DNA of 64,000 bases from Moesziomyces globuligerus (taxonomy: Eukaryota > Basidiomycota > Ustilaginomycetes > Ustilaginales > Ustilaginaceae), in NCBI GenBank assembly GCA_030849465.1, contig JARVLF010000006.1, positions 620,001-684,000 of the forward strand, read 5' to 3'. The notes beneath the pieces were generated by a model. The model was not told the DNA's origin. It saw only the letters and a list, made by a program, of their open reading frames with translations, and did not search any database. The position numbers and the translations under genes are program-made. This document shows positions 1 through 64,000 of the stretch, in pieces. Within the stretch, counting starts at the first letter, position 1, and each line of letters starts with the position of its first letter.

Positions 1-1
1 C

Positions 2-2146
2 TCGCTCAGCGGCGGTCAGCGCCAGCGCGTGGCAGTGGCCCGCGCCATCTACAGCGATGCCGAGGCGTATTTGTTTGATGACATCACCAGCGCTCTCGAC
101 GCCGAGACGGCCGCACACATGTGGCGCTCCTTGATGGGACCGACTGGTCTGTTGAAGGGCAAGACGGTCGTCATGGCCACCAACGCTGTGCATCTGCTCC
201 ACCATGCGCAACTCATCGTCCGCCTTAACGGCGGGAAGATCGCGGAACAGGGCCGATACGAAGAACTCTCGATGAAAGGCAAGGACTCGATCTCGCGCGC
301 CAGCGTCGACTCACAGAGGGCCACACCGGCTGCTGCTGCAGCCAACGACAAACCGGTCAAGAGCGGAGCGGCAGAGAAGCAGGAGGTGGTGATGACCGGG
401 TCGGTCGGTTGGGGCGTCTACGCGGGATGGGCCAAGGCGGCGGGCCTTTGGAACTTTGGCTTCTTCATCGCCACCTGCATCTTGTCGACAGGCGCGGCGC
501 TGGCTTTGCCATACTACCTGCAAGCATGGGCGACGTCGCAGCAGCGAGATGCGTTCAGGGCGATTGGCGGATGGATTGCTGGCTTTGTGGTGCTGATGCC
601 GATCAATCCGCTCTTGCTCGCAGTGGGATTCTGGGTCATCTCGGTCAACTGCGCAGAGTCGGCGGGCAACAAGCTCCACTCGGGCGAACTCAAGGGCGTC
701 CTCTCGGCACCCATCTCGTTTTTCGCAAAGTGGAGCTCGGGACAGATCACCAACCGGTTCTCGCAAGACTTGTTCAACGTCGACCAGACGTTCATCCAGG
801 CCTTGACCAACCTGGCCTTCATCGCAGTCGGCCTGCTCGGCGCACTGGTCACCATGATCATTCCGGCGCCGTACCTGGCTGCTGTGGCTGCCGGCCTGAT
901 CGGCATGTCGTGGGCGCTCCAGCGCCTCTACATTCCCTCGAGCCGACAGCTGCGGCGCCTCGAGATGGCCGCCAAGAGCCCGCTGTATTCGCTCTTTTCG
1001 GAGACGTCGTCGCCCTCGGGCTTGGCGACGGTGCGCGGGCTGAAGCGGCAAGCGTGGCTCGTCGAGCTCAACACGCAGTCGCTCAACGTGTCTTCGACAC
1101 CGTACTACCATCTCTTCGCCGTGCGAAGGTGGCTGCAGACTTGGCTTCTCATGTTGACGACGGTGGTCAACGTGACGCTGGTGCTGTTGGTGGTCGTGAT
1201 GCGTCACTCGTCGCAGGCTGGCTTGTTTGGTGTGGCGCTGTTGCAGGCGACCTCGCTGGGCATCCTGCTCAACCACACCGTGATCAGCATCACCGAGGTC
1301 GAAATCGCTGGCGTGGCGCTTGAGCGCGTGCGCGAATTCACCAACCTCGAGCCGGAAGAGCAAGTAGGCCCTGCGAACAAGGACAAGGACAAGGACGAGG
1401 GCGCAGGCGAGGCGATGCGAGGCAACATCGAGTTTGACCGCGTCACGGTTTCTTACGCGGCGGATCTGGAGCCTGCGGTCAAAGAGCTGAGCTTCTCGCT
1501 GCAGGCCGGGCAACGGCTTGGTTTGGTGGGACGCAGCGGATCGGGCAAGAGTACTACGTTGCTCGCGCTGTTCCGGATGATCGAGATGCGATCGGGGGCC
1601 ATCCGGATCGATGGACGCGACATCAGCGGGAAGGGTCTGCGAGAGCTGCGGTCGCAGATGACGATCGTGGCGCAGAACCCGCTGGTGCTGGCAGCATCGA
1701 TCCGGGAGAATCTGGATCCAGAGGGCGTGTGCAGCGATGAGGAGATGTGGGACGCGCTGCGCAAGTGCCACCTGGCCGAGTTTGTCAAGAAGCAGGAAAA
1801 CGGGCTGGAGGAGGTGCTGCTGACGGGCAAGTCGTTCATCAGCTCGGGCCAGAAGCAGCTGCTGTCGCTGGCGCGTGCATTGTTGCGCAAGCGCAAGATC
1901 CTCGTGCTCGACGAGGCGACGAGCGCGATGGACGTCGAGACGGACGCAGCGGTGCAGAACGTGCTCTCGACGCAGTTCGCCGACTGCACGGTGATCGCGG
2001 TGGCTCATAGGATCGCGACCATCATCGACTTTGACCAGGTCATCTGCATGTCTGCTGGCCGCGCCATCGAGAGCGGCAGCCCTCAAGAGCTGCTCCAAGC
2101 GCGCGGCGAGTTCTGGGCGCTCGCCGCCGAGCAGAAGTGCGTCTGA
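2..2146 (+). CDS. ABCC/MRP-type ABC transporter, C-terminal part (5' truncated by window)
   Basis: The frame is open from base 2, so the gene starts before the window; 714 residues are visible. They begin inside nucleotide-binding domain 1 at its LSGGQ signature (residues 2-6 of the fragment). A multi-span membrane domain follows (about 140-430), then a complete NBD2 with Walker A GRSGSGKST (510-518), an SSGQ signature (614-617), Walker B Asp-Glu (637-638) and the H-loop His (669). One long chain with two unequal NBDs is typical of the ABCC (MRP/Ycf1) family, which exports conjugates or drugs across the vacuolar or plasma membrane. NBD1 looks catalytically degenerate: its Walker B ends Asp-Asp, and where an H-loop His is expected the sequence reads MATNAVHLL. 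Asymmetry of this kind is common in ABCC proteins. The substrate cannot be told from the sequence. Confidence 0.93.
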   Translation, partial: SLSGGQRQRVAVARAIYSDAEAYLFDDITSALDAETAAHMWRSLMGPTGLLKGKTVVMATNAVHLLHHAQLIVRLNGGKIAEQGRYEELSMKGKDSISRASVDSQRATPAAAAANDKPVKSGAAEKQEVVMTGSVGWGVYAGWAKAAGLWNFGFFIATCILSTGAALALPYYLQAWATSQQRDAFRAIGGWIAGFVVLMPINPLLLAVGFWVISVNCAESAGNKLHSGELKGVLSAPISFFAKWSSGQITNRFSQDLFNVDQTFIQALTNLAFIAVGLLGALVTMIIPAPYLAAVAAGLIGMSWALQRLYIPSSRQLRRLEMAAKSPLYSLFSETSSPSGLATVRGLKRQAWLVELNTQSLNVSSTPYYHLFAVRRWLQTWLLMLTTVVNVTLVLLVVVMRHSSQAGLFGVALLQATSLGILLNHTVISITEVEIAGVALERVREFTNLEPEEQVGPANKDKDKDEGAGEAMRGNIEFDRVTVSYAADLEPAVKELSFSLQAGQRLGLVGRSGSGKSTTLLALFRMIEMRSGAIRIDGRDISGKGLRELRSQMTIVAQNPLVLAASIRENLDPEGVCSDEEMWDALRKCHLAEFVKKQENGLEEVLLTGKSFISSGQKQLLSLARALLRKRKILVLDEATSAMDVETDAAVQNVLSTQFADCTVIAVAHRIATIIDFDQVICMSAGRAIESGSPQELLQARGEFWALAAEQKCV

Positions 2147-4229
2147 TCTACCAGCTCAATGTGGATAAATATTGATACGAGATAGGATACGAGATTTTTC
2201 AATGCCAATGCTTTCACTCCCCGACCATGAATGTGCAAGGCGAAGGCGACGATGCTTGGCCCGAGCGTGGTGAGCCCAGTGCCGATTTTCGGTGAAGTCC
2301 GAGACGGGCGTATTGTCACGGGGTCGGGAGCGGGAACCGGTCACGCGGATGGAGGAGGGGAGTTGATATGATGCCGATGAATGCGGGGTAACGGGGTGGC
2401 GGCGAGATAAGGGCGGAGGATGTGGGGCGGGGTTGGGAATGCGAGATAGCGGGAAGGGGGAAGGGGGCGCCGGAAGGGATGGGCGAGATAAGTTCTCGGA
2501 GATGGCCGAAAGAGTGGTGTGGGGGCAGTCATCGGACTCTTGCGATTGGACAGAGCGATTGATGGTGGCGGGGTGCTTCTCTGCATGCGTGGTGGGGTCG
2601 ACACGAGCATGCTTCCCGAACGTCGTCCGGTTTTGTCCACGCTGCCGATCCGACTGCCTTTGCCAGTGTCCATCGCCCGGAAGGCTGAGAAGGGTGTTGG
2701 GATGGTGGGAGCGAGCTGCGGCAAGGGTTGGCATGCTCCCGGCCGATAGAGCCGGGCTCTGAGGAAAGAAGTTTTTTTTTTTCTTCTAGCGTGTGGAAAG
2801 TCAATCTGGTTTTTTTTTCTTCTCTTTTTTGACAGGTGCGCGGGCTCGGCGGCTGAGGAATGAGCCGGATCGGATTCAAAGCCCGCACGACCTGGGCGTG
2901 ATTGGGGAGCACGGCAGAGATAGCAGAGTTTGGCCGCCTTGCGCTCCGCGTTGCGCTCCGCGTTGCGCTCTGCGTTGGGTCTGGAACAGCTTTCTAGGGC
3001 CAGCCCATGTCGAGCGCGATGCGCGCCGAGTTCCCAAGTCGCCATCCCTTGTACGGCCCGAAAGAGACAGCAAACACCCCAGCACGCTCGGTAGGAATTC
3101 GCTTATCGTTGCCATGCACATGTGCATCTTGCCACAGCACTGACCTTTCCCTCGCTCAGGGTGGAAGGAGGGGGCAGAGGGCGTGGTAGACGACTCTCGC
3201 TTAGGCGCCAGCCGAAGGGGAGAGGCGCATGGTTAGTGGCCTGCACGCCTGCTGCGAACGCTTGGGCGATGTGACTGACTAGCCGAGGTTGCAAAGAACG
3301 ATTTGGCTCCGTCGCCCTTTTTTTTTTTGCTCGACACAGAGGCGTAAGACCCGTGGCACTCGACGCTCGCACCAGCTCGAGCCTAACCGAAGTCCGAGAT
3401 GCCTCCATCGCACCAAAGCGGCTGCCGGTAGGAGCGTTTCCGAAAGACCAAAGCAGCACGAACAGCCAGCAGTACGCTCGATCCGAACACTCGCTGCCAT
3501 GAGACCGACATTAGTACGCATGGCTAGCCCACCGACGTTGCCTTGGCAGCAGGTGTAGGTTGTCGGTAACCAATGCTCTAGATGGCCCGGCGCCGGCCCA
3601 TCCCGTCGGACTCGTCGACACGCGTTGAAAATCATCGTCAAAAGTTTATTTTTCAGCCCTGTCAACCGCGGGCATGGGCATTTTCTTTAACGAAAAAAAA
3701 AAAAAAAGAGGGAACGCGCGTTGCAGGCCTGGGGCCGCATTCGACTTTCTGCGAAAGAATATGAAAAAAAAAAAAATCATTTCGCAGATGCATCCTCTCT
3801 GGGCATATGGCTCGCTATCAGTGCATGAAGCGCTCAAGCCGCACTCCGCCACAACTCGTGGTCGCACAGGCGTTGCCCTCCCGCTCCGGCAAGCCCTCGC
3901 TCACGATATCGCTGCCTGACACGACGACGAATGAGATTCAGCCCAACGCTAGCGCGTTTGTTCCAGCTGCCTGGTCCAGTAGCCGCCCTCGCCACCTGAG
4001 CCCCTTTCTTCGAACACCCTTAACATACCTTGGTTGCTCCCTCCCTCGCATCCGTCTTCCTTCCCCACCATCCCCACCTTCTCTACCGCCCGTTTGGCAA
4101 CCTCCATCACCGCTCGTGTCTTAACTGGCAACGAGCTGGGCTCTTCGCCACCGCTTCACCTTCGCTCGACGCACGACCTTCTCGCCCGGACGACCTTTTT
4201 GTTCCCCAGCCAGATCGAACTCCGTCATC
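2147..4229. other. Gene-poor intergenic region upstream of the purine permease
   Basis: No frame here has protein-like composition; the longest (2341-3045, minus) is Arg/Pro/Ser-rich translation of low-complexity DNA. The stretch has poly-T and poly-A runs near 2771, 2811, 3321, 3689 and 3766 and a 12-bp tandem repeat at 2939-2974. The last 230 bp are pyrimidine-rich, as expected for a promoter and 5' UTR. Confidence 0.7.
2939..2974. repeat. 12-bp tandem repeat, three copies
   Basis: Three head-to-tail copies of TTGCGCTCCGCG, the third with one substitution, lie in non-coding DNA. It is a minisatellite-like tract with no evident function. Confidence 0.85.
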
Positions 4230-6143
4230 ATGGGTGTTCCCGAGCTCATCAACAGCCTCAACCGCGTCGTGGCCACGTCGCCCGTCGGCTACTACTTCCG
4301 TCTCGATGGATCCGGCCACCCGCTCTCGCGCCCGGGCTCGCGTTTCTTGACCGAGCTCCGCGCCGGTCTCGTCACCTTTGCGGCCATGGCATACATTCTT
4401 TCGGTCAACGCCAACATCCTCAGCTCGTCCGGTGGTCCGTGTGAGTGCGCCAACACTCCCGACGACCCCGTCTGCGCAAAGGACGCCGCATACCAGCAGT
4501 GCACCTCGGTCCTCAGCCGCGACTACGTCTTCGCCACCGCCATCTCGGCGTGCGTCGGCACGCTCCTCATGGCCCTCTTCGCCAACATGCCCCTCGGTCT
4601 CGCTCCCGGTCTCGGCGTCAACGCGTACTTCGCCTTTACCATCGTCGGCACCGCCGGTACCGGTATCATCCCCTACAGCCAGGCGCTCTCCGCCGTCTGG
4701 CTCGAGGGATGGATCTTCTTCATCCTCTCGCTCTTCGGTATCCGTCAGTGGCTCGCCCGTCTTCTCCCCCACAGCATCAAGCTCAGCACCGGTGCTGGTA
4801 TCGGTATCTTCCTCGCCTTCATCGGTCTCGGCCCTAACGGTCTCGGCGTCATCGGTGGCAACGCCTCGGACCTCATCGGTCTCGCCGGTTGCCCCGCCCA
4901 GTACGAGGACCCCGACACGGGCTTCTGCCTCAGCCACAAGCTCCAGGCGCCCACCGTCTGGCTCGGCGTCCTTCTCGGCGGTGTTCTGACCGCTCTCATG
5001 CTGCTCTACCGCGTCAAGGGTGCCTTCCTCATCGGCATCGTGCTTGTTTCCATCGTCTCGTGGCCTCGCAGCACCTCGGTCACCCTCTTCCCCCACACCC
5101 CCGCCGGCGACGATAAGTTCAACTACTTCAAGCAGGTGGCCAACTGGAACGGTCTCGGCCTCCTCGGCCCCAAGAACATCGACTGGTCCGGCTACAGCAA
5201 CGGCAAGGTGTGGTACGCCCTCATCTCGTTCCTCTACATTGACCTGCTCGACACCACCGGTACGCTGTACGCCATGGCCAGCCACGCCGGCCTCATGGAC
5301 GCACGCACTGGCGACTTTGAGGGCTCCTCGGCCGCCTACCTCTCGGACGCCGTGGCGATCTCGATCGGCTCGCTCGTCGGCTGCTCGCCCAACACGGCGT
5401 TTGTCGAGTCGGCCTCCGGTATCGCCGAGGGCGGACGCACGGGCATCACGGGTCTCGTCGTCGCCTTTATGTTCTTCCTCTCGCTCTTCTTTGCGCCCAT
5501 CTTCGCCTCGTTCCCCTCGTGGGCGACGGGATCGACGCTGGTCATCGTCGGCTCCATGATGGCCTCGAACACGGCGCAGGTCAACTGGTCGTACGTCGGC
5601 GATGCGGTGCCCGCGTTTGTGACGATCGTCGGCATCCCGCTCTTCTTCAACATCGCCTACGGCCTCATCGCCGGTATCTGCTGCTACATTGCCCTCAACG
5701 CTATCCCCTGGGCGCTTGTCAAGATCTCGCGCGGCAGGATCGTGCCCGACGGTTGGGACACGATGAAGGAGCCGTGGGGCGCGCGCATGGTCTCGGCCAA
5801 CGACGACTCGACCGGCATCTGGGCCATCCTCCCGCCCTGGATGCGCAAGCTCATGAGCGGCAACTACAAGTTCTGGCAGATGACCGAGGACGAGATCGAG
5901 TTCTACCTCGAGGGTAGGCGCGAGACCCAGCGCCTCGCCCAGGAGAGGCAGGAACAGATCGAGAACGAGAGGAACGCAATGTACGCCGACGACGACGTCG
6001 AGGCCAGGGCTTCCACATCGTCGGCTGAACACGCCGATGAGAAGCACTCGACCGGAAGCCCAGGTTTCTCCCCTGTCGAGGTCCCCTCGCGTCTTCCCGC
6101 CAACGATGTTGAGGTCCACCACGTCACCGGCACCGCTCGTTAA
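4230..6143 (+). CDS. AzgA-type purine permease (NCS2 family)
   Basis: This 637-residue polytopic membrane protein resembles AzgA-like adenine/guanine/hypoxanthine permeases, which take up purines with protons at the plasma membrane. The N-terminal segment FLTELRAGLVTFAAMAYILS followed by NANIL is the family's opening signature. Small-residue-rich helices follow (for example GLAPGLGVNAYFAF), then a Cys-containing external loop (residues about 70-92), and a conserved late segment near NTAFVESASGIAEGGRTG. The C-terminal tail after the last membrane span is about 130 residues, hydrophilic and Glu/Arg-rich, and probably cytosolic. The ATG lies in a CATCATGGG context after a long pyrimidine-rich leader. 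Family assignment is firm; the exact substrate is inferred. No intron is needed. Confidence 0.93.
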   Translation: MGVPELINSLNRVVATSPVGYYFRLDGSGHPLSRPGSRFLTELRAGLVTFAAMAYILSVNANILSSSGGPCECANTPDDPVCAKDAAYQQCTSVLSRDYVFATAISACVGTLLMALFANMPLGLAPGLGVNAYFAFTIVGTAGTGIIPYSQALSAVWLEGWIFFILSLFGIRQWLARLLPHSIKLSTGAGIGIFLAFIGLGPNGLGVIGGNASDLIGLAGCPAQYEDPDTGFCLSHKLQAPTVWLGVLLGGVLTALMLLYRVKGAFLIGIVLVSIVSWPRSTSVTLFPHTPAGDDKFNYFKQVANWNGLGLLGPKNIDWSGYSNGKVWYALISFLYIDLLDTTGTLYAMASHAGLMDARTGDFEGSSAAYLSDAVAISIGSLVGCSPNTAFVESASGIAEGGRTGITGLVVAFMFFLSLFFAPIFASFPSWATGSTLVIVGSMMASNTAQVNWSYVGDAVPAFVTIVGIPLFFNIAYGLIAGICCYIALNAIPWALVKISRGRIVPDGWDTMKEPWGARMVSANDDSTGIWAILPPWMRKLMSGNYKFWQMTEDEIEFYLEGRRETQRLAQERQEQIENERNAMYADDDVEARASTSSAEHADEKHSTGSPGFSPVEVPSRLPANDVEVHHVTGTAR

Positions 6144-6418
6144 AAAGCGCCCAAAGGTCATCCGCGATCCTCACAATCCCATCTCAAACCTCCCTGAAAA
6201 TCACTCCGCTGGCAACCATTGCCTGCTCGACTTGCTTTGTCTTTTTTTCCACGCAGTGCCCGCGCCCCATCCGCGCACGTACTTCAATACCACTTTCTTT
6301 GTTCACGGATCGGTTCGTATCTGTCTCTCGGTGCTCAAGGTCCGGGATAAGTGTAGTGAGATTCGATCTGATTGAAGAAAGGAGACCAGAACTCGGACGA
6401 GCAGAACGAAGCGCTCCC

Positions 6419-8344
6419 TCAGTTGGTCTCGACACCGAGCTTGGCCAAGAGCGCGTCGGCGTCGCGCAGAGCCTCGTCGGTCTCGCCATCGGCCTGCTCG
6501 TCGTCGCCGGGGACTGCGAGCGCCTTCTTGATCTCGTCGAGAGCCGAGCACCAGCGAACGTTGGCTGTGTCGGTGATGTAACCTCCACCTGGGCCGGGCA
6601 CCATCTTCTTTGGCGGTCTGACCTGCTTCACCTCGTGCTTGGTCTCGGCCGACTCTTCCTGTGCCGAGGCTTTGAAGGCCTCTGCAAGGCCCCAGCGCTT
6701 GAGCGTTGCCTCGCCGAGGGTCTGGTCTGCGGCTGCGCGTCGCTTCCTCAGCGAGCCCGTGGACGGGGTGGGGATGAGCGACTGCTTGGCCGGGGTGCGT
6801 CGCGAAGCCTTGCCCTTTGCCACAAAGGCGGCAAAGTCGCGCGAGTCGGCGACACTCCCGCAGTTGACGCATCCACCGAGCTGTTGCTCGACCTGGTTCT
6901 CGTCATCCTCGCCCACCTGGCTTGCGTGGTTATGTTGGAACTCCAACGCGGGGATGGCCTCGGGGACAGGCTTGCGCCGGGCCTGGCTGGCGGTGCTGGG
7001 CGAGTGACGCAAAGCGGTCGAGGCAGGGAAGAAGGCGCGCGGGAAGCCGTTGAACGTCGACTGGCGTTTGAGTGGCGAGGTCGAGAAGCTCCGGTGTGCG
7101 CGGAGTGGCGTCGCGCCAGAGTAGGTGCCGTCTGGCGAGGTAGGTCGCGACGAAGTGCGTGGCGGCGTGTTGGGGCAGGCGAGCGAGCGGAGCGAGGCGA
7201 TCGACACGGGCCGCGCCAGATTCGTCACGTATTGGAACGGAATCGTGCGCCCGGGACCACACTCTTCCGACTCCAACGGCGTGTCCCAGAATCCGCGCGG
7301 CAGGTCGCTGACCGTATCCTCACTCTGCCCGCGCTGCGAGCGCACTTCGGCCGCATAGGCCGACTTGGTCGGCGAGGGCGGCTCGAGCTTGGGCGTACCG
7401 ACTGCCGGTCCTGGCTGGAAGCGATACGTGTCCACCGAGCCCTCTAGTGCCGCTGCGACCGCTCGCATGCTATCGGACTCGTGCATCTCCCCATGCTGCG
7501 TCTTGGACGGCGTCTGTGCACCCTCTACCGACGATAGCGCCGATGCGGAAGTTCGGTTGCTGAGCATGGGTGGTGGTTGGATGAGCGTCGTGTCGCGAGT
7601 GAGGTAGTCGTCCTCGCTAATGTCGGCAATGGTGTGCTGGTGGAGTACAGAGCTCTGGTGTCGACGTGCTTTGCGGATCGAGGCCATGTCGCCGAGCGAC
7701 TCGCGCGCGCCGCGCTGGGTCAAGTCCGACGAAGAGCTCGACGACTCAGGCAGGTCGGCGAAGTCGGCTGAGCTGACGGGCGGGGCGCGCGCGATCAGGC
7801 TGGCGCTCGCGCTGCTTCCACTGCGCTTGAGGCTGAGCGAGCGCTTGATGCGACCGGTCTTGCTCGCCACGCTCAGGCTTCGCACCGCGCCTGGTGTTGA
7901 GGGTCGTGATGGTGGAGCGAGCGGAATGTCGTCCAGCACCAGATCCCGCGCCTCTTCCTCAGTCTCCGCTTCGGCATGCGGAGCTTCGTCGTATGCTAGC
8001 GTAGCACCATCGGTGTCATCGATAACCTCCTGAGCATACAGTGGCCTTATCGCTGCCACCACCTCGGACTGCGGCGGCGGGTAGGCGGGAATACTGTCTT
8101 GGACGAGCTTCTTCTCCTCAACGTAGGGCGTCGGAGCAATCGTTGAAGTCGACGAGTCAGACGTCTGCGGTGTGTGTGGAAAGACGTTGCGCGCCTGCAA
8201 ACGATGGATCGCTGCATTATCGCCACGGGCGTTGCGAGGAAGCGAATCGAGAGCATGCTTGGAGCGGCAGCCAAAGAAGCCGCCCTTCTTCTTCTTGGGC
8301 GGTGTCGACATGGCCGCTGGTGTTGACGCTACTTTGGCCGGCAT
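6419..8344 (-). CDS. Unknown low-complexity protein
   Basis: I do not recognise this 641-residue protein. It is rich in Ser, Pro, Thr and Ala and probably mostly disordered, with many SP/TP sites. The start reads MPAKVASTPAAMSTPPKKKK; the second ATG (8311) gives a basic-Cys opening, KKKKGGFFGC. A CVNC pair sits near residue 496, and the C-terminal about 100 residues (KMVPGPGGGYITDTANVRW onward) look the most ordered and may be the conserved part. It converges on the purine permease, with 275 bp between the two stop codons. It could be a signalling or cytoskeletal scaffold, but nothing in the sequence proves that. The uninterrupted frame and biased codon usage support a real gene. Confidence 0.72.
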   Translation of the reverse strand: MPAKVASTPAAMSTPPKKKKGGFFGCRSKHALDSLPRNARGDNAAIHRLQARNVFPHTPQTSDSSTSTIAPTPYVEEKKLVQDSIPAYPPPQSEVVAAIRPLYAQEVIDDTDGATLAYDEAPHAEAETEEEARDLVLDDIPLAPPSRPSTPGAVRSLSVASKTGRIKRSLSLKRSGSSASASLIARAPPVSSADFADLPESSSSSSDLTQRGARESLGDMASIRKARRHQSSVLHQHTIADISEDDYLTRDTTLIQPPPMLSNRTSASALSSVEGAQTPSKTQHGEMHESDSMRAVAAALEGSVDTYRFQPGPAVGTPKLEPPSPTKSAYAAEVRSQRGQSEDTVSDLPRGFWDTPLESEECGPGRTIPFQYVTNLARPVSIASLRSLACPNTPPRTSSRPTSPDGTYSGATPLRAHRSFSTSPLKRQSTFNGFPRAFFPASTALRHSPSTASQARRKPVPEAIPALEFQHNHASQVGEDDENQVEQQLGGCVNCGSVADSRDFAAFVAKGKASRRTPAKQSLIPTPSTGSLRKRRAAADQTLGEATLKRWGLAEAFKASAQEESAETKHEVKQVRPPKKMVPGPGGGYITDTANVRWCSALDEIKKALAVPGDDEQADGETDEALRDADALLAKLGVETN

Positions 8345-9208
8345 CGAGGGACCTTATCTATAGACGATGTCCGAAACGAGGCTTGGGGCGGGGCTGATGT
8401 GATGAGATGGTGGAGGTCAGGACGGAAGGCGGCAAATGAAGTTGGCGGGAGGGCAAAACGTGGAGAGTAGGCGGGAGGCACTCAGGGGGTAGATGCGGCT
8501 AACCAAGCTCTAAGTGGCTGTGGGCGTCATTGGACTCCCCACTCTGCAGGTTTCGAGTGCCTTGCATGGCACCAGCTGCGCTATAGACGCGGGAGGAAGG
8601 GGTTGGCGGGCTTTGATCCCAAACAGGCAGGTAGGGTTGGAGCATCAACGCGCATGCACAAGCGCGGTTCTCACCGATCTACGTCGCATCTCTGCCCCTC
8701 GCTGTTTCCTGCCCCGAAGCTTCCGCCTCCCGCTCCGACACGAACCTTGGCTGCAGCTCAAACTCTAGTCCATCGCGCGCACGCTCTGCGACCGCTCCCT
8801 GTCCGACGGTTGATTCGAGACCAGGGCTGAGGATGGCACGGCGTGTGGTTCGCAGCGAGCTGTCAAGTTGGGCTGTCGGCGGTCAAAACACGATAACCGA
8901 GTCCACACTCAGGGGCTTCGCATTTTCCAAGTCGGAATCGAATTTCGCCGCGCCTCGTCCTCTGTCCATCCGCCTGCTCTTTTCGTCATCCGTTGGATCG
9001 TGGCTCAACTCGCGACCAACTTTTCCCACGTGTTGGATCGAGATCCTGCGAGAAATCTCAGAGACAATCGGTGATCCGATGTAACGCTGACGGTCGGTCC
9101 GCACGTTCGGATGACGGCTTCAGACTAGTTCGCGCACGGATGCTAAATTCCGGCTAAGCCGTGCTCCCCTCTCCTTCCGCACAGCAACGATACCATACGG
9201 ACGCAGCT
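8345..9208. other. Divergent intergenic region
   Basis: Between two divergently transcribed genes; presumably holds both promoters. No convincing gene is seen. It includes an AT-core motif, AATTTCGCCGCGCC, at 8941-8954. Confidence 0.6.
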
Positions 9209-10168
9209 ATGCCGATCACGCTGATCAACGATTCGTCAACGCTGCTCCTGGAGCTGCCCAAGTCCAAGGCATCTGCCGAGGTGCGCCTGTTCGGTGCCAC
9301 GGTCACCTCGTGGAAGGCCGCAGGCGGGAGTGAACGGCTCTTCCTCTCGTCCGCCGCCGCACTGGATGGCTCGGCTGCGATCCGCGGTGGCATCCCCATC
9401 GTCTTTCCCGTCTTTGGATCGCCCAAGGATCACGCCGATGCACCGGACGTCATCACCAAGCTCGGCAAGCACGGCTTTGCGCGCGACCACGAGTGGGCGA
9501 TCTCGACCCACGTCGCACGCGTCGACGAGGACGACAGGGTCGCCGTGACGCTCGAGCTCAACACGGACGCCAAGCCCGAGATCAAGGCGGCTTGGCCCTT
9601 CTCCACCGTGCTGAGGTACACGGTGACGCTCGCGCCGCACACGCTCCACTGCGCCTTGGCCGTGCAGTACCTCGACTCGGCCACGGGCGCAGAGATGCCC
9701 TTCCACGCGCTCCTGCACAACTACCTCCTCGTGCCCGATGCCACCAAGGCGGCGGTGCAGGGTCTCAACGGGCTCTACTACATCGACAAGGTCAAGGGCG
9801 GCGAGGAAGCGCAGGTGGACACCGACGACTTTACGCTCGATGCTCAGCCCATCGACCGCGTCCACGTCGGCAGGCACAAGACTTCGCCCGCTGGCGAGCA
9901 CACGCGCGACATCAAGCTCGTCTACAACGCAAGCCTGTTACAGGATCTGCTCGGCCGAATGGGCAAGGGCGTCGAGCTGACCCGCTCGGCGACGCTCGCG
10001 GATACCGTCGTGTGGAATTGCGCCGAGGAGGGCAACAAGGGCATTGGCGATCTCGAGCAAGGCGGATGGAAGAAGTACGTCTGTGTAGAGCCAGGCGCCG
10101 TTCACGGCTTCCAGTCGCTCGCCAAGGGTAGCACTTGGCTCGCTGAACAGACTCTCACCGCCTGGTAA
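9209..10168 (+). CDS. Glucose-6-phosphate 1-epimerase (YMR099C-like)
   Basis: This 319-residue aldose-1-epimerase-fold protein belongs to the family that interconverts the alpha and beta anomers of glucose 6-phosphate in the cytosol. Family hallmarks are the early ATVTSW strand, then RGGIPIVFPVFG and KHGFARDHEW, which shape the sugar-phosphate pocket. The likely catalytic pair is His170 (in LLHNYLLV) and Glu294 (in CVEPGAV), matching the His/Glu pair of yeast YMR099C. I chose the ATG at 9209; the frame is open further upstream, but MPITLIND begins the conserved fold and family members are about 300 residues long. No signal peptide or intron is seen. Confidence 0.93.
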   Translation: MPITLINDSSTLLLELPKSKASAEVRLFGATVTSWKAAGGSERLFLSSAAALDGSAAIRGGIPIVFPVFGSPKDHADAPDVITKLGKHGFARDHEWAISTHVARVDEDDRVAVTLELNTDAKPEIKAAWPFSTVLRYTVTLAPHTLHCALAVQYLDSATGAEMPFHALLHNYLLVPDATKAAVQGLNGLYYIDKVKGGEEAQVDTDDFTLDAQPIDRVHVGRHKTSPAGEHTRDIKLVYNASLLQDLLGRMGKGVELTRSATLADTVVWNCAEEGNKGIGDLEQGGWKKYVCVEPGAVHGFQSLAKGSTWLAEQTLTAW

Positions 10169-10418
10169 CTTGGCCAAGATAAGAATGCAGCATGTTTCTT
10201 CCACGAAAAAAGGCCGACCGGGCTGAGTCGCGTGAACTGACTGCCGCGGAAAAAAAGCGAGAAGCATGTGGAGGCATCAACGGCAACAGCTGGGAGTGCT
10301 CGGCGTTTTTGGAAGGCCGCTTTGACGTTGCTGACACGATCTCGCCTTGGCTTCGTGCACCTCTTTTCGTCGGCGAACCATCATCTCATCGTCCTGTCCT
10401 CGGCATCGACGGGGCTGG

Positions 10419-11255
10419 ATGCAGCTAGCAGGAAGCGTGTTGGTACGACTTGCACGAGCTGGGATCGCACACCGGGCGGGGTTGAGCACGACGCCGACGA
10501 TGGCCAAGAAGTCGGCGCGCGCGCTGGCGGCGGCCGAGTCGAGCTCGTCGGGTCGCTCTGCGCGCTCGGATGCACCTGCCGCGGGCAAGGTGGCGGTGGC
10601 CGATCTCTCGCCCAAGTCGTGTCTGACGTGCGGGCGTGTGATCACGCCGCGCGCCAAGTGGGCCTCGGACTGGCCAAGCATCAAGTACTGCTCCGACCGC
10701 TGCCGCTCTTCCCGACCCGGCAAACTCACCGTGCGCTTCGCCGCTCCTAGCGCCAGCACGATTTCCGAGCTGGCCAAGTACGACGGATGGAGCGATACGG
10801 ACGGCGAGGTGCACGTGGATATCGAGCGCTGGGTCGAAGCCGTCCTGCTCGACGTAGCTACACCTTCGGCGTCCAGCCCAGCATCCCTCGAGGCGGTTCA
10901 GGACCGCATCAAGAACCTCCTTGTCGACGCAGGATTGAAATCAGAGGACGTCAGGACAGAAAGTGGGCAGAACGATTCGGGCGAAGACAGCAAAGAAGAG
11001 GAGAACGGCAAGGCGGGAGAGCGCCAGCATCCGTTGTGCAAGATGCTCGACAGTGCGCCTGGCTTGCGCGAACGCATCCGGCGTGCCGCACGACGCCTCG
11101 CCCTCGGCATCAATCACGAATCCGACGCACAACAGACCCACATGATCACCACGGAAGCAGGCCGGATCGAACTCCTCCAGGCCGGCAAACCTCTCCGCAC
11201 CGTCAACGACCTCTCGTTCGCAAAGGGCACTCTTCACATCCGTCGCAAAGCATAA
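10419..11255 (+). CDS. DUF2256 + DUF3253 protein with presequence-like N-terminus
   Basis: A 278-residue protein from the first real ATG of the frame (10419). Residues 60-97 match DUF2256, a small putative zinc-binding module: CLTCG (C68, C71), the KWASDWPSIKYC core, then C91 and C95. The C-terminal half resembles DUF3253, a helix-turn-helix-like domain (RERIRRAARRLALG, ending LHIRRKA), split by an acidic low-complexity insert. The two domains also occur together in bacteria; the function is unknown. The first 27 residues (MQLAGSVLVRLARAG to STTPT) contain Arg, Ser and Leu, have no acidic residue and read like a mitochondrial presequence. A second ATG at 10500 would give a version without it (251 residues). 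The gene converges on the aldo-keto reductase, with 65 bp between stops. Confidence 0.85.
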   Translation: MQLAGSVLVRLARAGIAHRAGLSTTPTMAKKSARALAAAESSSSGRSARSDAPAAGKVAVADLSPKSCLTCGRVITPRAKWASDWPSIKYCSDRCRSSRPGKLTVRFAAPSASTISELAKYDGWSDTDGEVHVDIERWVEAVLLDVATPSASSPASLEAVQDRIKNLLVDAGLKSEDVRTESGQNDSGEDSKEEENGKAGERQHPLCKMLDSAPGLRERIRRAARRLALGINHESDAQQTHMITTEAGRIELLQAGKPLRTVNDLSFAKGTLHIRRKA

Positions 11256-11320
11256 ACTTTTTAATGCTCTCCAACACACTGTTCTACACGGCTCATGATG
11301 TGGTCTCGACGAGAGGACGT

Positions 11321-12461
11321 TCAGGCCTTCTTGGGCTGGATCTTGATGTCGCCGTAGCTGTAGCCGACGTCCCAACCGAGCTCCTCGAGCGACCAGCCGA
11401 TGATCGTCTGGCTCTGCTCGTCGACCGCACCGGCGTTGAGACGCGAGTGACGCTTCGGATCCTGCGAGATGGCGTTGATGCGAGCCATCTCGTCCTGGCT
11501 GAGCTCGACGAGCGTGATGTTCTGCTTCATGCGCTTCTCGTTGGTCGACTTTGGAGCGACCGAGGTTCCGCGCTGAACGGCCCAGCTGAGCGCCACATTG
11601 GCGGCGGTGGTGTGGTGAGCCTTTGCGATGTCCTCCAGATCGCGGTCCGTGTGGATGGGCGAGTTGTACTGGCCCAGCGGACTGTAGGCGGTGACATGGA
11701 TGCCCTTCTGCGCACACAGCTCCACCAGCTCGTTGTCGGGCAGGTACGGATGCGCCTCGATCTGGTTCACCGCCGGCACCACCTTGGCCGTCTTGAGCAG
11801 CGTCTCGAGGTTCTTGGGCGAGAAGTTCGAGATGCCGATCGCCTTGACCTTGCCCCGATGCGTGTTGAGCAGGATGTCTTCCATCTTGGCCCACGTCTCG
11901 TTGAACGTAGGTCCGAGGTGCTTTTGGCTCTCGAGGCCAAACACCTTGGCCGAGCTCAAGTCGACAGAGCTCTGACCCTGAGGCCAGTGCATGAGCCAGA
12001 GATCGATGTACTCGATGTCGAGCTTGGCCAGCGACTCGTCGAGCTCCTTGACCGGATCCACCACTCCGACCGGCGAGAGCTTGGTCGTCACAAAGAGCTC
12101 GGAGCGCGGCACTCCGGACTCGCGCACTGCCCGGCCCACCTCCTGCTCGTTGCCGTAAAACGTGGCCGTGTCCTGTGCGATTGTAACCAGACGAGGTGGA
12201 CGTGACAAGGCGTTGTAAGGATGAAGCGGTCAGTTCAGTCCGTAAAGGGAGAGGAAGCGAAGCTGCAGGTCGTGTGTCGCCACGAATAGGAAGCGGAATG
12301 ATACTTACGAGGTGACGGTAGCCGACTTTGATCGCCTGGAGTAGGGCCGAGACCAGCTCCTCGTCCTGTCCGGTGCCCTTCTGTCCCTGCCAGCAGCCCA
12401 TACCGACCGAGGGCATCTTGGCGCCCGTGTTGAGCGTGAACGAAGGAATATCAGCAGCCAT
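11321..12461 (-). CDS. Aldo-keto reductase (one intron)
   Basis: Two exons: 12461-12309 and 12172-11321. The intron (12308-12173, 136 nt) starts GTAAGT and ends CACAG, and joins codons in phase 0, rebuilding the family motif GYRHL-DTATFYGNE. The 334-residue product is an NADP(H)-dependent aldo-keto reductase that reduces aldehydes or ketones, or oxidises polyols, in the cytosol. The catalytic tetrad is present: Asp52, Tyr57, Lys82 (TTKL) and His113 (LMHWP). It most resembles the fungal Gcy1/Ypr1/xylose-reductase type. The start MAADIPSFTLNTGAKMP fits the family N-terminus. The substrate cannot be told. Reading through the intron would break the TIM barrel, so the splice is well supported. Confidence 0.93.
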
Positions 12462-12852
12462 TGTGGAGCAGCTTCGAGATTGAGCAAAGTTGGAAGAGGA
12501 ATGTAAACCCAAGCTAGCGAGCGTTGCGATCGGTTCTTGTACCAGGAGGAAGGTGGCGTGAGTGGGGGCAGGGGGGCTGCTGCTGTATAAGAATCCATCT
12601 GTGCACGAGTTTCGCGTCGGCAATCTAGTCCGTGTGGAGGTTTTGTTGCACCAAATCCCGTCCGTTGGTGCCTCCACTTTCTTCTGACCTGTGCGATCCG
12701 GATGCGTGGGCGTGTGACTTCACATCTGCAGGATGAGAGATAGAGTGCATAGCCGCCTCGCATCCGTCGGTGTGATCGCGTTTGAACAAGATGATGCGGT
12801 TGAAAGAACCTCTTCGTATCCGAAGGCTTCAGCTTTGTTTTCTATTCGTGTT
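12462..12852. other. Intergenic region
   Basis: Promoter/5' region of the aldo-keto reductase and 3' end of the metallopeptidase gene (same strand). No further gene is seen. Confidence 0.6.
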
Positions 12853-15147
12853 CTAGACAGGGGTACTGGTGTATGCGCCGATGCTATCCATCCATGCTCC
12901 GCTGGTGCCGTACAGACCGACGATCCTGCCTCCGCTGACCGGCGGCTCGAGCACTCTGAGCGAGCCGCCGGTGGCGTTGCCACGCATCCCGCTCGTCTTT
13001 CCGCTGCGCAGCACCACCTCGACCGCATCGACCCACGCGCCGGCGCGCACCTTGATCTTGTCGATCGAATCGCCCTGCCCGACCGGCAGCCGGAAGGGCG
13101 AGCCGCCGCAAGGGCCAAAGGCAACGCGCGTCCCGTTGGCATAGTGGAATTGCAGCCCGTCGAGGCTGGCTCCGCTAAAGATGTCGATCCCCACAAGCTG
13201 GGCAGCCGCGCCGTCGTCGCGCTCGTGCGGCAAGATCACATCCCACTGCCGACCCGAGGCGTTGGTCTGACCAAAGGGCAAAGACTTGACGACGTTGCGG
13301 CGCGTCGGATCGATACCAGCCACCTTGAGCGGACGAGCGATGCCGTTCTGCCGAAAGTCGGGCAGCTCCGCTTGGCGCATATTGCAGCCGAGCGCGTTGA
13401 GCTTTACGTGGGGCGAGCTGGTATGCATGACATCGAAGCCGACCTTGCTGCTCAGGTAGGCCGGGTCGATGAGAGTGTCGCGTGGCGGCGTCTGCGCCGG
13501 GTGTCCTCCAGTGGCGAGGTTGAGCCACTCGATGTGCGTCTTGTACTCGCCATCGACTTCGATCTCGATGGCGCCGATACCGGATGCACATTTGAGCACC
13601 GCACCCTGCGGTGAGCTCGTCCAGGCCGGCTCGTTCTCGTTCCACTGCTCCCACGTCGCTTGGTCGTTGGAAGCCAGATACGGCAGGGGCGGATCGGAGG
13701 GAAGGTAGAAGCACGGATGCCAGCGTGCGCGGACCGCCTGGGCGCGGTGGATGTGGTTGTGCTTGTCGTCGTTGCCTGCATGAATGGGCGCAAAGAAGCT
13801 TCCCTGGGCCACCCCATTGCGTCGGCATCCCGGTTCGCGCGTCATGAAGGCTCGGTTGAACTCGACGTAGCCGCGCGCCATGAGACCCGAGGGCCAGTGC
13901 GGATTGTTGAGCGCGTGTCCCGCCTCGTGGAAGAAGGCGCCCGAGCCGATGTTGAGCGTCTGCCACGCGGTCGGGCATTCGTTGAGGTCGTTGACGCAGC
14001 AGCTTTCATCGGTGCGCTCCGTGTCGAGGAACGCGGCCGTGACGCGCTCGAGCGAGCTCGGCGCGGCCCAGAGCCAGTGGCTACCCATGACGCCATGCGA
14101 AAGATGGCCCGGTCCTCCCGCTCCGACTGCGCCGTGGGCGCGGAGGAGGCGCATCTTGGGATCGTACGTGGTGTCCAGCGTCAGCACAGCCACGGGCGAC
14201 CAGTGTAGGAATCTCGGCGTCGAGGGTTCTTGGAGCGCCTCGGCGGCGAAAGCGTGCATGGCGCCGCCGTTGCGAGCATTGGCCTTTTGCTGAGCATTCT
14301 CGGGATCGCGAAACTCACGCAGCGTGCGTCGCGACTTGATCAGATGGATCTGCGGCAGCATCTCCAAGGCACGCACAGACTGGCTGGACGAATCGGACGA
14401 CGAATCCGAGTGCGCATCGTCGAGCTGGAAAGCGCGCCGACCCATCCCGTGCCTCCGCATCTGTTCGGCGTGGAAAGCTTGCCACAGGTAGGCCTGGAGA
14501 GCGAAGCGGCGCTTGACTTCTACAATGCCTCCGGATCGCAACGCCTCTCGCCGCGGACCTGGAGGCGCATCAACGATGGCTCGCTCTGCCTCGTCCGGAC
14601 CGCCGGCATCTCGGGCACCAGGAGCGAGATCGAGCTTGTCCATCGCCTTGCTGAGGAACCGAGACATCTTGTCACCTTTCCGTGGTTGTATCGAACCATT
14701 GGCATCCGAGCTACGTTGCTTTTGTGGGACGCTGGGCAGTTTCTGACCATCATTCTGCCAGACTGGCGAGTCGCAGGCAGCGACGATCGCAAGGTGAAGA
14801 GGTGGAGCAGTATGAGGTCGATCGTACGTGACTGAGATGGATTCGCTGCCCCGCTCTCCGGACCCATCGATCGTCCAGTCAAAGACCAAATCGTTCTTGC
14901 CTGGCGACAGCGGGACGAGCGCTTTGAAGAAGCTGAGGTTGATCTCCCACGTCTGCTGCTGGAAACCAGAGCGCGGATCATGCGTCACGGTGATGCGACC
15001 ATTTGCAGCGTTGGTCGCGATCATTCCTTCAACCAGGAGCAGCCGCGTGTAGACGGTCTCTCCGGACTGAAGATTGGTGAAGCGCAGGGCAGACGTGCCC
15101 GCGCCCTTTGGTTGCGGACGCAGAGGAATGGCTGGAGGCGGAGCCAT
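12853..15147 (-). CDS. Putative zinc metallopeptidase with C-terminal jacalin-like lectin domain
   Basis: 764 residues, one exon. A zinc-binding HEAGH motif lies at 407-411 in the context SGAFFHEAGHALNNPHW, matching the fungal putative metallopeptidase family (Pfam Metallopep type). The catalytic Glu is E408. The last about 150 residues (from WDVILPHERDDG) form a Gly-rich beta-prism module with GIDIFSGASLDGLQFHY and GGSPFRLPVGQGDSIDKI, typical of jacalin-related lectins that bind mannose or similar sugars. No signal peptide is visible, so the protein may be cytosolic or leave by an unusual route. A disordered basic segment near residues 145-210 separates the N-terminal beta-rich region from the catalytic domain. 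Proteolysis of a glycan-bearing target is an inference from the domain pairing. Confidence 0.88.
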   Translation of the reverse strand: MAPPPAIPLRPQPKGAGTSALRFTNLQSGETVYTRLLLVEGMIATNAANGRITVTHDPRSGFQQQTWEINLSFFKALVPLSPGKNDLVFDWTIDGSGERGSESISVTYDRPHTAPPLHLAIVAACDSPVWQNDGQKLPSVPQKQRSSDANGSIQPRKGDKMSRFLSKAMDKLDLAPGARDAGGPDEAERAIVDAPPGPRREALRSGGIVEVKRRFALQAYLWQAFHAEQMRRHGMGRRAFQLDDAHSDSSSDSSSQSVRALEMLPQIHLIKSRRTLREFRDPENAQQKANARNGGAMHAFAAEALQEPSTPRFLHWSPVAVLTLDTTYDPKMRLLRAHGAVGAGGPGHLSHGVMGSHWLWAAPSSLERVTAAFLDTERTDESCCVNDLNECPTAWQTLNIGSGAFFHEAGHALNNPHWPSGLMARGYVEFNRAFMTREPGCRRNGVAQGSFFAPIHAGNDDKHNHIHRAQAVRARWHPCFYLPSDPPLPYLASNDQATWEQWNENEPAWTSSPQGAVLKCASGIGAIEIEVDGEYKTHIEWLNLATGGHPAQTPPRDTLIDPAYLSSKVGFDVMHTSSPHVKLNALGCNMRQAELPDFRQNGIARPLKVAGIDPTRRNVVKSLPFGQTNASGRQWDVILPHERDDGAAAQLVGIDIFSGASLDGLQFHYANGTRVAFGPCGGSPFRLPVGQGDSIDKIKVRAGAWVDAVEVVLRSGKTSGMRGNATGGSLRVLEPPVSGGRIVGLYGTSGAWMDSIGAYTSTPV

Positions 15148-15197
15148 ACTGTTCAGAGATGTACTGTTTCCGATTCAGATCGGATCGCGCGAGTGGA

Positions 15198-15524
15198 CTA
15201 CAGGCCGATGGCACGTCTGCGCTTGGGGCTGCTGAGGAGGGCGATGACGGCGCAGGAGGTGAGGAAGCTGCAGAAGCGAAAGAAGGCCTGCCTGGACACG
15301 GCGCGTTCCTGGTCGTCGGTTCGGGAGGAGCTGAAGATGCGCCGCAGATTGGGCAGAGGCATTGCGAGCAGGGCGATGCGGGAGAAGCGCGGGTGATGGT
15401 GGTTGATTAGGTGGGCGTTGTCCGTGACCGAGCAGACGTGAACTAGCGCTTTGGCCACCGCGCACATCGAGGCTGCGGGGTCGAGTGGAGCTTGGCTCGT
15501 TTCCGTCTGAGCCAAAATCATCAT
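15198..15524 (-). CDS. Possible small membrane protein
   Basis: A 108-residue frame from tandem ATGs at 15524 (the open frame extends upstream without a Met). I do not recognise it. It has a polar N-terminus, a middle segment with His-His-His (HLINHHHPRF) followed by RIALLAMPLPNLRRIF, a hydrophobic stretch FFRFCSFLTSCAVIALL, and a basic end (KRRRAIGL), which looks like a small membrane-anchored protein. It lies between the metallopeptidase start (50 bp away) and the methyltransferase gene. Amino-acid order is more protein-like than in shadow frames nearby, but no homologue is recalled and an exon of a larger gene is possible. Confidence 0.38.
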   Translation of the reverse strand: MMILAQTETSQAPLDPAASMCAVAKALVHVCSVTDNAHLINHHHPRFSRIALLAMPLPNLRRIFSSSRTDDQERAVSRQAFFRFCSFLTSCAVIALLSSPKRRRAIGL

Positions 15525-15542
15525 GCTTGGCAGGAAGAAAAG

Positions 15543-15551
15543 CAGGGTCCA
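15543..15551 (-). promoter_or_regulatory. TGGACCCTG element upstream of the EFM7-like gene
   Basis: The 9-mer (CAGGGTCCA on the plus strand) ends 142 bp before the methyltransferase ATG, with an AT-rich AAATTTT core at 15576-15582. The same 9-mer occurs in four other promoters here; see findings. On the alternative reading it overlaps the 5' flank of the small minus-strand gene. Confidence 0.4.
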
Positions 15552-15692
15552 GCCAGGCCTGTACTCGGCAGAGTCAAATTTTGATCCTGTCCAACTCGGT
15601 CCTCGTCGACATGGTCGCTGCTCTCGACACGCATCCTCTCGCACCGCCCGAACTCGTCTCCTCTACGCCACATTCGTAGATCCAAGATCACC

Positions 15693-16871
15693 ATGAGGGA
15701 CGACTTGAGCTATAACGGCTCTACATCTTCCTCTTGCTCGTCATCGACAGCGGGCCTACGAGGAGGCAGACGCGCGCGGTCGAGGTCGCGCTCGCCGACG
15801 TCGCTCTTCGAGGATTCGCTCTTCACGCTCTTTGCGCACAACCAGCCTGCACACGGCGATCCCGGCGACATGTGCAAGTATACTCATGCCAACCTGCCGC
15901 CACGTGCTGTCGGGCCATCGGCACGCAGAACGACGCTGCGCTACAAGATCGCGCAGAACAGCGGGACCAACACCAAGCTCTTTGCGCACCACCAGTGGGA
16001 TGCAGGCCTGTACCTCGCCGACTTGATTGCAGAACAGAGTGTCCCCGGGGATGTTGTCGAGCATGCATCGCAAGCCGTGCGAGGAAAGCAACGGGCGGAG
16101 GGCTTTGCGGACGTACGAGGCAAGACGGTGGTGGAGCTCGGTGCGGGTACCGGACTGCCTGGCTTGGTGGCCTGCGTGATGGGTGCTGCGAGGACGGTGA
16201 TCACCGACTATCCCGACCCGCACGTCATCGACAACCTCAGCGGCAACCTCGATCTTGCGCTGCTCGCCAAAAAGCACGCCCGAGACCAGGAAAAGGGTAG
16301 GAGCGTCGATCCGCGCTACACCGAGGCGAGGACGAGAGTGCAGGTGATGGGTCTGGGTTGGGGCAACGACGACGAAGAATCTCGGGTGATGCGCGCTGCT
16401 GGCGATGGTGGGCAAGGTTTCGACCTGGTGCTAGCGGCGGATGTGCTGTGGGTGTCGTCTGCACATCCGCTGCTCATCCACTCGATTCGCAGGCTGCTCA
16501 AGCGCGACCGCGAGGCCCGCTGCGTGCTCATCGCGGGCTTCCACACTGGCCGACCCGCTGTGCGCCGCTTCTTCCTCCAGCTTGCTCAGGCCGACGCAAG
16601 TGGCGACGAAACGCTCGCCCAGGGACGCTCCAACGCCATCGTACCGGACTGGGACGAGCAAGTCTACGGTGGCATCTGGGAACGTAGCATCGACGGCTCC
16701 ACGCGCGCGTGGTCCGGCGGATCCATCTCACCACCCTCACCAACCGAGCAATCTCGCACCGGCGTGGCTTCGGTCGATGGCCTCAAAGAGGTCGAAGAGG
16801 AGATGGGCGATATAAGCGACCGCGGCAGCTGGGTGGTAGTTGCTACGCTCAGATGGGCTGATCTTGCTTGA
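15693..16871 (+). CDS. EFM7: EFM7/NNT1-like protein methyltransferase
   Basis: A 392-residue class I SAM-dependent methyltransferase of family 16. The N-terminal about 30 residues are a Ser/Arg-rich extension. The family entry motif LFAHHQWDAGLYLADLI precedes motif I VVELGAGTGLPGL (SAM binding); TDYPDPHVIDNL is the acidic ribose-binding loop, and FDLVLAADVLW the post-I motif. In yeast, Efm7 (formerly Nnt1) methylates the N-terminal Gly2 and Lys3 of elongation factor eEF1A. The best fit is that role in the cytosol; a relative with another protein substrate is possible. The C-terminal insert with Ser/Pro-rich sequence (about residues 340-365) is longer than in yeast. The gene converges on the DUF1295 gene. 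Confidence 0.82.
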   Translation: MRDDLSYNGSTSSSCSSSTAGLRGGRRARSRSRSPTSLFEDSLFTLFAHNQPAHGDPGDMCKYTHANLPPRAVGPSARRTTLRYKIAQNSGTNTKLFAHHQWDAGLYLADLIAEQSVPGDVVEHASQAVRGKQRAEGFADVRGKTVVELGAGTGLPGLVACVMGAARTVITDYPDPHVIDNLSGNLDLALLAKKHARDQEKGRSVDPRYTEARTRVQVMGLGWGNDDEESRVMRAAGDGGQGFDLVLAADVLWVSSAHPLLIHSIRRLLKRDREARCVLIAGFHTGRPAVRRFFLQLAQADASGDETLAQGRSNAIVPDWDEQVYGGIWERSIDGSTRAWSGGSISPPSPTEQSRTGVASVDGLKEVEEEMGDISDRGSWVVVATLRWADLA

Positions 16872-16983
16872 GCCCATCCGCATCCAAGCATCGCGGCATC
16901 AATCTACACACTCTTGCTGCATTAGAGGCGTCAGAGTGCGGGGATGGGTATCTACATAAGTGCTGAGCAGCTGCGGGACGTGT

Positions 16984-18024
16984 CTAGGCTTGGTCGCGGT
17001 TCTGCTTGTCTTCGGCTTCGCGGATGGCCTTGTGACCGTCCTTGGCCTCGTCGAAGTTGTAGAAGGGGAAGTCAAAGAGGATGGTCGACTTTACCCAGCG
17101 CGGCAGCCTGCGGTAGAAGCCGTTGGGGAGCGGGATGAGCATCGAGGTGCGTTCGCGGAAGGCCTTCATGCGCTGCCAAGCATCGGTCTCGGTCTGGTCA
17201 CGCCAGGGCTCGAGGCCGTCGGTGTTCTTGTCGGGCCCGTGGGACATGAGGAAGTACTTCTGCTGCGTAGGCTTCTCGGCGAGCGGAATGCCGGAGAGGA
17301 AGAGCAGGAGAGCCATGGTGATGAGGGGTGAGAAGATGGATCCGTACAACGCGTCGTGTCCGCGGTCGGACGCTTCGGTCGAGTTGCCGATGGCCAGCAG
17401 CCAAACGCCCCACCAGAGCATGATCTCGCCAAAGTAGTTGGGACGCCTCGAGTACTTCCAGACGCCCGCATCGGTGATGGCGCCCTTGGGTGGCTTGGCG
17501 ACCGACTTGAAGCGGTACTTCTGAATGTCGGCGAGCGCCTCTACGACAAAGCCGACGGCAAAGAAGATGATGCCGACGACGTCCTTGCCGTTGCCGAAGC
17601 GCGCGTTGCCGCCGCCGGTGGCGGGGTCGCTCGACTCGGGCGAGTTGAGCACGGTGACGGGCATCGAGATGGTCCAGACCCAGACGAGCTGGAAGGTCCA
17701 GAAGCCGAGGAAGCTGAGCGGCTTGGAGCGCATCTCGTCGAAGCGCGTGTCGCCGCCGAGCTTGAGCATGCGGAAGAGCTGAAAGCCGCCGAGACGCAGG
17801 CCCCAGACGATGGCAAAGATCGAGGCGATGACGTTGCGCGCATAGTACTGGTCGCCGGAGCAGAGCGTGAAGATGGCAAGGAAGATGACGTTGGCCGCCG
17901 ACCAAAAGTCGGTGATGGTGTCGATCTGGAGGCCAAAGGCGATGGCAAAGCCGAGCAGCTGCCAGCCGAGCGAGATGAGGAAGGTGATGGAGAGGTAAAA
18001 GTCGTCCAGAACGTGGACCACCAT
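16984..18024 (-). CDS. DUF1295 membrane protein (steroid 5-alpha-reductase-like)
   Basis: 346 residues, polytopic, no intron. The C-terminal part carries the DUF1295 signature: VEALADIQKYRFK, then GVWKYSRRPNYFGEIMLWWGVWLLA, which belongs to the fold shared by steroid 5-alpha reductases and isoprenylcysteine methyltransferases. Five to seven membrane spans are visible. After the last span comes a soluble tail containing GPDKNTDGLEPWRDQTETDAW and a Lys/Glu-rich end. The protein probably acts on a lipid or sterol-like substrate in the endoplasmic reticulum, but the reaction is not defined for this subgroup. MVVHVLDDFY is the first ATG of the frame and starts next to the first membrane span. Confidence 0.86.
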   Translation of the reverse strand: MVVHVLDDFYLSITFLISLGWQLLGFAIAFGLQIDTITDFWSAANVIFLAIFTLCSGDQYYARNVIASIFAIVWGLRLGGFQLFRMLKLGGDTRFDEMRSKPLSFLGFWTFQLVWVWTISMPVTVLNSPESSDPATGGGNARFGNGKDVVGIIFFAVGFVVEALADIQKYRFKSVAKPPKGAITDAGVWKYSRRPNYFGEIMLWWGVWLLAIGNSTEASDRGHDALYGSIFSPLITMALLLFLSGIPLAEKPTQQKYFLMSHGPDKNTDGLEPWRDQTETDAWQRMKAFRERTSMLIPLPNGFYRRLPRWVKSTILFDFPFYNFDEAKDGHKAIREAEDKQNRDQA

Positions 18025-18664
18025 CTTTGCTGTAATGGCCGATGCGAGCGCGTTGGATGCTGTGGATGGGGATGGGTTGATAAAGTATTAAGCTACGAAC
18101 GAGGTGACATCCAACTGACTTTAACGGTTTCCGAGTGGAGAAGGAAGCGTTTGGTGATTCAGCTCTTCGGGGCTTTTTCTGGTGCAACTGAGCCCAAAGC
18201 AGCAAAAACGCGCCGGCACGTCAGCCAAGGCGAGGTGGAGGTTATCCGAGTCAAGGCCGCGTGCCGCTCTCTTGGCTCGGTCAGCGTCAGGAATGCCTCG
18301 ATGCCATCTTGGGCGAGTGCGCAAGAGCCAACGTACAGCAAAAGGCCAACACGCTTGTCAGCCATCCCGAAAGCAGGAACACGCCACCATGGCTGCCAGG
18401 GTCGCAGCTGATTCACGAACCCGAACGGCATCCGTTGGGTCGAAGCGTGTTTTCTCCGCGGCGAACACGAGGGCTTTGCTAAGCTGCATGAACGCAAAGC
18501 ACGCGGCACGGCTTCCTTTTGCCAACGGAAGTCGGAAGTCGGCCATCGCTATGACGTACCGCCTGCGCCCCAGCCGAAGCCAATTCAGGGTCTGGCTCCA
18601 GACCCTTCACCCACCCAACCACCACGCAGCTCGCGACAGAAACACCAGTCACCTTATACTGTAT
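18025..18664. other. Intergenic region
   Basis: Upstream of the DUF1295 gene and downstream of the GH43-like gene. Frames here are short and not protein-like. It contains a GC-rich hairpin (GGGTCTGG/CCAGACCC, 18588-18605). Confidence 0.6.
18588..18605. repeat. Short perfect inverted repeat
   Basis: Eight-base arms GGGTCTGG and CCAGACCC are separated by two bases. It is 59 bp beyond the stop of the minus-strand GH43-like gene, in non-coding DNA. It could form a small hairpin in a 3' UTR. Confidence 0.5.
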
Positions 18665-19822
18665 TCAATCTAGCTGTTGTGCTGGAATCACCTGCGTGGG
18701 AAGCCAGACGCCCCTCTCATCCGCCTCGGCCACCTGAACGCGGACGTATCGCTCGTTGTTGCCATCGTCGGCGCCGTCGCGCGATGCAAACGCACCGTAT
18801 GCACACCACGTCTGGCCATCCGGACCTGTAAACAGGCTTCCGCTCCCCGGTCCGTAGACGCCCTGACTCGAGTCGGACGCCAGGATCGGCTGGCCGCGCT
18901 GGTACCACTGTGCCACATCCAGCGGGTCCTGGGCGGCATCGATGTAGAGCAGACGCGTGTTGTAGTTGGACTGGTAGAAGTTGCCCTCGGCGTACATGAG
19001 GTTGAGCGTGCGCGAGCCGTTGAGCTTGTTCTCGTACACCCAGCTGCTGGGAGCTTCGGTATTGACACCGTAAGAGACCAGATCGACCACTGCACTCGCA
19101 GCACGGGCGGGCGCGCCGCTTTGCAGCTGGACGAGCTGCACGAATTCGTGGTTGGACCAGGTGAGGTAGGTGTTACCGTTCGGGTGCACGATCACATGCG
19201 GATCGTAGCCCTGCAGCGCAACACCGTCCTGACCCAGGATGCGGCCGAGGTCGGTGTAGGAGCCGAGCGGATCGTCCGTGTCCGAGATGAGCGCACGCAT
19301 CGTGTTGTCCTGGATGGCCGAGACCGTGTAGAGGTAGCGGTCGCCGTAGCGGACAATGTCGGCGGCCTCGGTGCCAACGCCTTGCGGGTACGAGATGTTG
19401 GAATACTCGTAGATCGTGTACATCTTGGCCTCGTCGCGGTAGATGTCGTTCAGATCGTCGCTGGCTCGGAGGAAGACCTTCATGCCAAAGTCGACGTCCG
19501 TAACCACGTAGAAGGGCTTGCCATCTCGAGTGACGGTGAGAAACTGAGGGTCGAATCCTTCTCCCAGCGAGTTGTGCACACCAGGTGCAAGCGCCGGCGC
19601 CAGGCCCGAGGCGTCTTCGTTGATCGTGTCGCTTCCGGAAGCCCCCGAACCAGTCTGCTTGGATGCTGGACCGAACCGTCCGTACGGCACATCGTGGAAT
19701 CGACTCGAGTTGGTCTGGCCGCCGTTTGCTTCGAGTGTCGGAATCTTGGATTTCAGGGGACTAGCCGCTATCAGAGGGAGAAGCCAACTGCCAAAGACGG
19801 CAAGAGACAGCCTCAGCAACAT
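18665..19822 (-). CDS. Secreted glycoside hydrolase family 43-like protein
   Basis: 385 residues with an N-terminal signal peptide (MLLRLSLAVFGSWLLPLIAA, likely cleaved near residue 20), so probably extracellular. After a Gly/Ser-rich spacer the five-blade beta-propeller pattern of GH43 appears: FDPQFLTV with the catalytic-base Asp candidate, DPHVIVHPNGNTYLTWSNHEF with the middle acidic residue, and later TEAPSSWVYENKL with a Glu fitting the general acid, then YGPGSGSLF and WCAYGAF. GH43 enzymes cleave arabinose or xylose linkages in plant hemicellulose. The subfamily cannot be fixed here, and the catalytic triad is inferred from order only. A TATA-like TATATAG lies about 125 bp upstream on this strand. 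Confidence 0.83.
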   Translation of the reverse strand: MLLRLSLAVFGSWLLPLIAASPLKSKIPTLEANGGQTNSSRFHDVPYGRFGPASKQTGSGASGSDTINEDASGLAPALAPGVHNSLGEGFDPQFLTVTRDGKPFYVVTDVDFGMKVFLRASDDLNDIYRDEAKMYTIYEYSNISYPQGVGTEAADIVRYGDRYLYTVSAIQDNTMRALISDTDDPLGSYTDLGRILGQDGVALQGYDPHVIVHPNGNTYLTWSNHEFVQLVQLQSGAPARAASAVVDLVSYGVNTEAPSSWVYENKLNGSRTLNLMYAEGNFYQSNYNTRLLYIDAAQDPLDVAQWYQRGQPILASDSSQGVYGPGSGSLFTGPDGQTWCAYGAFASRDGADDGNNERYVRVQVAEADERGVWLPTQVIPAQQLD

Positions 19823-19945
19823 GTCGACACTCGATTGCGACGACTTTACCGTGCACCAGGCAGCGGCAAATTACCGGAACAGTAAAGAGGGATGGGGCGA
19901 CGGCGACGCTGAATGCGAGGGATCACCTCTCGACCGGCAAGCATC

Positions 19946-19952
19946 TATATAT
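19946..19952 (-). promoter_or_regulatory. TATA-like box for the GH43-like gene
   Basis: TATATAT on the plus strand, reading ATATATAG on the coding strand, lies 124-130 bp before the GH43-like ATG. The position suits a TATA box with a leader of about 90-100 nt. Confidence 0.4.
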
Positions 19953-19970
19953 CGCGGGAATCTCGCAGCT

Positions 19971-19990
19971 GCCAGCCAGCCAGCCAGCCA
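19971..19990. repeat. (GCCA)5 microsatellite
   Basis: Five uninterrupted copies of the tetranucleotide in the GH43-like gene's upstream region. Confidence 0.85.
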
Positions 19991-20865
19991 AAGTTTGGTT
20001 AGCTGAGCTCACTTCATGACTAGAAGCAGCTGCTATCCGTATCGATGTCTTGAGCATGCGAGTGGCGCTCGGTTGGTTTCTCCGGGGGAACCAATCGCCG
20101 TTTGAAGCCGGGAGCATCACTGCCTGCAGCAATTCGGCCTTGGCAACGCCGGATCGGCTGCAACGTTGCAGGACATCGTTGCTTTGCGCCCTGCTATAGG
20201 CTCAAGCTGAGCATCCGATGCCAGATTGCGCCGGGTGCGAGACCGTTCAACTCTACCCTTGCTTTCATGCAACCACGCTACAATGTGAATGGCAGCCGAG
20301 CGGAGTGACGTGCCGCGTCGGGCATGACAATGGACAAATGTGCGCCCGCTGGACCCTGGCCCCGCCCACTTTCGACATCGGAGCTGGCGACCTGACAGAC
20401 TCTGATCACCAGTGGTATCCTGGTAAATCTTGCGCGATTGCTCATCGCTCGAGGCGATGCTGAAGCATGCTTCCTCAAGGTGAGGCCACCATGTCGAGTT
20501 GCAAGCAGCACATCTTTCCTGCGCAAGGTGTCGGCGACCTAACAGCATACTACCGCTATGCACGCATGATCTGCAGAGATCAACACTTTACGCGCTCCTC
20601 AGCAGCGCCTACGCGTGACAGGTGTGTTCGTGGATTTCGACGAGCTGGACCCCTGACGCCTCGAGCCAGCCAACTCTGCCAGAGTCCCGGCCGGATCTCG
20701 ATTGCGACCGCCCGCCGGGCGAGCCAAAGCGCAGGGTCTTTTTCATGAACTGAGCCGTGGCCACTTGCACTTCACATCATCACCCTTTTCTACCATCACT
20801 CCTACAACATCCACGCACTTGCGCGTCACACTCGGCCCACAGCGTATGCGACTGAACTGCGTACG

Positions 20866-22590
20866 ATGAACACTGGCTACGGCATGCCTTCGCGGCGTCG
20901 GCTGCGAGGCCCGCTGCACCCGCGCAACCGACCACCACCCACACCGTTTGACGAGTCTCCCCACTCGCCACATCAAGCCGAGTCCGCAGCCTCGAGCATG
21001 CCGCCTCCGTCGTCGACGCCGTCGGCGGGGAAGAAGCGCGAGTGGAACTCGACCATCGGACGAGGCGGCCTGGGATCGCTTCCGTGGGAGCAGATGGGCC
21101 CCTCTTCGTCGGGCCCGTCCACCTCGAGCGCCGAGTTCAGCTTCCAGTCCGGCATGGTGATGCCGCAAAGCGTCTCCACCACTTCGATGGCATCCATGCC
21201 GTCGATGCCGTCGTCGAGCAGCGCGAGCTCGTTTGCGAGCTTCCGCCAGCAGCCCACACCCATGTCGACGAGCCCGTCGAGCTTCCGCACCGCCGCAGAC
21301 GCCGACGAGTCGGGCTATGCCGCACGGACGATCTTCTCGCGCGGCAGCCAGTCTGCCCAAGCCGCGCTGCGCGAGTCCTCGCAGGCGAGGCACGAGTCCA
21401 GCCCGCCAGCCGAGGACGCGCCGCGCAAACGACGCCGCGGACTGGCGGGCACGATCGTAGATACCGCCCTCAATGCGGCGCTGTACACGGGCGCGGCAGC
21501 GCTGACCGCGTATTCGCTGTGGTCGTCTTGGGGCCAGTCGGGCGATGGTGAAGAGCAGAGACATCACCCCGACGCCGGACCACAGGCGGACATGGGCGAT
21601 GCGATTTCATCCAATGTCCGCCCGGGCGGGTACGGTGGCAAGGACGCAAGGATGCCACCGGGCGGGCTGGACGAGCCGCCTCCTCCGTACTACGAAGACC
21701 ACGCGACGCCGGCGAGGCACGAGGCGGCACCGACCACGCCGCAATCCAGCTCGGTGCGCACGCGCAAGGTGTTTGTGTCGTCGCAGCGCAACCGTCGCCG
21801 ACCTACCTTCCAGGGCTCCAAAGCGCCCCGCCAGAGCACGAGCACGCCACGCAAGGCGCTACCGGACGCGTTTCGTCCAGATCAGTCGGTTGCCTCGCCG
21901 AGCATGAGCGCCAGTGGCAGCCAGGAGTTTCCCGCGGCGCAGGCCGGGTCGGCGTACGGCGAGGAGGAGGAAGAGGAGGAGGAGGATGACGAGATGCTCT
22001 CGCGGTTCGAGGCCAAGATGAATGCGCTGATCGCCGAGGGACAGGCCGCGCTCAACTCGACGCCGGTGCTGCACGAGTCGGATCTGCGCGACATTGAGGC
22101 GCCTTCGCCGAGTCTGGGGCTGGGCACGCACTCGCGCTCCAGCACGCCGCTGTTGGGCCTGCACGCGTCTCGTGCGCTGGAGGGATCGCCGTTCACCTCG
22201 ACCGCGCACGACGACAGGCACGGTGGGATGGCGGGGGTGGTGCGTTCGAGCTCGCAGCCCGACGAGCTGGCTTCTGGCGGCGGAGGGGTGTTGCCCGAAC
22301 CGGTGAAGCGCACCTTTGCCGGCGGTGGCATCCGGCACTCGCGCTCGGCGTTCGACTTCCACTTTGACGCGGCTAGGTCGCCAGCAGATGACAGTGCGGC
22401 CCGCTCGCCGTTTGTATTTGGACGCTCCGACTTGCCGGTCCAGGATGTCGCTTCGCCAACCCCGTCGACCCGAAAACCGACAAGATCCGACCTCAGACAA
22501 GCAGCGCCAGCCAGTCCGTACAGCCGCATCCCTCGATCCACCTCGACCCTCCACGCGCGCAGGTCGACTCCACACCATCCACTCCCCTAA
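20866..22590 (+). CDS. Unknown, mostly disordered protein with one hydrophobic segment
   Basis: 574 residues, no recognised domain. The protein is rich in Ser, Pro and Arg and mostly disordered. One hydrophobic helix follows a basic patch: KRRRGLAGTIVDTALN, then AALYTGAAALTAYSLW (about residues 185-218), long enough for a single membrane span. A Glu/Asp run (about 365-377) leads into MLSRFEAKMNALIAEGQAAL, the most ordered-looking part and possibly a short amphipathic helix. SP-rich repeats (SRSSTPLLG, SRSAFDF) suggest phosphorylation. It could be a single-span organelle or nuclear-envelope protein, but nothing proves a role. It converges on RVS167. Confidence 0.7.
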   Translation: MNTGYGMPSRRRLRGPLHPRNRPPPTPFDESPHSPHQAESAASSMPPPSSTPSAGKKREWNSTIGRGGLGSLPWEQMGPSSSGPSTSSAEFSFQSGMVMPQSVSTTSMASMPSMPSSSSASSFASFRQQPTPMSTSPSSFRTAADADESGYAARTIFSRGSQSAQAALRESSQARHESSPPAEDAPRKRRRGLAGTIVDTALNAALYTGAAALTAYSLWSSWGQSGDGEEQRHHPDAGPQADMGDAISSNVRPGGYGGKDARMPPGGLDEPPPPYYEDHATPARHEAAPTTPQSSSVRTRKVFVSSQRNRRRPTFQGSKAPRQSTSTPRKALPDAFRPDQSVASPSMSASGSQEFPAAQAGSAYGEEEEEEEEDDEMLSRFEAKMNALIAEGQAALNSTPVLHESDLRDIEAPSPSLGLGTHSRSSTPLLGLHASRALEGSPFTSTAHDDRHGGMAGVVRSSSQPDELASGGGGVLPEPVKRTFAGGGIRHSRSAFDFHFDAARSPADDSAARSPFVFGRSDLPVQDVASPTPSTRKPTRSDLRQAAPASPYSRIPRSTSTLHARRSTPHHPLP

Positions 22591-22756
22591 CCCCGCATGT
22601 ATACCCCCGCGCACCTTACTCACACACAGTCGTCAAGACTGCGAACCCGCCCGCGGCAACACCGCGCTCAGGTGCCGAAAACGTGTCGATTCAAGGTCCA
22701 ACCACAGACTGAAGGGAGAGGGAAAGAAGGGGAAAAGGTGACCAAGCGGGTGGGGG

Positions 22757-24004
22757 CTACTCTTCGCGGACGTAGTTGCCCGGAAAGACGCCTTGGTGAC
22801 CGTTGACGATGCCGGTCCACCAGTCGTCTGTGGACGATGTGCGTTCTGTGACCTGGATGCGGTCTCCTGCGCTGAACGAGAGGTCGCCGTCTGCGGTGGC
22901 CGCGTAGTCGTACAGCGCCACGACGTAGGTGGCTGCGGGAGCGGCGCCCGGCTTGGGCTTGATGGGTGGGGGTGGCGGAGCTCTCTTTGCTGCCACGCCC
23001 GTGCTCGCCGTCGCCGTGGGCGAGTACGCCGGTGGAGCCGCTGCGGCCACGGGGGAAGTCAAGACGGATCCGGTGCGACTCGGTGCGCCTGCGGCGAGCC
23101 CGCTCAGACGCGATCCCGACGGACTCAGTCCTCCGCCCGCGGCGCGGTTCTGCGCGAGGATCTTGGCCGTCGGCATGGCGCCGCGCCGGATGCTGAGGTT
23201 CTCGAGGCGCTCGGCCGCATCGGTGAGCTGCGCCATGTACGTGTCCTCGACGACGGCGATCGAGTTGTTGGTGAGGTCGTACTTGCCCTGCGCAAACGAC
23301 TGGAGCCTCTCCATGGTGAGGTAAAAGACGTTGAGCTGCATGTAGTAGAACGAGTGGAAGAGCGGCGTCATGAAGCGGCTGGCCATGTCGAAGAAGCGCG
23401 GCAGCTCGTCCTTGAGCGCGTTGTTGTAGTACTCGTAGTCGGCGGCGGCGGTCTCGTACTCCTGCTCGACCTTGAAGAGGTTCTGCTCGTCCTTGAGGCT
23501 CTTGTCCTTCTTGTCGCGCAGCTTCGAGTAGGCGTTGTTGTGCCTGTCGTAGTCGACGAGCTTGTGGTCGCGCTTGGTGATGTTCTTGCGGATGGCCTTG
23601 ACCACGGTCTGGAAGTCCTTTGTGGGAGCGATGACGCGGCTCTCGATGAGCTCGATCTCGGGCGTCAGCGTCTCCTTGAGCTCGTCCATGAGCTGGTCGT
23701 ACGCGGAGAGGTGGAGGATGGTGTGCTGCGCGTTCGGATGCCGACGCTCGAGATCGTACTCGGAGCCGATGGGCTGGAAGAGCGTATCAAAGTGACGCCC
23801 AAAGTTGGCGCCCGAGAGCAGCATGTTCTTGACGGCGTCGCGGAAGGTGGATGCGTCCTTGAGCAGCTTTTCGGAGAGCTTCTCGAGCGTGGTGAAGCGC
23901 TGGTTGAGCGAGTCGAACGCCGGATCGGACGATTTGGCCGCCATGCCGATCTTGCTCGTCATGAGGTGCGGCGTGCGCTTCATGGCCTTGGCGAAGCCCT
24001 TCAT
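22757..24004 (-). CDS. RVS167: BAR-SH3 amphiphysin homologue
   Basis: 415 residues from the ATG at 24004. The N-terminal BAR domain (1 to about 240) begins MKGFAKAMKRTPH, like the amphipathic start of yeast Rvs167/Hob1, and continues with FTTLEKLSEKLLKDASTFRD and long charged helices (AIRKNITKRDHKLVDYDRHNN). A linker rich in Ser, Pro and Ala follows, including a proline run (KRAPPPPPIKPKPG). The C-terminal SH3 domain (about 358-415) has ALYDY, WWTG and GVFPGNYV. Rvs167 dimerises with Rvs161, tubulates membranes and drives scission of endocytic vesicles at actin patches. The frame is open 79 codons further upstream, but that extension is Ser/His low complexity and unlike the family, so I start at MKGF. 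Confidence 0.95.
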   Translation of the reverse strand: MKGFAKAMKRTPHLMTSKIGMAAKSSDPAFDSLNQRFTTLEKLSEKLLKDASTFRDAVKNMLLSGANFGRHFDTLFQPIGSEYDLERRHPNAQHTILHLSAYDQLMDELKETLTPEIELIESRVIAPTKDFQTVVKAIRKNITKRDHKLVDYDRHNNAYSKLRDKKDKSLKDEQNLFKVEQEYETAAADYEYYNNALKDELPRFFDMASRFMTPLFHSFYYMQLNVFYLTMERLQSFAQGKYDLTNNSIAVVEDTYMAQLTDAAERLENLSIRRGAMPTAKILAQNRAAGGGLSPSGSRLSGLAAGAPSRTGSVLTSPVAAAAPPAYSPTATASTGVAAKRAPPPPPIKPKPGAAPAATYVVALYDYAATADGDLSFSAGDRIQVTERTSSTDDWWTGIVNGHQGVFPGNYVREE

Positions 24005-24817
24005 GTTGGCAAAGTGCGGAGGGACGAGATCGGTTACGCAGGGTCGATGGCGCCCACAGCCGGATGGATGGTGTGCAGAGGAGGAGGAGGAGGAGGAGGC
24101 GGACGAGGGTGACGAGTGGGGTAGAAGCGGCTGTGCACTCGAGTGGATGGGGGCGGTGAGGCTGACGGACAAGTCGACGCTAGTCTGTGCCTGAGAGAGA
24201 GCACGGCCAAGACTTGGCTGAGGCGCAGATTGAGGCGCCAAAGTCTGCTTCCAGAAAAAGCACGGACATTCACTCGCTCGCTTTGGCCGAAATGCGGCTT
24301 TCCGTCATCACAGCCTCCACGCCGCGTCTCAGCGACTGTGGCCGTCGCAGCTTTGCCAAGAGCATCTCATTTTCTCGTGCGCAGTCCAAAAATGGAGAGA
24401 TCCAATGCAGCAGCTCCGGTCTAACACATTCGAGCTTCTGATCCCACGCCCCACGTCTGCATCACTCTCCACAAGCCCGTACTTGCGATGCAGGCGGGGG
24501 CAATGGAAGGACAGTTATCGTCGAGATGAGGCAGACCTAGAGATGGTAGGTGATGAAGCCGTGTAGGAGCCTAGCCGTCTCGTAGCCTAAGCGCCTGGGT
24601 TGTGGGGGCCCCAAGGCGAGCGTGCCCCCGGGTATCCAAGAGGGCCGACTCCGCATCGTGAGCACCTTACCGCCGTACCACGACCAACTGCCCACCACGA
24701 CGCATCGCCCTCGGCAGCGCCACGCTGGACATCGTCCGAACTCGCTCGTCGCCTTGACACTCTCTTTCGCTGCTGCCGACAGACCGCTCGCCTTGGAACG
24801 GCCGGGACTCGGTTGAG
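24005..24817. other. Divergent promoter region
   Basis: Between RVS167 (minus) and the MaoC-type hydratase (plus). Long overlapping frames on the minus strand at 24537-25180 are shadows. Contains a GAGGAGGAG tract at about 24077-24096. Confidence 0.55.
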
Positions 24818-26131
24818 ATGCTGCACGGCCAAGCGGTAGGCTTGGTGGGGCGGGGTGGCTTGAGCGCGCCTTGGCTCGCGCGAATTTCTGCCGGGTGCCG
24901 GTCCAACGCTCGCCGGACGCTCGCCTCTGTGCCGCCCAACACGGCTTGGACCCCGCATTTTCCGCCGCAAACGCTCGGCCATTCGGCTTCGGTTGGCGCG
25001 TACTACTATAACCCCACCCTTCCGACCGCCGCCTCTCCTGCTTCCACACCCTCCTCGTTTCGGCGCTTCAGCACCAGCATACGCACCGCCCAGCCCATCG
25101 TCCACATCCCCGGCGATCCCAGCAACATCATGTCCAAGCCCACCAACGCCAACGTCGATTTCGACAAGACCGTCGGTCACGACGCAGGCACCCAGCCCGT
25201 CGCCTGGAACCGTCGCGACCTGCTCACCTACGCCGTCAGCATCGGCGTCGGGCCCGAAGACCTCGATTATGCCTACGAGCGCGAGTCAGGCTTCCGTGCC
25301 TTCCCCACCTACCCCGTCGTGCTCGGGCTCAAGGGCACCTCGCAGGACACCACCGTCTTCTCCGAGATGGTCTCGTCCCGCTCGGCGGTGCCCGGCTTCC
25401 CCTCGCTCGATCTCAACACGGTCGTGCACGGCGAGCAGTCGATCGAGGTGCATGCTCCCATCCCCACCGTCAGCGGCGAGGGCTGGAAGCTCGAGAAGCG
25501 CATCTCGGCCGTGCACGATCGACCCAACGGCCTGATCATGGAGACCGAGGTTCGTCTCATCAGCCCCGTCGGTCGCAACCACGCCACCATGATCGGCAGC
25601 AGCTTCTACCGCGGTGGTGGCCAGGGCACTGGCTTCTCCAAGTCGATCATCGCCAAGCCGCCTACGCCCAAGGCACCGACGCGCGAGGCCGACTTTGTGC
25701 TCTCGGAAAAGACGACGCTGCAACAGGCGATGCTCTACCGTCTCTCGGGCGACTACAACCCCATCCACATCGACGGCGGTCTGGGCAAGAAGGTCGGTCT
25801 CGGTGGTACGATTCTCCATGGTCTTTGCTCGTTTGGCTTCGCTGCGCGTGCAGTGCTCAAGGCCGTAGACCGCAACGACGGCGTGCCGGCTAGCATCACC
25901 AACGCCACCACCCGCCACCAACTCGAGGCCTTCGCCGTCCGATTCACCTCGCCCGTCAAGCCCGGCGACGAACTCGAAACCAAGGTCTGGATCCTGGGCA
26001 GCAAAGACGGAAAGACCGAAATCGCCTTTGAACAGTTCGTAAAGGCAACGGGCAAGAAGAGCCTCGGCGCAGGCTACGCGCGCGTCGCAACGATCAACAA
26101 CGACGACCTCGCCCGTCTCGCCAAACTCTAA
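24818..26131 (+). CDS. MaoC-type (R)-specific enoyl-CoA hydratase 2, candidate signals for two organelles
   Basis: 437 residues from the ATG at 24818, or 333 from an in-frame ATG at 25130 (MSKPTNANVDFDKTVG). The core is a double hot-dog hydratase 2, as in peroxisomal multifunctional enzymes. The N-terminal half has WNRRDLLTYAVSIGVGPED; the C-terminal half has the MaoC signature YRLSGDYNPIHID with the catalytic Asp/His, then GLGGTILHGLCSFG. It hydrates trans-2-enoyl-CoA to (R)-3-hydroxyacyl-CoA. The chain ends in -AKL, a type-1 peroxisomal targeting signal. The 104-residue extension from the first ATG has few acidic residues, many Arg and Ser, and contains SFRRFSTSIRTAQ, which resembles a mitochondrial presequence cleavage region. 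Choice of ATG would therefore decide between two organelles. Confidence 0.9.
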   Translation: MLHGQAVGLVGRGGLSAPWLARISAGCRSNARRTLASVPPNTAWTPHFPPQTLGHSASVGAYYYNPTLPTAASPASTPSSFRRFSTSIRTAQPIVHIPGDPSNIMSKPTNANVDFDKTVGHDAGTQPVAWNRRDLLTYAVSIGVGPEDLDYAYERESGFRAFPTYPVVLGLKGTSQDTTVFSEMVSSRSAVPGFPSLDLNTVVHGEQSIEVHAPIPTVSGEGWKLEKRISAVHDRPNGLIMETEVRLISPVGRNHATMIGSSFYRGGGQGTGFSKSIIAKPPTPKAPTREADFVLSEKTTLQQAMLYRLSGDYNPIHIDGGLGKKVGLGGTILHGLCSFGFAARAVLKAVDRNDGVPASITNATTRHQLEAFAVRFTSPVKPGDELETKVWILGSKDGKTEIAFEQFVKATGKKSLGAGYARVATINNDDLARLAKL

Positions 26132-26270
26132 TCCTCCCTCCTCTTTCCCTTGACCGCATCCCGTCAAATTGTCGAGACCGTCACACCCAACCTTTGACGC
26201 CCTGCACGGCCGCCATGATTATCCGGAGCCAGATGAGTGTATTCCTGAGTGACTGCGAGTGAGGGGTGGC

Positions 26271-29200
26271 TTAGAAGACGACGCGCTCGCGCATGTCGAT
26301 GGGCCGAATCCAGATGAGTCCCGGTCTGGATCGTGCGCGGACGATGGCCCAGGGTGTTGTGGTTTCGATCCTGTTGCCCTTGCCGTCCCTAGTGGGCGCG
26401 GGCGCCTTGGGGATCCTAGGCCGACCGTCGGCATCCATGACGCTCGCCAGCAACCTCGCCTTGGTCTGTGCCGATTCGGCCGGTCCCGCACAGCGCGAGA
26501 TGAGCTCCTTGGCATGCTCGGCCGTCCCCTCGGTCTCGATGACGATCCTGCCGTGCCAGCCCGCATCGACGGTGACGCCGTCATCGCCGACGACGGTGCC
26601 CGGCTCGACATTGATCACGGCGCGGTAGAGCCACTTTGCGATGCGGTAGCGTGCGCCCTGGGGCGAGAAGGTCTCCACCTGGTCCTGCACCAGCCGCATC
26701 GTCGAGACGATCTGGTCGCGCCACGGCAGCACGTCCAGGTAGATGACCGGTTGCGACGCATCGCTCGAGCGCATGATGTTGTGGTAGTAGCTCGGCGCAA
26801 ACGCAAACGCGTTGAGCCACGAGGGCAGATGTCCGCCGCGATCAAACATGAACGAGAGGTCGCGCAGGTAGCGGCCGTCAAAGACGTACTTGCCCTCGTT
26901 GCGCTCGTCGCCGACGGCGCAGTCCCACACCACGTCGCCCTTCTGCAGATGCGGCCAGACGCCCGCGATGAAGAGCTCGCGCTCGCACCGCGCCAGCTCC
27001 GTATCGCTCAACCACCCACCCGTCTCGGTCGAGGGCACCCAGGCACGGAAGAAGCCTGCCCGGCCCGGCTTCCACGGACTGCTGATCGCCACTGCCGCCT
27101 CTCCCGCCGCCCTCGTAGGAGCAGCGATGCGCAGGTCGGGCTGCATGCGCAACCGCGTCAGCACTCGATTGTACGCACGCGTCGTCGCACGCGCCAACCG
27201 CGGATAGCGTGCATCCATCTTGTGCGGCGCGCGCGCATACTCGGCCCCCACCAGCGCATACTCGGGCAGCAGCTCGAAGCTCAGCAGGAACGCCTCGCAG
27301 TCCGAGAAGCTCAGCGGCATCGGATCCTTTTCCACCACCACCGCCTCGGCTGCCGCACCCACTTTGGCCGGCGTCCAGGTGCGGTAGCCGATGGGCGCGA
27401 GGAAGCGGCTCAGCACAATCTCGCGGCCCGCCAGCTGACCGAGCGCAAAGCGGATCGACTGCGACGTCTGCCGCAGCGCCTTGACGTCGGCATAGTCCAT
27501 GTGGCTGATCAGCCGTGCGATCACGTCGGGCGTCGTCGCCGACCAGATGAGCTCGCCAAGGTCGCTGTACATGACCTCGTCAAAGTCGTGCTCGGCGGGC
27601 GACTCGTCGGTCTGGGCGCGAGGCACGCGGACGTAGCGACGGTGGTCGATGGTCAGCGAAGGATCCGCCAGGCCGTGAGCACACCAGCCGCGCCCGTACG
27701 TGATGCCGCCCTCGCGGTACGGCCCGTTGGGCTGAACGATCTGCTGATCGTCGCCTTCCTCGTCCTCGGCGCCCTCTTCATCATCCGTCGCCGCAAAAGT
27801 CGCGGTCAGCAACGACGTGGAAGGCGTCATCGTCGTCGTTGCCGGCGTGCGGCGCGCACCGAGCCTCACCGCCTGGCGAAAGCGATCCGAGCGGTACGGC
27901 GCCATCTTCTCGGGCGGCGGCGCGGTCGGCGTAGCCTCGCCGTGGGTGCCCGCGGCGAACTTGACCTGGCCGTGGCCGGCGTTGGACGACGACTGCCGGG
28001 CCAGGTCCGAGGTCGCCTCGGGCGGCGGTAGGGACATGGCCTTCTCGTCCGCCGGCGTGGCAGGCATGTCCGAGCTGCCGTCGGTGCTCGAAGGTGCGTC
28101 GAGGTTCGAGGTGGAGCGCGCCATCGAGTCGGTCGTCGCGCTCTTGGCCTCGGTATCCTCCTCGGTCGACGCATCGACAAAGGCCTCGGACGCATCGTCC
28201 GAATCGCTGTTGTGCTCGAACGTCTCTTCGGCGTCCTCGTCGTCGTCCGACTGCTGAGCCTCAGGGTCGATCTCGCCGGGCAGGAATCCAGCCGCCAGCG
28301 CGCGCTGGGCCCTCCGGTCCTCGCGCCGTCCCGCACGCCTGGCAGCACGGTCTTCCTCTTCGACCTGGCGCTTGGCTTCGACGAGCTGACGTTCCTTTTC
28401 GAGCACCGCTTCGCGCTCCGCCCGGATGGCCGCTTCTTTGGCGAGCCTTTCGGCTTCGATGGCAGCCAGGCGCTCCTCTTCGGCCCTTTTGACCGCCTCT
28501 TCCGCGTCTCGCTTGGCCTGCTCCTCCTTGCGCTTGCGTCTCTCCTCTGCTTCGTGTTCCTTGCGTATCCTGCGTTCCTCGGCCTCCTTCTCCCTTCGCT
28601 GCCGTGCCTCTTCGGCCTCGCGCTCTGCTTGGATGCGACGGCGCTGGGCCTCCTGCTTGTCCCTCTCGCGGCGCGCTTCTGCCTCCTGTCGCTGCCTGTG
28701 TCTGCGCTCGGCCTCTTCGCGTTCGGCGGTCTCGCGTGCCAAGCGGCGAGCTTCGCGATCGGCGCGCTCGCGCTCGATGGCCTCGGCCTCGAGCCGTTGG
28801 CGCTCGGCACGTCTCCTGGCGCGGCGGTCTTCGTCGTCACGCGCCTGCTGCTTGTAGTAGACCTCGGCGCGGTCGGCTTCCATCTGTCGATCGCGCTTGC
28901 GCTCCCACTCGCGCGCCTCGAGGTCGTCCTCATCAGCGGTGTGGAAGCCGTCAGCTTCGTCGGTCGAGCGACGCCGGTTCCTGGGACGCTGTGCCGCCGA
29001 TCTGGGCGGAGGCATGGCGTCGGCGCTGCTGCTGCCGACGGCGGTGTAGGGTAGTTCTGCGGTGTGCGATCGTTGCCGACGGGCCTCATCAGATCCGCGC
29101 GAAGGCTGCGAGCCCGGCTGACCAGAGGATCGTGTGCGAGACCGTGGCTCTGCCGCATCGTAGGGCGAAGCATTGCGTCGGGGCTGAGATGCGGTCGAGG

Positions 29201-30587
29201 ATGACGGCATGGGTGGCGGGGGCGGAGGAGCGTCCTTCCACTCGATCTCGCCGCGGGCATTACGAATGATGGCGCGGTCGTTGCTCTTGGAACGGGTCGT
29301 GTTGCGCGTCTGGGTGGTGTGGATGCTGGCGGCGCTGTCCTTCTTCTTGGGCGTCCTGTTGGCCGAGGAGGAGGAGGCGCCGTAGGCGAACAAGCTTGGC
29401 TCGACGGGAGGACCGTCGCCAGGGGAAGGCGGATAGATGAGAGCCGATGCCGAGGTGTGGATAGAGGAGGTGGAGGCGAGCGTGTTGCCGTTCAAGGGAC
29501 CGGTGTGCACGCTGAGCGAGGCGGCCATCTTGGACGGGTTGGCGCGCTTGGCGGACTCGAGGATGGTGGAGACGGACGACTTGCTGGGCGCTCGAGGAGC
29601 CGCAGGCACCCTGGATTTGTGCACGGGCGGGTGCGGATGATACTGCGCCTGGCGATCCATCATGGCGGTGTCGTCGGGGCTATCGGCCAGAGGAATCGAG
29701 CAAGTTTCGTGATGGCCTGTGTTGATGTCGTGAAGGTTCCTCACAGCCGTGATGGGCTGGTTGTCATGACTATGACGCAGGTGATGTTGGGCTCGTCCGG
29801 TGTCGTGTGGATCGGCAGAGTCTGTGTTGGCGATGGACGAGATGGAGGTGGTGGGGAGTGCAGACGACGGCAGAGGCGAGTGTGCGCTGCGGGGAGCCAG
29901 AGGATCGGCGGCGGGAGCTGCAGCTGCTGCTGCAGCTGTTGAAATCGAGGTCCGCTTTGCAGCCGCACCCTGGTCGAGCCGAGATGGAGCTGAAGCGGAA
30001 ACTGAAGCTGAAGCTGAAGCAGAAACTGAAGCTGCTGCGTCTGGCTGCGTTGTATTCTTAGCAGCTCCCGCCAGCGCTGCCGCCGCAAGCGAGGATGGAT
30101 TTGTTTTGTTTTTGGCATTCGAACTATCGCTACTGTCGGCAGACTGAGCATGTTTTGCGGCGAGGCGCGACTCTTCGGAGTTGCCGCTGCTGCTGTTTTG
30201 GATGTGCAGCTCGGCGCGTCGGTTTGGCCGAGCGCTTTCAGCAGGAATCGGGTCGACCCGAGCAGCGAGCCGGTTCTGCTCACCTTCTACGCCGCCGCCG
30301 CTGCCTGCGTCGCTGCCTGCGTCGCTGCCTGCGTCCGGGTCGCGTTGCAAGCCACTGTGGCTTGTAACAGACATGAAGCTGTCGAGACCCAGGTCCGAGA
30401 AGCCGAGGTCTTGCAGCGAGGGTGCGAGGCCTTGGACGGGATCCGAGGCCAAGGCCGAGGTGAATGCAGGAAGGCGCGGGACTGTGTCGGAAATGCGAGG
30501 TGCTGCCTCGTCGCGCTCTTCTAGCCTCGGGCTCTGCACAGGCGTCTGCGCAGACGACGCTTTGCGTCCAAAGCGCAACGCCTTCAT
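26271..30587 (-). CDS. Large coiled-coil protein with F-box-like segment
   Basis: 1438 residues from the first ATG (30587). The first about 530 residues are Ser/Ala/Pro-rich, with short repeats encoded by direct DNA repeats (GSDAGSDAGSD near residue 105, and an ASASVSASAS run). Residues about 570-820 are an almost continuous Glu/Arg/Ala coiled coil (EREEAERRHRQRQEAEARRE type). An acidic stretch follows, then a folded C-terminal about 500 residues containing TPDVIARLISHMDYADVKAL, which resembles an F-box helix pair, and a conserved-looking region YLDVLPWRDQIVSTMRLVQD near the end. The C-terminal part may recruit SCF ubiquitin-ligase components, but this is inference. I recognise no named homologue. 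No intron is needed, which is notable for a 4.3-kb gene. Confidence 0.83.
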   Translation of the reverse strand: MKALRFGRKASSAQTPVQSPRLEERDEAAPRISDTVPRLPAFTSALASDPVQGLAPSLQDLGFSDLGLDSFMSVTSHSGLQRDPDAGSDAGSDAGSGGGVEGEQNRLAARVDPIPAESARPNRRAELHIQNSSSGNSEESRLAAKHAQSADSSDSSNAKNKTNPSSLAAAALAGAAKNTTQPDAAASVSASASASVSASAPSRLDQGAAAKRTSISTAAAAAAAPAADPLAPRSAHSPLPSSALPTTSISSIANTDSADPHDTGRAQHHLRHSHDNQPITAVRNLHDINTGHHETCSIPLADSPDDTAMMDRQAQYHPHPPVHKSRVPAAPRAPSKSSVSTILESAKRANPSKMAASLSVHTGPLNGNTLASTSSIHTSASALIYPPSPGDGPPVEPSLFAYGASSSSANRTPKKKDSAASIHTTQTRNTTRSKSNDRAIIRNARGEIEWKDAPPPPPPMPSSSTASQPRRNASPYDAAEPRSRTRSSGQPGSQPSRGSDEARRQRSHTAELPYTAVGSSSADAMPPPRSAAQRPRNRRRSTDEADGFHTADEDDLEAREWERKRDRQMEADRAEVYYKQQARDDEDRRARRRAERQRLEAEAIERERADREARRLARETAEREEAERRHRQRQEAEARRERDKQEAQRRRIQAEREAEEARQRREKEAEERRIRKEHEAEERRKRKEEQAKRDAEEAVKRAEEERLAAIEAERLAKEAAIRAEREAVLEKERQLVEAKRQVEEEDRAARRAGRREDRRAQRALAAGFLPGEIDPEAQQSDDDEDAEETFEHNSDSDDASEAFVDASTEEDTEAKSATTDSMARSTSNLDAPSSTDGSSDMPATPADEKAMSLPPPEATSDLARQSSSNAGHGQVKFAAGTHGEATPTAPPPEKMAPYRSDRFRQAVRLGARRTPATTTMTPSTSLLTATFAATDDEEGAEDEEGDDQQIVQPNGPYREGGITYGRGWCAHGLADPSLTIDHRRYVRVPRAQTDESPAEHDFDEVMYSDLGELIWSATTPDVIARLISHMDYADVKALRQTSQSIRFALGQLAGREIVLSRFLAPIGYRTWTPAKVGAAAEAVVVEKDPMPLSFSDCEAFLLSFELLPEYALVGAEYARAPHKMDARYPRLARATTRAYNRVLTRLRMQPDLRIAAPTRAAGEAAVAISSPWKPGRAGFFRAWVPSTETGGWLSDTELARCERELFIAGVWPHLQKGDVVWDCAVGDERNEGKYVFDGRYLRDLSFMFDRGGHLPSWLNAFAFAPSYYHNIMRSSDASQPVIYLDVLPWRDQIVSTMRLVQDQVETFSPQGARYRIAKWLYRAVINVEPGTVVGDDGVTVDAGWHGRIVIETEGTAEHAKELISRCAGPAESAQTKARLLASVMDADGRPRIPKAPAPTRDGKGNRIETTTPWAIVRARSRPGLIWIRPIDMRERVVF
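29988..30034. repeat. Imperfect GCTGAA hexamer repeat (coding)
   Basis: About seven degenerate copies inside the large coiled-coil gene, encoding an alternating Ser/Ala run on the minus strand. Confidence 0.7.
30301..30336. repeat. 12-bp tandem repeat, three copies (coding)
   Basis: CTGCCTGCGTCG three times, last copy with one change. On the minus strand it encodes repeated Gly-Ser-Asp-Ala in the disordered N-terminal part of the large coiled-coil protein. Copy number probably varies between strains. Confidence 0.85.
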
Positions 30588-31746
30588 CCTGCTCTTACTG
30601 TACTGCGTGTCGGAGAGCTCTCTTTGCGTAGCTGCCAAGGATCCTCTTTGATGCTGATCCTCCAAGGCTGCTTATGCTACTGTATCGTTGGTCGTGATGG
30701 TGTGATGGTGCTAAGCCTACATGTTGACGAGCGTCTGGTGGGTCTGCAGGGTCTTCCGTCCTTCGCCGTGGGGCCAAGGCGATCCTCGTCGCTGGCCACC
30801 GCTTCTCTGGCTCGAGAGGGCTCGAGATGGCTCGAGATGGCTCGTCGCCCGACGCAGGGCAGGCGCACCTCGGCGTCCAGGCGTGGCAAGCGAGGCATCC
30901 AAATCCAGCCTACCGGACGCGAGCCGAGTTGCGCAGATCACGAGCCCCACGAGCCCCACCCGTCGATCCGGCCCGCAGAAATTTCCCTGCATGCGCGCGC
31001 AGCCCCCGCAGCACTTTGGCCCTCACAACCCGCGCCAAGTACACCAACCCCCTCGCCCTGCGCCTTGGCGGATCGACAGACAGGTCTCACCCATCTGTCA
31101 CGTCAAGTCAGCCCCTCCCCATTGCGCGTTGTCGCTTGTTTGCCCCGTCCCGCCATCCTCCCCTCGCATTCGGCCGTATCGCCTCAGCAGTGCACTTTGC
31201 GTGTTGCGACGAGCTCCATGCTACTGCATCACTGAACAAGCTGATCGTCAACGGCGACACCACCATGACCAAGCCGCAACATTTGATCGATGCTGCTTTA
31301 TCGAGTGGCACCTGTACTCGAACGTATCAGAAAGCGATGGTTGTCCGAGGGGCCTGCCGTACTGGACGTACTTGTGCTAGTCCACGACGCCGAGAGAGCA
31401 GACCTCATCGCCCGTTCTGATCGTAACGAGTGCATCTAGGTCAGAGCTCCTCAGGAAGGTGATTGTCCATTTCGGACCTCAATTTTTCGGGCCATCATTT
31501 CGATCTTCCTTTTGTGAAATTGTGCTTATTTTCCAAGCCACCATCATCATCATCACCACACAAGGTCAAGGCAAGGTCACAACACATGGAAAGCAATCAC
31601 AATCAAGCTTGATATGGCAGTTGACCCCTTCTATTTCGGAGCTGAGTCGCTTTTCGTTGAACATCATGCGGAGAGAATAATTGTACAAGAACAGTGCAGT
31701 GAATATGTGGACGTAATGCTAGGGATGCTGGTGCCAAGGTGCGGAC
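30588..31746. other. Intergenic region (about 1.2 kb)
   Basis: Lies upstream of the large coiled-coil gene and downstream of the ATPase gene. It contains a repeated GGCTCGAGAT tract (about 30808-30842) and AATTTTTCGGGCC at 31481-31493. The plus-strand frames here are mutually overlapping and low in protein-like composition; no gene called. Confidence 0.6.
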
Positions 31747-34700
31747 TCAAGCCATCTGGTGGACGGCGGTCGTCTCGGACGAGGTGGTGGGTGCCGAGAC
31801 CATCTTCTTGCTGTGCTGGGCGGCCTGGTTCGTCTTCTCCTTCTCAGAAGCCATCTCCGAGCTGGTCTGGCTTGCCTCGCTGGGGGCCATCTCCTCGTCG
31901 AGGAGCTTGGTGGTGTCTGCGCCGGTGCGACGGTAGTAGACGCGCTTGGCCCACTTCCACGACTCGATGCCGCCGACAAAGATGAGCGTCGAGACAAAGA
32001 TGATGGCCCACTCCCAGCTGACGCCCTTGTGGAGGAAGACGACCTGGTTGAGGCCGGGGATGTAGAGGATGGGGAAGACGCTGAAGAAGCCGCCGACGAC
32101 GCAGAGGAAGAGGAACTTGTTCTTGCCCCACGTGTCGCGGAACCACTGGTTGTACCACTTTCCGTCGTCGCGCATCGAGAAGAAGCTGCGGCGCATGTCG
32201 ACCATCTCCCAGGCCAGGATGAGCGAGAACCACGTGATCACGGCAAACGTCGCCGCACGCGCACGGAAGACGAGGTCGCACGAGTCGCTGTACTCCGAGT
32301 TGCAGTTGAGACCCAGATCGCTGTTGCCCCAGTTGAACGTGATGAGCGTGAACGTGGCCAGGCAGAGCGCTGCCATCAGGAAACCGTAGACGGAGAGGTC
32401 GATGAGCATCTCGGGAGTGAAGATGCCCCACTTGTTCGAGCGCGGCTTCCTCCTCATCACGTCCGCCGACGCCTTCTCCATGCCGAGACCCATGGCGGGG
32501 AATCCCGAGGTAACCATGATGACGTAGAGGATCTCGACGGGCGAGAGAGGGAAGACCGAGAGGCCCGTCTCGTCCTTGAAAGCCAGACCAATGAGAAGCA
32601 CCGCAGCCTGCGCCACGTTCTGAGCGAGCAAGTGGCAGACAAACTTGGTGATGTTGTCGGCCATGCGTCGACCTTCCTCGATGGCGTTTCCGATCGAGGC
32701 AAAGTTGTCGTCCGTGAGCACAATGTCCGAAGCGTCCTTGGCCACATCCGAGCCGTTCATGCCCATGGCGATGCCGACGTCCGACATCTTGAGCGAGGGC
32801 GAGTCGTTGACACCGTCACCGGTCATGGCGCAGAACTTGCCGCGGCGGTGGAGAGCCTCGATCATCCTGACCTTGGTCTGCGGCGCACAGCGGGCGATGA
32901 CCAGCGGAAGCTGAGGAAGTGCATCGATCTCGGCCTCGGTAAGCTTGTCGAACTGCGAGGCGGTCATGACCAACGTGTCGAGCTCGACCTTGGACATGTT
33001 GGCCGTGTTGCGGGGCACGATGCCGACGTCGAGGGCGATCGCCTTGGCGGTGCCTGGGTGGTCGCCCGTGAGCATGCGCACCGTGATGCCGGCCTCCTTG
33101 CACTTTCGCACCGCACCGGCCGTCTCAGGACGAGGAGGATCGTAGAGGCCGACGAGTCCGAGGAAGATCATGTTCGACTCGACATCGGCACGCTCGAGTT
33201 CATCGCCGAGCTCCTTCTCCTGCGTGGAAATCTCGCGATGAGCGAGGGCGAGCACTCGAAGTCCCTGGGAAGCAAGGGCCTCCATGTTCTCGAGAACCCG
33301 CGACTCAAAGTCGTCATCAAAGTCGACGAGGCCCTCGGTGGTTTGAGCCTTGACGCACGACTCGAGCACGCGCTCGACGGCGCCCTTCATCATGGCGTAG
33401 CCCTGGTGCGTCTTGTTGTTGACGTAGGTGACCGCCATGCGCTTGACCGAGCTGTCGAAGGGGTATTCGGCGATCTGCGACCACTTGGCGGCGGCGCGGT
33501 CCTTCTCGGTGACCTCCTTGTCCGGGTTGGTGCCCTTGGTCAGACGAAGACGGCCCCATGCGAAGCGGGTGGCAAACGTCTGGATGGCGCACTCGGTAGG
33601 GTCACCGTGAGCAGTCCAGGCGTGCGTCTCCTTGTCCTTGAACACAGTGGCCAGGTTGCAGAGCGAAGCGACGTTCATGAAGTCTTCAAAGCGGTCGTTG
33701 CCCTCGACCTTGTCGGACTTGCCGTTGCGAGCCACGACCTCGCCTGCGTCTTCGACAGAGTCGCGCGCGGTCTTGGCGTCGCGGGGCTCGATGTTGTCCA
33801 CGCTGACCTCTCCAAGGGTGGGGTTGAAAGGCTCGTTGGTCTCCGAGACGCTGTAGGTGCCCGAGGCGGGGACCCAGGCCTTGCGGACGACCATCTTGCC
33901 CTGGGTGAGCGTGCCGGTCTTGTCGGAGCAAATATCGTTGATGGAACCGAGCGCCTCGAGCGAGTCGAGCTTTCGGACAATGACGTTCTTCTTGACCATC
34001 GCCTTGCTACCCATGGCCATGGTGATCGTGAGAACGGCGGTGAGCGAGGCGGGAATCATCGAGACACCCGTGGCGACGGCGTAGATGATGACCTCGTTGT
34101 CGGTCCAGTTGTTCGAAAGGAAGACGATGATGGCGAAGAGGACGGCAACGAAGAACAGGGCCACAGCAAGCTGCGAGAGACGTCGCTGAAGCGGAGTGCC
34201 CTTGTTGGTGCCGAGGAAGTTGTTGACCTTGTCCCAGACGGTCAGAGCACCGGCCTGGACGTAGCGGTGAGGACCAGCCTTGCCGTAGGCGTTGCGCTTG
34301 ACATCGCGAATCTTCTGCGCCTTGGCGGCGCCACGGAGAGCGTCGGCGATCTTGCCGATTTCGGTGTTCATGCCGGTGCCGACGACGACACCAGTGGCGC
34401 GGCCCTTGGTGACGGTGGACGAGGTGAAAGCCATGTTGAGGCGGTCGCCGACGCCGATGTCTTCGGCGGCCGAGTAGGTCTGAGTGTGGTCCTTGGCGAC
34501 GGGAAGCGATTCTCCGGTCAGGAGGGCTTCGTCCGTCTCGAAGTTCATCGAGTCGATGAGGCGGCAGTCGGCAGGGACAGTGTCACCGGTGGTGAGCTCG
34601 ATGATGTCTCCTGGCACGACTTCGTTTGCCGAGATGGTCTCGCCGTCACCGTTTCGGATGACGCGAGCGGTGGGGGAAGCCAGGTCACGGAGTGCGTTCA

Positions 34701-35094
34701 TGGTCTTCTCGGCGGAGAGTTCCTGGAAGAAGCCAACGATGATGTTGATAGCAACGACACCAGCAAGCACACCACCCTCGATCCAAGATCCGATGGCCAG
34801 GGAGACGGCCATGGCGATGATCAGGACCAAGGTCATGGCATTGGCGATCTGGTGAAGAGCGATCTTCCAGATGCTGATCTCGTCGCCGCCTTCAAGCTGG
34901 TTAGGGCCGTACTGCTGGCGTCGCGACTCGATGTCGCGCTTGTTGAGGCCGTGCTCGGCATCTTCAACGCCGAGCGCGCGGAGAACGCTGGTGTGGTGGA
35001 ACTGCCATGCCGATTCGAGAGCGTCGTCGACCGAAATGTCGGGACCCTGAATGGTATCGGCACGGGGGAATTTCTCCTCCTCTCTCTTGACCAT
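31747..35094 (-). CDS. ENA-type P-type ATPase (Na+/K+ efflux)
   Basis: 1115 residues, a complete type IID P-type ATPase. An N-terminal cation-ATPase segment (HHTSVLRALGVEDAEHGLNKR) precedes the membrane domain. The actuator loop has TGES near residue 193; the phosphorylated Asp is D391 in DKTGTLTQG; nucleotide-domain motifs include MLTGDHPGTAKAIA and TGDGVNDSPSLK (758-764). About ten membrane spans are present. The family exports Na+ or K+ at the plasma membrane (or endomembrane, depending on paralogue) and supports growth in salt and at high pH. The fungal-type ending has a cytosolic tail with SEASQTSSEMASEKEK. No intron is needed. A TATA-like TATATAA lies about 275 bp upstream. Smuts are known to have more than one such gene; which paralogue this is cannot be told here. 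Confidence 0.95.
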   Translation of the reverse strand: MVKREEEKFPRADTIQGPDISVDDALESAWQFHHTSVLRALGVEDAEHGLNKRDIESRRQQYGPNQLEGGDEISIWKIALHQIANAMTLVLIIAMAVSLAIGSWIEGGVLAGVVAINIIVGFFQELSAEKTMNALRDLASPTARVIRNGDGETISANEVVPGDIIELTTGDTVPADCRLIDSMNFETDEALLTGESLPVAKDHTQTYSAAEDIGVGDRLNMAFTSSTVTKGRATGVVVGTGMNTEIGKIADALRGAAKAQKIRDVKRNAYGKAGPHRYVQAGALTVWDKVNNFLGTNKGTPLQRRLSQLAVALFFVAVLFAIIVFLSNNWTDNEVIIYAVATGVSMIPASLTAVLTITMAMGSKAMVKKNVIVRKLDSLEALGSINDICSDKTGTLTQGKMVVRKAWVPASGTYSVSETNEPFNPTLGEVSVDNIEPRDAKTARDSVEDAGEVVARNGKSDKVEGNDRFEDFMNVASLCNLATVFKDKETHAWTAHGDPTECAIQTFATRFAWGRLRLTKGTNPDKEVTEKDRAAAKWSQIAEYPFDSSVKRMAVTYVNNKTHQGYAMMKGAVERVLESCVKAQTTEGLVDFDDDFESRVLENMEALASQGLRVLALAHREISTQEKELGDELERADVESNMIFLGLVGLYDPPRPETAGAVRKCKEAGITVRMLTGDHPGTAKAIALDVGIVPRNTANMSKVELDTLVMTASQFDKLTEAEIDALPQLPLVIARCAPQTKVRMIEALHRRGKFCAMTGDGVNDSPSLKMSDVGIAMGMNGSDVAKDASDIVLTDDNFASIGNAIEEGRRMADNITKFVCHLLAQNVAQAAVLLIGLAFKDETGLSVFPLSPVEILYVIMVTSGFPAMGLGMEKASADVMRRKPRSNKWGIFTPEMLIDLSVYGFLMAALCLATFTLITFNWGNSDLGLNCNSEYSDSCDLVFRARAATFAVITWFSLILAWEMVDMRRSFFSMRDDGKWYNQWFRDTWGKNKFLFLCVVGGFFSVFPILYIPGLNQVVFLHKGVSWEWAIIFVSTLIFVGGIESWKWAKRVYYRRTGADTTKLLDEEMAPSEASQTSSEMASEKEKTNQAAQHSKKMVSAPTTSSETTAVHQMA

Positions 35095-37066
35095 GATAGG
35101 CGAAGACTTGTTTGGAGAGTTTGTTTAGCTTTGTTGGGGAAGAGCTGATTGTCAACCTTTAGGCGCTTTCGAGACTGCGCTTGTGAAAGTCAGCTGAGTC
35201 GCCTATCGCAGACAGGTAGGTCGATCAGCGTGCGTGAGGGAAGGGTGGAGCAATCTTAGCTCCATGTGAAGAGGGGAAGGGAGGCTGAGATGGTGTTTCT
35301 CGATCTTGTTTGGTTGAGAACCGTTGTAGAAGAAGGGGGAGGAAGAAGCCGCCGGAGGCTTCAAGTTATATACCTTTCGCCGTTTCGACAGAGATAGCGA
35401 TGAACTCATCTTGGCGGAGCGAGGGGGACCCTGGAAGACGAGGGAGGCGGCATGCCAAGACCGAAGGCTCGCGAGTCGAGACGAGGAAGATCAGGCGTGG
35501 CTTCAGTGTAGGCGAGCGAGAAACGTGGGCGGCTGGGGGTTGATCGCGAGCAAGAAGGTGGAGCAGATTAGAGCGCTGTCGAAGAGCGCCGGGCACGCGG
35601 GCAGTGTCGGCACGGACGCTGACTGGACCGAGCCGTAGCTGCAGGATGCCAAGAAACGCGGATGGCGATATCAAACCACCGATGTTCCCACAGAGTGAAG
35701 CTGATGCTGCGCGAATTTTGGCTGGAGAGCCCTGGGCAAAGGAGCAGAGGTCAGGCAACCGCAGGCAAGGTGTCTCACGAGAGGCTCGCCGATAGGGGCC
35801 ACGTTGCCAGGGCTCAAGCGTCCGGAAGAGGCATCTACGACACGAGAACTGACGTCCACAAAGTCTCACCATCGATGGTGTAGCAAGGGCACTGCGACGG
35901 CGTTCATCTACCAGACGCGTCATGGAGCAAGAGGCGGTACGTTACCGGCACCGCTGCGGCCAAGAGTTTGTTCGTCGCGGCGTCTGCAGCTGCAGCTTCG
36001 CCATAGCTTGCTTGCGTCAGGGCGAGTGGATTTTGCGGCCTAAAGTCAGCGAGAAGTCATTGTCGGAATGATGACCGCTACGCCATCAGGGCGAAGTGCC
36101 AAGAGACAGTGACAGGAACGAAACCCAGCCTTAATGGACGTTTGCCGCTCCTCAGGCGGTAGAGCTGTGTCGACGCTGTGTTCCGCCGCCAAGTGGAGTT
36201 GCCAAGACCGCCACTCTCTTGCTCTCATCTCGTGCCTTTAAGTTGCTGGCTGAGCCTGACGCAAAGTATACGCTAGTCTTGGCATGTGGAGAAAATTTCG
36301 CCGGGCCGAGATAGCCAGCGACACTACGCTAGTGCCGTCTCTCCGCATTCTGTGCTTCTTCCTCGGAGAATAAGTTTGAAATTCGCGTGCCGATTCCAAC
36401 ACCAAGTTTCGACCTAGTCTAGCGCGCTAAAGAGGCCGTCGGTCTAGCTTCCAGCCTAAGTTAGGGTACAATGTGCGTCAGCTCGAGTTACCGCAGGCAA
36501 CGACAAGGTCACCACACGACGTAGGACCACCGGCTTCCTCCGAGCGTGCTCCACCTTGCTCGGGCCGCATTGCGCCATCGTAGCCGCGCACCATGGACAA
36601 ACGGGCTGTGAAGGAGAGCGACGCTGCGTCGGGATTCCATCGTCCGTCGTCGTTGCCACCAGGCACGCCAAGGACATGGCCGCCGGCAAGCAGTTGAGAC
36701 TGGTGTATCGTGTCGACTCAAAGCGACCTCGCTGAGCAGACGCAACGTGTTCACACGAGCAATGCCAAGAAACTGGCTGCAGCCGCACGTGGCATTGCAT
36801 GGGCCGTCCCATGGAAAGTGCCTGGCCTCCTCGAGGCCTTTGTCATGGTGCCTGACGACACACTGCAGCCGACATCGCCTGCTCCCCGGTTCCTCGACCC
36901 GCCAACCACCTCTCGGATCTATTGCAGCCGAGTCTTGGCACGGGTCCTGACCAAGTCGTGACGCCGGTAACTCCATCATCCTTGCTGCTCGTGCATACCA
37001 CAGTTCCTAGGACCACGCAGCAGTCTTTCGACCGGGTGGCTCAAATTGGCGGCAGATGATCATGCA
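35095..37066. other. Gene desert (about 2 kb)
   Basis: No convincing gene. Frames at 35366-35923 and 36509-36979 (minus) are rich in Arg, Cys, Trp and Ser with no family resemblance. It includes the ATPase promoter, an AAAATTTCGCCGGGCC motif at 36292-36307, and the 7-nt last exon of the CCCH gene at its edge. Old, decayed sequence is possible, but I see no terminal repeats. Confidence 0.55.
35367..35372 (-). promoter_or_regulatory. TATA-like box for the ENA-type ATPase
   Basis: Reads TATATAA on the coding strand, 273-278 bp upstream of the ATPase ATG. Confidence 0.4.
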
Positions 37067-39202
37067 TCAGTGTCTGTACAGGCACCATACGTTGGGGAGG
37101 AAGAAGGCAGAGTCAGCAAGAATACCCTAGAGCGTTCTCTCGTCATGTCGTATCACCGCAATCGACCGCCGGACAGCACCACGATTCCCTGCCCTCGGAA
37201 TGGCCGGGCACGCGGATCGCACAGCTGGTGAAGTCCCTCGTTGCTCGACGCCTCCTGCCGGCGGCACAAAGTTGGCCACGATGGTGATAATCGGCACGAT
37301 GATCTGATACTTACGACCAGAGACAGTCGTCGCCATGTGGGCACTGTTCTCCTCGTGCAACAATAGGGCATTTGCGGCTCTTGAGCGCTTTACGAATGCT
37401 TTCCTTGCGCTCCTCCGGGATGGGGTCGTGCGAGAAGTTGCAAATTGGTTTGCTGCAGCCGAACTTGGACAAGTGAAAGAAGACACACGGGCTCGAGAGC
37501 GATTGCGTGAGATGGCGTTTCTCGGCTGGCTCCTGTACCAATTGTTTCAGAAAGCAGAAGATCATTCTCGTCAGTAACAGTTCGGTGACACTTTGACTAA
37601 AGACCACCTGGCGATGCTCACGACTCGTGGCGCGTCCTTCGCAGCTTCAGCCTGGCTTTTGAAGAGGTAATCGAGGTCAATGGCACGATGCGCATATTTG
37701 CGATAGGCGTTCGATTCCACGGCGTAGCCGGGCACCTGGATCAGATTCACTTTCGTCTCAAGCAAGCCGCGCTTGTGGATCATGGCGAGATCCTCCTTGT
37801 ATCCGTAGTCGTCCAAACCGCCCAGGTAGGCGCGGAAGCATCGCGGATCGCGGATCGCATCGGCAAGCGCCGCCTTGACGCGGAGATCGGCGGCCTGGCT
37901 CGCCTTGCCCACGTTGACCAAGTAATTGTACGGTCCGCTGTCGACGAGTCCCTGCACGAAATCAAAGAAAGTTGCCTTGGTGACGATGCGCGCGAATTCG
38001 AGCACGGACGAGAGCGGGATCACCGCACAGAAGATGCGGATGCGCAGATCCAACTTCTTTGAATCTAGGCGATGCTTCTTGGCGATGCGTTCCCGTAGCT
38101 CGTTGAAGCAGAATTTGCCGCCCTCATAGCCCAGATTCATGTGTCGTGGGTCGAACAAGAGGTTGTCGCCATCCAGAATCACCATGATATGCTGATCCGG
38201 TGCTTTATCCAGCATCACTCCCGCGATTGGCTCGGTAGGAGGCCCGTCCGGCATGAGCGCATACTCCTCGTTCGGATCCCATACCGTCTCGGATTGGTAA
38301 TGCCCGATGAACGCATCCGGCCCAGAGCGCTGCAGATCTGACAGCTTTGGTCGCGAAAAAGAAAGCGAAGCCTTCGCTTCTGTTGACGATTCGGAATCTT
38401 GCGTGACGGCGTCGTCGAGCACGACAGATTCGAGCTTCAGGCCTCGAGTCTCTGCATTTTGCGACGCTGAAGGATCTTGCGCGCCTCCGGTTAAGGAGGC
38501 ATTTATCGAATCGTTGATGCGACCTCCGTTTTTGGCTGCGAAGAAGGCTCGCAGGCGCTCCTGTACCGACGATATCTGGTCGTCTGCTTGCGGGTCTGCC
38601 TCGGTCGTTTCTGCGTGAAGGTCGGCATGGGCCTCAGTCATGTCGTCCACCATGGAAGATGATTCGGTTTGCCCGTCAGCAATCGACAAAGCTCTTTGTG
38701 ATAATGCCTCCGATTTCTTCAACGCCTGCGCTTCCTTGCGCGGAGGCTTCCGGTCCTTTCGGGAAGTACTGTCGGTCTTTTGTTTTGACTGCGTCTTCGC
38801 CAATTGGCGATCATTCTCTGGTGATGTTGATCCGAGCTTCGACTTCCGGTCAGCGCTCCAATAGGTCTGACCATCAAGACGTTTTCCGGAGGATTTTGAG
38901 AAGCCCGTGAGCTTTTGCTGCGATTCAGATTGCTTGTCGGCAGCTGGCAACGGGTCAGCCTTAGCCTTGCTATATTTGGACCCGATGGGAGACATCTTTT
39001 GGCCGTGCTTCACCACGACAAGTCGCTTTGTTGGCGGCGTAGCCATTTGCGAGGTAGACGTTGCATTGTCACCAGGGGCTGTGGACGTTGAGGCCAGCCG
39101 TGTGGTCTGGTATACGGGCTTTAGCACCGGAACAGCGCGACTGGAGGAAGCCCGAGCAGCGGCAATCTGCCTCACCGCAACGGCGGACGATGCAGCCCGC
39201 AT
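37067..39202 (-). CDS. CCCH zinc-finger protein with DUF7923-like domain (three exons)
   Basis: Exons 39202-37622, 37532-37315 and 37073-37067; 601 residues. Intron 1 (37621-37533) is GTGAGC..TACAG, in phase. Intron 2 (37314-37074, 241 nt) is GTAAGT..TACAG with a CTGAC branch site and leads to a 7-nt exon that encodes the end of Ser, then His and the stop. The N-terminal about 40 residues (MRAASSAVAVRQIAAARASS) look like a mitochondrial presequence. Residues about 350-520 form a NYN/DUF7923-like domain (IMVILDGDNLLF). Two zinc fingers close the protein: CVFFHLSKFGC..C..H and CPIVARGEQC-PHGDDC-LWSH. The last His exists only if intron 2 is removed; unspliced, the frame stops just after CLWS. 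RNA binding or RNA processing is inferred from the fold. Confidence 0.8.
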
Positions 39203-39580
39203 CTCTTGCTTGGCCGAGACGCAGGAGCCGACGTGTGAGAGACGGAGAAGTGAGCCGTGATGAGGGTGTCTTCAGCTAGAGTCCTAATTGAGAGTGTGAA
39301 GAGAAGGATAGTTTGCAGTGAGTTTTCCTCGAGAAACAAAGAGCTGCTTTCTTCCTGCTGCATCTGTTGTGGAGGCTTCGTCGATCGGGCCAGAATCGGG
39401 AGATGTCCGCGTCCCGAAAGCACCACCGACATGCGACGTTGGGACCGTGGACCCTGAAGCTCCATGCATCGTGATGCTGAGTCCCACCATGTTGCGTCTC
39501 CATCGCGACTCCTCAGCTAGGTTGGACATTTGAGAAACAGAGGAGATCAGCATGCAATCGCCGTAGCATCTCGAGCAGCC
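39203..39580. other. Divergent promoter of the CCCH gene and REV7
   Basis: A 378-bp region between two divergent genes; it holds a TGGACCCTG element at 39448-39456. No gene is seen in it. Confidence 0.65.
39448..39456 (+). promoter_or_regulatory. TGGACCCTG element between CCCH gene and REV7
   Basis: Located 125 bp before the REV7 ATG and 246 bp before the CCCH ATG. Extends to GGACCCTGAA, a 10-mer shared with the RIT1 promoter. Confidence 0.4.
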
Positions 39581-40861
39581 ATGAAGAAGGGCAAAGCCAG
39601 GCAGGTAGAGCCGGATCGCAACAGCGTGCCAGCACGAGACCTCCTGCCAGACTCGCCGTTGACGTACAACCAGCTCATCTCGGGCATCATCGATTTCCTC
39701 GAGGTAGCCTTCCATACCATTCTCTGTCTTCGCTCCGTCTATCCGTATGATGTCTTTGCGCGGCGCAAGAAGTACAATCATCCGTGCTACCAATCGAGGC
39801 ACCCCGGACTGAACGAGTACATCTCCCGAGTGCTCGCGGCGCTTCGGCACGAAATCGAACGCTCGAGCGTCAGCAAGGCGATCCTCGTCATCCGACCCAA
39901 CGTCATCGCTGAACCACACAGCAGCACCTCTGCCAGCGGATCGACGAATGGCAGCGACGCAAGCTCAGCGGACGCCTACGAGCGCTTTGTCTTCAGCCTG
40001 GACTACATCCTGCCGTCCTCGCAGATCGATCCTCGCGACCGAGATCTGGCGATCTCGAGCAACGTGACGAGCAGCGAGCTCGAACTCATCTTGCGTGGCT
40101 TCATGCAGAAGCTCATGGTTGTCGATGGCATCCTTTACGACATACCACCTGTAGCACCGGCGAAAGCTGGCGATGATAGCGATGCAAGCGCTGCTACCGA
40201 GCTGACGTTCGCCGTCGTGCTCGAGATGATCGACGAAGATACCTCACCCACTGGCAAGGACAGCAACGAACCCACTACGGGCGACTGGATCCCCGCCGAT
40301 GCCGAGAGCTTGGGAAGAGCGCACAGAGCACGCCAGCAGACGCCGGATCAAGCTGTCGACGAGCCCAAGATCCGTCCGATCAAGACGCTCGACTCGGGCG
40401 TGATCAATCTCATGCTGTACGTCGAGGAAGACATCCATGCAAAGTCTGGCTCCATAAACCGAGAGCAACGACCTGCGAAAAAACGTAGCGAGGTCCGACC
40501 GACGTCCGCACAGGCGACACGGCGAGGTGACCGGGCGGAAGAAGAGCTGCTGCACACCAAGGCGACGCAGATCGACATCTCCGCTGCTGGGGCCGGAGGA
40601 CTGCATGCGAGGGAGATCAAGTATCGCGCACGCCGACTCGATGCCGAGCGCGACCTGGACCAGCCTGCTCTCGCCGAGGCCGAAGCCGAGCCCGACATTG
40701 CCAAGGCCAAGAAGAAGCGCAAGCGCGCACGCATGGTGCTCGGCGAAACCCGGGCTGCCGAGTCGGACTCCGAGTCGTCCTCGTCCGCACCCGACTCGCC
40801 CAGTGGCAGCAGCCAGAGCGTCCGCGACGACTACGGATCCAATCTCAGCGGAGGCTTCTGA
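39581..40861 (+). CDS. REV7: Rev7/MAD2B-like HORMA protein
   Basis: 426 residues from the first real ATG (39581). The N-terminal about 200 residues form a HORMA domain: LTYNQLISGIIDFLEVAFHT, then RSVYPYDVFARRKKYNHPCY and SRHPGLNEYISRVLAAL, which match Rev7/MAD2L2, followed by RFVFSLDYIL. Rev7 is the accessory subunit of translesion DNA polymerase zeta (with Rev3) and closes its seat-belt around partner peptides. The C-terminal about 200 residues are an extension absent from the short human protein: acidic and Arg/Lys-rich, with KKKRKRARM, a candidate nuclear localisation signal, and a Ser-rich end. The gene converges on RIT1, with 54 bp between stops. Confidence 0.88.
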   Translation: MKKGKARQVEPDRNSVPARDLLPDSPLTYNQLISGIIDFLEVAFHTILCLRSVYPYDVFARRKKYNHPCYQSRHPGLNEYISRVLAALRHEIERSSVSKAILVIRPNVIAEPHSSTSASGSTNGSDASSADAYERFVFSLDYILPSSQIDPRDRDLAISSNVTSSELELILRGFMQKLMVVDGILYDIPPVAPAKAGDDSDASAATELTFAVVLEMIDEDTSPTGKDSNEPTTGDWIPADAESLGRAHRARQQTPDQAVDEPKIRPIKTLDSGVINLMLYVEEDIHAKSGSINREQRPAKKRSEVRPTSAQATRRGDRAEEELLHTKATQIDISAAGAGGLHAREIKYRARRLDAERDLDQPALAEAEAEPDIAKAKKKRKRARMVLGETRAAESDSESSSSAPDSPSGSSQSVRDDYGSNLSGGF

Positions 40862-40915
40862 CACACTCTTGCAGCATGCACGTGTCTAGTAATACACTTG
40901 ATGGTGATGCTACTG

Positions 40916-42538
40916 TTACTTGGAGGCTGGTCGGTGTTTGTGACTGAGGAGGAGCTCGTTGACACGCAGGAGGAACGCTCGGCTCGGCGCCGCACGCGGG
41001 TTGGCACTCACAAGCCACTGGAGCCGGCGCTGGGTGGTGTCTTTGCTCAGCGCGTCGAGATGGATGCGCCTGTGCTCGTCGTCCGTGATCAACTGGCGCA
41101 AGTCGGTGAAGCAGGATGCGAGGATTGCAACCACCAGGCTGCCAGAAAGATCCTTGCCGTCCTGGCAACATACAAGCACCTTTTGCCGACCAGCGGCTGT
41201 TGTTCGAGGATTTGTCAAGGTGCGATAGGCGAGTTCGACTGCCGGGGCGAACGCGCTCCGGATGGCCAGCAGACCCTTTTTGTTGGGCGAAAGGTGAAGC
41301 GGATACACTTTTGCGGTCGCCGTGTCTCGTGTGGAAACTTCGAGCGCCGCGAGACCCGTCGATAGCTCCGCAGCTTCAGTCGGAGGAGCAAGGCTGGTGA
41401 AGTGGACGATAAGCTGGTAGATCTGCTGCTCTTCAGGTGAGAAGCTGTGCTCCGCCGTGCGTGTCCCGATGAAGACGCCGGTACCTCCAACTTCCACGTC
41501 CCCTTCCGCTGTGCCAGGTATCTGAATGGGACTGCCGTTCGCAGCTGCAGCGGTGTCTCGACCGTGCGAAGGTGTAAACCAGTGCGAACTGCTAGCGCCC
41601 GAAGCCGACAGACTCTTGACAAGCTCGTCCACCATATTCTCGAGTCGTTCCTTCTCGCATGCTAGGAGGGCTTTCTGATGCTGCCAGAAGAGGTCGGGTG
41701 TAAGGCCGCGTGCCCAGTTCTCGTGGTCGTCGCCTGCGCCCTGCACGTACACAAACTTGTCTACGTCTGCGTCTTTGTCGTCGGCTTCACTCGTGTTCAG
41801 CTTCGCCGAGTCTGCCACGAACCTTGATGCGGACAGCAGCACGACGGGCACAAAGTCGGCGGTGTGTGGCTCGGCCAGCGAGGCTGGTAGTGCCTCGAGA
41901 TTGGTCTGCGGCGTGACGAATATCGGCTTGAGCGGCTTTTCTAGCCTAGGCACTTGGAGATCCGAGTTGAGCAACAGTTCGACGAAGCCGTCGATACGCG
42001 CTTGGATCTGGTCGTGTTCTGACGGCGGGATCATCCACGTCGGTGTGTGCAAGGTGAACGCCTCCGACCTGGCAGGTACTCCGTACTTGCTGTTGGATGC
42101 TGCGTTGAGCACAGCGCACCAGACGGGAACCGTCTTGCTGAGCGCATCCGGCATACTCTTGCCCCTGCGTGTCGAATCGACGATGATGGCACCGCCAGAT
42201 TGCAGGATCGCCGGGACGATGTGCAGGTTGGAGCGCTTCAGGCTGAAGCTCCACTGGTGCGTGTGGCCGTCGGTGGACTTGAAGTACGACACGGCCGACG
42301 TGATGGCCGGATCGGTATACCATGCGCCACATCGCAGATTCGCCGTGAGGAGGAGCGTGGGATAGCGTCGGTGCACTTGCCGCACGAAGGCCGCATCGCC
42401 CGCAATGCTGTGCAGCTTGTTGAAGATGTGGCGAGACTCGCGCTTGATCCGGTCGCTGTGCGACCACTCGGAGCGCACCGAGAGCTTGGCATTGGCTGCT
42501 CTGGCCGACGCAGAGTCGGTCGCCTCTGTGCTGGTCAT
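40916..42538 (-). CDS. RIT1: tRNA A64-2'-O-ribosylphosphate transferase
   Basis: 540 residues from the ATG at 42538. Rit1 adds 2'-O-ribosyl phosphate to A64 of initiator tRNA-Met and so keeps it out of elongation. The N-terminal half matches the family: RESRHIFNKLHSIAGDAAFV, RYPTLLLTANLRCGAWYTDP, then YFKSTDGHTHQWSFSLKRSN and VDSTRRGKSMPDALSKTVPV. The C-terminal domain carries CCQDGKDLSGSLVVAIL, a phosphatase-like loop typical of the second half of Rit1. The cytosol is the expected location. No intron is needed. An AT-core palindrome and a TGGACCCTG element lie 119-156 bp upstream. Family assignment is firm. Confidence 0.94.
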   Translation of the reverse strand: MTSTEATDSASARAANAKLSVRSEWSHSDRIKRESRHIFNKLHSIAGDAAFVRQVHRRYPTLLLTANLRCGAWYTDPAITSAVSYFKSTDGHTHQWSFSLKRSNLHIVPAILQSGGAIIVDSTRRGKSMPDALSKTVPVWCAVLNAASNSKYGVPARSEAFTLHTPTWMIPPSEHDQIQARIDGFVELLLNSDLQVPRLEKPLKPIFVTPQTNLEALPASLAEPHTADFVPVVLLSASRFVADSAKLNTSEADDKDADVDKFVYVQGAGDDHENWARGLTPDLFWQHQKALLACEKERLENMVDELVKSLSASGASSSHWFTPSHGRDTAAAANGSPIQIPGTAEGDVEVGGTGVFIGTRTAEHSFSPEEQQIYQLIVHFTSLAPPTEAAELSTGLAALEVSTRDTATAKVYPLHLSPNKKGLLAIRSAFAPAVELAYRTLTNPRTTAAGRQKVLVCCQDGKDLSGSLVVAILASCFTDLRQLITDDEHRRIHLDALSKDTTQRRLQWLVSANPRAAPSRAFLLRVNELLLSHKHRPASK

Positions 42539-42656
42539 GTCGTCATGCTGTGAGATGTTGGTGGATAGCAAGTGCGACTGGGACCGCGATGGTTAGCGAG
42601 GATCAACGAATCAGAAGAATCGGAGAAATCCACCAAGCGCAGCCTTTCCTCCAGTG

Positions 42657-42665
42657 TGGACCCTG
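42657..42665 (+). promoter_or_regulatory. TGGACCCTG element upstream of RIT1
   Basis: 119 bp before the RIT1 ATG, extending to GGACCCTGAA, and 15 bp from an AT-core palindrome. Confidence 0.45.
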
Positions 42666-42680
42666 AATCCCACCTCCTGC

Positions 42681-42694
42681 CGCCAAATTTGGCG
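42681..42694. promoter_or_regulatory. 14-bp perfect palindrome CGCCAAATTTGGCG
   Basis: A perfect dyad 143-156 bp upstream of RIT1; a candidate binding site for a dimeric factor. The half-site TTTGGCG resembles E2F/MBF-type sites. Confidence 0.45.
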
Positions 42695-43068
42695 TGCAGG
42701 TCGAGATCCGACAACGTCATCTCCCCTTGTCAAGCCAAGCTTTTATGCTCAACAGAGCGTCGGCCTCAGATAGCCTACTGTACCGGAGGTTCACATTGAT
42801 TTCTTTGCGGAGACGTAGGTTGGCCTGCTGCCCAACACCAAGTTCACCAGAGTTTACCGACAACCTTTCCGCTGTCACCACCGTTCACCGAGTCTTTTTC
42901 GTAGGGTGGGGCCAAGTTGCTCGCGGTCATCCTCCATGGCCATTCACCGGCTGTTTCACGAGTAGGACAACACAGACTGCGGCGCAGAGCCCGCACGACA
43001 GGCGCAAGTTGAGACGGCAAAGCTTTATTCTGCTGCTCTACACGGGCTTGTGTGGCTACGAGAGCGGC

Positions 43069-43591
43069 TCAGAGCTTGGCGGACTCCTTGATCTCGCCAA
43101 TGTGGAGATCCTTGCCGACCTTCTCGAGCACCTTTTCGCCGTGGTAGGTCCAAAAGGCCTCGGAGGCATCCTTGCCGCAGTTCTTGAGCAGGATCTTCTT
43201 TCCGCCCGGGTGCTGTTCGTGCGCATAGAAGAGGCATTTGACAAACCAAGCAGGCGGAGTGTCAGCGAGTAGATCCGATGTCATCTCATTCATCGGGGTT
43301 CGCACTTACGTCTTCAAGGAAGCTGGTGACGTCGTACACCTTGCCGTCAACTGCGACCCAGGCCGAGTCCTCTGCGAGTGCGAACATCGAACATCATCAA
43401 ATCGTAGCCGGCACATGACGATTGCAGCCATCCATGTGCGTGTGGGTCCAGGGGTAGAAGGTGCGAAGAAAGGGTCAGTTGCTGCCTGATTCTACATTTG
43501 CCGGCAAGTGCGGAGGCTTTGCAGGTCGGCTGAAGGGGAACGTACCGGACTTGTGGCCCTTGAGTTCGTTGAGGTCGATCTGCTTTCCCAT
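43069..43591 (-). CDS. Small soluble cytochrome b5-like haem protein (three exons)
   Basis: Exons 43591-43546, 43371-43310 and 43212-43069; 83 residues. Introns of 174 nt (GTACGT..CGCAG) and 97 nt (GTAAGT..AACAG) join in phase to give DSAWVAVDGKVYDVTSF, then LEDHPGGKK. The haem ligands are His37 (HPGG) and His60 (YHGEKVL). Without the introns neither half of the b5 fold is complete, so the splices are well supported. No membrane anchor follows the domain, unlike microsomal cytochrome b5. The chain ends -ESAKL, which fits a type-1 peroxisomal signal. It would carry single electrons to a partner oxidoreductase or bind haem; the partner is unknown. Close relatives may be annotated as b5-like haem/steroid-binding proteins. 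Confidence 0.87.
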
Positions 43592-44170
43592 TTTGGATGC
43601 TTGTGTGTCCGGCTGAAGAAGGGGATGAAAGTGAGATACGCAGGTGCAGAACAAGACGAGAGCAAAGGCGATTCGAAGTGTGCTGCGGATGATGGTGATT
43701 GAGGATGGTGTTGCAGTAGCAATCAGCAGGCTTGACCTCCGCAGGCTAGGCGAGCTTTTGTGGGGATCGCGGCTCTCCGGTTGTCCGCGCCAAGCGGTTA
43801 GCCGGAGTTGAATGTGAGAGAGAGGCTCCTCCCGAGCGCGCAGATCGCGGGCTGGGGTGCTGCCTGCCGTGCCAGAATCGAAAATTGGATTTCTAAACAA
43901 GTCGTCTGCATTGGTCGAGGCTGCTCCTGCCACTCACACCGATCAACTCGGCCGAAACAGCATCATCTGTCAATGATGGCCTTCCTCAGCCCCTTGCGAC
44001 TTCAACGAAACGAGGCTGCCACGTTCTTTCCCCTGCGGCGAATCGACATGCTCGAGAACTCGAGAAAAGTCCATGTTGGGCGTCGGTCAAATGGTGTATC
44101 TGAAATTGCAGGCAGACGATCGTCCGTAGTGATGATTCTACGTGCTTCCAGCCGCGGGTATCAGGGGAGC
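43592..44170. other. Intergenic region
   Basis: Between the cytochrome b5 start and the hydrolase stop (same strand). No convincing gene; plus-strand frames running in from 43808 are shadows of the hydrolase gene. Confidence 0.6.
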
Positions 44171-45376
44171 TCAAACGGGAGCAACGATGCCCCAGCGCCA
44201 AATCCATTCGCCTGCCTCCTCGACCATCTCCTCGGTCACTTCGTGGCCTACGCCTGGACGGCGGTGGATCTTGAGTCCGGGCATCTCGCCCTTGGGGCCC
44301 GTGGGCTCGCCGACGACGAGCGCCTTGAGGAAGTCCTCGTTCCAGTCCCAGAGGACGAGCTTGTCGTTGGCGCCGCTGAGCACGCAGATCTTCTTGCCCC
44401 AGAACGGATTGCGGCGCGCGTCGAAGCTGTCGTAGGCTGTCTGAGCCGGGTCGATCTGGTCGACGAGCGCCTTGAGGCTGGCGGGGACGTAGGGCGGGCC
44501 GTTGGCGACGAACGAGGTGCGCGTGCGCGAGGCGAGCAGACGCGAGTAATCGGGCATGCCGATGAAGGGGACTCCGATGCTGATGCGCGGCTCGTTGGCG
44601 AGCACATGCCAGGTCGAGTGGCCGCCGAGCGACTTGCCCGTGATGACCCACTCGGCGACGGAGCGTTCGTCGTGCGGGAAGAGGTAGGCCGGAAGAAAGT
44701 CGACCACGAACGAGGCATCGCGCGCACCGCCCACGATCATCCCGTACAGATCCATGGCATGGCGCACGTTGCCCTGCTTCCACGCCTGCTGTCCCTCGGG
44801 GTTGGTGGTGCGGTGACCGTGGTCGCGTGCATCGAAGGTCACCACCACATGGTCGCGCTGTATGGACGAGGTCGCCACAAGCCCCTCCTCTTGCTGCGAA
44901 TGGTAGTTGGCCTTGTCCCGCGCGATGCGATCGTAGAGCTGACGTGCGATCTTTTCTTCGTTGTCCGCCGAGCCTCCTCGTCCGTGAAGGTGAATGATGA
45001 CGCAGACCGGCGGAGGCGGAGGTGCGCTCGAGCGGGAAGGCGCTGGCGTCAGCTCGGAGAGGCCAAACACGTTGACGGGAAGCCCCGCAAGGTCCACGAG
45101 AGTCTTGGAGATGCTGTTGCCGTACTTGTACGAGCCACCAGCAACCGGTGCGCCGCCATTCGCGCCGCCGCCATAAGGCGGGCGGGACGATCCGCGATCA
45201 CCCACTGGTGGGGCGGAAGGCGTCGAGGGCCCAGCAACAGCAGCGCCGGCCGCCTGCGCTTGCTGCGCTTGCTGCGCTTGCTGCGCTTGCTGCGCTTGCT
45301 GCGCTTGCTGCGCTTGCTGTGCTTGCTGCTCCTTGGCCTGCTTCTTCTTGCTGGATTTACCGAGACCGAGCACCAT
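44171..45376 (-). CDS. Alpha/beta hydrolase with N-terminal QQA repeat
   Basis: 401 residues, no intron. An N-terminal basic start (MVLGLGKSSKKKQ) is followed by about eight QQA triplets, then a Gly/Ser/Pro-rich spacer. The catalytic domain starts near residue 120 with VCVIIHLHGRGGSADN, the oxyanion-hole strand of alpha/beta hydrolases. The nucleophile is Ser249 in VITGKSLGGHSTW (G-x-S-x-G), and the His is in PGVGHEVTEEM near residue 380. The acid is probably in a preceding loop. The domain resembles fungal serine hydrolases of unknown substrate. The N-terminal repeat is low complexity and probably length-variable. The start MVLGLGK fits a possible membrane-association motif, but that is inference. 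Confidence 0.86.
   Translation of the reverse strand: MVLGLGKSSKKKQAKEQQAQQAQQAQQAQQAQQAQQAQQAQAAGAAVAGPSTPSAPPVGDRGSSRPPYGGGANGGAPVAGGSYKYGNSISKTLVDLAGLPVNVFGLSELTPAPSRSSAPPPPPVCVIIHLHGRGGSADNEEKIARQLYDRIARDKANYHSQQEEGLVATSSIQRDHVVVTFDARDHGHRTTNPEGQQAWKQGNVRHAMDLYGMIVGGARDASFVVDFLPAYLFPHDERSVAEWVITGKSLGGHSTWHVLANEPRISIGVPFIGMPDYSRLLASRTRTSFVANGPPYVPASLKALVDQIDPAQTAYDSFDARRNPFWGKKICVLSGANDKLVLWDWNEDFLKALVVGEPTGPKGEMPGLKIHRRPGVGHEVTEEMVEEAGEWIWRWGIVAPV
45255..45326. repeat. 9-bp tandem repeat, eight copies (coding)
   Basis: Eight head-to-tail copies of TGCGCTTGC, the last with one change, encoding Gln-Gln-Ala on the minus strand near the N-terminus of the hydrolase. Copy number is likely to vary. 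Confidence 0.9.
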
Positions 45377-46194
45377 TCTGCCAAGATGTGTTCGATATTG
45401 CTACGAGCTGGGAGAGCGTAGCAGAGACTGAGTAGGAGGTGGAAGAGGGGGAACGAGGGAGGAACGGGCGCAGACCCTAAACGTTGCGCACCCTCGAGTT
45501 TGGCTGCGCCTGCGTCCAGAGTGAGAGTGGAGGCGCTCGGGCACATGTGCGCCAAAGAATAACACTCACACTGCGCAGCTTGGCCTTCGGAAGAACGCTC
45601 CTCCTCGGGATCAAGTCCGAGGCTGCTCCGAGCTCGAAGCTGATTTCCGGACCTGTGTTACGCCGACCCCGTATCACATGACGTGACTAATTAAAACGTG
45701 AATGCGACCCGAACCGCAGACTGGCGAGCGGAGGACGAAAATGCCGAGGGCACGTCAGAGGGCGGCGCCGTCGAGTGGAGCCAAAGGGCGGATGCGGACG
45801 AAACAAAGCTCGCGCTCGACGCACGTTCCAGCTTCAACTCGGTCCAGCCCGTCTGCGCCGCATGCACGGCCCATGCAAGCTCGGCCCACGCGCTCAGTCC
45901 GCAAACAAAAAATAACAGCACACACACACACACACGAGCAGCACCAAATCCAGCCCAATCCAAAAAAAGTTGCCGCTCTCTCCACCGTCGGTCTGGAATG
46001 CACTCTCACTCACATCTTCCAGGTTGGCCGTTCCATCTTTCTTCTCTCCTCCCATCCATCCGCTGGCTCCCTGCCTTCCTCAAGCGTATTCAAGGCCTCG
46101 CTCGCTCTGTCCGACCCACACGCAAGGAACCACTCCCCTCTCTCGCAGACCTTCCTCACTGGACCTCAATCAGCACTCGGACCGTACGAACGCG
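45377..46194. other. Divergent promoter region with CA repeat
   Basis: Between the hydrolase and a polytopic unknown. A (CA)8 tract is at 45919-45934. A 90-codon hydrophobic frame on the minus strand (45691-45963) is partly an artefact of that repeat. Confidence 0.6.
45919..45934. repeat. (CA)8 microsatellite
   Basis: Eight CA units in the upstream region of the polytopic unknown at 46195. Confidence 0.9.
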
Positions 46195-47385
46195 ATGGCG
46201 AAGGGCTCGTTGCTTCCCATCCTCACTCTGGCGCTCGCCGGCCTGCTGGCTGGCGCTGCGACCACATACACCGCATTCCTGCTCTCGCCTGATAATGCGC
46301 TTCGATCTCTGGCACAGTCGTGTCAGCTTTCGTCGCGCCAAAAGTTGCCCACCGACTTCACGCATGGTGCCGTGCCACTGCTCGACAATACGCTTTGCGT
46401 CACCATGGGCTTCTTCCAGCGCAACATGGCCACGCGCATCAACGTCGGTCTCTTTGCCGTTATGATCGCCTTCACGCTCCCACTCTCCTACCGTCTCTCG
46501 TTCCAGGCCGCCTCGCCGAACCGCAAGTCGCTGCTCAACTCGGGCTTCTGGCTCGTGCCTCTCAACATCATCGGTGCTGCTGCGGGCGTCGGACCGTGGT
46601 CGTGCTTCTTCTTCTCGCTCGTCTACCTGCCTGCGGCCTACAGCTCCATGAAGGCCTCCAAAGCTTCCGTCCTCCCCGTGCCCACGCCCGCATCCAACAT
46701 CTACCTCGCCAACCTCCTTCACGTCGTCATCGGTACCACCGTCGCGCTGGCCATCTTTGCCGATCCGGCGGGCGCGCTGTGGTATCATGCGGCGCTCGGC
46801 ATCCAGTTCGCCGGCCTGGCGTATCTGCCCATCGCCTGGCTCAGCTTCCGCACACCCAAGGTCAACGACGAGATGACATCGCGCAGCGTCATCCGCCGAT
46901 TCGACGCAGAGGGCGTCAGCTACGCGTTCGAACGCACCTGGTCCTACTACCGCAAGATGGCCGCCTTCTCGGCGTTTATCTACTGGTACGGGCTCAACCG
47001 CATCATCCGCGGCATCTGGCTCAGCGGCGAGAAGCTCGACGCCTTCTCGTTCTTCTGGCTCGGAGACGTCGGTGGTGTAGCGCTTGCGTTGATCCTGCTC
47101 GTGGCGGCGGAGAAGACGACGATCAGGAACAAGGACGCCATACACCCGGTCAGTGGAGAGGTCAGGTCGCCGCTCGACGTAGAGTGCGACAAGGCGATCG
47201 CCAAGGCACCCGCAGGATCGCCCTGGCTCGAAAAGACGACGACGGGCTTCATCCTCGCTTCGCTCGTCGCAGGTCCCGGATTCGCCGCAAGCATGTGGTG
47301 GTGCAGCGGCGAGGAGGAGCTCGGCTGGAAGGCGCGCAAGTCCTGGAGGGAGACCGTCGCCGTCGAAGGCAAGAAGGCAAAGTGA
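46195..47385 (+). CDS. Unknown polytopic membrane protein
   Basis: 396 residues from the ATG at 46195 (the frame is open about 75 codons upstream, but that part is low complexity from leader sequence). I do not recognise the family. The first segment, MAKGSLLPILTLALAGLLAG, is a signal anchor or first membrane span; about eight further hydrophobic stretches follow, including GFWLVPLNIIGAAAGVGPWS and LLHVVIGTTVALAIFADPAG. The C-terminal region holds WYGLNRIIRGIWLSGEKLDA, one late span and a basic cytosolic tail (EGKKAK). Topology suggests an endomembrane or plasma-membrane transporter or enzyme, but there is no catalytic motif I can name. Confidence 0.8.
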   Translation: MAKGSLLPILTLALAGLLAGAATTYTAFLLSPDNALRSLAQSCQLSSRQKLPTDFTHGAVPLLDNTLCVTMGFFQRNMATRINVGLFAVMIAFTLPLSYRLSFQAASPNRKSLLNSGFWLVPLNIIGAAAGVGPWSCFFFSLVYLPAAYSSMKASKASVLPVPTPASNIYLANLLHVVIGTTVALAIFADPAGALWYHAALGIQFAGLAYLPIAWLSFRTPKVNDEMTSRSVIRRFDAEGVSYAFERTWSYYRKMAAFSAFIYWYGLNRIIRGIWLSGEKLDAFSFFWLGDVGGVALALILLVAAEKTTIRNKDAIHPVSGEVRSPLDVECDKAIAKAPAGSPWLEKTTTGFILASLVAGPGFAASMWWCSGEEELGWKARKSWRETVAVEGKKAK

Positions 47386-48949
47386 GCTGACCGCTTGCGT
47401 CGACTTGCCGTCCTCACTCCAATTCTTCTGAGGCTCGCCGTGGCGGACGAGCCGATCTCCGCTCAGGCCACATTCGCATGCCTGCGTCCATGCCTCTGGG
47501 CGACCACTGTCCTCCGGACACCCCTCTTCCCTTCCTTTGTATGTTTATTTCAAGTCGGCAATGTCATCGACCATGGAGCAAAGTCCCATGCACGTCCTGA
47601 GTCACAACGGAAGCGAGCTTGAACTATGGCCTTGTGGCTTCACGGTGGCTTCTACTCAGTGATACGAACGGCAAAATTTCGGAGCCTCGGACATCGCCTC
47701 TGACGCACGGAATCCTTACCGTGACGAGAGATCCAGAGCACGAGAAGAGGCTTTCGATTTTCAACGCTTTGTGTGGCCTCGTGAGTGATCTCCTCCCATG
47801 CACGGTTCCTCTCTCTCTTGAGCCTGAGGATGTCGGGATTGTGAGAATGGACAGCGTTGATGAGGGCGACCGCTACGTCTGGATCGCAACGGTTGCTCCA
47901 GTCCTCGTCGTAGGACGGCGGCGGGACCGTCTCACTAAAGTCGAAGTCATCGGGGAAGGAGCCGAGGATCGCCACTCGAGGATCCCTCGCGTGGTTCGTC
48001 CGCGCGCTGACGCGTGCGATCAGCCTGCGACCTGACTCGGTCAGAGGTTGCTGAGGGAGGCGGGGGGCTCATGGTGATTCGAGTCGTGACGATGATCAGG
48101 GACGGGCAAAGACGGTGGTGAGAGTGTCAAAATCCAGCTTCAGCAAGCTCAGACCGACCCAGACGACGGCGTTGCGAAAACGGCCTGATCTGGCACCAGG
48201 ACGAGCACCCTGATTGACTCATTCACTGCGGTCGCAGTAGTGTCCCGCAGTTTTTTTCACCGAGAGCGAGGACAGGTTTCTCGTTCTCATCAGCCAAGTT
48301 TCGATCGTGCGTGCGTGCTTCCCACACCAATGTGTTTGCCGAGTTGTGTGCGATAGATGCGTTTGAAGTGTTTCGGTGGTGTGTCGACACACCATCTCGT
48401 CCGTCTTACACAGATTCAAGGACAGGGAAATGCAGAATTTCAAGTTGTGCAAGACAGGGTTGTATGTGAGACAAACACAAGTCGCCCTGGCGTCCTACTT
48501 GAACACGTTCGAGCTCAGCGTGTCGGTTGCTGATTGGCGATGGTAGAGCTCTTTATCGAGACGACGACTCGAGTCCATCTGATGGACTTTGTCCGAAGTC
48601 AGGATTTGAGCTCTGGCGCTCATTTTCAGCCTGCCAAACTTGACGTGACCATCATCACGACGACGATCCGAAACAAGCTTTCGGCGCGTCTCCTCCACAA
48701 GGACTTCAACCTGCAGCAGCCTGCAGGAGCTGCATGTCATCTGCATGAGGCGGTGCGTTTTATACTTGGCAGGCGTGTGACCGTTGCACGGACTTTTTGG
48801 GTGCATCGGAATCAACCATCAAGGACACCATCGTCTTTTTCTCGACATGACTCTCTCCCGCAGACGCTTACGAGCTCGGACCATTGATCACTCCTTAAAG
48901 CCGAGATCTCTACAGCTGTCACCGCCAGCTTCGAGCTGTCGCACGGTCC
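47386..48949. other. Gene-poor region (about 1.6 kb)
   Basis: Between the polytopic unknown and the tail-anchored unknown. Apart from the short minus-strand frame at 47652-47975, I see no gene. An AAAATTTCGGAGCC motif is at 47673-47686. Confidence 0.55.
47652..47975 (-). pseudogene. Possible Myb/SANT-like fragment
   Basis: A 107-codon open frame with protein-like order, from a GTG codon; no ATG is present in frame before a stop upstream. The middle, DPDVAVALINAVHSHNPDIL then RNRAWEEITHEATQ, has the spacing of a Myb/SANT- or MADF-like helix bundle (Leu-Ile-Val pattern, then Ala-Trp-Glu-Glu-Ile). An ATG-led frame one base out of phase overlaps the start (from 48072, MSPPPPSATSD), which suggests a frameshift or a missed exon. 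A GTAAGG donor-like site lies after ISRH. It could be a relic of a transposon-linked or regulatory gene. Evidence is thin. Confidence 0.3.
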
Positions 48950-50512
48950 ATGTCTGCCGAACGCTGGCTCAGCAACGACGGCTTGCGGTCCAGGTCGTCC
49001 AACCCGGCCAGCAACCTGCCACTGAGCCACAATCTACCTACCGACGTTCTGTGGGAACAACTCGAGGCGAGGCGACCGGTGCCGTTGCGTTTTGCGCTGC
49101 ACCTCTCTCGGCGGCCGAATGGCTCGCTATGTCCGTGCCTTGAAGCGGATCTACCCTCGCGCTCTTCCAGCGTCTCGGCGCACACGGTCACGCGGATCCT
49201 GGACCCAGAGCACCGAGTTCCGTACATCACGCTGAGCCCCATTCTGGCCGCTGCCGAGCTGACGATCCTCCAAGGTCTGCTGCGCTTCCGTCTCACGCCC
49301 GCGGCCTACGATGTTTCGCTCGCAGGTCTCGAGCCCTGGGACGATCTGTGGATCTCGCTCCCCCTCGCCCGCTCCATCGCCGCCGACCTCGGCCTGCTCG
49401 CCAGCCTAGCTGCCATCCTAGATCCTGCCAAGAGCCTCGCGTGGAGCTTGGACGAGTTCACCGAGGGCCTCTCGCATAATTGGCGCGTGCCGCAGGAGGT
49501 CGTGGACGCCGCATCGTACTCGACCGACACCATCACCCGCCCCGGCCTCAGCTTCAACACGCTCCAGATGCTACCGAGCGGACAGCAGATCAAAACGCTC
49601 GTCTCGGCAGAGCTGCGAGCAGAGATCGTCGGCAGGGCCGAGCTGCGCAAACGGCAGCCGACGTTTCAGCTCCACCAGAGATTCCTTAGGTGGTCCGCGC
49701 AACTCCACTCTCTCTGGACCGACCTGACGGCGTTGTTGTCCGCTTCGGAAGAGGGGCACAGCGTACACAGCAAGGCTGAGATCGGAGAGCTGCAGCACGA
49801 AGTTGCGCCTCCTACCTCGACCGACGTGCTCGAGTGGATCCAACTCGTGTCGTCTTCGCGTGTGCCCGACCAGGATAGCTCGGGACTCGCAAACGGCGAA
49901 GAGAGCGTGCTCACACCCCTCTCGCTTGTAGAGCTCTCGGCGCTCAGGGCGACGGACCCAAGCATCGGATTCGGCACCACAACAGACGTACGAGAGCCGG
50001 ACGGCGCAGTGGAGGTGCAGCAGCTGCAGGCGGCATTGCGAGCCAAGATGGCCATGCTGCACAGGATGAACCTCCTCACCCTCTCACCCTTCTTCCGAGC
50101 GCCAGACCTCGATACAGCCAGAGGAGCGAGGGATGGCGGCGCTACTGGTTCGCCTTCTCTAGAGCATGGCCCAGCAACGCGAGCTTCAGCCACCGGCGTG
50201 GCGGGAGAAGCGGCACAGCTCGCAGCAGCAAGCGATGTGGCCGCGCTCGGTGCCAAAGTGGATGCGCTTGCCGAGAGATTCGACCGCTTCATCGAGGCGC
50301 GGACCAGCACCAAACCAGCCGACTCACCGCCACCCAAGACGACCTCTTCGATTGCAATCGGTCTTGACCAATGCGATCTCCCGGACCACGCACAAGTGCT
50401 TGTCCCTCGGACACCCGACTCGATACCAGGTCGCCAGATCGCGCCCTGGCTCATGATCGGATTCCTTTATCTCTTGACGCTCACCACCATAATCAGCTCC
50501 AAGCGTGGTTGA
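48950..50512 (+). CDS. Unknown protein with C-terminal membrane anchor
   Basis: 520 residues, no intron. I do not recognise the family. The bulk is helical with Leu/Ala/Ser-rich segments (ILAAAELTILQGLLRFRLTP; SLPLARSIAADLGLLASLAA) and a predicted coiled segment VEVQQLQAALRAKMAMLHRM. Only the C-terminus is strongly hydrophobic: APWLMIGFLYLLTLTTII followed by SSKRG, a good tail anchor with a short basic luminal end. That would place the rest in the cytosol on the ER, mitochondrial outer membrane or peroxisome. A disordered Ser/Pro-rich stretch precedes the anchor. It converges on the PAQR-domain gene, with 41 bp between stops. Confidence 0.78.
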   Translation: MSAERWLSNDGLRSRSSNPASNLPLSHNLPTDVLWEQLEARRPVPLRFALHLSRRPNGSLCPCLEADLPSRSSSVSAHTVTRILDPEHRVPYITLSPILAAAELTILQGLLRFRLTPAAYDVSLAGLEPWDDLWISLPLARSIAADLGLLASLAAILDPAKSLAWSLDEFTEGLSHNWRVPQEVVDAASYSTDTITRPGLSFNTLQMLPSGQQIKTLVSAELRAEIVGRAELRKRQPTFQLHQRFLRWSAQLHSLWTDLTALLSASEEGHSVHSKAEIGELQHEVAPPTSTDVLEWIQLVSSSRVPDQDSSGLANGEESVLTPLSLVELSALRATDPSIGFGTTTDVREPDGAVEVQQLQAALRAKMAMLHRMNLLTLSPFFRAPDLDTARGARDGGATGSPSLEHGPATRASATGVAGEAAQLAAASDVAALGAKVDALAERFDRFIEARTSTKPADSPPPKTTSSIAIGLDQCDLPDHAQVLVPRTPDSIPGRQIAPWLMIGFLYLLTLTTIISSKRG

Positions 50513-50553
50513 GCGCATCTGCAGACGAACTTCTATGGGGTGCCATTACCAAA

Positions 50554-52560
50554 CTACGCCTGCAGGGCGGCGCAGACGCCAGCTCTGCCGCCCTCTAGCG
50601 GACCAAGCGCCTCGACGGTGTGCCAGAAGGCATAAGCCCTTCGGATGGAAACGTAATGAGCGGCGGCGGCAGCGAGGATGAGGAGGTGGAAGATCTGGTG
50701 GCTTGCGCCGATCATGTCGAACCTGCCCGGAGCGAAGCGTTCCGGCACCCTAGCGGCGTAGAGCAGCGCGCCGACGACGTAGAGCGCGCCGGAGAGGATG
50801 AGGAAGCGGAGGCCCATGGTCTGGGTGATGGTGCGGTAGCCGTAGATCTGGACGACGTGGGCGACGGGGATGACGGCCGAGAGGCCGAGGATGAGGAAGA
50901 CCGCGGTGCGGTAGGGACGGTAGGCGGGGGTGGCGTAGGAGGGTGCGAGGACGACGTACATGGCGAGGGCGCCGAGGGTGGTGATGCAGAGCGAATAAGC
51001 GAGCTGGAAGTGCGGATGGCAGTAGAAGCCGTAGTGGAGCGCGGGGAGGAAGGAGCCGACGATCATGACGACGATGCCGACGTAGTCGAGCTTGTTGAAG
51101 CGCTTCGAGACCGCGTGAGAGTGGCACTGGATTGCATGGTACGTGGCCGAGAAGCCCAGACACACCACCGAGCCGACAAAGAACGCGCAGAAGCCCGCCA
51201 CGTCCAGCGCGTCCGGCCCGCGCACGACCAGCTTGGACGCCTTGAACGTGAGCGACGCTGCCAAGGCAGACGCACTGTGCAGCGCGGAAGATGAAGCAGC
51301 GGTTGAAGGATAGGAGGCGGAAGCAAGTCGCAGGACCTTGCCCGTGACGGTGGTGAAGGTGAGGCTGGAGGGGTAGAAGATGGGATGGTGCGAAAGAGGT
51401 CGGATGGCGCTGGGGAGGAGGCCGATGTGCTGGAGCAGGTGAATTGTGGAGAGACCGACCGAGAAGACTGCACCCCACATGTGCGTGTGGATGTTGACTG
51501 TTTCGCACCAGAAGAAGAAGGCAAGGTCAGGTCAGGTCAGAGATCGAGCTTGAAAGCATGACGATGCCGGCATGCTGCTCGAGAGATCACGTACCAGTCT
51601 CGTTGTGCCAGTAGGCCCAGATGCTACGCCAGCACTTGTAGATGGTTCCGTGATCAAAGCTTTTTAGGCTTGGATCGGGGTGTGGAGCCCCTCCTGGGCG
51701 ACGGTAGCCCCTTACGATCCAGGCGTTGTCCTGTGCCCAGCTCGGGAGCTGCGAATGATCAACGAGATGCAGGTTAGAGCCGTGTGCTGCAGGACTGTGT
51801 GCCTTCGCCTCCGCCTCCTTCGTTGCGCCGTTCGTGTCGACGACGGCACCGTTGGCAGACGGGACGGAAGCACGAGACTGAGATGGGGCGATCGCACCTT
51901 GGACTCCGGCCGCGACTTTGAGTGTCGTGGACAGTTCGCGAATGAAGGTATACGCGATGATGGACGGGAAGAGGATCCAGAGGCCGTTGGGGAGGATGTA
52001 GAGGAAGATGCGAGTCCACCAGTCGTTGTGTCCGGTCTTGCACCATCCGCAGCAGTAGTCCTAGCCGAAGCGCAAGCAAGAAGCGAGAGAAGGGGTGTCA
52101 ATGAATTCTGTCTGCGTCCACGTGGACGTCTGCGGCGTGGACGTCTGCGGCGTGTGGCACTTACGTTGAGGGCGTAGAGAACGGTCTTGCTGAGCGTCAT
52201 GATGACGGTGATGAGGCCGTAGATGGGAGCGACGGCGAGCGCCTCGGGGGTGGCGCGGACCTGGACGAGGTAGACGTAGAAGAGGTTGAGGAAGCTCTCG
52301 ACGATGTTCATGAGCGTCTGCGCGGCGGGGAAGCCGTCCTTGCTCTCCCACGAGGGGAGACCGTAGATGTAGTCGACGTTCATGTAGTGTGCGTACGGAG
52401 CCCAGATCCAGTGCAGATCGCCGCCGAGGAAGCTGCGCGGGCGCAGCAGGATGTAGCCGATATCCCAGGCGACGACGAGGCTGCTGAAGAAGAGCCACGC
52501 CTTGACGAGCGTCCGCGGGCGGTGCGTCGCGGTGGCGACCGTAGACTTTGCAACAGCCAT
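50554..52560 (-). CDS. EBP-like membrane domain fused to PAQR (AdipoR/haemolysin III) domain
   Basis: Exons 52560-52165, 52060-51595 and 51497-50554; 601 residues. Introns of 104 nt (GTAAGT..GCTAG) and 97 nt (GTACGT..AACAG) keep phase. Residues 1 to about 185 form a four- to five-span domain like fungal emopamil-binding-protein (EBP)-type proteins: LLRPRSFLGGDLHWIWAPY, then GHNDWWTRIFLYILPNGLW. A Met-free linker rich in Ala and Ser follows. From residue 237 (LPSWAQDNAWIVRGYR) the chain is a PAQR seven-span domain with HNETVNIHTH (284-293), SATYHAIQCHSH and HQIFH (554-558), the putative zinc ligands. PAQR proteins (yeast Izh family, adiponectin receptors) are ceramidase- or receptor-like membrane proteins. 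EBP-type proteins act on sterols. The frame has no stop or Met between the domains, so I call one gene. Confidence 0.8.
51521..51540. repeat. GGTCA pentamer repeat in intron 2 of the EBP-PAQR gene
   Basis: Three to four copies of GGTCA within the 97-nt intron, just downstream (toward the acceptor) of the donor region. Confidence 0.7.
52121..52150. repeat. 15-bp direct repeat in intron 1 of the EBP-PAQR gene
   Basis: Two perfect adjacent copies of CGTGGACGTCTGCGG, close to the donor side of the intron. Confidence 0.85.
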
Positions 52561-53169
52561 CTTGACGCAGCAACTAGAGATGGAGCAAAGTGTTAAGCGT
52601 GCCGAGATGGAGCGGAAAGGACTGAAAGGGAAGCGAGACCGGCGGCGGTGCGTCTTAAGTACCGTCCGTCCGGGCGGATCAGCTGCGCACGGAAGATCGA
52701 CGGTGCCAACGCCGGAATGCGTGCGGGTGCGGGTGCGGGGAAAGCGAAGAAGAAGCTACGCCGCCGTCGTGAGCGCCACGAAAGGGTCCAACGGCACAAA
52801 TAAAGGAAAAGAAAGCGGCGTCAGAGCCCGATGCGTGAAATGATGCACCACTTTGCAGCTCAGAGCCACAGCTCGTTTCTCGGAGAAAAATGGCCTGATG
52901 CGGCTACGAGCGTACAGTGTTGCCAAATTGTTTGTGCTGCGATCAAAGCCCGGCAGCTAAAACTCACACCTTACTGCCCACAGCACGCTTAAGCGCTTTA
53001 AGCGAGCCATGGCCGACGGCACCATCTCGCTCCGCTCGACCGCTACGGCTCGATGCTCAAGAGAGTGCATGTGTGTGTGAGGATGGCAGATGGATTCTAT
53101 CGTGCAATGCATAAAAGTACAGCCAGAGTCGGCGAGGATGTGGTCGGTGCGAGGAGGGACAAAGTGGGA
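52561..53169. other. Intergenic region
   Basis: Upstream of the EBP-PAQR gene and downstream of the RWD gene (same strand). No gene seen. Confidence 0.6.
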
Positions 53170-54075
53170 TCAGTCGTCGTTGTCGTCGTCGTCGTCGTCA
53201 AAGGCGAGACCGTCGGTGCGTTGTTGGAGTTCTGCTTGCTCCTCCTGCTCTCTCCTCTCCTTTTCGCGCTGTTCGCGCGTGTAGAGGCTCCAGTCGACCT
53301 CCTGTGCGCCCTCGTCGTCGGCCATGTCTTCTTCGAACGTGCCGCCCTTTTCAAAGAGCTGCTTGCCGCTCGGCTTGGCCTTGCTCTTTTTGTAATCTTC
53401 GCGCTCCTTGAACGAGAGCTTGGCCAGCTTGGCGTCCTCGAGCTTCTTTTCCCTCTCGGCCATCTCGGCGTCAAACTTGACGCGCCACTCGGCGAAGCGT
53501 TCCGGCGTCACGGCGGTGCCGCGGAACTTTTCCGCCTCGGCCTCGATCTCGGCCTCGCGCTTGGCGCTCGCCGCCGCTTCGATCTCGGCGACACGTCGTT
53601 GGACGAGCGTCGTGACGCTCTCGCGCAGATGCGAGGCGAGCGTGAAGACCATAGCCATACCCAAAGACTCTGTCGCGACCTCGTCGAGCCCTTGCTGAAG
53701 CTCGGCGACCGCAGGTCGGTCAGCATCAGAAACCTCTTGATCGTCCTCGTCGTCGGATGTTGCGGGGCCAAGGACGCCCTTGGTATCACGGAGTACCTCG
53801 ATCGACATGTTGGGTGGTGCGTCGGGATAGTCGGGCGTGTAGTGGATGTGGAGCGAGAGGACGATGGGGGAGGGTGAGCCATCTTCGACGCTCTCTGTCG
53901 GCGCTTGGCCTGGCTCGAGGCCGATGGAGAAGAGGAGGGGCAGCAGCTCCTCCTCGGGCTCGATGCGGATGCGGAGCTCCTCGGCAGAGACCTTTTCGAG
54001 CTCGTCGATGTAGATGCTTTCGAGCACCTCGAGCTCCTCGGCCAACGTGGCCTCGTATTCTTCTTGCGAGGGCAT
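53170..54075 (-). CDS. RWD-domain protein, RWDD1/Gir2-like
   Basis: 301 residues from the ATG at 54075 (MPSQEEYEATLAEELEVLES). The N-terminal about 150 residues are an RWD domain: ELEVLESIYIDELEKVS, then LHIHYTPDYPDAPPNMSIEV. A helical, Glu/Lys/Arg-rich region follows (PERFAEWRVKFDAEMAEREK and LSFKEREDYKKSKAKPSGKQ, then LFEKGGTFEEDMADDEGAQE), ending in an Asp run. This matches RWDD1/DFRP2 and yeast Gir2, which bind the GTPase DRG2/Rbg2 and also Gcn1, linking translation to the Gcn2 stress response. The acidic tail is typical. The upstream part of the frame begins with GTG and is not used. No intron is needed. Confidence 0.9.
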   Translation of the reverse strand: MPSQEEYEATLAEELEVLESIYIDELEKVSAEELRIRIEPEEELLPLLFSIGLEPGQAPTESVEDGSPSPIVLSLHIHYTPDYPDAPPNMSIEVLRDTKGVLGPATSDDEDDQEVSDADRPAVAELQQGLDEVATESLGMAMVFTLASHLRESVTTLVQRRVAEIEAAASAKREAEIEAEAEKFRGTAVTPERFAEWRVKFDAEMAEREKKLEDAKLAKLSFKEREDYKKSKAKPSGKQLFEKGGTFEEDMADDEGAQEVDWSLYTREQREKERREQEEQAELQQRTDGLAFDDDDDDNDD

Positions 54076-54808
54076 GGTTTCGAATGTGCCAGGGCAGTGC
54101 AGCTGCAGCACCGACCAGAGTGGGCGTGGAGCGTCGGCGAGCGTGCGAAAGATGGAGGCGAGGCAGTCGAAGCGTGGATACGTGCTGATCCTTGCTATCG
54201 TAGCAAGCCTGACCAGAGGAGAAGAAGAGGTCCTGCAGACTGAAATGGAGTCGCGATTGGCTCCACTCCCGAGTTCCAGGATCTTTGAGCAGCCGGACTC
54301 GGGCGAAACGAGACGAGACGCGCTCCGAAAAAGTGCTCAAGTGAGGCCTAAGCTCAAGTGTTGCACGCGAACCCTGAAAGCCAGCCGAGTCCCGCGTGTC
54401 GCTGCTGTGCTTTGCTGTGCTTTGCCGTGCTTTGCTCTGCTGTGCTCTGCTGTGCTCTGCTGCGCTCCCTATCTCTTGCAGCGCCCACACATGCAGGCTC
54501 CACTTTCAAGACTGCCACTTGCATGCTCACGCGCCCACCGCCCGCCACTCCCCAAGCTCGTACCATCAACCTCGTCCGTCCATCTTGCGATCCAACTAGC
54601 GCCAATCAGCACCCTTCGTCAGCACAGCAACCTCCGCATACGCGCATTGCGGCTGCTGGGACACGCACGATCCGAAGGCCCACCCTCTCCTCGACAAGGC
54701 CTTCCTACCGAGCCACCGTACCGAGGCGCTCGCAGCAATTCAACCGCATCGCGCGGCCCGCCGAAAATCACCACGATCGCACCGCGCAAGCGCTCGTAGC
54801 TCTTCGCC
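54076..54808. other. Divergent promoter of the RWD gene and RAB4
   Basis: Holds a decamer repeat tract at 54401-54460 and a GAACCCTGAA variant near 54368. Frames running through the repeat are Cys/Leu artefacts. No gene is seen. Confidence 0.6.
54401..54460. repeat. 10-bp degenerate tandem repeat, six copies
   Basis: Six adjacent decamers of the type TTTGCTGTGC/TGTGCTCTGC in exact 10-bp register, about 350 bp from either start codon. Confidence 0.85.
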
Positions 54809-55814
<1,006 letters not shown>

Positions 55815-56045
55815 GTGCCTCCCTCTCGACCGCATCAGATCCGCCTTGACATGGTTGGCTTACACCAGTTCGTCCGATTCACGTAACCCTCTTGCACTGT
55901 CTCCCCGCACATATACCAAGTGACTACGGCTGGCTTTCAATCACTACACCCTTGCATTCTCGCAGCGACGGACGAGGGCGAAAGGCGACTGAAGCTAGAG
56001 CTGTTCGTCTCAGATAGAAGGACGGAAGGGAGGGGGAAGGGGCGG
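55815..56045. other. Convergent 3' intergenic region
   Basis: Between RAB4 and the EF-hand gene stops; presumably both 3' UTRs. No gene. Confidence 0.6.
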
Positions 56046-56990
56046 TCAAGCTTTCGTGGCTGGGTCGGCGCGGGCGGCTTTGGGCTGGCCGAGCTGGTCG
56101 TCGGCCGTGTCGCGTGCGGCGTCGCCTTGGGTGATGAGCGCGCTGCGCATCGTCTTTACAAACGAGTTGTAGTCGTCGAAGGCCTTGGAGGCGGTCTGGC
56201 TGTTGGGGTCGTTGTGATGGAGTTGGGCAAACCGGGCGTCCTGGATGCCCCAACCTCTGTGGCTGGCGACCTTTTCGATCGTCTTGTGGAGCACGGGAGC
56301 CTTTTGCTTGATGATCTCCTTCTTGGTGCCCTTTCCGAGGTGCTGGTTGCTCTCTGCCTGGACCTGGGTGAAGAGATGATGCACGTCATCCGCATGGAAG
56401 AACGAGCCCAGCAGCTCGTCAACCGAGAGCACGCCGTCGTGGTTCAGATCACGCGCATCCTCCAGCCCATCCCTATCGCCCTGGACGTCACCGTTGTCGT
56501 GGGGAGAAGAGTGCGAGATCGAGGTGAGCGAGTAGACGGCGACTTTGGTCGAGGTGGTAGGCAGGGTTGTGCCGGATTCAAAGATGTCCATCGTCCAGCT
56601 GATGTTGGACAGATAGCCCGGATGGAGCGAGGCAGCGGTGCCGGAGAGGATGCGGTCGACTTCGGCGGAGGAAAGCGCGTTGCCCGCGTGCGAGGCAATG
56701 ACAGTCTCGGCCTTGTGACGCATCATCAGCCGCATCGCCTCGACTTGCGCCAGCGGCAGCGACGCATCACTGTCCATGGTCAACTTGAGACCAGGATCCG
56801 CCTGCTTCTCGGCAGCAAGCAACACTGGCGTGTCGGCAGCAGGCTCTCCAGAGCCAGCCTTGGCACTCATACGGCTGTGCAGCTTCACCATCCTCTCCTC
56901 TGCGCCCCATCTGTACGTGAGCACTTCATGGCAGCTAAACAGGCAGAGAGCCAGCCAAGCTGGAACAAGGACGCGAGACAAGATCAACAT
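56046..56990 (-). CDS. Secreted or luminal EF-hand protein, unknown function
   Basis: 314 residues, no intron. The N-terminus MLILSRVLVPAWLALCLFSC is a signal peptide or anchor, so the protein should enter the secretory pathway. A single canonical EF-hand loop, DLNHDGVLSVDEL (about residues 183-195), is followed by a helix with GSFFHADDVHHLFTQVQAES; a degenerate partner may precede it at DVQGDRDGLED. The rest is mixed helical with His-rich stretches and no ER-retention signal. Calcium binding by one or two loops is likely. It resembles luminal secretory-pathway EF-hand proteins in general, but I cannot name a close homologue. In a smut an apoplastic role is conceivable; that is speculation. 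Confidence 0.8.
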   Translation of the reverse strand: MLILSRVLVPAWLALCLFSCHEVLTYRWGAEERMVKLHSRMSAKAGSGEPAADTPVLLAAEKQADPGLKLTMDSDASLPLAQVEAMRLMMRHKAETVIASHAGNALSSAEVDRILSGTAASLHPGYLSNISWTMDIFESGTTLPTTSTKVAVYSLTSISHSSPHDNGDVQGDRDGLEDARDLNHDGVLSVDELLGSFFHADDVHHLFTQVQAESNQHLGKGTKKEIIKQKAPVLHKTIEKVASHRGWGIQDARFAQLHHNDPNSQTASKAFDDYNSFVKTMRSALITQGDAARDTADDQLGQPKAARADPATKA

Positions 56991-57336
56991 GATATGGTCT
57001 CCTACCAGTCCAGAGGTACGGTCGGTCGAAGAAAGATAGTGGGGGTATGCATCTGCTGGCCTGCTTGAGCCGCTTAAAAGTACTCATCAGAGAGCTCTTG
57101 TTTCAAGGGGCAAAGAGTGGAAATGAATGGGGGCTATGCCAAAGCTCGAGGAGGGTGGGTTCAAGTCTCGGACGTCTGGCCGAAGCGTTTCATGAAGCGG
57201 AACCCTTCGCCTGGCGCACACAGCCGCCACATTACGTATTCTCCCACCAAACTCGCACCGAGCCGAGACCAATCTCTGGCAGTGCATCACCTTGAATTGC
57301 TCCTTGTATTCAATATCGACTCTTGCGAGCCCAGGA
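56991..57336. other. Intergenic region
   Basis: EF-hand gene promoter and 3' end of the SDR gene. A box-B-like GGTTCAAGTCT near 57160 is not part of a tRNA. No gene is seen. Confidence 0.6.
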
Positions 57337-58261
57337 CTACCAGGGGATGATGTCGTTCTTGTAATCCCTGAAGGAGCCGTTGTCGTCCTTGGCGAGCCCG
57401 CCGACGACGTCGACGAGGTTCTTGGCTGCCTCGCTCGCCTCGAACTGGCCCTTGCTCTTATCGAGCGGCTTATCGCTGCCCTCGCCACCGGTAAAATCCT
57501 TGGAGAGGTTGCTGCGCACCGTACCCGGGTGCAGTCCCACCGAGATCGCCGGCACACTGCGCAGCTCGAGCTCCTTGGAGAGGGTTCGGATGAGCTGGTT
57601 GAGAGCGGCCTTGCTGGCGCGGTACGAGTACCAACCTCCCCTCTGGTTGTCGCCGATCGAGCCGACGCGAGCACTCAAGCTCGCGACGACGCTGAGGTGA
57701 CGTGGGAGGACGTCCTTTGCGAGGTCCTCGAACTCGCCGTCGAGCATCTTCTTGGCCTCGGCACCGCGCGGGATGAGTGGGACAAAGTGCTTGAAGCCCA
57801 TGAGGTGCGAAAAGGTGTTGACGGCAAACGTCTCGGTGAGCTGGTCGTACGAGATCTGCGAGAGGTTCTTCTCGGCGTGCAGGATGCCGTTGATGTTCCA
57901 CAGCGTACGTAGGCACGATCCGCCGAAGCGCGACGAGATCTCCGACGCCACCTTGTCGTACGAGTCCTCGGACTTGATGTCGAGAGACAACGTGTGCAGC
58001 CGAGACGTGTCGAGCGAGGAATCGCCAGAGAGGATCGCATCTTTGGCGCGAGAGGCATCGCGCGAGAGCGCAACCACCTGCAGCCCCGTGCGCGACAGGT
58101 ACTGCTTGGCGATCTGTGCGCCGATGCCTGTCAATTCCGTGCGATCGCCAAGAGAGGCCATCAAGTGGTCAGCATCAAAGCCAACAGCTTACAGCGCCTT
58201 TGCTTGGAAGGTTCCACTTACCACTTCCGGTGCCTTGGATGATGGCGACGTTGGGAGCCAT
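57337..58261 (-). CDS. Short-chain dehydrogenase/reductase (two exons)
   Basis: Exons 58261-58222 and 58127-57337; 276 residues. The intron (58221-58128, 94 nt) is GTAAGT..GACAG and interrupts the glycine-rich nucleotide motif, which reads QGTGSGIG (9-16) once spliced. Catalytic residues are Tyr182 and Lys186 in YSYRASK, with a Ser in SVVASLSARVGSIGD. The family uses NAD(P)(H) to oxidise or reduce alcohols and ketones. Motif NGILHAEKN corresponds to the usual NNAG-like region (here WNINGIL). The sequence resembles fungal and plant SDRs that act on small metabolites; the substrate is unknown. Without splicing the Rossmann start is lost, so exon 1 is well supported. Confidence 0.93.
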
Positions 58262-58856
58262 TTTGAAGCGTAGGAGGTCGATGTGAGGCGAAGGTTTCAG
58301 TCAAAGTGGCGTGCTATGTTGACCGAGTCGAGCCGATGTGGAAGCGCGGATGAATGTTTGCTAGAGAGGGATGGTGGTTCAACGGAGAGATGTCAACTCA
58401 GTCTGCGAGAGACTGTTGGTTCGGAAGAAGACCTGGCCGATGGCGGCGATGCACGAGTGACAGCACCCTTACGCTAAGCGGCTGCGTAGAATCTGGCAGC
58501 CGCTCATGCAGCTGTCAAACGTTGCTGCCTCGGAATGAGCGCATTCGCGATGAGTGGGAATTCAGGGTCCTAGCCTGCCCTGATGCCTCGCTTGTGGCCT
58601 TTGCAGTCGCGTCATCTCACAGCGCCAGCTTCGCACAACCTCCACACAAGCTCACATCCACTCCACAAGGCCCTGCCAGGACCGCTCCATCAGCACAATC
58701 GCATCTCCTCCTATTCTCACTCACGACAGGGTCGACAGAGTCATACGAGAAACCTCGCATGGGCAATCAAATGAATGGCATAGTCGTGCGGTCTACATAA
58801 GTACAGGTGCAGCGGATGCGAGTCTGGGCGTGCAGGGCAAATCAGCAGCCAAGGAA
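58262..58856. other. Intergenic region between the SDR and DBP3 genes
   Basis: SDR promoter and DBP3 3' flank. CAGGGTCC at 58563-58570 is a partial match of the shared promoter 9-mer. No gene is seen. Confidence 0.6.
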
Positions 58857-60590
58857 TTAGTCATCGAAGGTGATCTTCTTGGCCTTGCCCGGGACGAGCT
58901 CCTTGAAGTGGTCGCCGTAGCTCGAGTGGGTCTTCTTCTTGATGGTGGTGGGGAATTTGGTGAGGTCCTCGGGCACCTTCTGGTCTGCGTCCTTGAGCAC
59001 ACGGATGAGCTCGCCGGCGTGCGCCTTGTCCATCTCGGTGAAGAAGGTGAGACTCTTGCCGGTCTTGCCGCCACGTCCGGTACGTCCGATGCGGTGGACG
59101 TAGTCCTCGATGGTGAGCGGAAAGGTGTAGTTGATGACGTGTTCGACGTTGGGGATGTCGAGACCACGGGCTGCCACATCGGTGGCCACGAGCAGCGGCG
59201 TCTCGGCCGACTTGAAGCGCTCCAGCGAGGCGATGCGGTCGTTCTGGCCCAGGTCGCCGTGGATGCCCGAGACCCTGAAGCCGCCGCGGCGGAGCGTCTG
59301 CTCGATGCGCTGCGCCTCCTTCTTGTACAGCGCAAAGATGAGGATCTTGTCGTTGGAGCGCTGCGCGTTGACCGAGCGCAGGAAGTCGTTCAGTCGTCGC
59401 TCCTTGGCGTAGCCGTCGGCAAGCACCTCGACGGTCTGCTCCACACGACGGTTCGCAGAGAGCTCGTCCGAGCCCACCGTGACGCGCACGGGGCCGTTCA
59501 TGAACGACTCGGCAAGTCCACGCACCGCAGGCGGCCACGTCGCCGAGAACATCGACGTGTGACGGCCCTGCTCGCGCGACTGGCACATGCCGATGATCGC
59601 ACGAATATCAGGCTCGAAGCCCTTGTCCAGCATACGGTCCGCTTCGTCAAGCACGAGGTAGGTCACGTCAGAGAGATCCAACGATCCATCCCTCGCCATG
59701 TCGAGCACGCGTCCGGGCGTGCCCACGACGATGCGCACCGTAGGAGACTGGTTGAGCAGACGCACCTGCTCCTGCTTGGAGACACCACCGTAGAGGCAGA
59801 TCATGCCGATGCCCATCGACTTGCCCAGCTTGGCCATGTTCTCCTCGGTCTGGATCGCCAGCTCTCGCGTGGGTGCCACAACGAGCACGTTGACCTGAGC
59901 ACCCCTCGACTTCTTCTTGCTGCCATCCAGCACCTTGTGTTTGGTGACGAGATGTTGCAGAGCAGGCAGACCGAAGGCAAACGTCTTGCCCGAGCCCGTC
60001 TCGGCGATACCCACCACGTCCTTGTTCTGCAGAAGCACAGGCCAGCAGCACGCCTGAATGGGCGTCGGCGTGGTGAAGCCTTGCGCGTCGAGCGTCTTCT
60101 TGACGGCAGCGTCGATCTTTCCGTCCAGCTCGCGGAAGTCGACCATGGGCAGCGGCGGGCGCTCGTTCGACTCTTCGGGTGCCTCGATGGTGATGTTGTT
60201 CGACTCGAGGAATGCACGTGCCGCGGCCGGGTTGGTGGGTGTGAAAGCGGCGGCCGAGGTGGAAGCCACAGGAGCGGGAGTGGCAGCCGGCGTCGACTCG
60301 ACCGAGGTGGCGGCGCTCGCCTTGGCAGCCGCCTTCTTGGCCTTCTTCTCCTCCTTCCTTCGCTTCTTGGCCGCCTTCTCGTCTTCGACGTCGCCGTTCT
60401 CGGTTTCGCCCTCGGCTGAGCGCTTCTTGCTCTTCTTGTCCTTCTTGTCGCTCTTGTCCTTCTTGGCGGGCGAGGCAGGCGAGGGCGATCCCTCGAGGCT
60501 GGCGGCCGCCTTGGCCGCTGCCTTCTTCTCCTTCTTGTGCATCGACTTGGCTCGGTCCTCGAGCGTCTTTTCTGTGGTGCTCGTCGTCAT
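58857..60590 (-). CDS. DBP3: DEAD-box RNA helicase Dbp3
   Basis: 577 residues, no intron. A Lys/Glu-rich N-terminal tail (about 1-110) with repeated KKDKKSKK is typical of nucleolar helicases. The core has the Q motif region (GFTTPTPIQACCWPVLL), Walker A AETGSGKT, PTRELAIQ, GTPGRV, DEAD at 315-318 (LVLDEADRMLD), SAT, and HRIGRTGRGG. The sequence around the core matches Dbp3 rather than other DEAD proteins: it is short after the helicase core and ends KKKTHSSYGDHF, ..KKITFDD. Dbp3 assists early cleavage of the 35S pre-rRNA (ITS1) in the nucleolus. A palindrome and a TGGACCCTG element lie 161-186 bp upstream. It is non-essential in yeast. Confidence 0.93.
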   Translation of the reverse strand: MTTSTTEKTLEDRAKSMHKKEKKAAAKAAASLEGSPSPASPAKKDKSDKKDKKSKKRSAEGETENGDVEDEKAAKKRRKEEKKAKKAAAKASAATSVESTPAATPAPVASTSAAAFTPTNPAAARAFLESNNITIEAPEESNERPPLPMVDFRELDGKIDAAVKKTLDAQGFTTPTPIQACCWPVLLQNKDVVGIAETGSGKTFAFGLPALQHLVTKHKVLDGSKKKSRGAQVNVLVVAPTRELAIQTEENMAKLGKSMGIGMICLYGGVSKQEQVRLLNQSPTVRIVVGTPGRVLDMARDGSLDLSDVTYLVLDEADRMLDKGFEPDIRAIIGMCQSREQGRHTSMFSATWPPAVRGLAESFMNGPVRVTVGSDELSANRRVEQTVEVLADGYAKERRLNDFLRSVNAQRSNDKILIFALYKKEAQRIEQTLRRGGFRVSGIHGDLGQNDRIASLERFKSAETPLLVATDVAARGLDIPNVEHVINYTFPLTIEDYVHRIGRTGRGGKTGKSLTFFTEMDKAHAGELIRVLKDADQKVPEDLTKFPTTIKKKTHSSYGDHFKELVPGKAKKITFDD

Positions 60591-60729
60591 CTTTGTGGTG
60601 TATCGGTGTAGAGACGGTGGTGTGAAGGAGGGCTAGCTGCTCTTGCCTTGGCGGGACCCCACTCTTGGCTCGTTCAACGGCCCCCGCGCCCTCAGACTCA
60701 ATTCTTCTCGACTGAGGATGCCGCCTGAA

Positions 60730-60770
60730 CCCAAAATTTCCGCCGTTCGCATTTGCCGGCAAATTTTTGG
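60730..60770. promoter_or_regulatory. Imperfect inverted repeat in DBP3 promoter
   Basis: CCAAAATTTCCG on the left and CGGCAAATTTTTGG on the right form an imperfect 40-bp dyad; inside it ATTTGCCGGCAAAT (60751-60764) is a perfect palindrome. It lies about 140-180 bp upstream of the DBP3 ATG. Confidence 0.45.
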
Positions 60771-60776
60771 ACCCTG
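60768..60776 (+). promoter_or_regulatory. TGGACCCTG element upstream of DBP3
   Basis: 178 bp before the DBP3 ATG, directly abutting the AT-core inverted repeat. Confidence 0.45.
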
Positions 60777-61356
60777 CCCGATGGTCGAGCATTGTGATTA
60801 TCGAGATCGTATTCCGGGCGATCGGTGATACATGCACGTCAAACACGGAACAGTCATTTCTCCACACATGACACGGGCGCGGGACCACGAACGTCACCAG
60901 CTTAGGCGAGCACCCCCCCCGACCAGCACCTCTGCCTCTTGCGGCCTATGGAGTTCTTGTAGACGGGCATGTCCTACGTTCTAGCCCATGGACTTCTAAG
61001 CGAGATGCACAGTTGCGCCGCCGCATCAGATCAAGTGTGCAGAGCCTTTCCCGCAGGCGAGCGAAACCATGCTCCGCTTCCACAGAGCAGAAGCACCTCA
61101 TGCCCCGCCATGTCCTCCCGCTGGGGCTTGATCTGTTCCAGTGCAACCTTGATGGGACCCGGTCAAGTGGTGCGATCGGCTGTATGCTCGCCCGCCTGTC
61201 CAGTATTCGAATGAGAAACCTTCTGATCCGAGCCACTCGCCGAAACTCTTCCCTGAATCCCGCTGGTCTGCTTTGGTGAGCAAGATCTAGACTCTGCACC
61301 CTCACCCCTTCGTGCCAAGATCGGACCTGTCGCTACCCACCTCGGAAGCGATTCGT

Positions 61357-61363
61357 TATATAT
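61357..61363 (+). promoter_or_regulatory. TATA-like site very close to the ATG
   Basis: TATATAT 26 bp before the first ATG of the wax-synthase-like gene. If used as a TATA box, transcription would start at or after that ATG. Confidence 0.3.
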
Positions 61364-61388
61364 CATCTGGCCTTCGCCCTCTTACACC

Positions 61389-63191
61389 ATGACCGGCCTT
61401 CACATCCCCGACAGCCTGAGGCAGATATTCGGCTGGACCACCACAGCAGCAGGCAAGATGTCGTCCTACTCGAGACACGCTACCGACCACCTCTTCGTGC
61501 CGAGTCCGACAACGACGCCGCTGCCCATCTGGGCAGCAGCGGTCCCACCCTTTACATACTACCTCGCTCTGTTTCTGCTGCCACCGCTGTCCTCCAAGAC
61601 ATTCTCACGTCCGATCAGGAAAGCAGCCTCGGTAGCGCGCACTTTGTTTGCGGCTGTGTCCCTCTACACATTCGTCACGCTACCGCTCAAATACTACTAC
61701 CCTGGGAGCGCTATCCTCACCTACCAGCTCGGGCTCGTGGGTCTTTACGGAGCCTCGCGAGTTCTCGACATCTTCTTCCTTTCGTACCCGCGCATCCCTC
61801 GGCGCATCCACATCGCGCCAGCGGGCAAGCGTCCTGACGGCAAGGGTGCCAACATCATCCACCCTTACACCTCGGCCAGGAACGAGGAATGGAAGACCGA
61901 GCCTCTGCCCAAGAAGGTGCTTTCGTTCGAGCGAGCCTGGTGGGCGCTCGATCTCATGATCAGCATGCGCGGCATCGGTTGGGACTTCGCGTCGGCCGAT
62001 GTGCGCCACGACTCGCACCCCTGGCAACCGCCTTCGTCTGCCCAGCTCCGACGGGCTTTCTTCAAGCTACTGCCCATCCTGGTTGGGTGCATTTGGACGA
62101 TTCACAATCTGCATCCCAAGCACCTCACCACGCTGAATCCATCGATCCTAGACCTGGATCCGGCTAGAAGGATCCTGTTCGTAGCAGCGACTGGCATCTC
62201 CCTGTATACGCTGTTCGACTTTGGCTACACGCTCACGAGCGCCGTGGCACTGCCCATCCTGCACGACGCAGTGGGCCCGTCATCCGTGTCAAGCTCAAAG
62301 GCGAGGCGGGAAGGCAAGCAGAAGGGGTTCAAGGGAGACCGGGTCAAGCAGCTCCGTACTGCCACGGCCGGCGGAGAAGACTCGGAGACCGAGACCGAGA
62401 CGGAGGACGAGTCGCCTGCTGCGCTCGAGGCGCGCAAGATGCAGCATCAGCAGTTGTCGCTGCGCAACATCGACTTCTTCCCGCTACTCAACCCAGCCGG
62501 ATACACGCAAGCAACGACGGTGCGGCGATTCTGGAGCTACGCATGGCACCGTCTCTTCGGTCGCCCCTTCGGTGTGTACGGCATCCTCCCTTTCACCTAC
62601 ATGGCATACCTGCTTCAAGACGTGTGGGAGGGTAAGCTCAACGATGCAAAGCGAAAGCAGGCGAGGAGGGAGATCTGGCCCTCGTATCATCCAGACCCGA
62701 TGCGTGCTCTCGAGCGCGGACGTGCTGATTGGGCCAAGGTTCTCGGTGCCTTCACGGCGTCAGGCTTGATCCATGCCGTCTCGGAACGTGCGGCACTCGG
62801 CGGCAGGATCGCCGTACCCGTCACCAACATCTGGCTCGATCGCGCGCATGCGAAAGGCATGGGCCACGAGCTCCGTGCCCAGTCGGGATGGGCCGCCTTG
62901 ACGTTGTTCAGGTTCAGCCCGCTGCAGTTCGTGCCGCCTATCTCGGGAGCGGGCGAGTTCAGCTTCTTCTTCCTCAACGGTGTCGCCGTGGTCGTTGAGG
63001 GCGCCGTGGCCAAGTACATCGAAAAGACGAGGAAGCGCTCCAGTGCGGACGGCAAGTATTACACCATGTGGTACGACCGCCCGACCTCGATCGTCTGGAC
63101 GCTCACGGTGCTGCTCTTTACGGGACAGGCATTCGTGGAAGGCTGGATCCGCAGTGGCATCAGCCGGGAGATCGGTCTGGTCCTCAGCTGA
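61389..63191 (+). CDS. Wax-synthase-domain membrane O-acyltransferase-like protein
   Basis: 600 residues from the ATG at 61389. Eight or so membrane spans. The region from about residue 360 (TVRRFWSYAWHRLFGRPFG) to 480 (SGLIHAVSER) matches the wax-synthase/MBOAT-like domain: R-x-FW-x5-WH in the first part, and later the invariant His in GLIHAV, the likely catalytic residue. Such proteins esterify fatty alcohols, sterols or secondary metabolites using acyl-CoA in the ER. A charged Ser/Glu insert (EDSETETETEDESPA) lies before the domain. The second in-frame ATG (61458, MSSYSRHA) is a possible alternative start, because a TATA-like site sits only 26 bp before the first ATG. The substrate is unknown. 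Confidence 0.85.
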   Translation: MTGLHIPDSLRQIFGWTTTAAGKMSSYSRHATDHLFVPSPTTTPLPIWAAAVPPFTYYLALFLLPPLSSKTFSRPIRKAASVARTLFAAVSLYTFVTLPLKYYYPGSAILTYQLGLVGLYGASRVLDIFFLSYPRIPRRIHIAPAGKRPDGKGANIIHPYTSARNEEWKTEPLPKKVLSFERAWWALDLMISMRGIGWDFASADVRHDSHPWQPPSSAQLRRAFFKLLPILVGCIWTIHNLHPKHLTTLNPSILDLDPARRILFVAATGISLYTLFDFGYTLTSAVALPILHDAVGPSSVSSSKARREGKQKGFKGDRVKQLRTATAGGEDSETETETEDESPAALEARKMQHQQLSLRNIDFFPLLNPAGYTQATTVRRFWSYAWHRLFGRPFGVYGILPFTYMAYLLQDVWEGKLNDAKRKQARREIWPSYHPDPMRALERGRADWAKVLGAFTASGLIHAVSERAALGGRIAVPVTNIWLDRAHAKGMGHELRAQSGWAALTLFRFSPLQFVPPISGAGEFSFFFLNGVAVVVEGAVAKYIEKTRKRSSADGKYYTMWYDRPTSIVWTLTVLLFTGQAFVEGWIRSGISREIGLVLS

Positions 63192-63463
63192 GCTGGAAGG
63201 TAGTCGCATGCTTCAATTGTACCCTATACGAACTGCTTCCCGCCGCATCGTTCGTATGAATCTGTCCATTGCTGTCTGCTCAACGCTCGGCGGTTTGAGA
63301 AGCATGACGTTTGGCGGTTACCGTGAGTTGGACCCTGTTTTTTGGGCCGGAATTTCGGGGCTCCAAAACTCCGAAGAATTTTGGCCTGGCCAAAAAGTTG
63401 GTCGAAGAAGTTCGCATCCTGTCACGTCCGCCATTCAAGTAGAACAGAATCGACGGTGCACCG
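63192..63463. other. Intergenic region, DPH7 promoter
   Basis: 272 bp. It contains TGGACCCTG at 63329-63337 followed by a complex AT/GC inverted repeat (63336-63392). Confidence 0.6.
63329..63337 (+). promoter_or_regulatory. TGGACCCTG element upstream of DPH7
   Basis: 127 bp before the DPH7 ATG and next to an imperfect dyad with cores GGCCGGAATTTCGG and GAATTTTGGCCTGGCC. Confidence 0.45.
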
Positions 63464-64000
63464 ATGTCCGAGCGGATCGCACCCTCGCTCTTCACGGCGT
63501 CGACGAGCCTGTGTGCTGACTCGGTCGAGTCCGTCCCGGGCTGCGGTGGGCTGTTTGCGCTCGCCACGTATCAGGTCGATAAGGACGAGCAGGAGCAGGC
63601 GCAAGCGGCCTCATCCTCCTCCGGCCCGAACCTGACCACCGCCGAAGCCCAGGATGAAGATGACGAAGATGTACAAGCACAGGCGAGCAGCTCGACGAGC
63701 CCAGCGTATACACGGCGCGGGACGTGTACTTTGTACTCGGCCTATTCGGATCCTGACGCGGAGGGAACGGTCCGGTGCAACAAAATGGACATGATCGAGA
63801 CGCCGGCGATCCTGGACATGAAATGGTCGCTCACGCAATCCCAGAATGCGGACGATCCGCTCGGCGACGTACGCAGGATACTTGGCATCGCGAACGCGAA
63901 AGGACAGGTGACGATGCATCGCCTGAGTCAGAGCCGGACCGATGCTTCTTCCTCGCAAGCACGGCTGCAATCGATGGGCGAGCTGCGATTCAATGACCGC
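63464..64000 (+). CDS. DPH7: Diphthine methyl ester hydrolase Dph7, N-terminal part (3' truncated by window)
   Basis: 179 codons are visible and the frame is open to the last base, so the gene continues beyond the window. The start MSERIAPSLFTASTSLCADS is followed by ADSVESVPGCGGLFALATYQ, matching the Dph7 (WDR85/Rrt2) opening (D-x2-E..P..GTYQ). After an acidic Ser-rich insert come GTCTLYSAYSDPDAEG, then CNKMDMIETPAILDMKWSL and LGIANAKGQVTMHRL, the first WD40 repeats. Dph7 demethylates methyl-diphthine on eEF2 so that amidation can finish diphthamide. The WD propeller is only partly visible. The assignment rests on the order and spacing of these motifs. Confidence 0.83.
   Translation, partial: MSERIAPSLFTASTSLCADSVESVPGCGGLFALATYQVDKDEQEQAQAASSSSGPNLTTAEAQDEDDEDVQAQASSSTSPAYTRRGTCTLYSAYSDPDAEGTVRCNKMDMIETPAILDMKWSLTQSQNADDPLGDVRRILGIANAKGQVTMHRLSQSRTDASSSQARLQSMGELRFNDR

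What the first reader, a model, noticed from the sequence alone, without database searches (positions are those of the whole stretch)
50554..52560. One spliced frame joins an EBP-like domain to a PAQR domain
Seen: after two in-phase introns, the reading frame runs from a four- to five-span EBP-like domain (residues 1 to about 185) through a Met-free Ala/Ser linker into a complete PAQR domain (237-601). There is no stop and no ATG between them, and the PAQR domain would lose its conserved opening (LPSWAQDN..GYR) and HNET motif if it began at its own first Met (51480). Established: EBP-type proteins act on sterols, and PAQR proteins are zinc-containing membrane proteins with receptor or ceramidase-like activity. 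Inference: a single protein coupling sterol binding or isomerisation to a PAQR enzyme. I do not recall this fusion being described.
Basis: partly seen in the sequence, partly recalled or inferred. Interest (0 to 1): 0.75.

Follow-up and report, generated by a model that had tools for sequence, protein, structure and literature searches.

The report
Smut-fungus EBP-like–adiponectin-receptor fusion gene
In smut fungi two membrane proteins that are separate genes in related fungi, one shaped like a sterol-binding enzyme and one like the adiponectin receptor, appear to be encoded as one protein, which hints that the two work together on membrane lipids.

Summary
On the minus strand three exons (52560-52165, 52060-51595, 51497-50554) give one 601-residue frame: an EBP-like domain, a ~41-residue linker, a complete AdipoR-type PAQR domain. 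The frame alone proves little (a shuffled linker is open 34% of the time). The case rests on relatives: 16 database proteins carry at least part of both halves; 13 of 16 read through the linker. Eight of eight stand-alone PAQRs aligned start 11-25 residues before the PAQR opening, inside what is linker here. The genome shows no second copy of the EBP-like half and only a distant second PAQR. AlphaFold models of relatives match EBP and AdipoR. My paper searches found no description, though databases hold the protein as 'related to Adiponectin receptor 1'. Sterol isomerisation is unlikely: EBP's H76 has no counterpart and ERG2 is present. Most likely a sterol/lipid-binding module is tethered to a zinc hydrolase. 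No transcript was seen; coupling of function is inferred.

The parts
52165..52560 (-). Exon 1: residues 1-132, first helices of the EXPERA/EBP-like domain
   Evidence: homologues
52061..52164 (-). Intron 1 (104 nt, phase 0, GTAAGT...CTAG)
   Evidence: spliced relatives run on without a gap at the same place (N|DYCC or N|DFCC)
51902..52060 (-). Exon 2, first part: residues 133-185, last helix of the EXPERA domain, with the conserved CxxC-GHN loop (136-144) and the NxxW motif (N157, W160)
51779..51901 (-). Linker, residues 186-226, Met-free, Ala/Ser-rich; in the model of the relative P0001 its residues 185-222 are below pLDDT 50
51749..51778 (-). Residues 227-236 (S-N-x-x-L-V-D-H-S-Q): likely remnant of the ancestral PAQR N-terminus, where stand-alone PAQRs have their start Met shortly upstream
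   Evidence: human AdipoR2 aligns from about the same point (weak stretch, i-E 0.049)
51595..51748 (-). Exon 2, last part: PAQR residues 237-288 (LPSWAQDN...HNET)
51498..51594 (-). Intron 2 (97 nt, phase 1, GTACGT...ACAG)
   Evidence: P0014 and P0016 look like unspliced frames that read through the matching intron
50554..51497 (-). Exon 3: PAQR residues 288-601 and stop; motifs N289x3H293, S404x3H408, D425, H554x3H558

Best explanation
One gene encodes one membrane protein: a four-helix EXPERA (EBP/sigma-2 fold) domain joined by a flexible linker to a complete AdipoR-type PAQR. The two ancestral genes fused in or near the ancestor of Ustilaginomycetes; the stop of the first and the start of the second were lost, and no separate close copy of either half was found in this genome. 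Shown: gene structure by sequence, conservation, folds of relatives, complete PAQR metal-site motifs. Inferred: the EXPERA part binds a sterol or similar lipid without isomerising it, and places or regulates the PAQR, a zinc-dependent ceramidase-like hydrolase, so that sterol state and sphingoid-base/fatty-acid release are handled by one protein. I put the fusion itself at about 0.93 and the lipid-coupling mechanism at about 0.45.
Against: No transcript or peptide was seen. Linker codons show no G+C periodicity. Three of 16 models (P0008, P0013, P0015) skip the linker, and two more (P0009, P0011) skip part of the PAQR just after it. Relative placement of the two halves is not predicted well (pTM 0.59). 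Plain Foldseek of the EXPERA model alone gave nothing at E <= 0.001 and no EBP among the 50 rows shown. hhalign of the stand-alone family against this genome's own TMEM97-like exon found nothing (probability 0.1). In neither tree do the fused rows come out as one clade. PMC3488014 predicts an outside N-terminus for many fungal PAQRs (passages), which would not fit a cytosolic EXPERA tail. No substrate or partner was tested.
Confidence: 0.6

Rival explanations
1. Two adjacent genes mis-joined by reading and by gene predictors: the EXPERA gene ends after its last helix and the PAQR gene has its own start, for example in an upstream exon spliced to the CAG at 51749.
For: An acceptor-like CAG with a CTAAC branch-like site about 25 nt upstream precedes LPSW; the linker is poorly conserved and lacks codon bias; automatic predictors may join genes.
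Against: No stop in 13 of 16 linkers, two of them apparently raw open frames; the codons just before the CAG encode a block resembling the N-termini of stand-alone PAQRs and, weakly, human AdipoR2, so they are probably coding; no usable ATG in exon 2.
Confidence: 0.07
2. The linker holds an optional intron, so one gene makes both the fusion and an EXPERA-only form. Using the donor AAG|GTGCGA (51897) and the acceptor before LPSW shifts the frame and ends a 217-residue protein in ...RSKPKKL, a dilysine-like (KxKxx) tail of the sort that holds proteins in the ER (motif recalled).
For: The splice in silico; judged from their protein sequences, the database models of Melanopsichium (P0008) and Ustilago loliicola (P0013) use the same donor position, the latter with the same acceptor.
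Against: Whether those models have RNA support is not known to me; DNA of other smuts was not available, so conservation of the shifted frame could not be tested; at 149 nt the intron would be longer than the other two (104, 97).
Confidence: 0.12
3. A sterol isomerase fused to a PAQR: the EXPERA half is a working EBP-type delta8-delta7 isomerase.
For: EBP is the closest solved fold; W101, Y104, N193 and W196 of EBP align with identical residues; acidic residues D33, D63 and E88 are present in 95-100% of 60 sequences.
Against: EBP H76 aligns with V30 (MAFFT) or a gap (hhalign), and the first helix has no His; the genome has ERG2, the fungal isomerase, over the family cut-off. The alignment of E80, D108 and E122 is ambiguous, so this is not a full exclusion.
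Confidence: 0.08

Closest known systems
EBP, 3-beta-hydroxysteroid delta8,delta7-isomerase (EXPERA superfamily; PDB 6oht, 8w0r)
   Different: 13% identity; no counterpart of H76; Pfam's EBP model does not reach the fused protein; conserved CxxC-GHN loop; fused to a PAQR
Sigma-2 receptor / TMEM97 (EXPERA superfamily; PDB 7mfi)
   Different: More distant than EBP; this genome has its own separate TMEM97-like gene (L003)
Fungal stand-alone EXPERA-domain proteins (Agaricomycetes, Tilletiaria, Umbelopsis)
   Same: Mostly 41-55% identity in the rows listed; the window copy keeps 31 of 32 residues invariant in 52 of them
   Different: Most end soon after the last helix; no PAQR
AdipoR1/AdipoR2 and yeast Izh proteins (PAQR, PF03006)
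   Same: About 30% identity to AdipoR1/2, complete metal-site motifs, LPxW opening block
   Different: No start Met of its own; carries the EXPERA domain in front
'Related to Adiponectin receptor 1' entries of Ustilago, Sporisorium and others
   Same: The same fused protein, 66-82% identical for the seven closest
   Different: The names seen (cut short in the listing) cover the PAQR half only

Membership tests
PAQR / HlyIII (PF03006) | Match over the curated cut-off | tested here: met
   4.1e-55, 187 bits against 26.2
PAQR / HlyIII (PF03006) | Motifs Nx3H, Sx3H plus Asp, Hx3H | tested here: met
   N289-H293, S404-H408, D425, H554-H558 (motif list as given for Class II PAQRs in PMC3488014)
PAQR / HlyIII (PF03006) | Zinc-dependent hydrolase (ceramidase) activity | not testable with these tools
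   needs an assay
EXPERA superfamily | Pfam EBP model (PF05241) over cut-off | tested here: not met
   No hit in the window protein or P0001; 27 of 52 stand-alone relatives match at E <= 1, best 0.001
EXPERA superfamily | Four-helix EXPERA fold | tested here: met
EXPERA superfamily | Profile similarity to a known member | tested here: met
   EBP the only PDB sequence, E 1.2e-4; hhalign probability 82-85 with EBP; none with the own-genome TMEM97-like exon
EBP-type sterol isomerase | The eleven residues needed in human EBP (PMC4263179) | tested here: not met
   In the MAFFT alignment 4 of 11 identical (W101, Y104, N193, W196); H76 -> V30; E80, D108, R110, Y111, E122, T125 not identical but their alignment is ambiguous
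Single fused gene | One mature transcript spanning both halves | not tested
   no RNA data available

The most novel reading that the evidence does not exclude
A Rosetta-stone fusion: the stand-alone EXPERA proteins of other fungi are physical or functional partners of AdipoR-type PAQRs, so that sterol state directly gates PAQR hydrolysis, and smuts have frozen this pair into one protein. It would parallel the still debated grouping of PAQR7, PGRMC1 and the EXPERA protein TMEM97 in animals.
Probability: 0.25. Interest if true: 0.72.

Novelty: new variant of a known kind. Interest (0 to 1): 0.46.

Why it matters
How adiponectin-receptor-type PAQRs sense membrane state is open (my understanding), and I saw no function assigned to the fungal EXPERA family met here. 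A fusion kept across three orders of fungi, with no close spare copies in this genome, points to a shared task and gives a simple system to test whether a sterol-binding fold controls a PAQR. It also shows that the database names mention only half of the protein.

Tried and rejected
Rejected: mis-joined neighbours as the main reading (rival 1); EBP-type isomerase (rival 3). Led nowhere: bacterial-type promoter/terminator scan (not meant for fungi); tRNA scan of the window (none); hhalign of the stand-alone EXPERA family with this genome's TMEM97-like exon (no match); plain Foldseek of the EXPERA model (no EBP among the 50 of 125 rows shown). A profile from the mixed alignment A1 gave EBP only at E 0.017; the cleaner stand-alone alignment A3 gave 1.2e-4.

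Trees: in neither half does the best tree make the 11 fused rows one clade. In the EXPERA tree the stand-alone Tilletiaria protein P0059 joins fused Violaceomyces P0010 (83/92); in the PAQR tree the long-branched stand-alone Malassezia P0033 falls inside the group of fused rows (group support 89/97, inner forks unresolved) (28 and 22 rows). The fused rows were the window and 10 of the 16 database fusions; the six partial or oddly modelled ones (P0008, P0009, P0011, P0013, P0014, P0016) were left out, and only 17 of the many stand-alone EXPERA proteins were used. A single fused clade is not rejected (p-AU 0.26 and 0.21, 26 and 19 rows; dropped before that test: P0069 and P0109 from the EXPERA set, P0037, P0045 and P0046 from the PAQR set). 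So one fusion event is the simplest reading but not shown, and a later split in another lineage is not excluded.

The PAQR-TMEM97 link in animals: PMC10056622 passages report PAQR7 with PGRMC1 and cite work on TMEM97 with PGRMC1; no passage that I saw shows TMEM97 with a PAQR directly. No named Ustilago maydis protein was listed; I cannot say why.

Papers: PMC4263179, PMC2262911, PMC13308352, PMC3146951, PMC8088037, PMC10056622 and PMC3488014 were seen as found passages only; all others only in search listings.

Full report
The sequence. The coordinates 50554-52560 hold a gene on the minus strand. Three exons separated by two short canonical introns (104 nt, phase 0; 97 nt, phase 1) give a frame of 601 residues with no internal stop. 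Met residues stand at 1, 60, 84, 121 and then 294. Met294 (51480) lies after the PAQR opening block and the HNET motif, so a PAQR translated from it would be broken. The only ATG inside exon 2 (52046) is in another frame and stops inside the exon.

How strong is that alone? Not very. The linker would be open by chance in 0.34 of 5000 mononucleotide shuffles, and its codons (residues 186-227 as counted there) show no third-position G+C excess (0.62, against 0.92 in exon 1 and 0.83 in the EXPERA part of exon 2). The adjoining PAQR part of exon 2, which is conserved and so coding, has a similarly modest 0.67. So the decision rests on relatives.

Relatives of the whole protein. A search of about 5.8 billion proteins gave 53 hits; only the 7997 candidates sharing most words were scored. 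Sixteen (P0001-P0016) carry at least part of both halves; P0014 and P0016 lack exon 1. Fourteen have a named source: species of Ustilago, Sporisorium, Pseudozyma, Melanopsichium, Testicularia, Violaceomyces and Thecaphora (13), and a plant, chicory (P0001), whose assembly most likely holds smut DNA (my inference); P0014 and P0016 have no name. Four of the species were looked up; with them the set spans Ustilaginales, Urocystidales and Violaceomycetales, three orders of Ustilaginomycetes. In 13 of the 16 the frame runs through the linker into LPxWAxDN; in P0008, P0013 and P0015 the models skip the linker, and P0009 and P0011 skip part of the PAQR just after it. P0014 and P0016 look like unspliced frames that run from exon 2 through the linker and on through intron 2, so they show an open linker in raw DNA.

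Relatives of each half. Stand-alone PAQRs were found in Tilletiaria, Tilletia, Sympodiomycopsis, Parajaminaea, Exobasidium and Malassezia. The eight aligned (P0022-P0027, P0031, P0033; P0023 has no name) have their annotated start Met 11-25 residues before LPxW, and just before it a block like S-N-P-W-L-I-D-H-D-E (the N in 7 of 8, absent in P0031; the L in 7 of 8, V in P0033). The fused proteins keep this block as the end of the linker: S-N-P-Y-L-V-D-H-S-Q in 6 of 13, variants of it in the other 7, S-N-L-H-L-V-D-H-S-Q in the window. Human AdipoR2 aligns from about the same point, a weak stretch on its own (i-E 0.049). This speaks against an exon boundary at 51749, where an acceptor-like CAG with a branch-like CTAAC exists. 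A search with the first 236 residues gave 184 hits, 120 listed: apart from exon-1 fragments that look like smut sequence, they are EXPERA proteins of Tilletiaria anomala (Exobasidiomycetes), many Agaricomycetes and a few other fungi. In T. anomala the two halves lie on contigs of different length (173,403 and 155,449 bases), so not side by side on one contig. A search keyed to residues 1-190, open to proteins of about 330-1050 residues, found 27: 15 with PF03006, all among the sixteen above; one Fusarium protein (P0170) with DUF924; 11 with no Pfam domain listed. P0012 was not returned by that search, so it is not exhaustive.

The own genome. The window is part of an 18.5-Mb assembly of 24 contigs. 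It has two PF03006 matches: this gene and a long Izh3-like one on C15. The EXPERA half finds only itself. Another EXPERA-superfamily gene, TMEM97-like, is on the same contig at 351812, and ERG2 is at 216662-217376. So neither half has a close separate copy, as far as these exon-wise searches show.

What the second half is. A full PAQR: HlyIII 4e-55, about 30% identical to AdipoR1/2 in the fold comparison of its relative, with N289x3H293, S404x3H408, D425 and H554x3H558. The matching Asp of the family profile aligns with the Asp that is Ala in the AdipoR1 D208A entry 6krz.

How it most likely works. AdipoR-type PAQRs have a cytosolic N-terminus (PMC13308352 and, for Class I, PMC3488014, passages); the latter paper predicts an outside N-terminus for many fungal homologues, so this is not settled. 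A four-helix EXPERA domain should have both ends on one side, which I take to be cytosolic because of the lysine-rich tails of its relatives (inference). If so, the halves join without an extra span, giving eleven helices. Yeast Izh genes are said to affect sterol levels and Izh2 to be a ceramidase (PMC8088037, passages). The simplest mechanism is a sterol- or lipid-binding module held next to a zinc hydrolase, to feed, gate or place it. This is inference; the domain placement is not well predicted (pTM 0.59, linker of P0001 below pLDDT 50).

Evolution. Separate trees of the two halves gather the fused rows but not as one clean clade: one stand-alone protein falls among them in each tree. Holding them as one clade is not rejected (p-AU 0.26 and 0.21). 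One fusion in or near the ancestor of Ustilaginomycetes is the simplest reading; a later split elsewhere is not excluded.

What is known. Searches of 5.39 million open papers gave no description of this fusion among what I saw: EXPERA with PAQR (0 papers); emopamil, adiponectin receptor, fusion and fung- (0); 'EXPERA domain' (6; passages of one); Ustilago with adiponectin receptor (6; passages of two); TMEM97 with PAQR (22, 20 listed; passages of one); PAQR with domain fusion (2; PMC3146951 uses the phrase only in general, passages); Izh2 with sterol, zinc and yeast (12; passages of three in all); adiponectin receptor with sterol isomerase (1, a pig transcriptome by its title). PMC2262911 names ADIPOR2 (YOL002c) among yeast disease-related proteins less conserved in U. 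maydis (passage). The proteins themselves are in public databases under PAQR-only names. I therefore call it a new variant of a known kind.

Noticed in passing
window 51897 to 51748 (minus strand): A splice-like pair inside the linker (AAG|GTGCGA ... CTAAC ... GCAG|CTCC). Using it would end an EXPERA-only protein of 217 residues in RSKPKKL; two other species' database models seem to use the same donor.
   Followed up: partly
window 52025-52051, minus strand (residues 136-144): A conserved CxxC-x3-H-N loop between the last two helices of this EXPERA subfamily (C136 and C139 in 97% of 60 sequences); not a feature I recall from EBP or TMEM97, possibly a disulfide or metal site.
   Followed up: partly
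L003 1249-1803 (G000:C6 near 351812): A separate TMEM97-like EXPERA gene on the same contig, matching the sigma-2 receptor (E 6e-4) and PF05241.
   Followed up: partly
L002 238-2517 (G000:C15 near 69658): The genome's other PAQR, a long Izh3-like protein with a ~400-residue N-terminal region.
   Followed up: partly
window 53170-54078, minus strand: Upstream neighbour: RWD-domain protein (PF05773, 3.8e-19) with a DFRP_C match below its cut-off, Gir2-like (name recalled).
   Followed up: partly
window 48899-50512, plus strand: Convergent downstream neighbour: open frame with a C-terminal hydrophobic stretch and no Pfam match at E <= 0.01; it ends about 40 bases from the fusion gene's stop.
   Followed up: partly
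P0170: A Fusarium longipes protein joins the same EXPERA type to a DUF924 domain; a different pairing or a prediction error.
   Followed up: no
P0149: A 173-residue EXPERA-only protein of Pyrrhoderma noxium is named 'protein related to Adiponectin receptor 1', probably a name carried over from the smut fusion.
   Followed up: no
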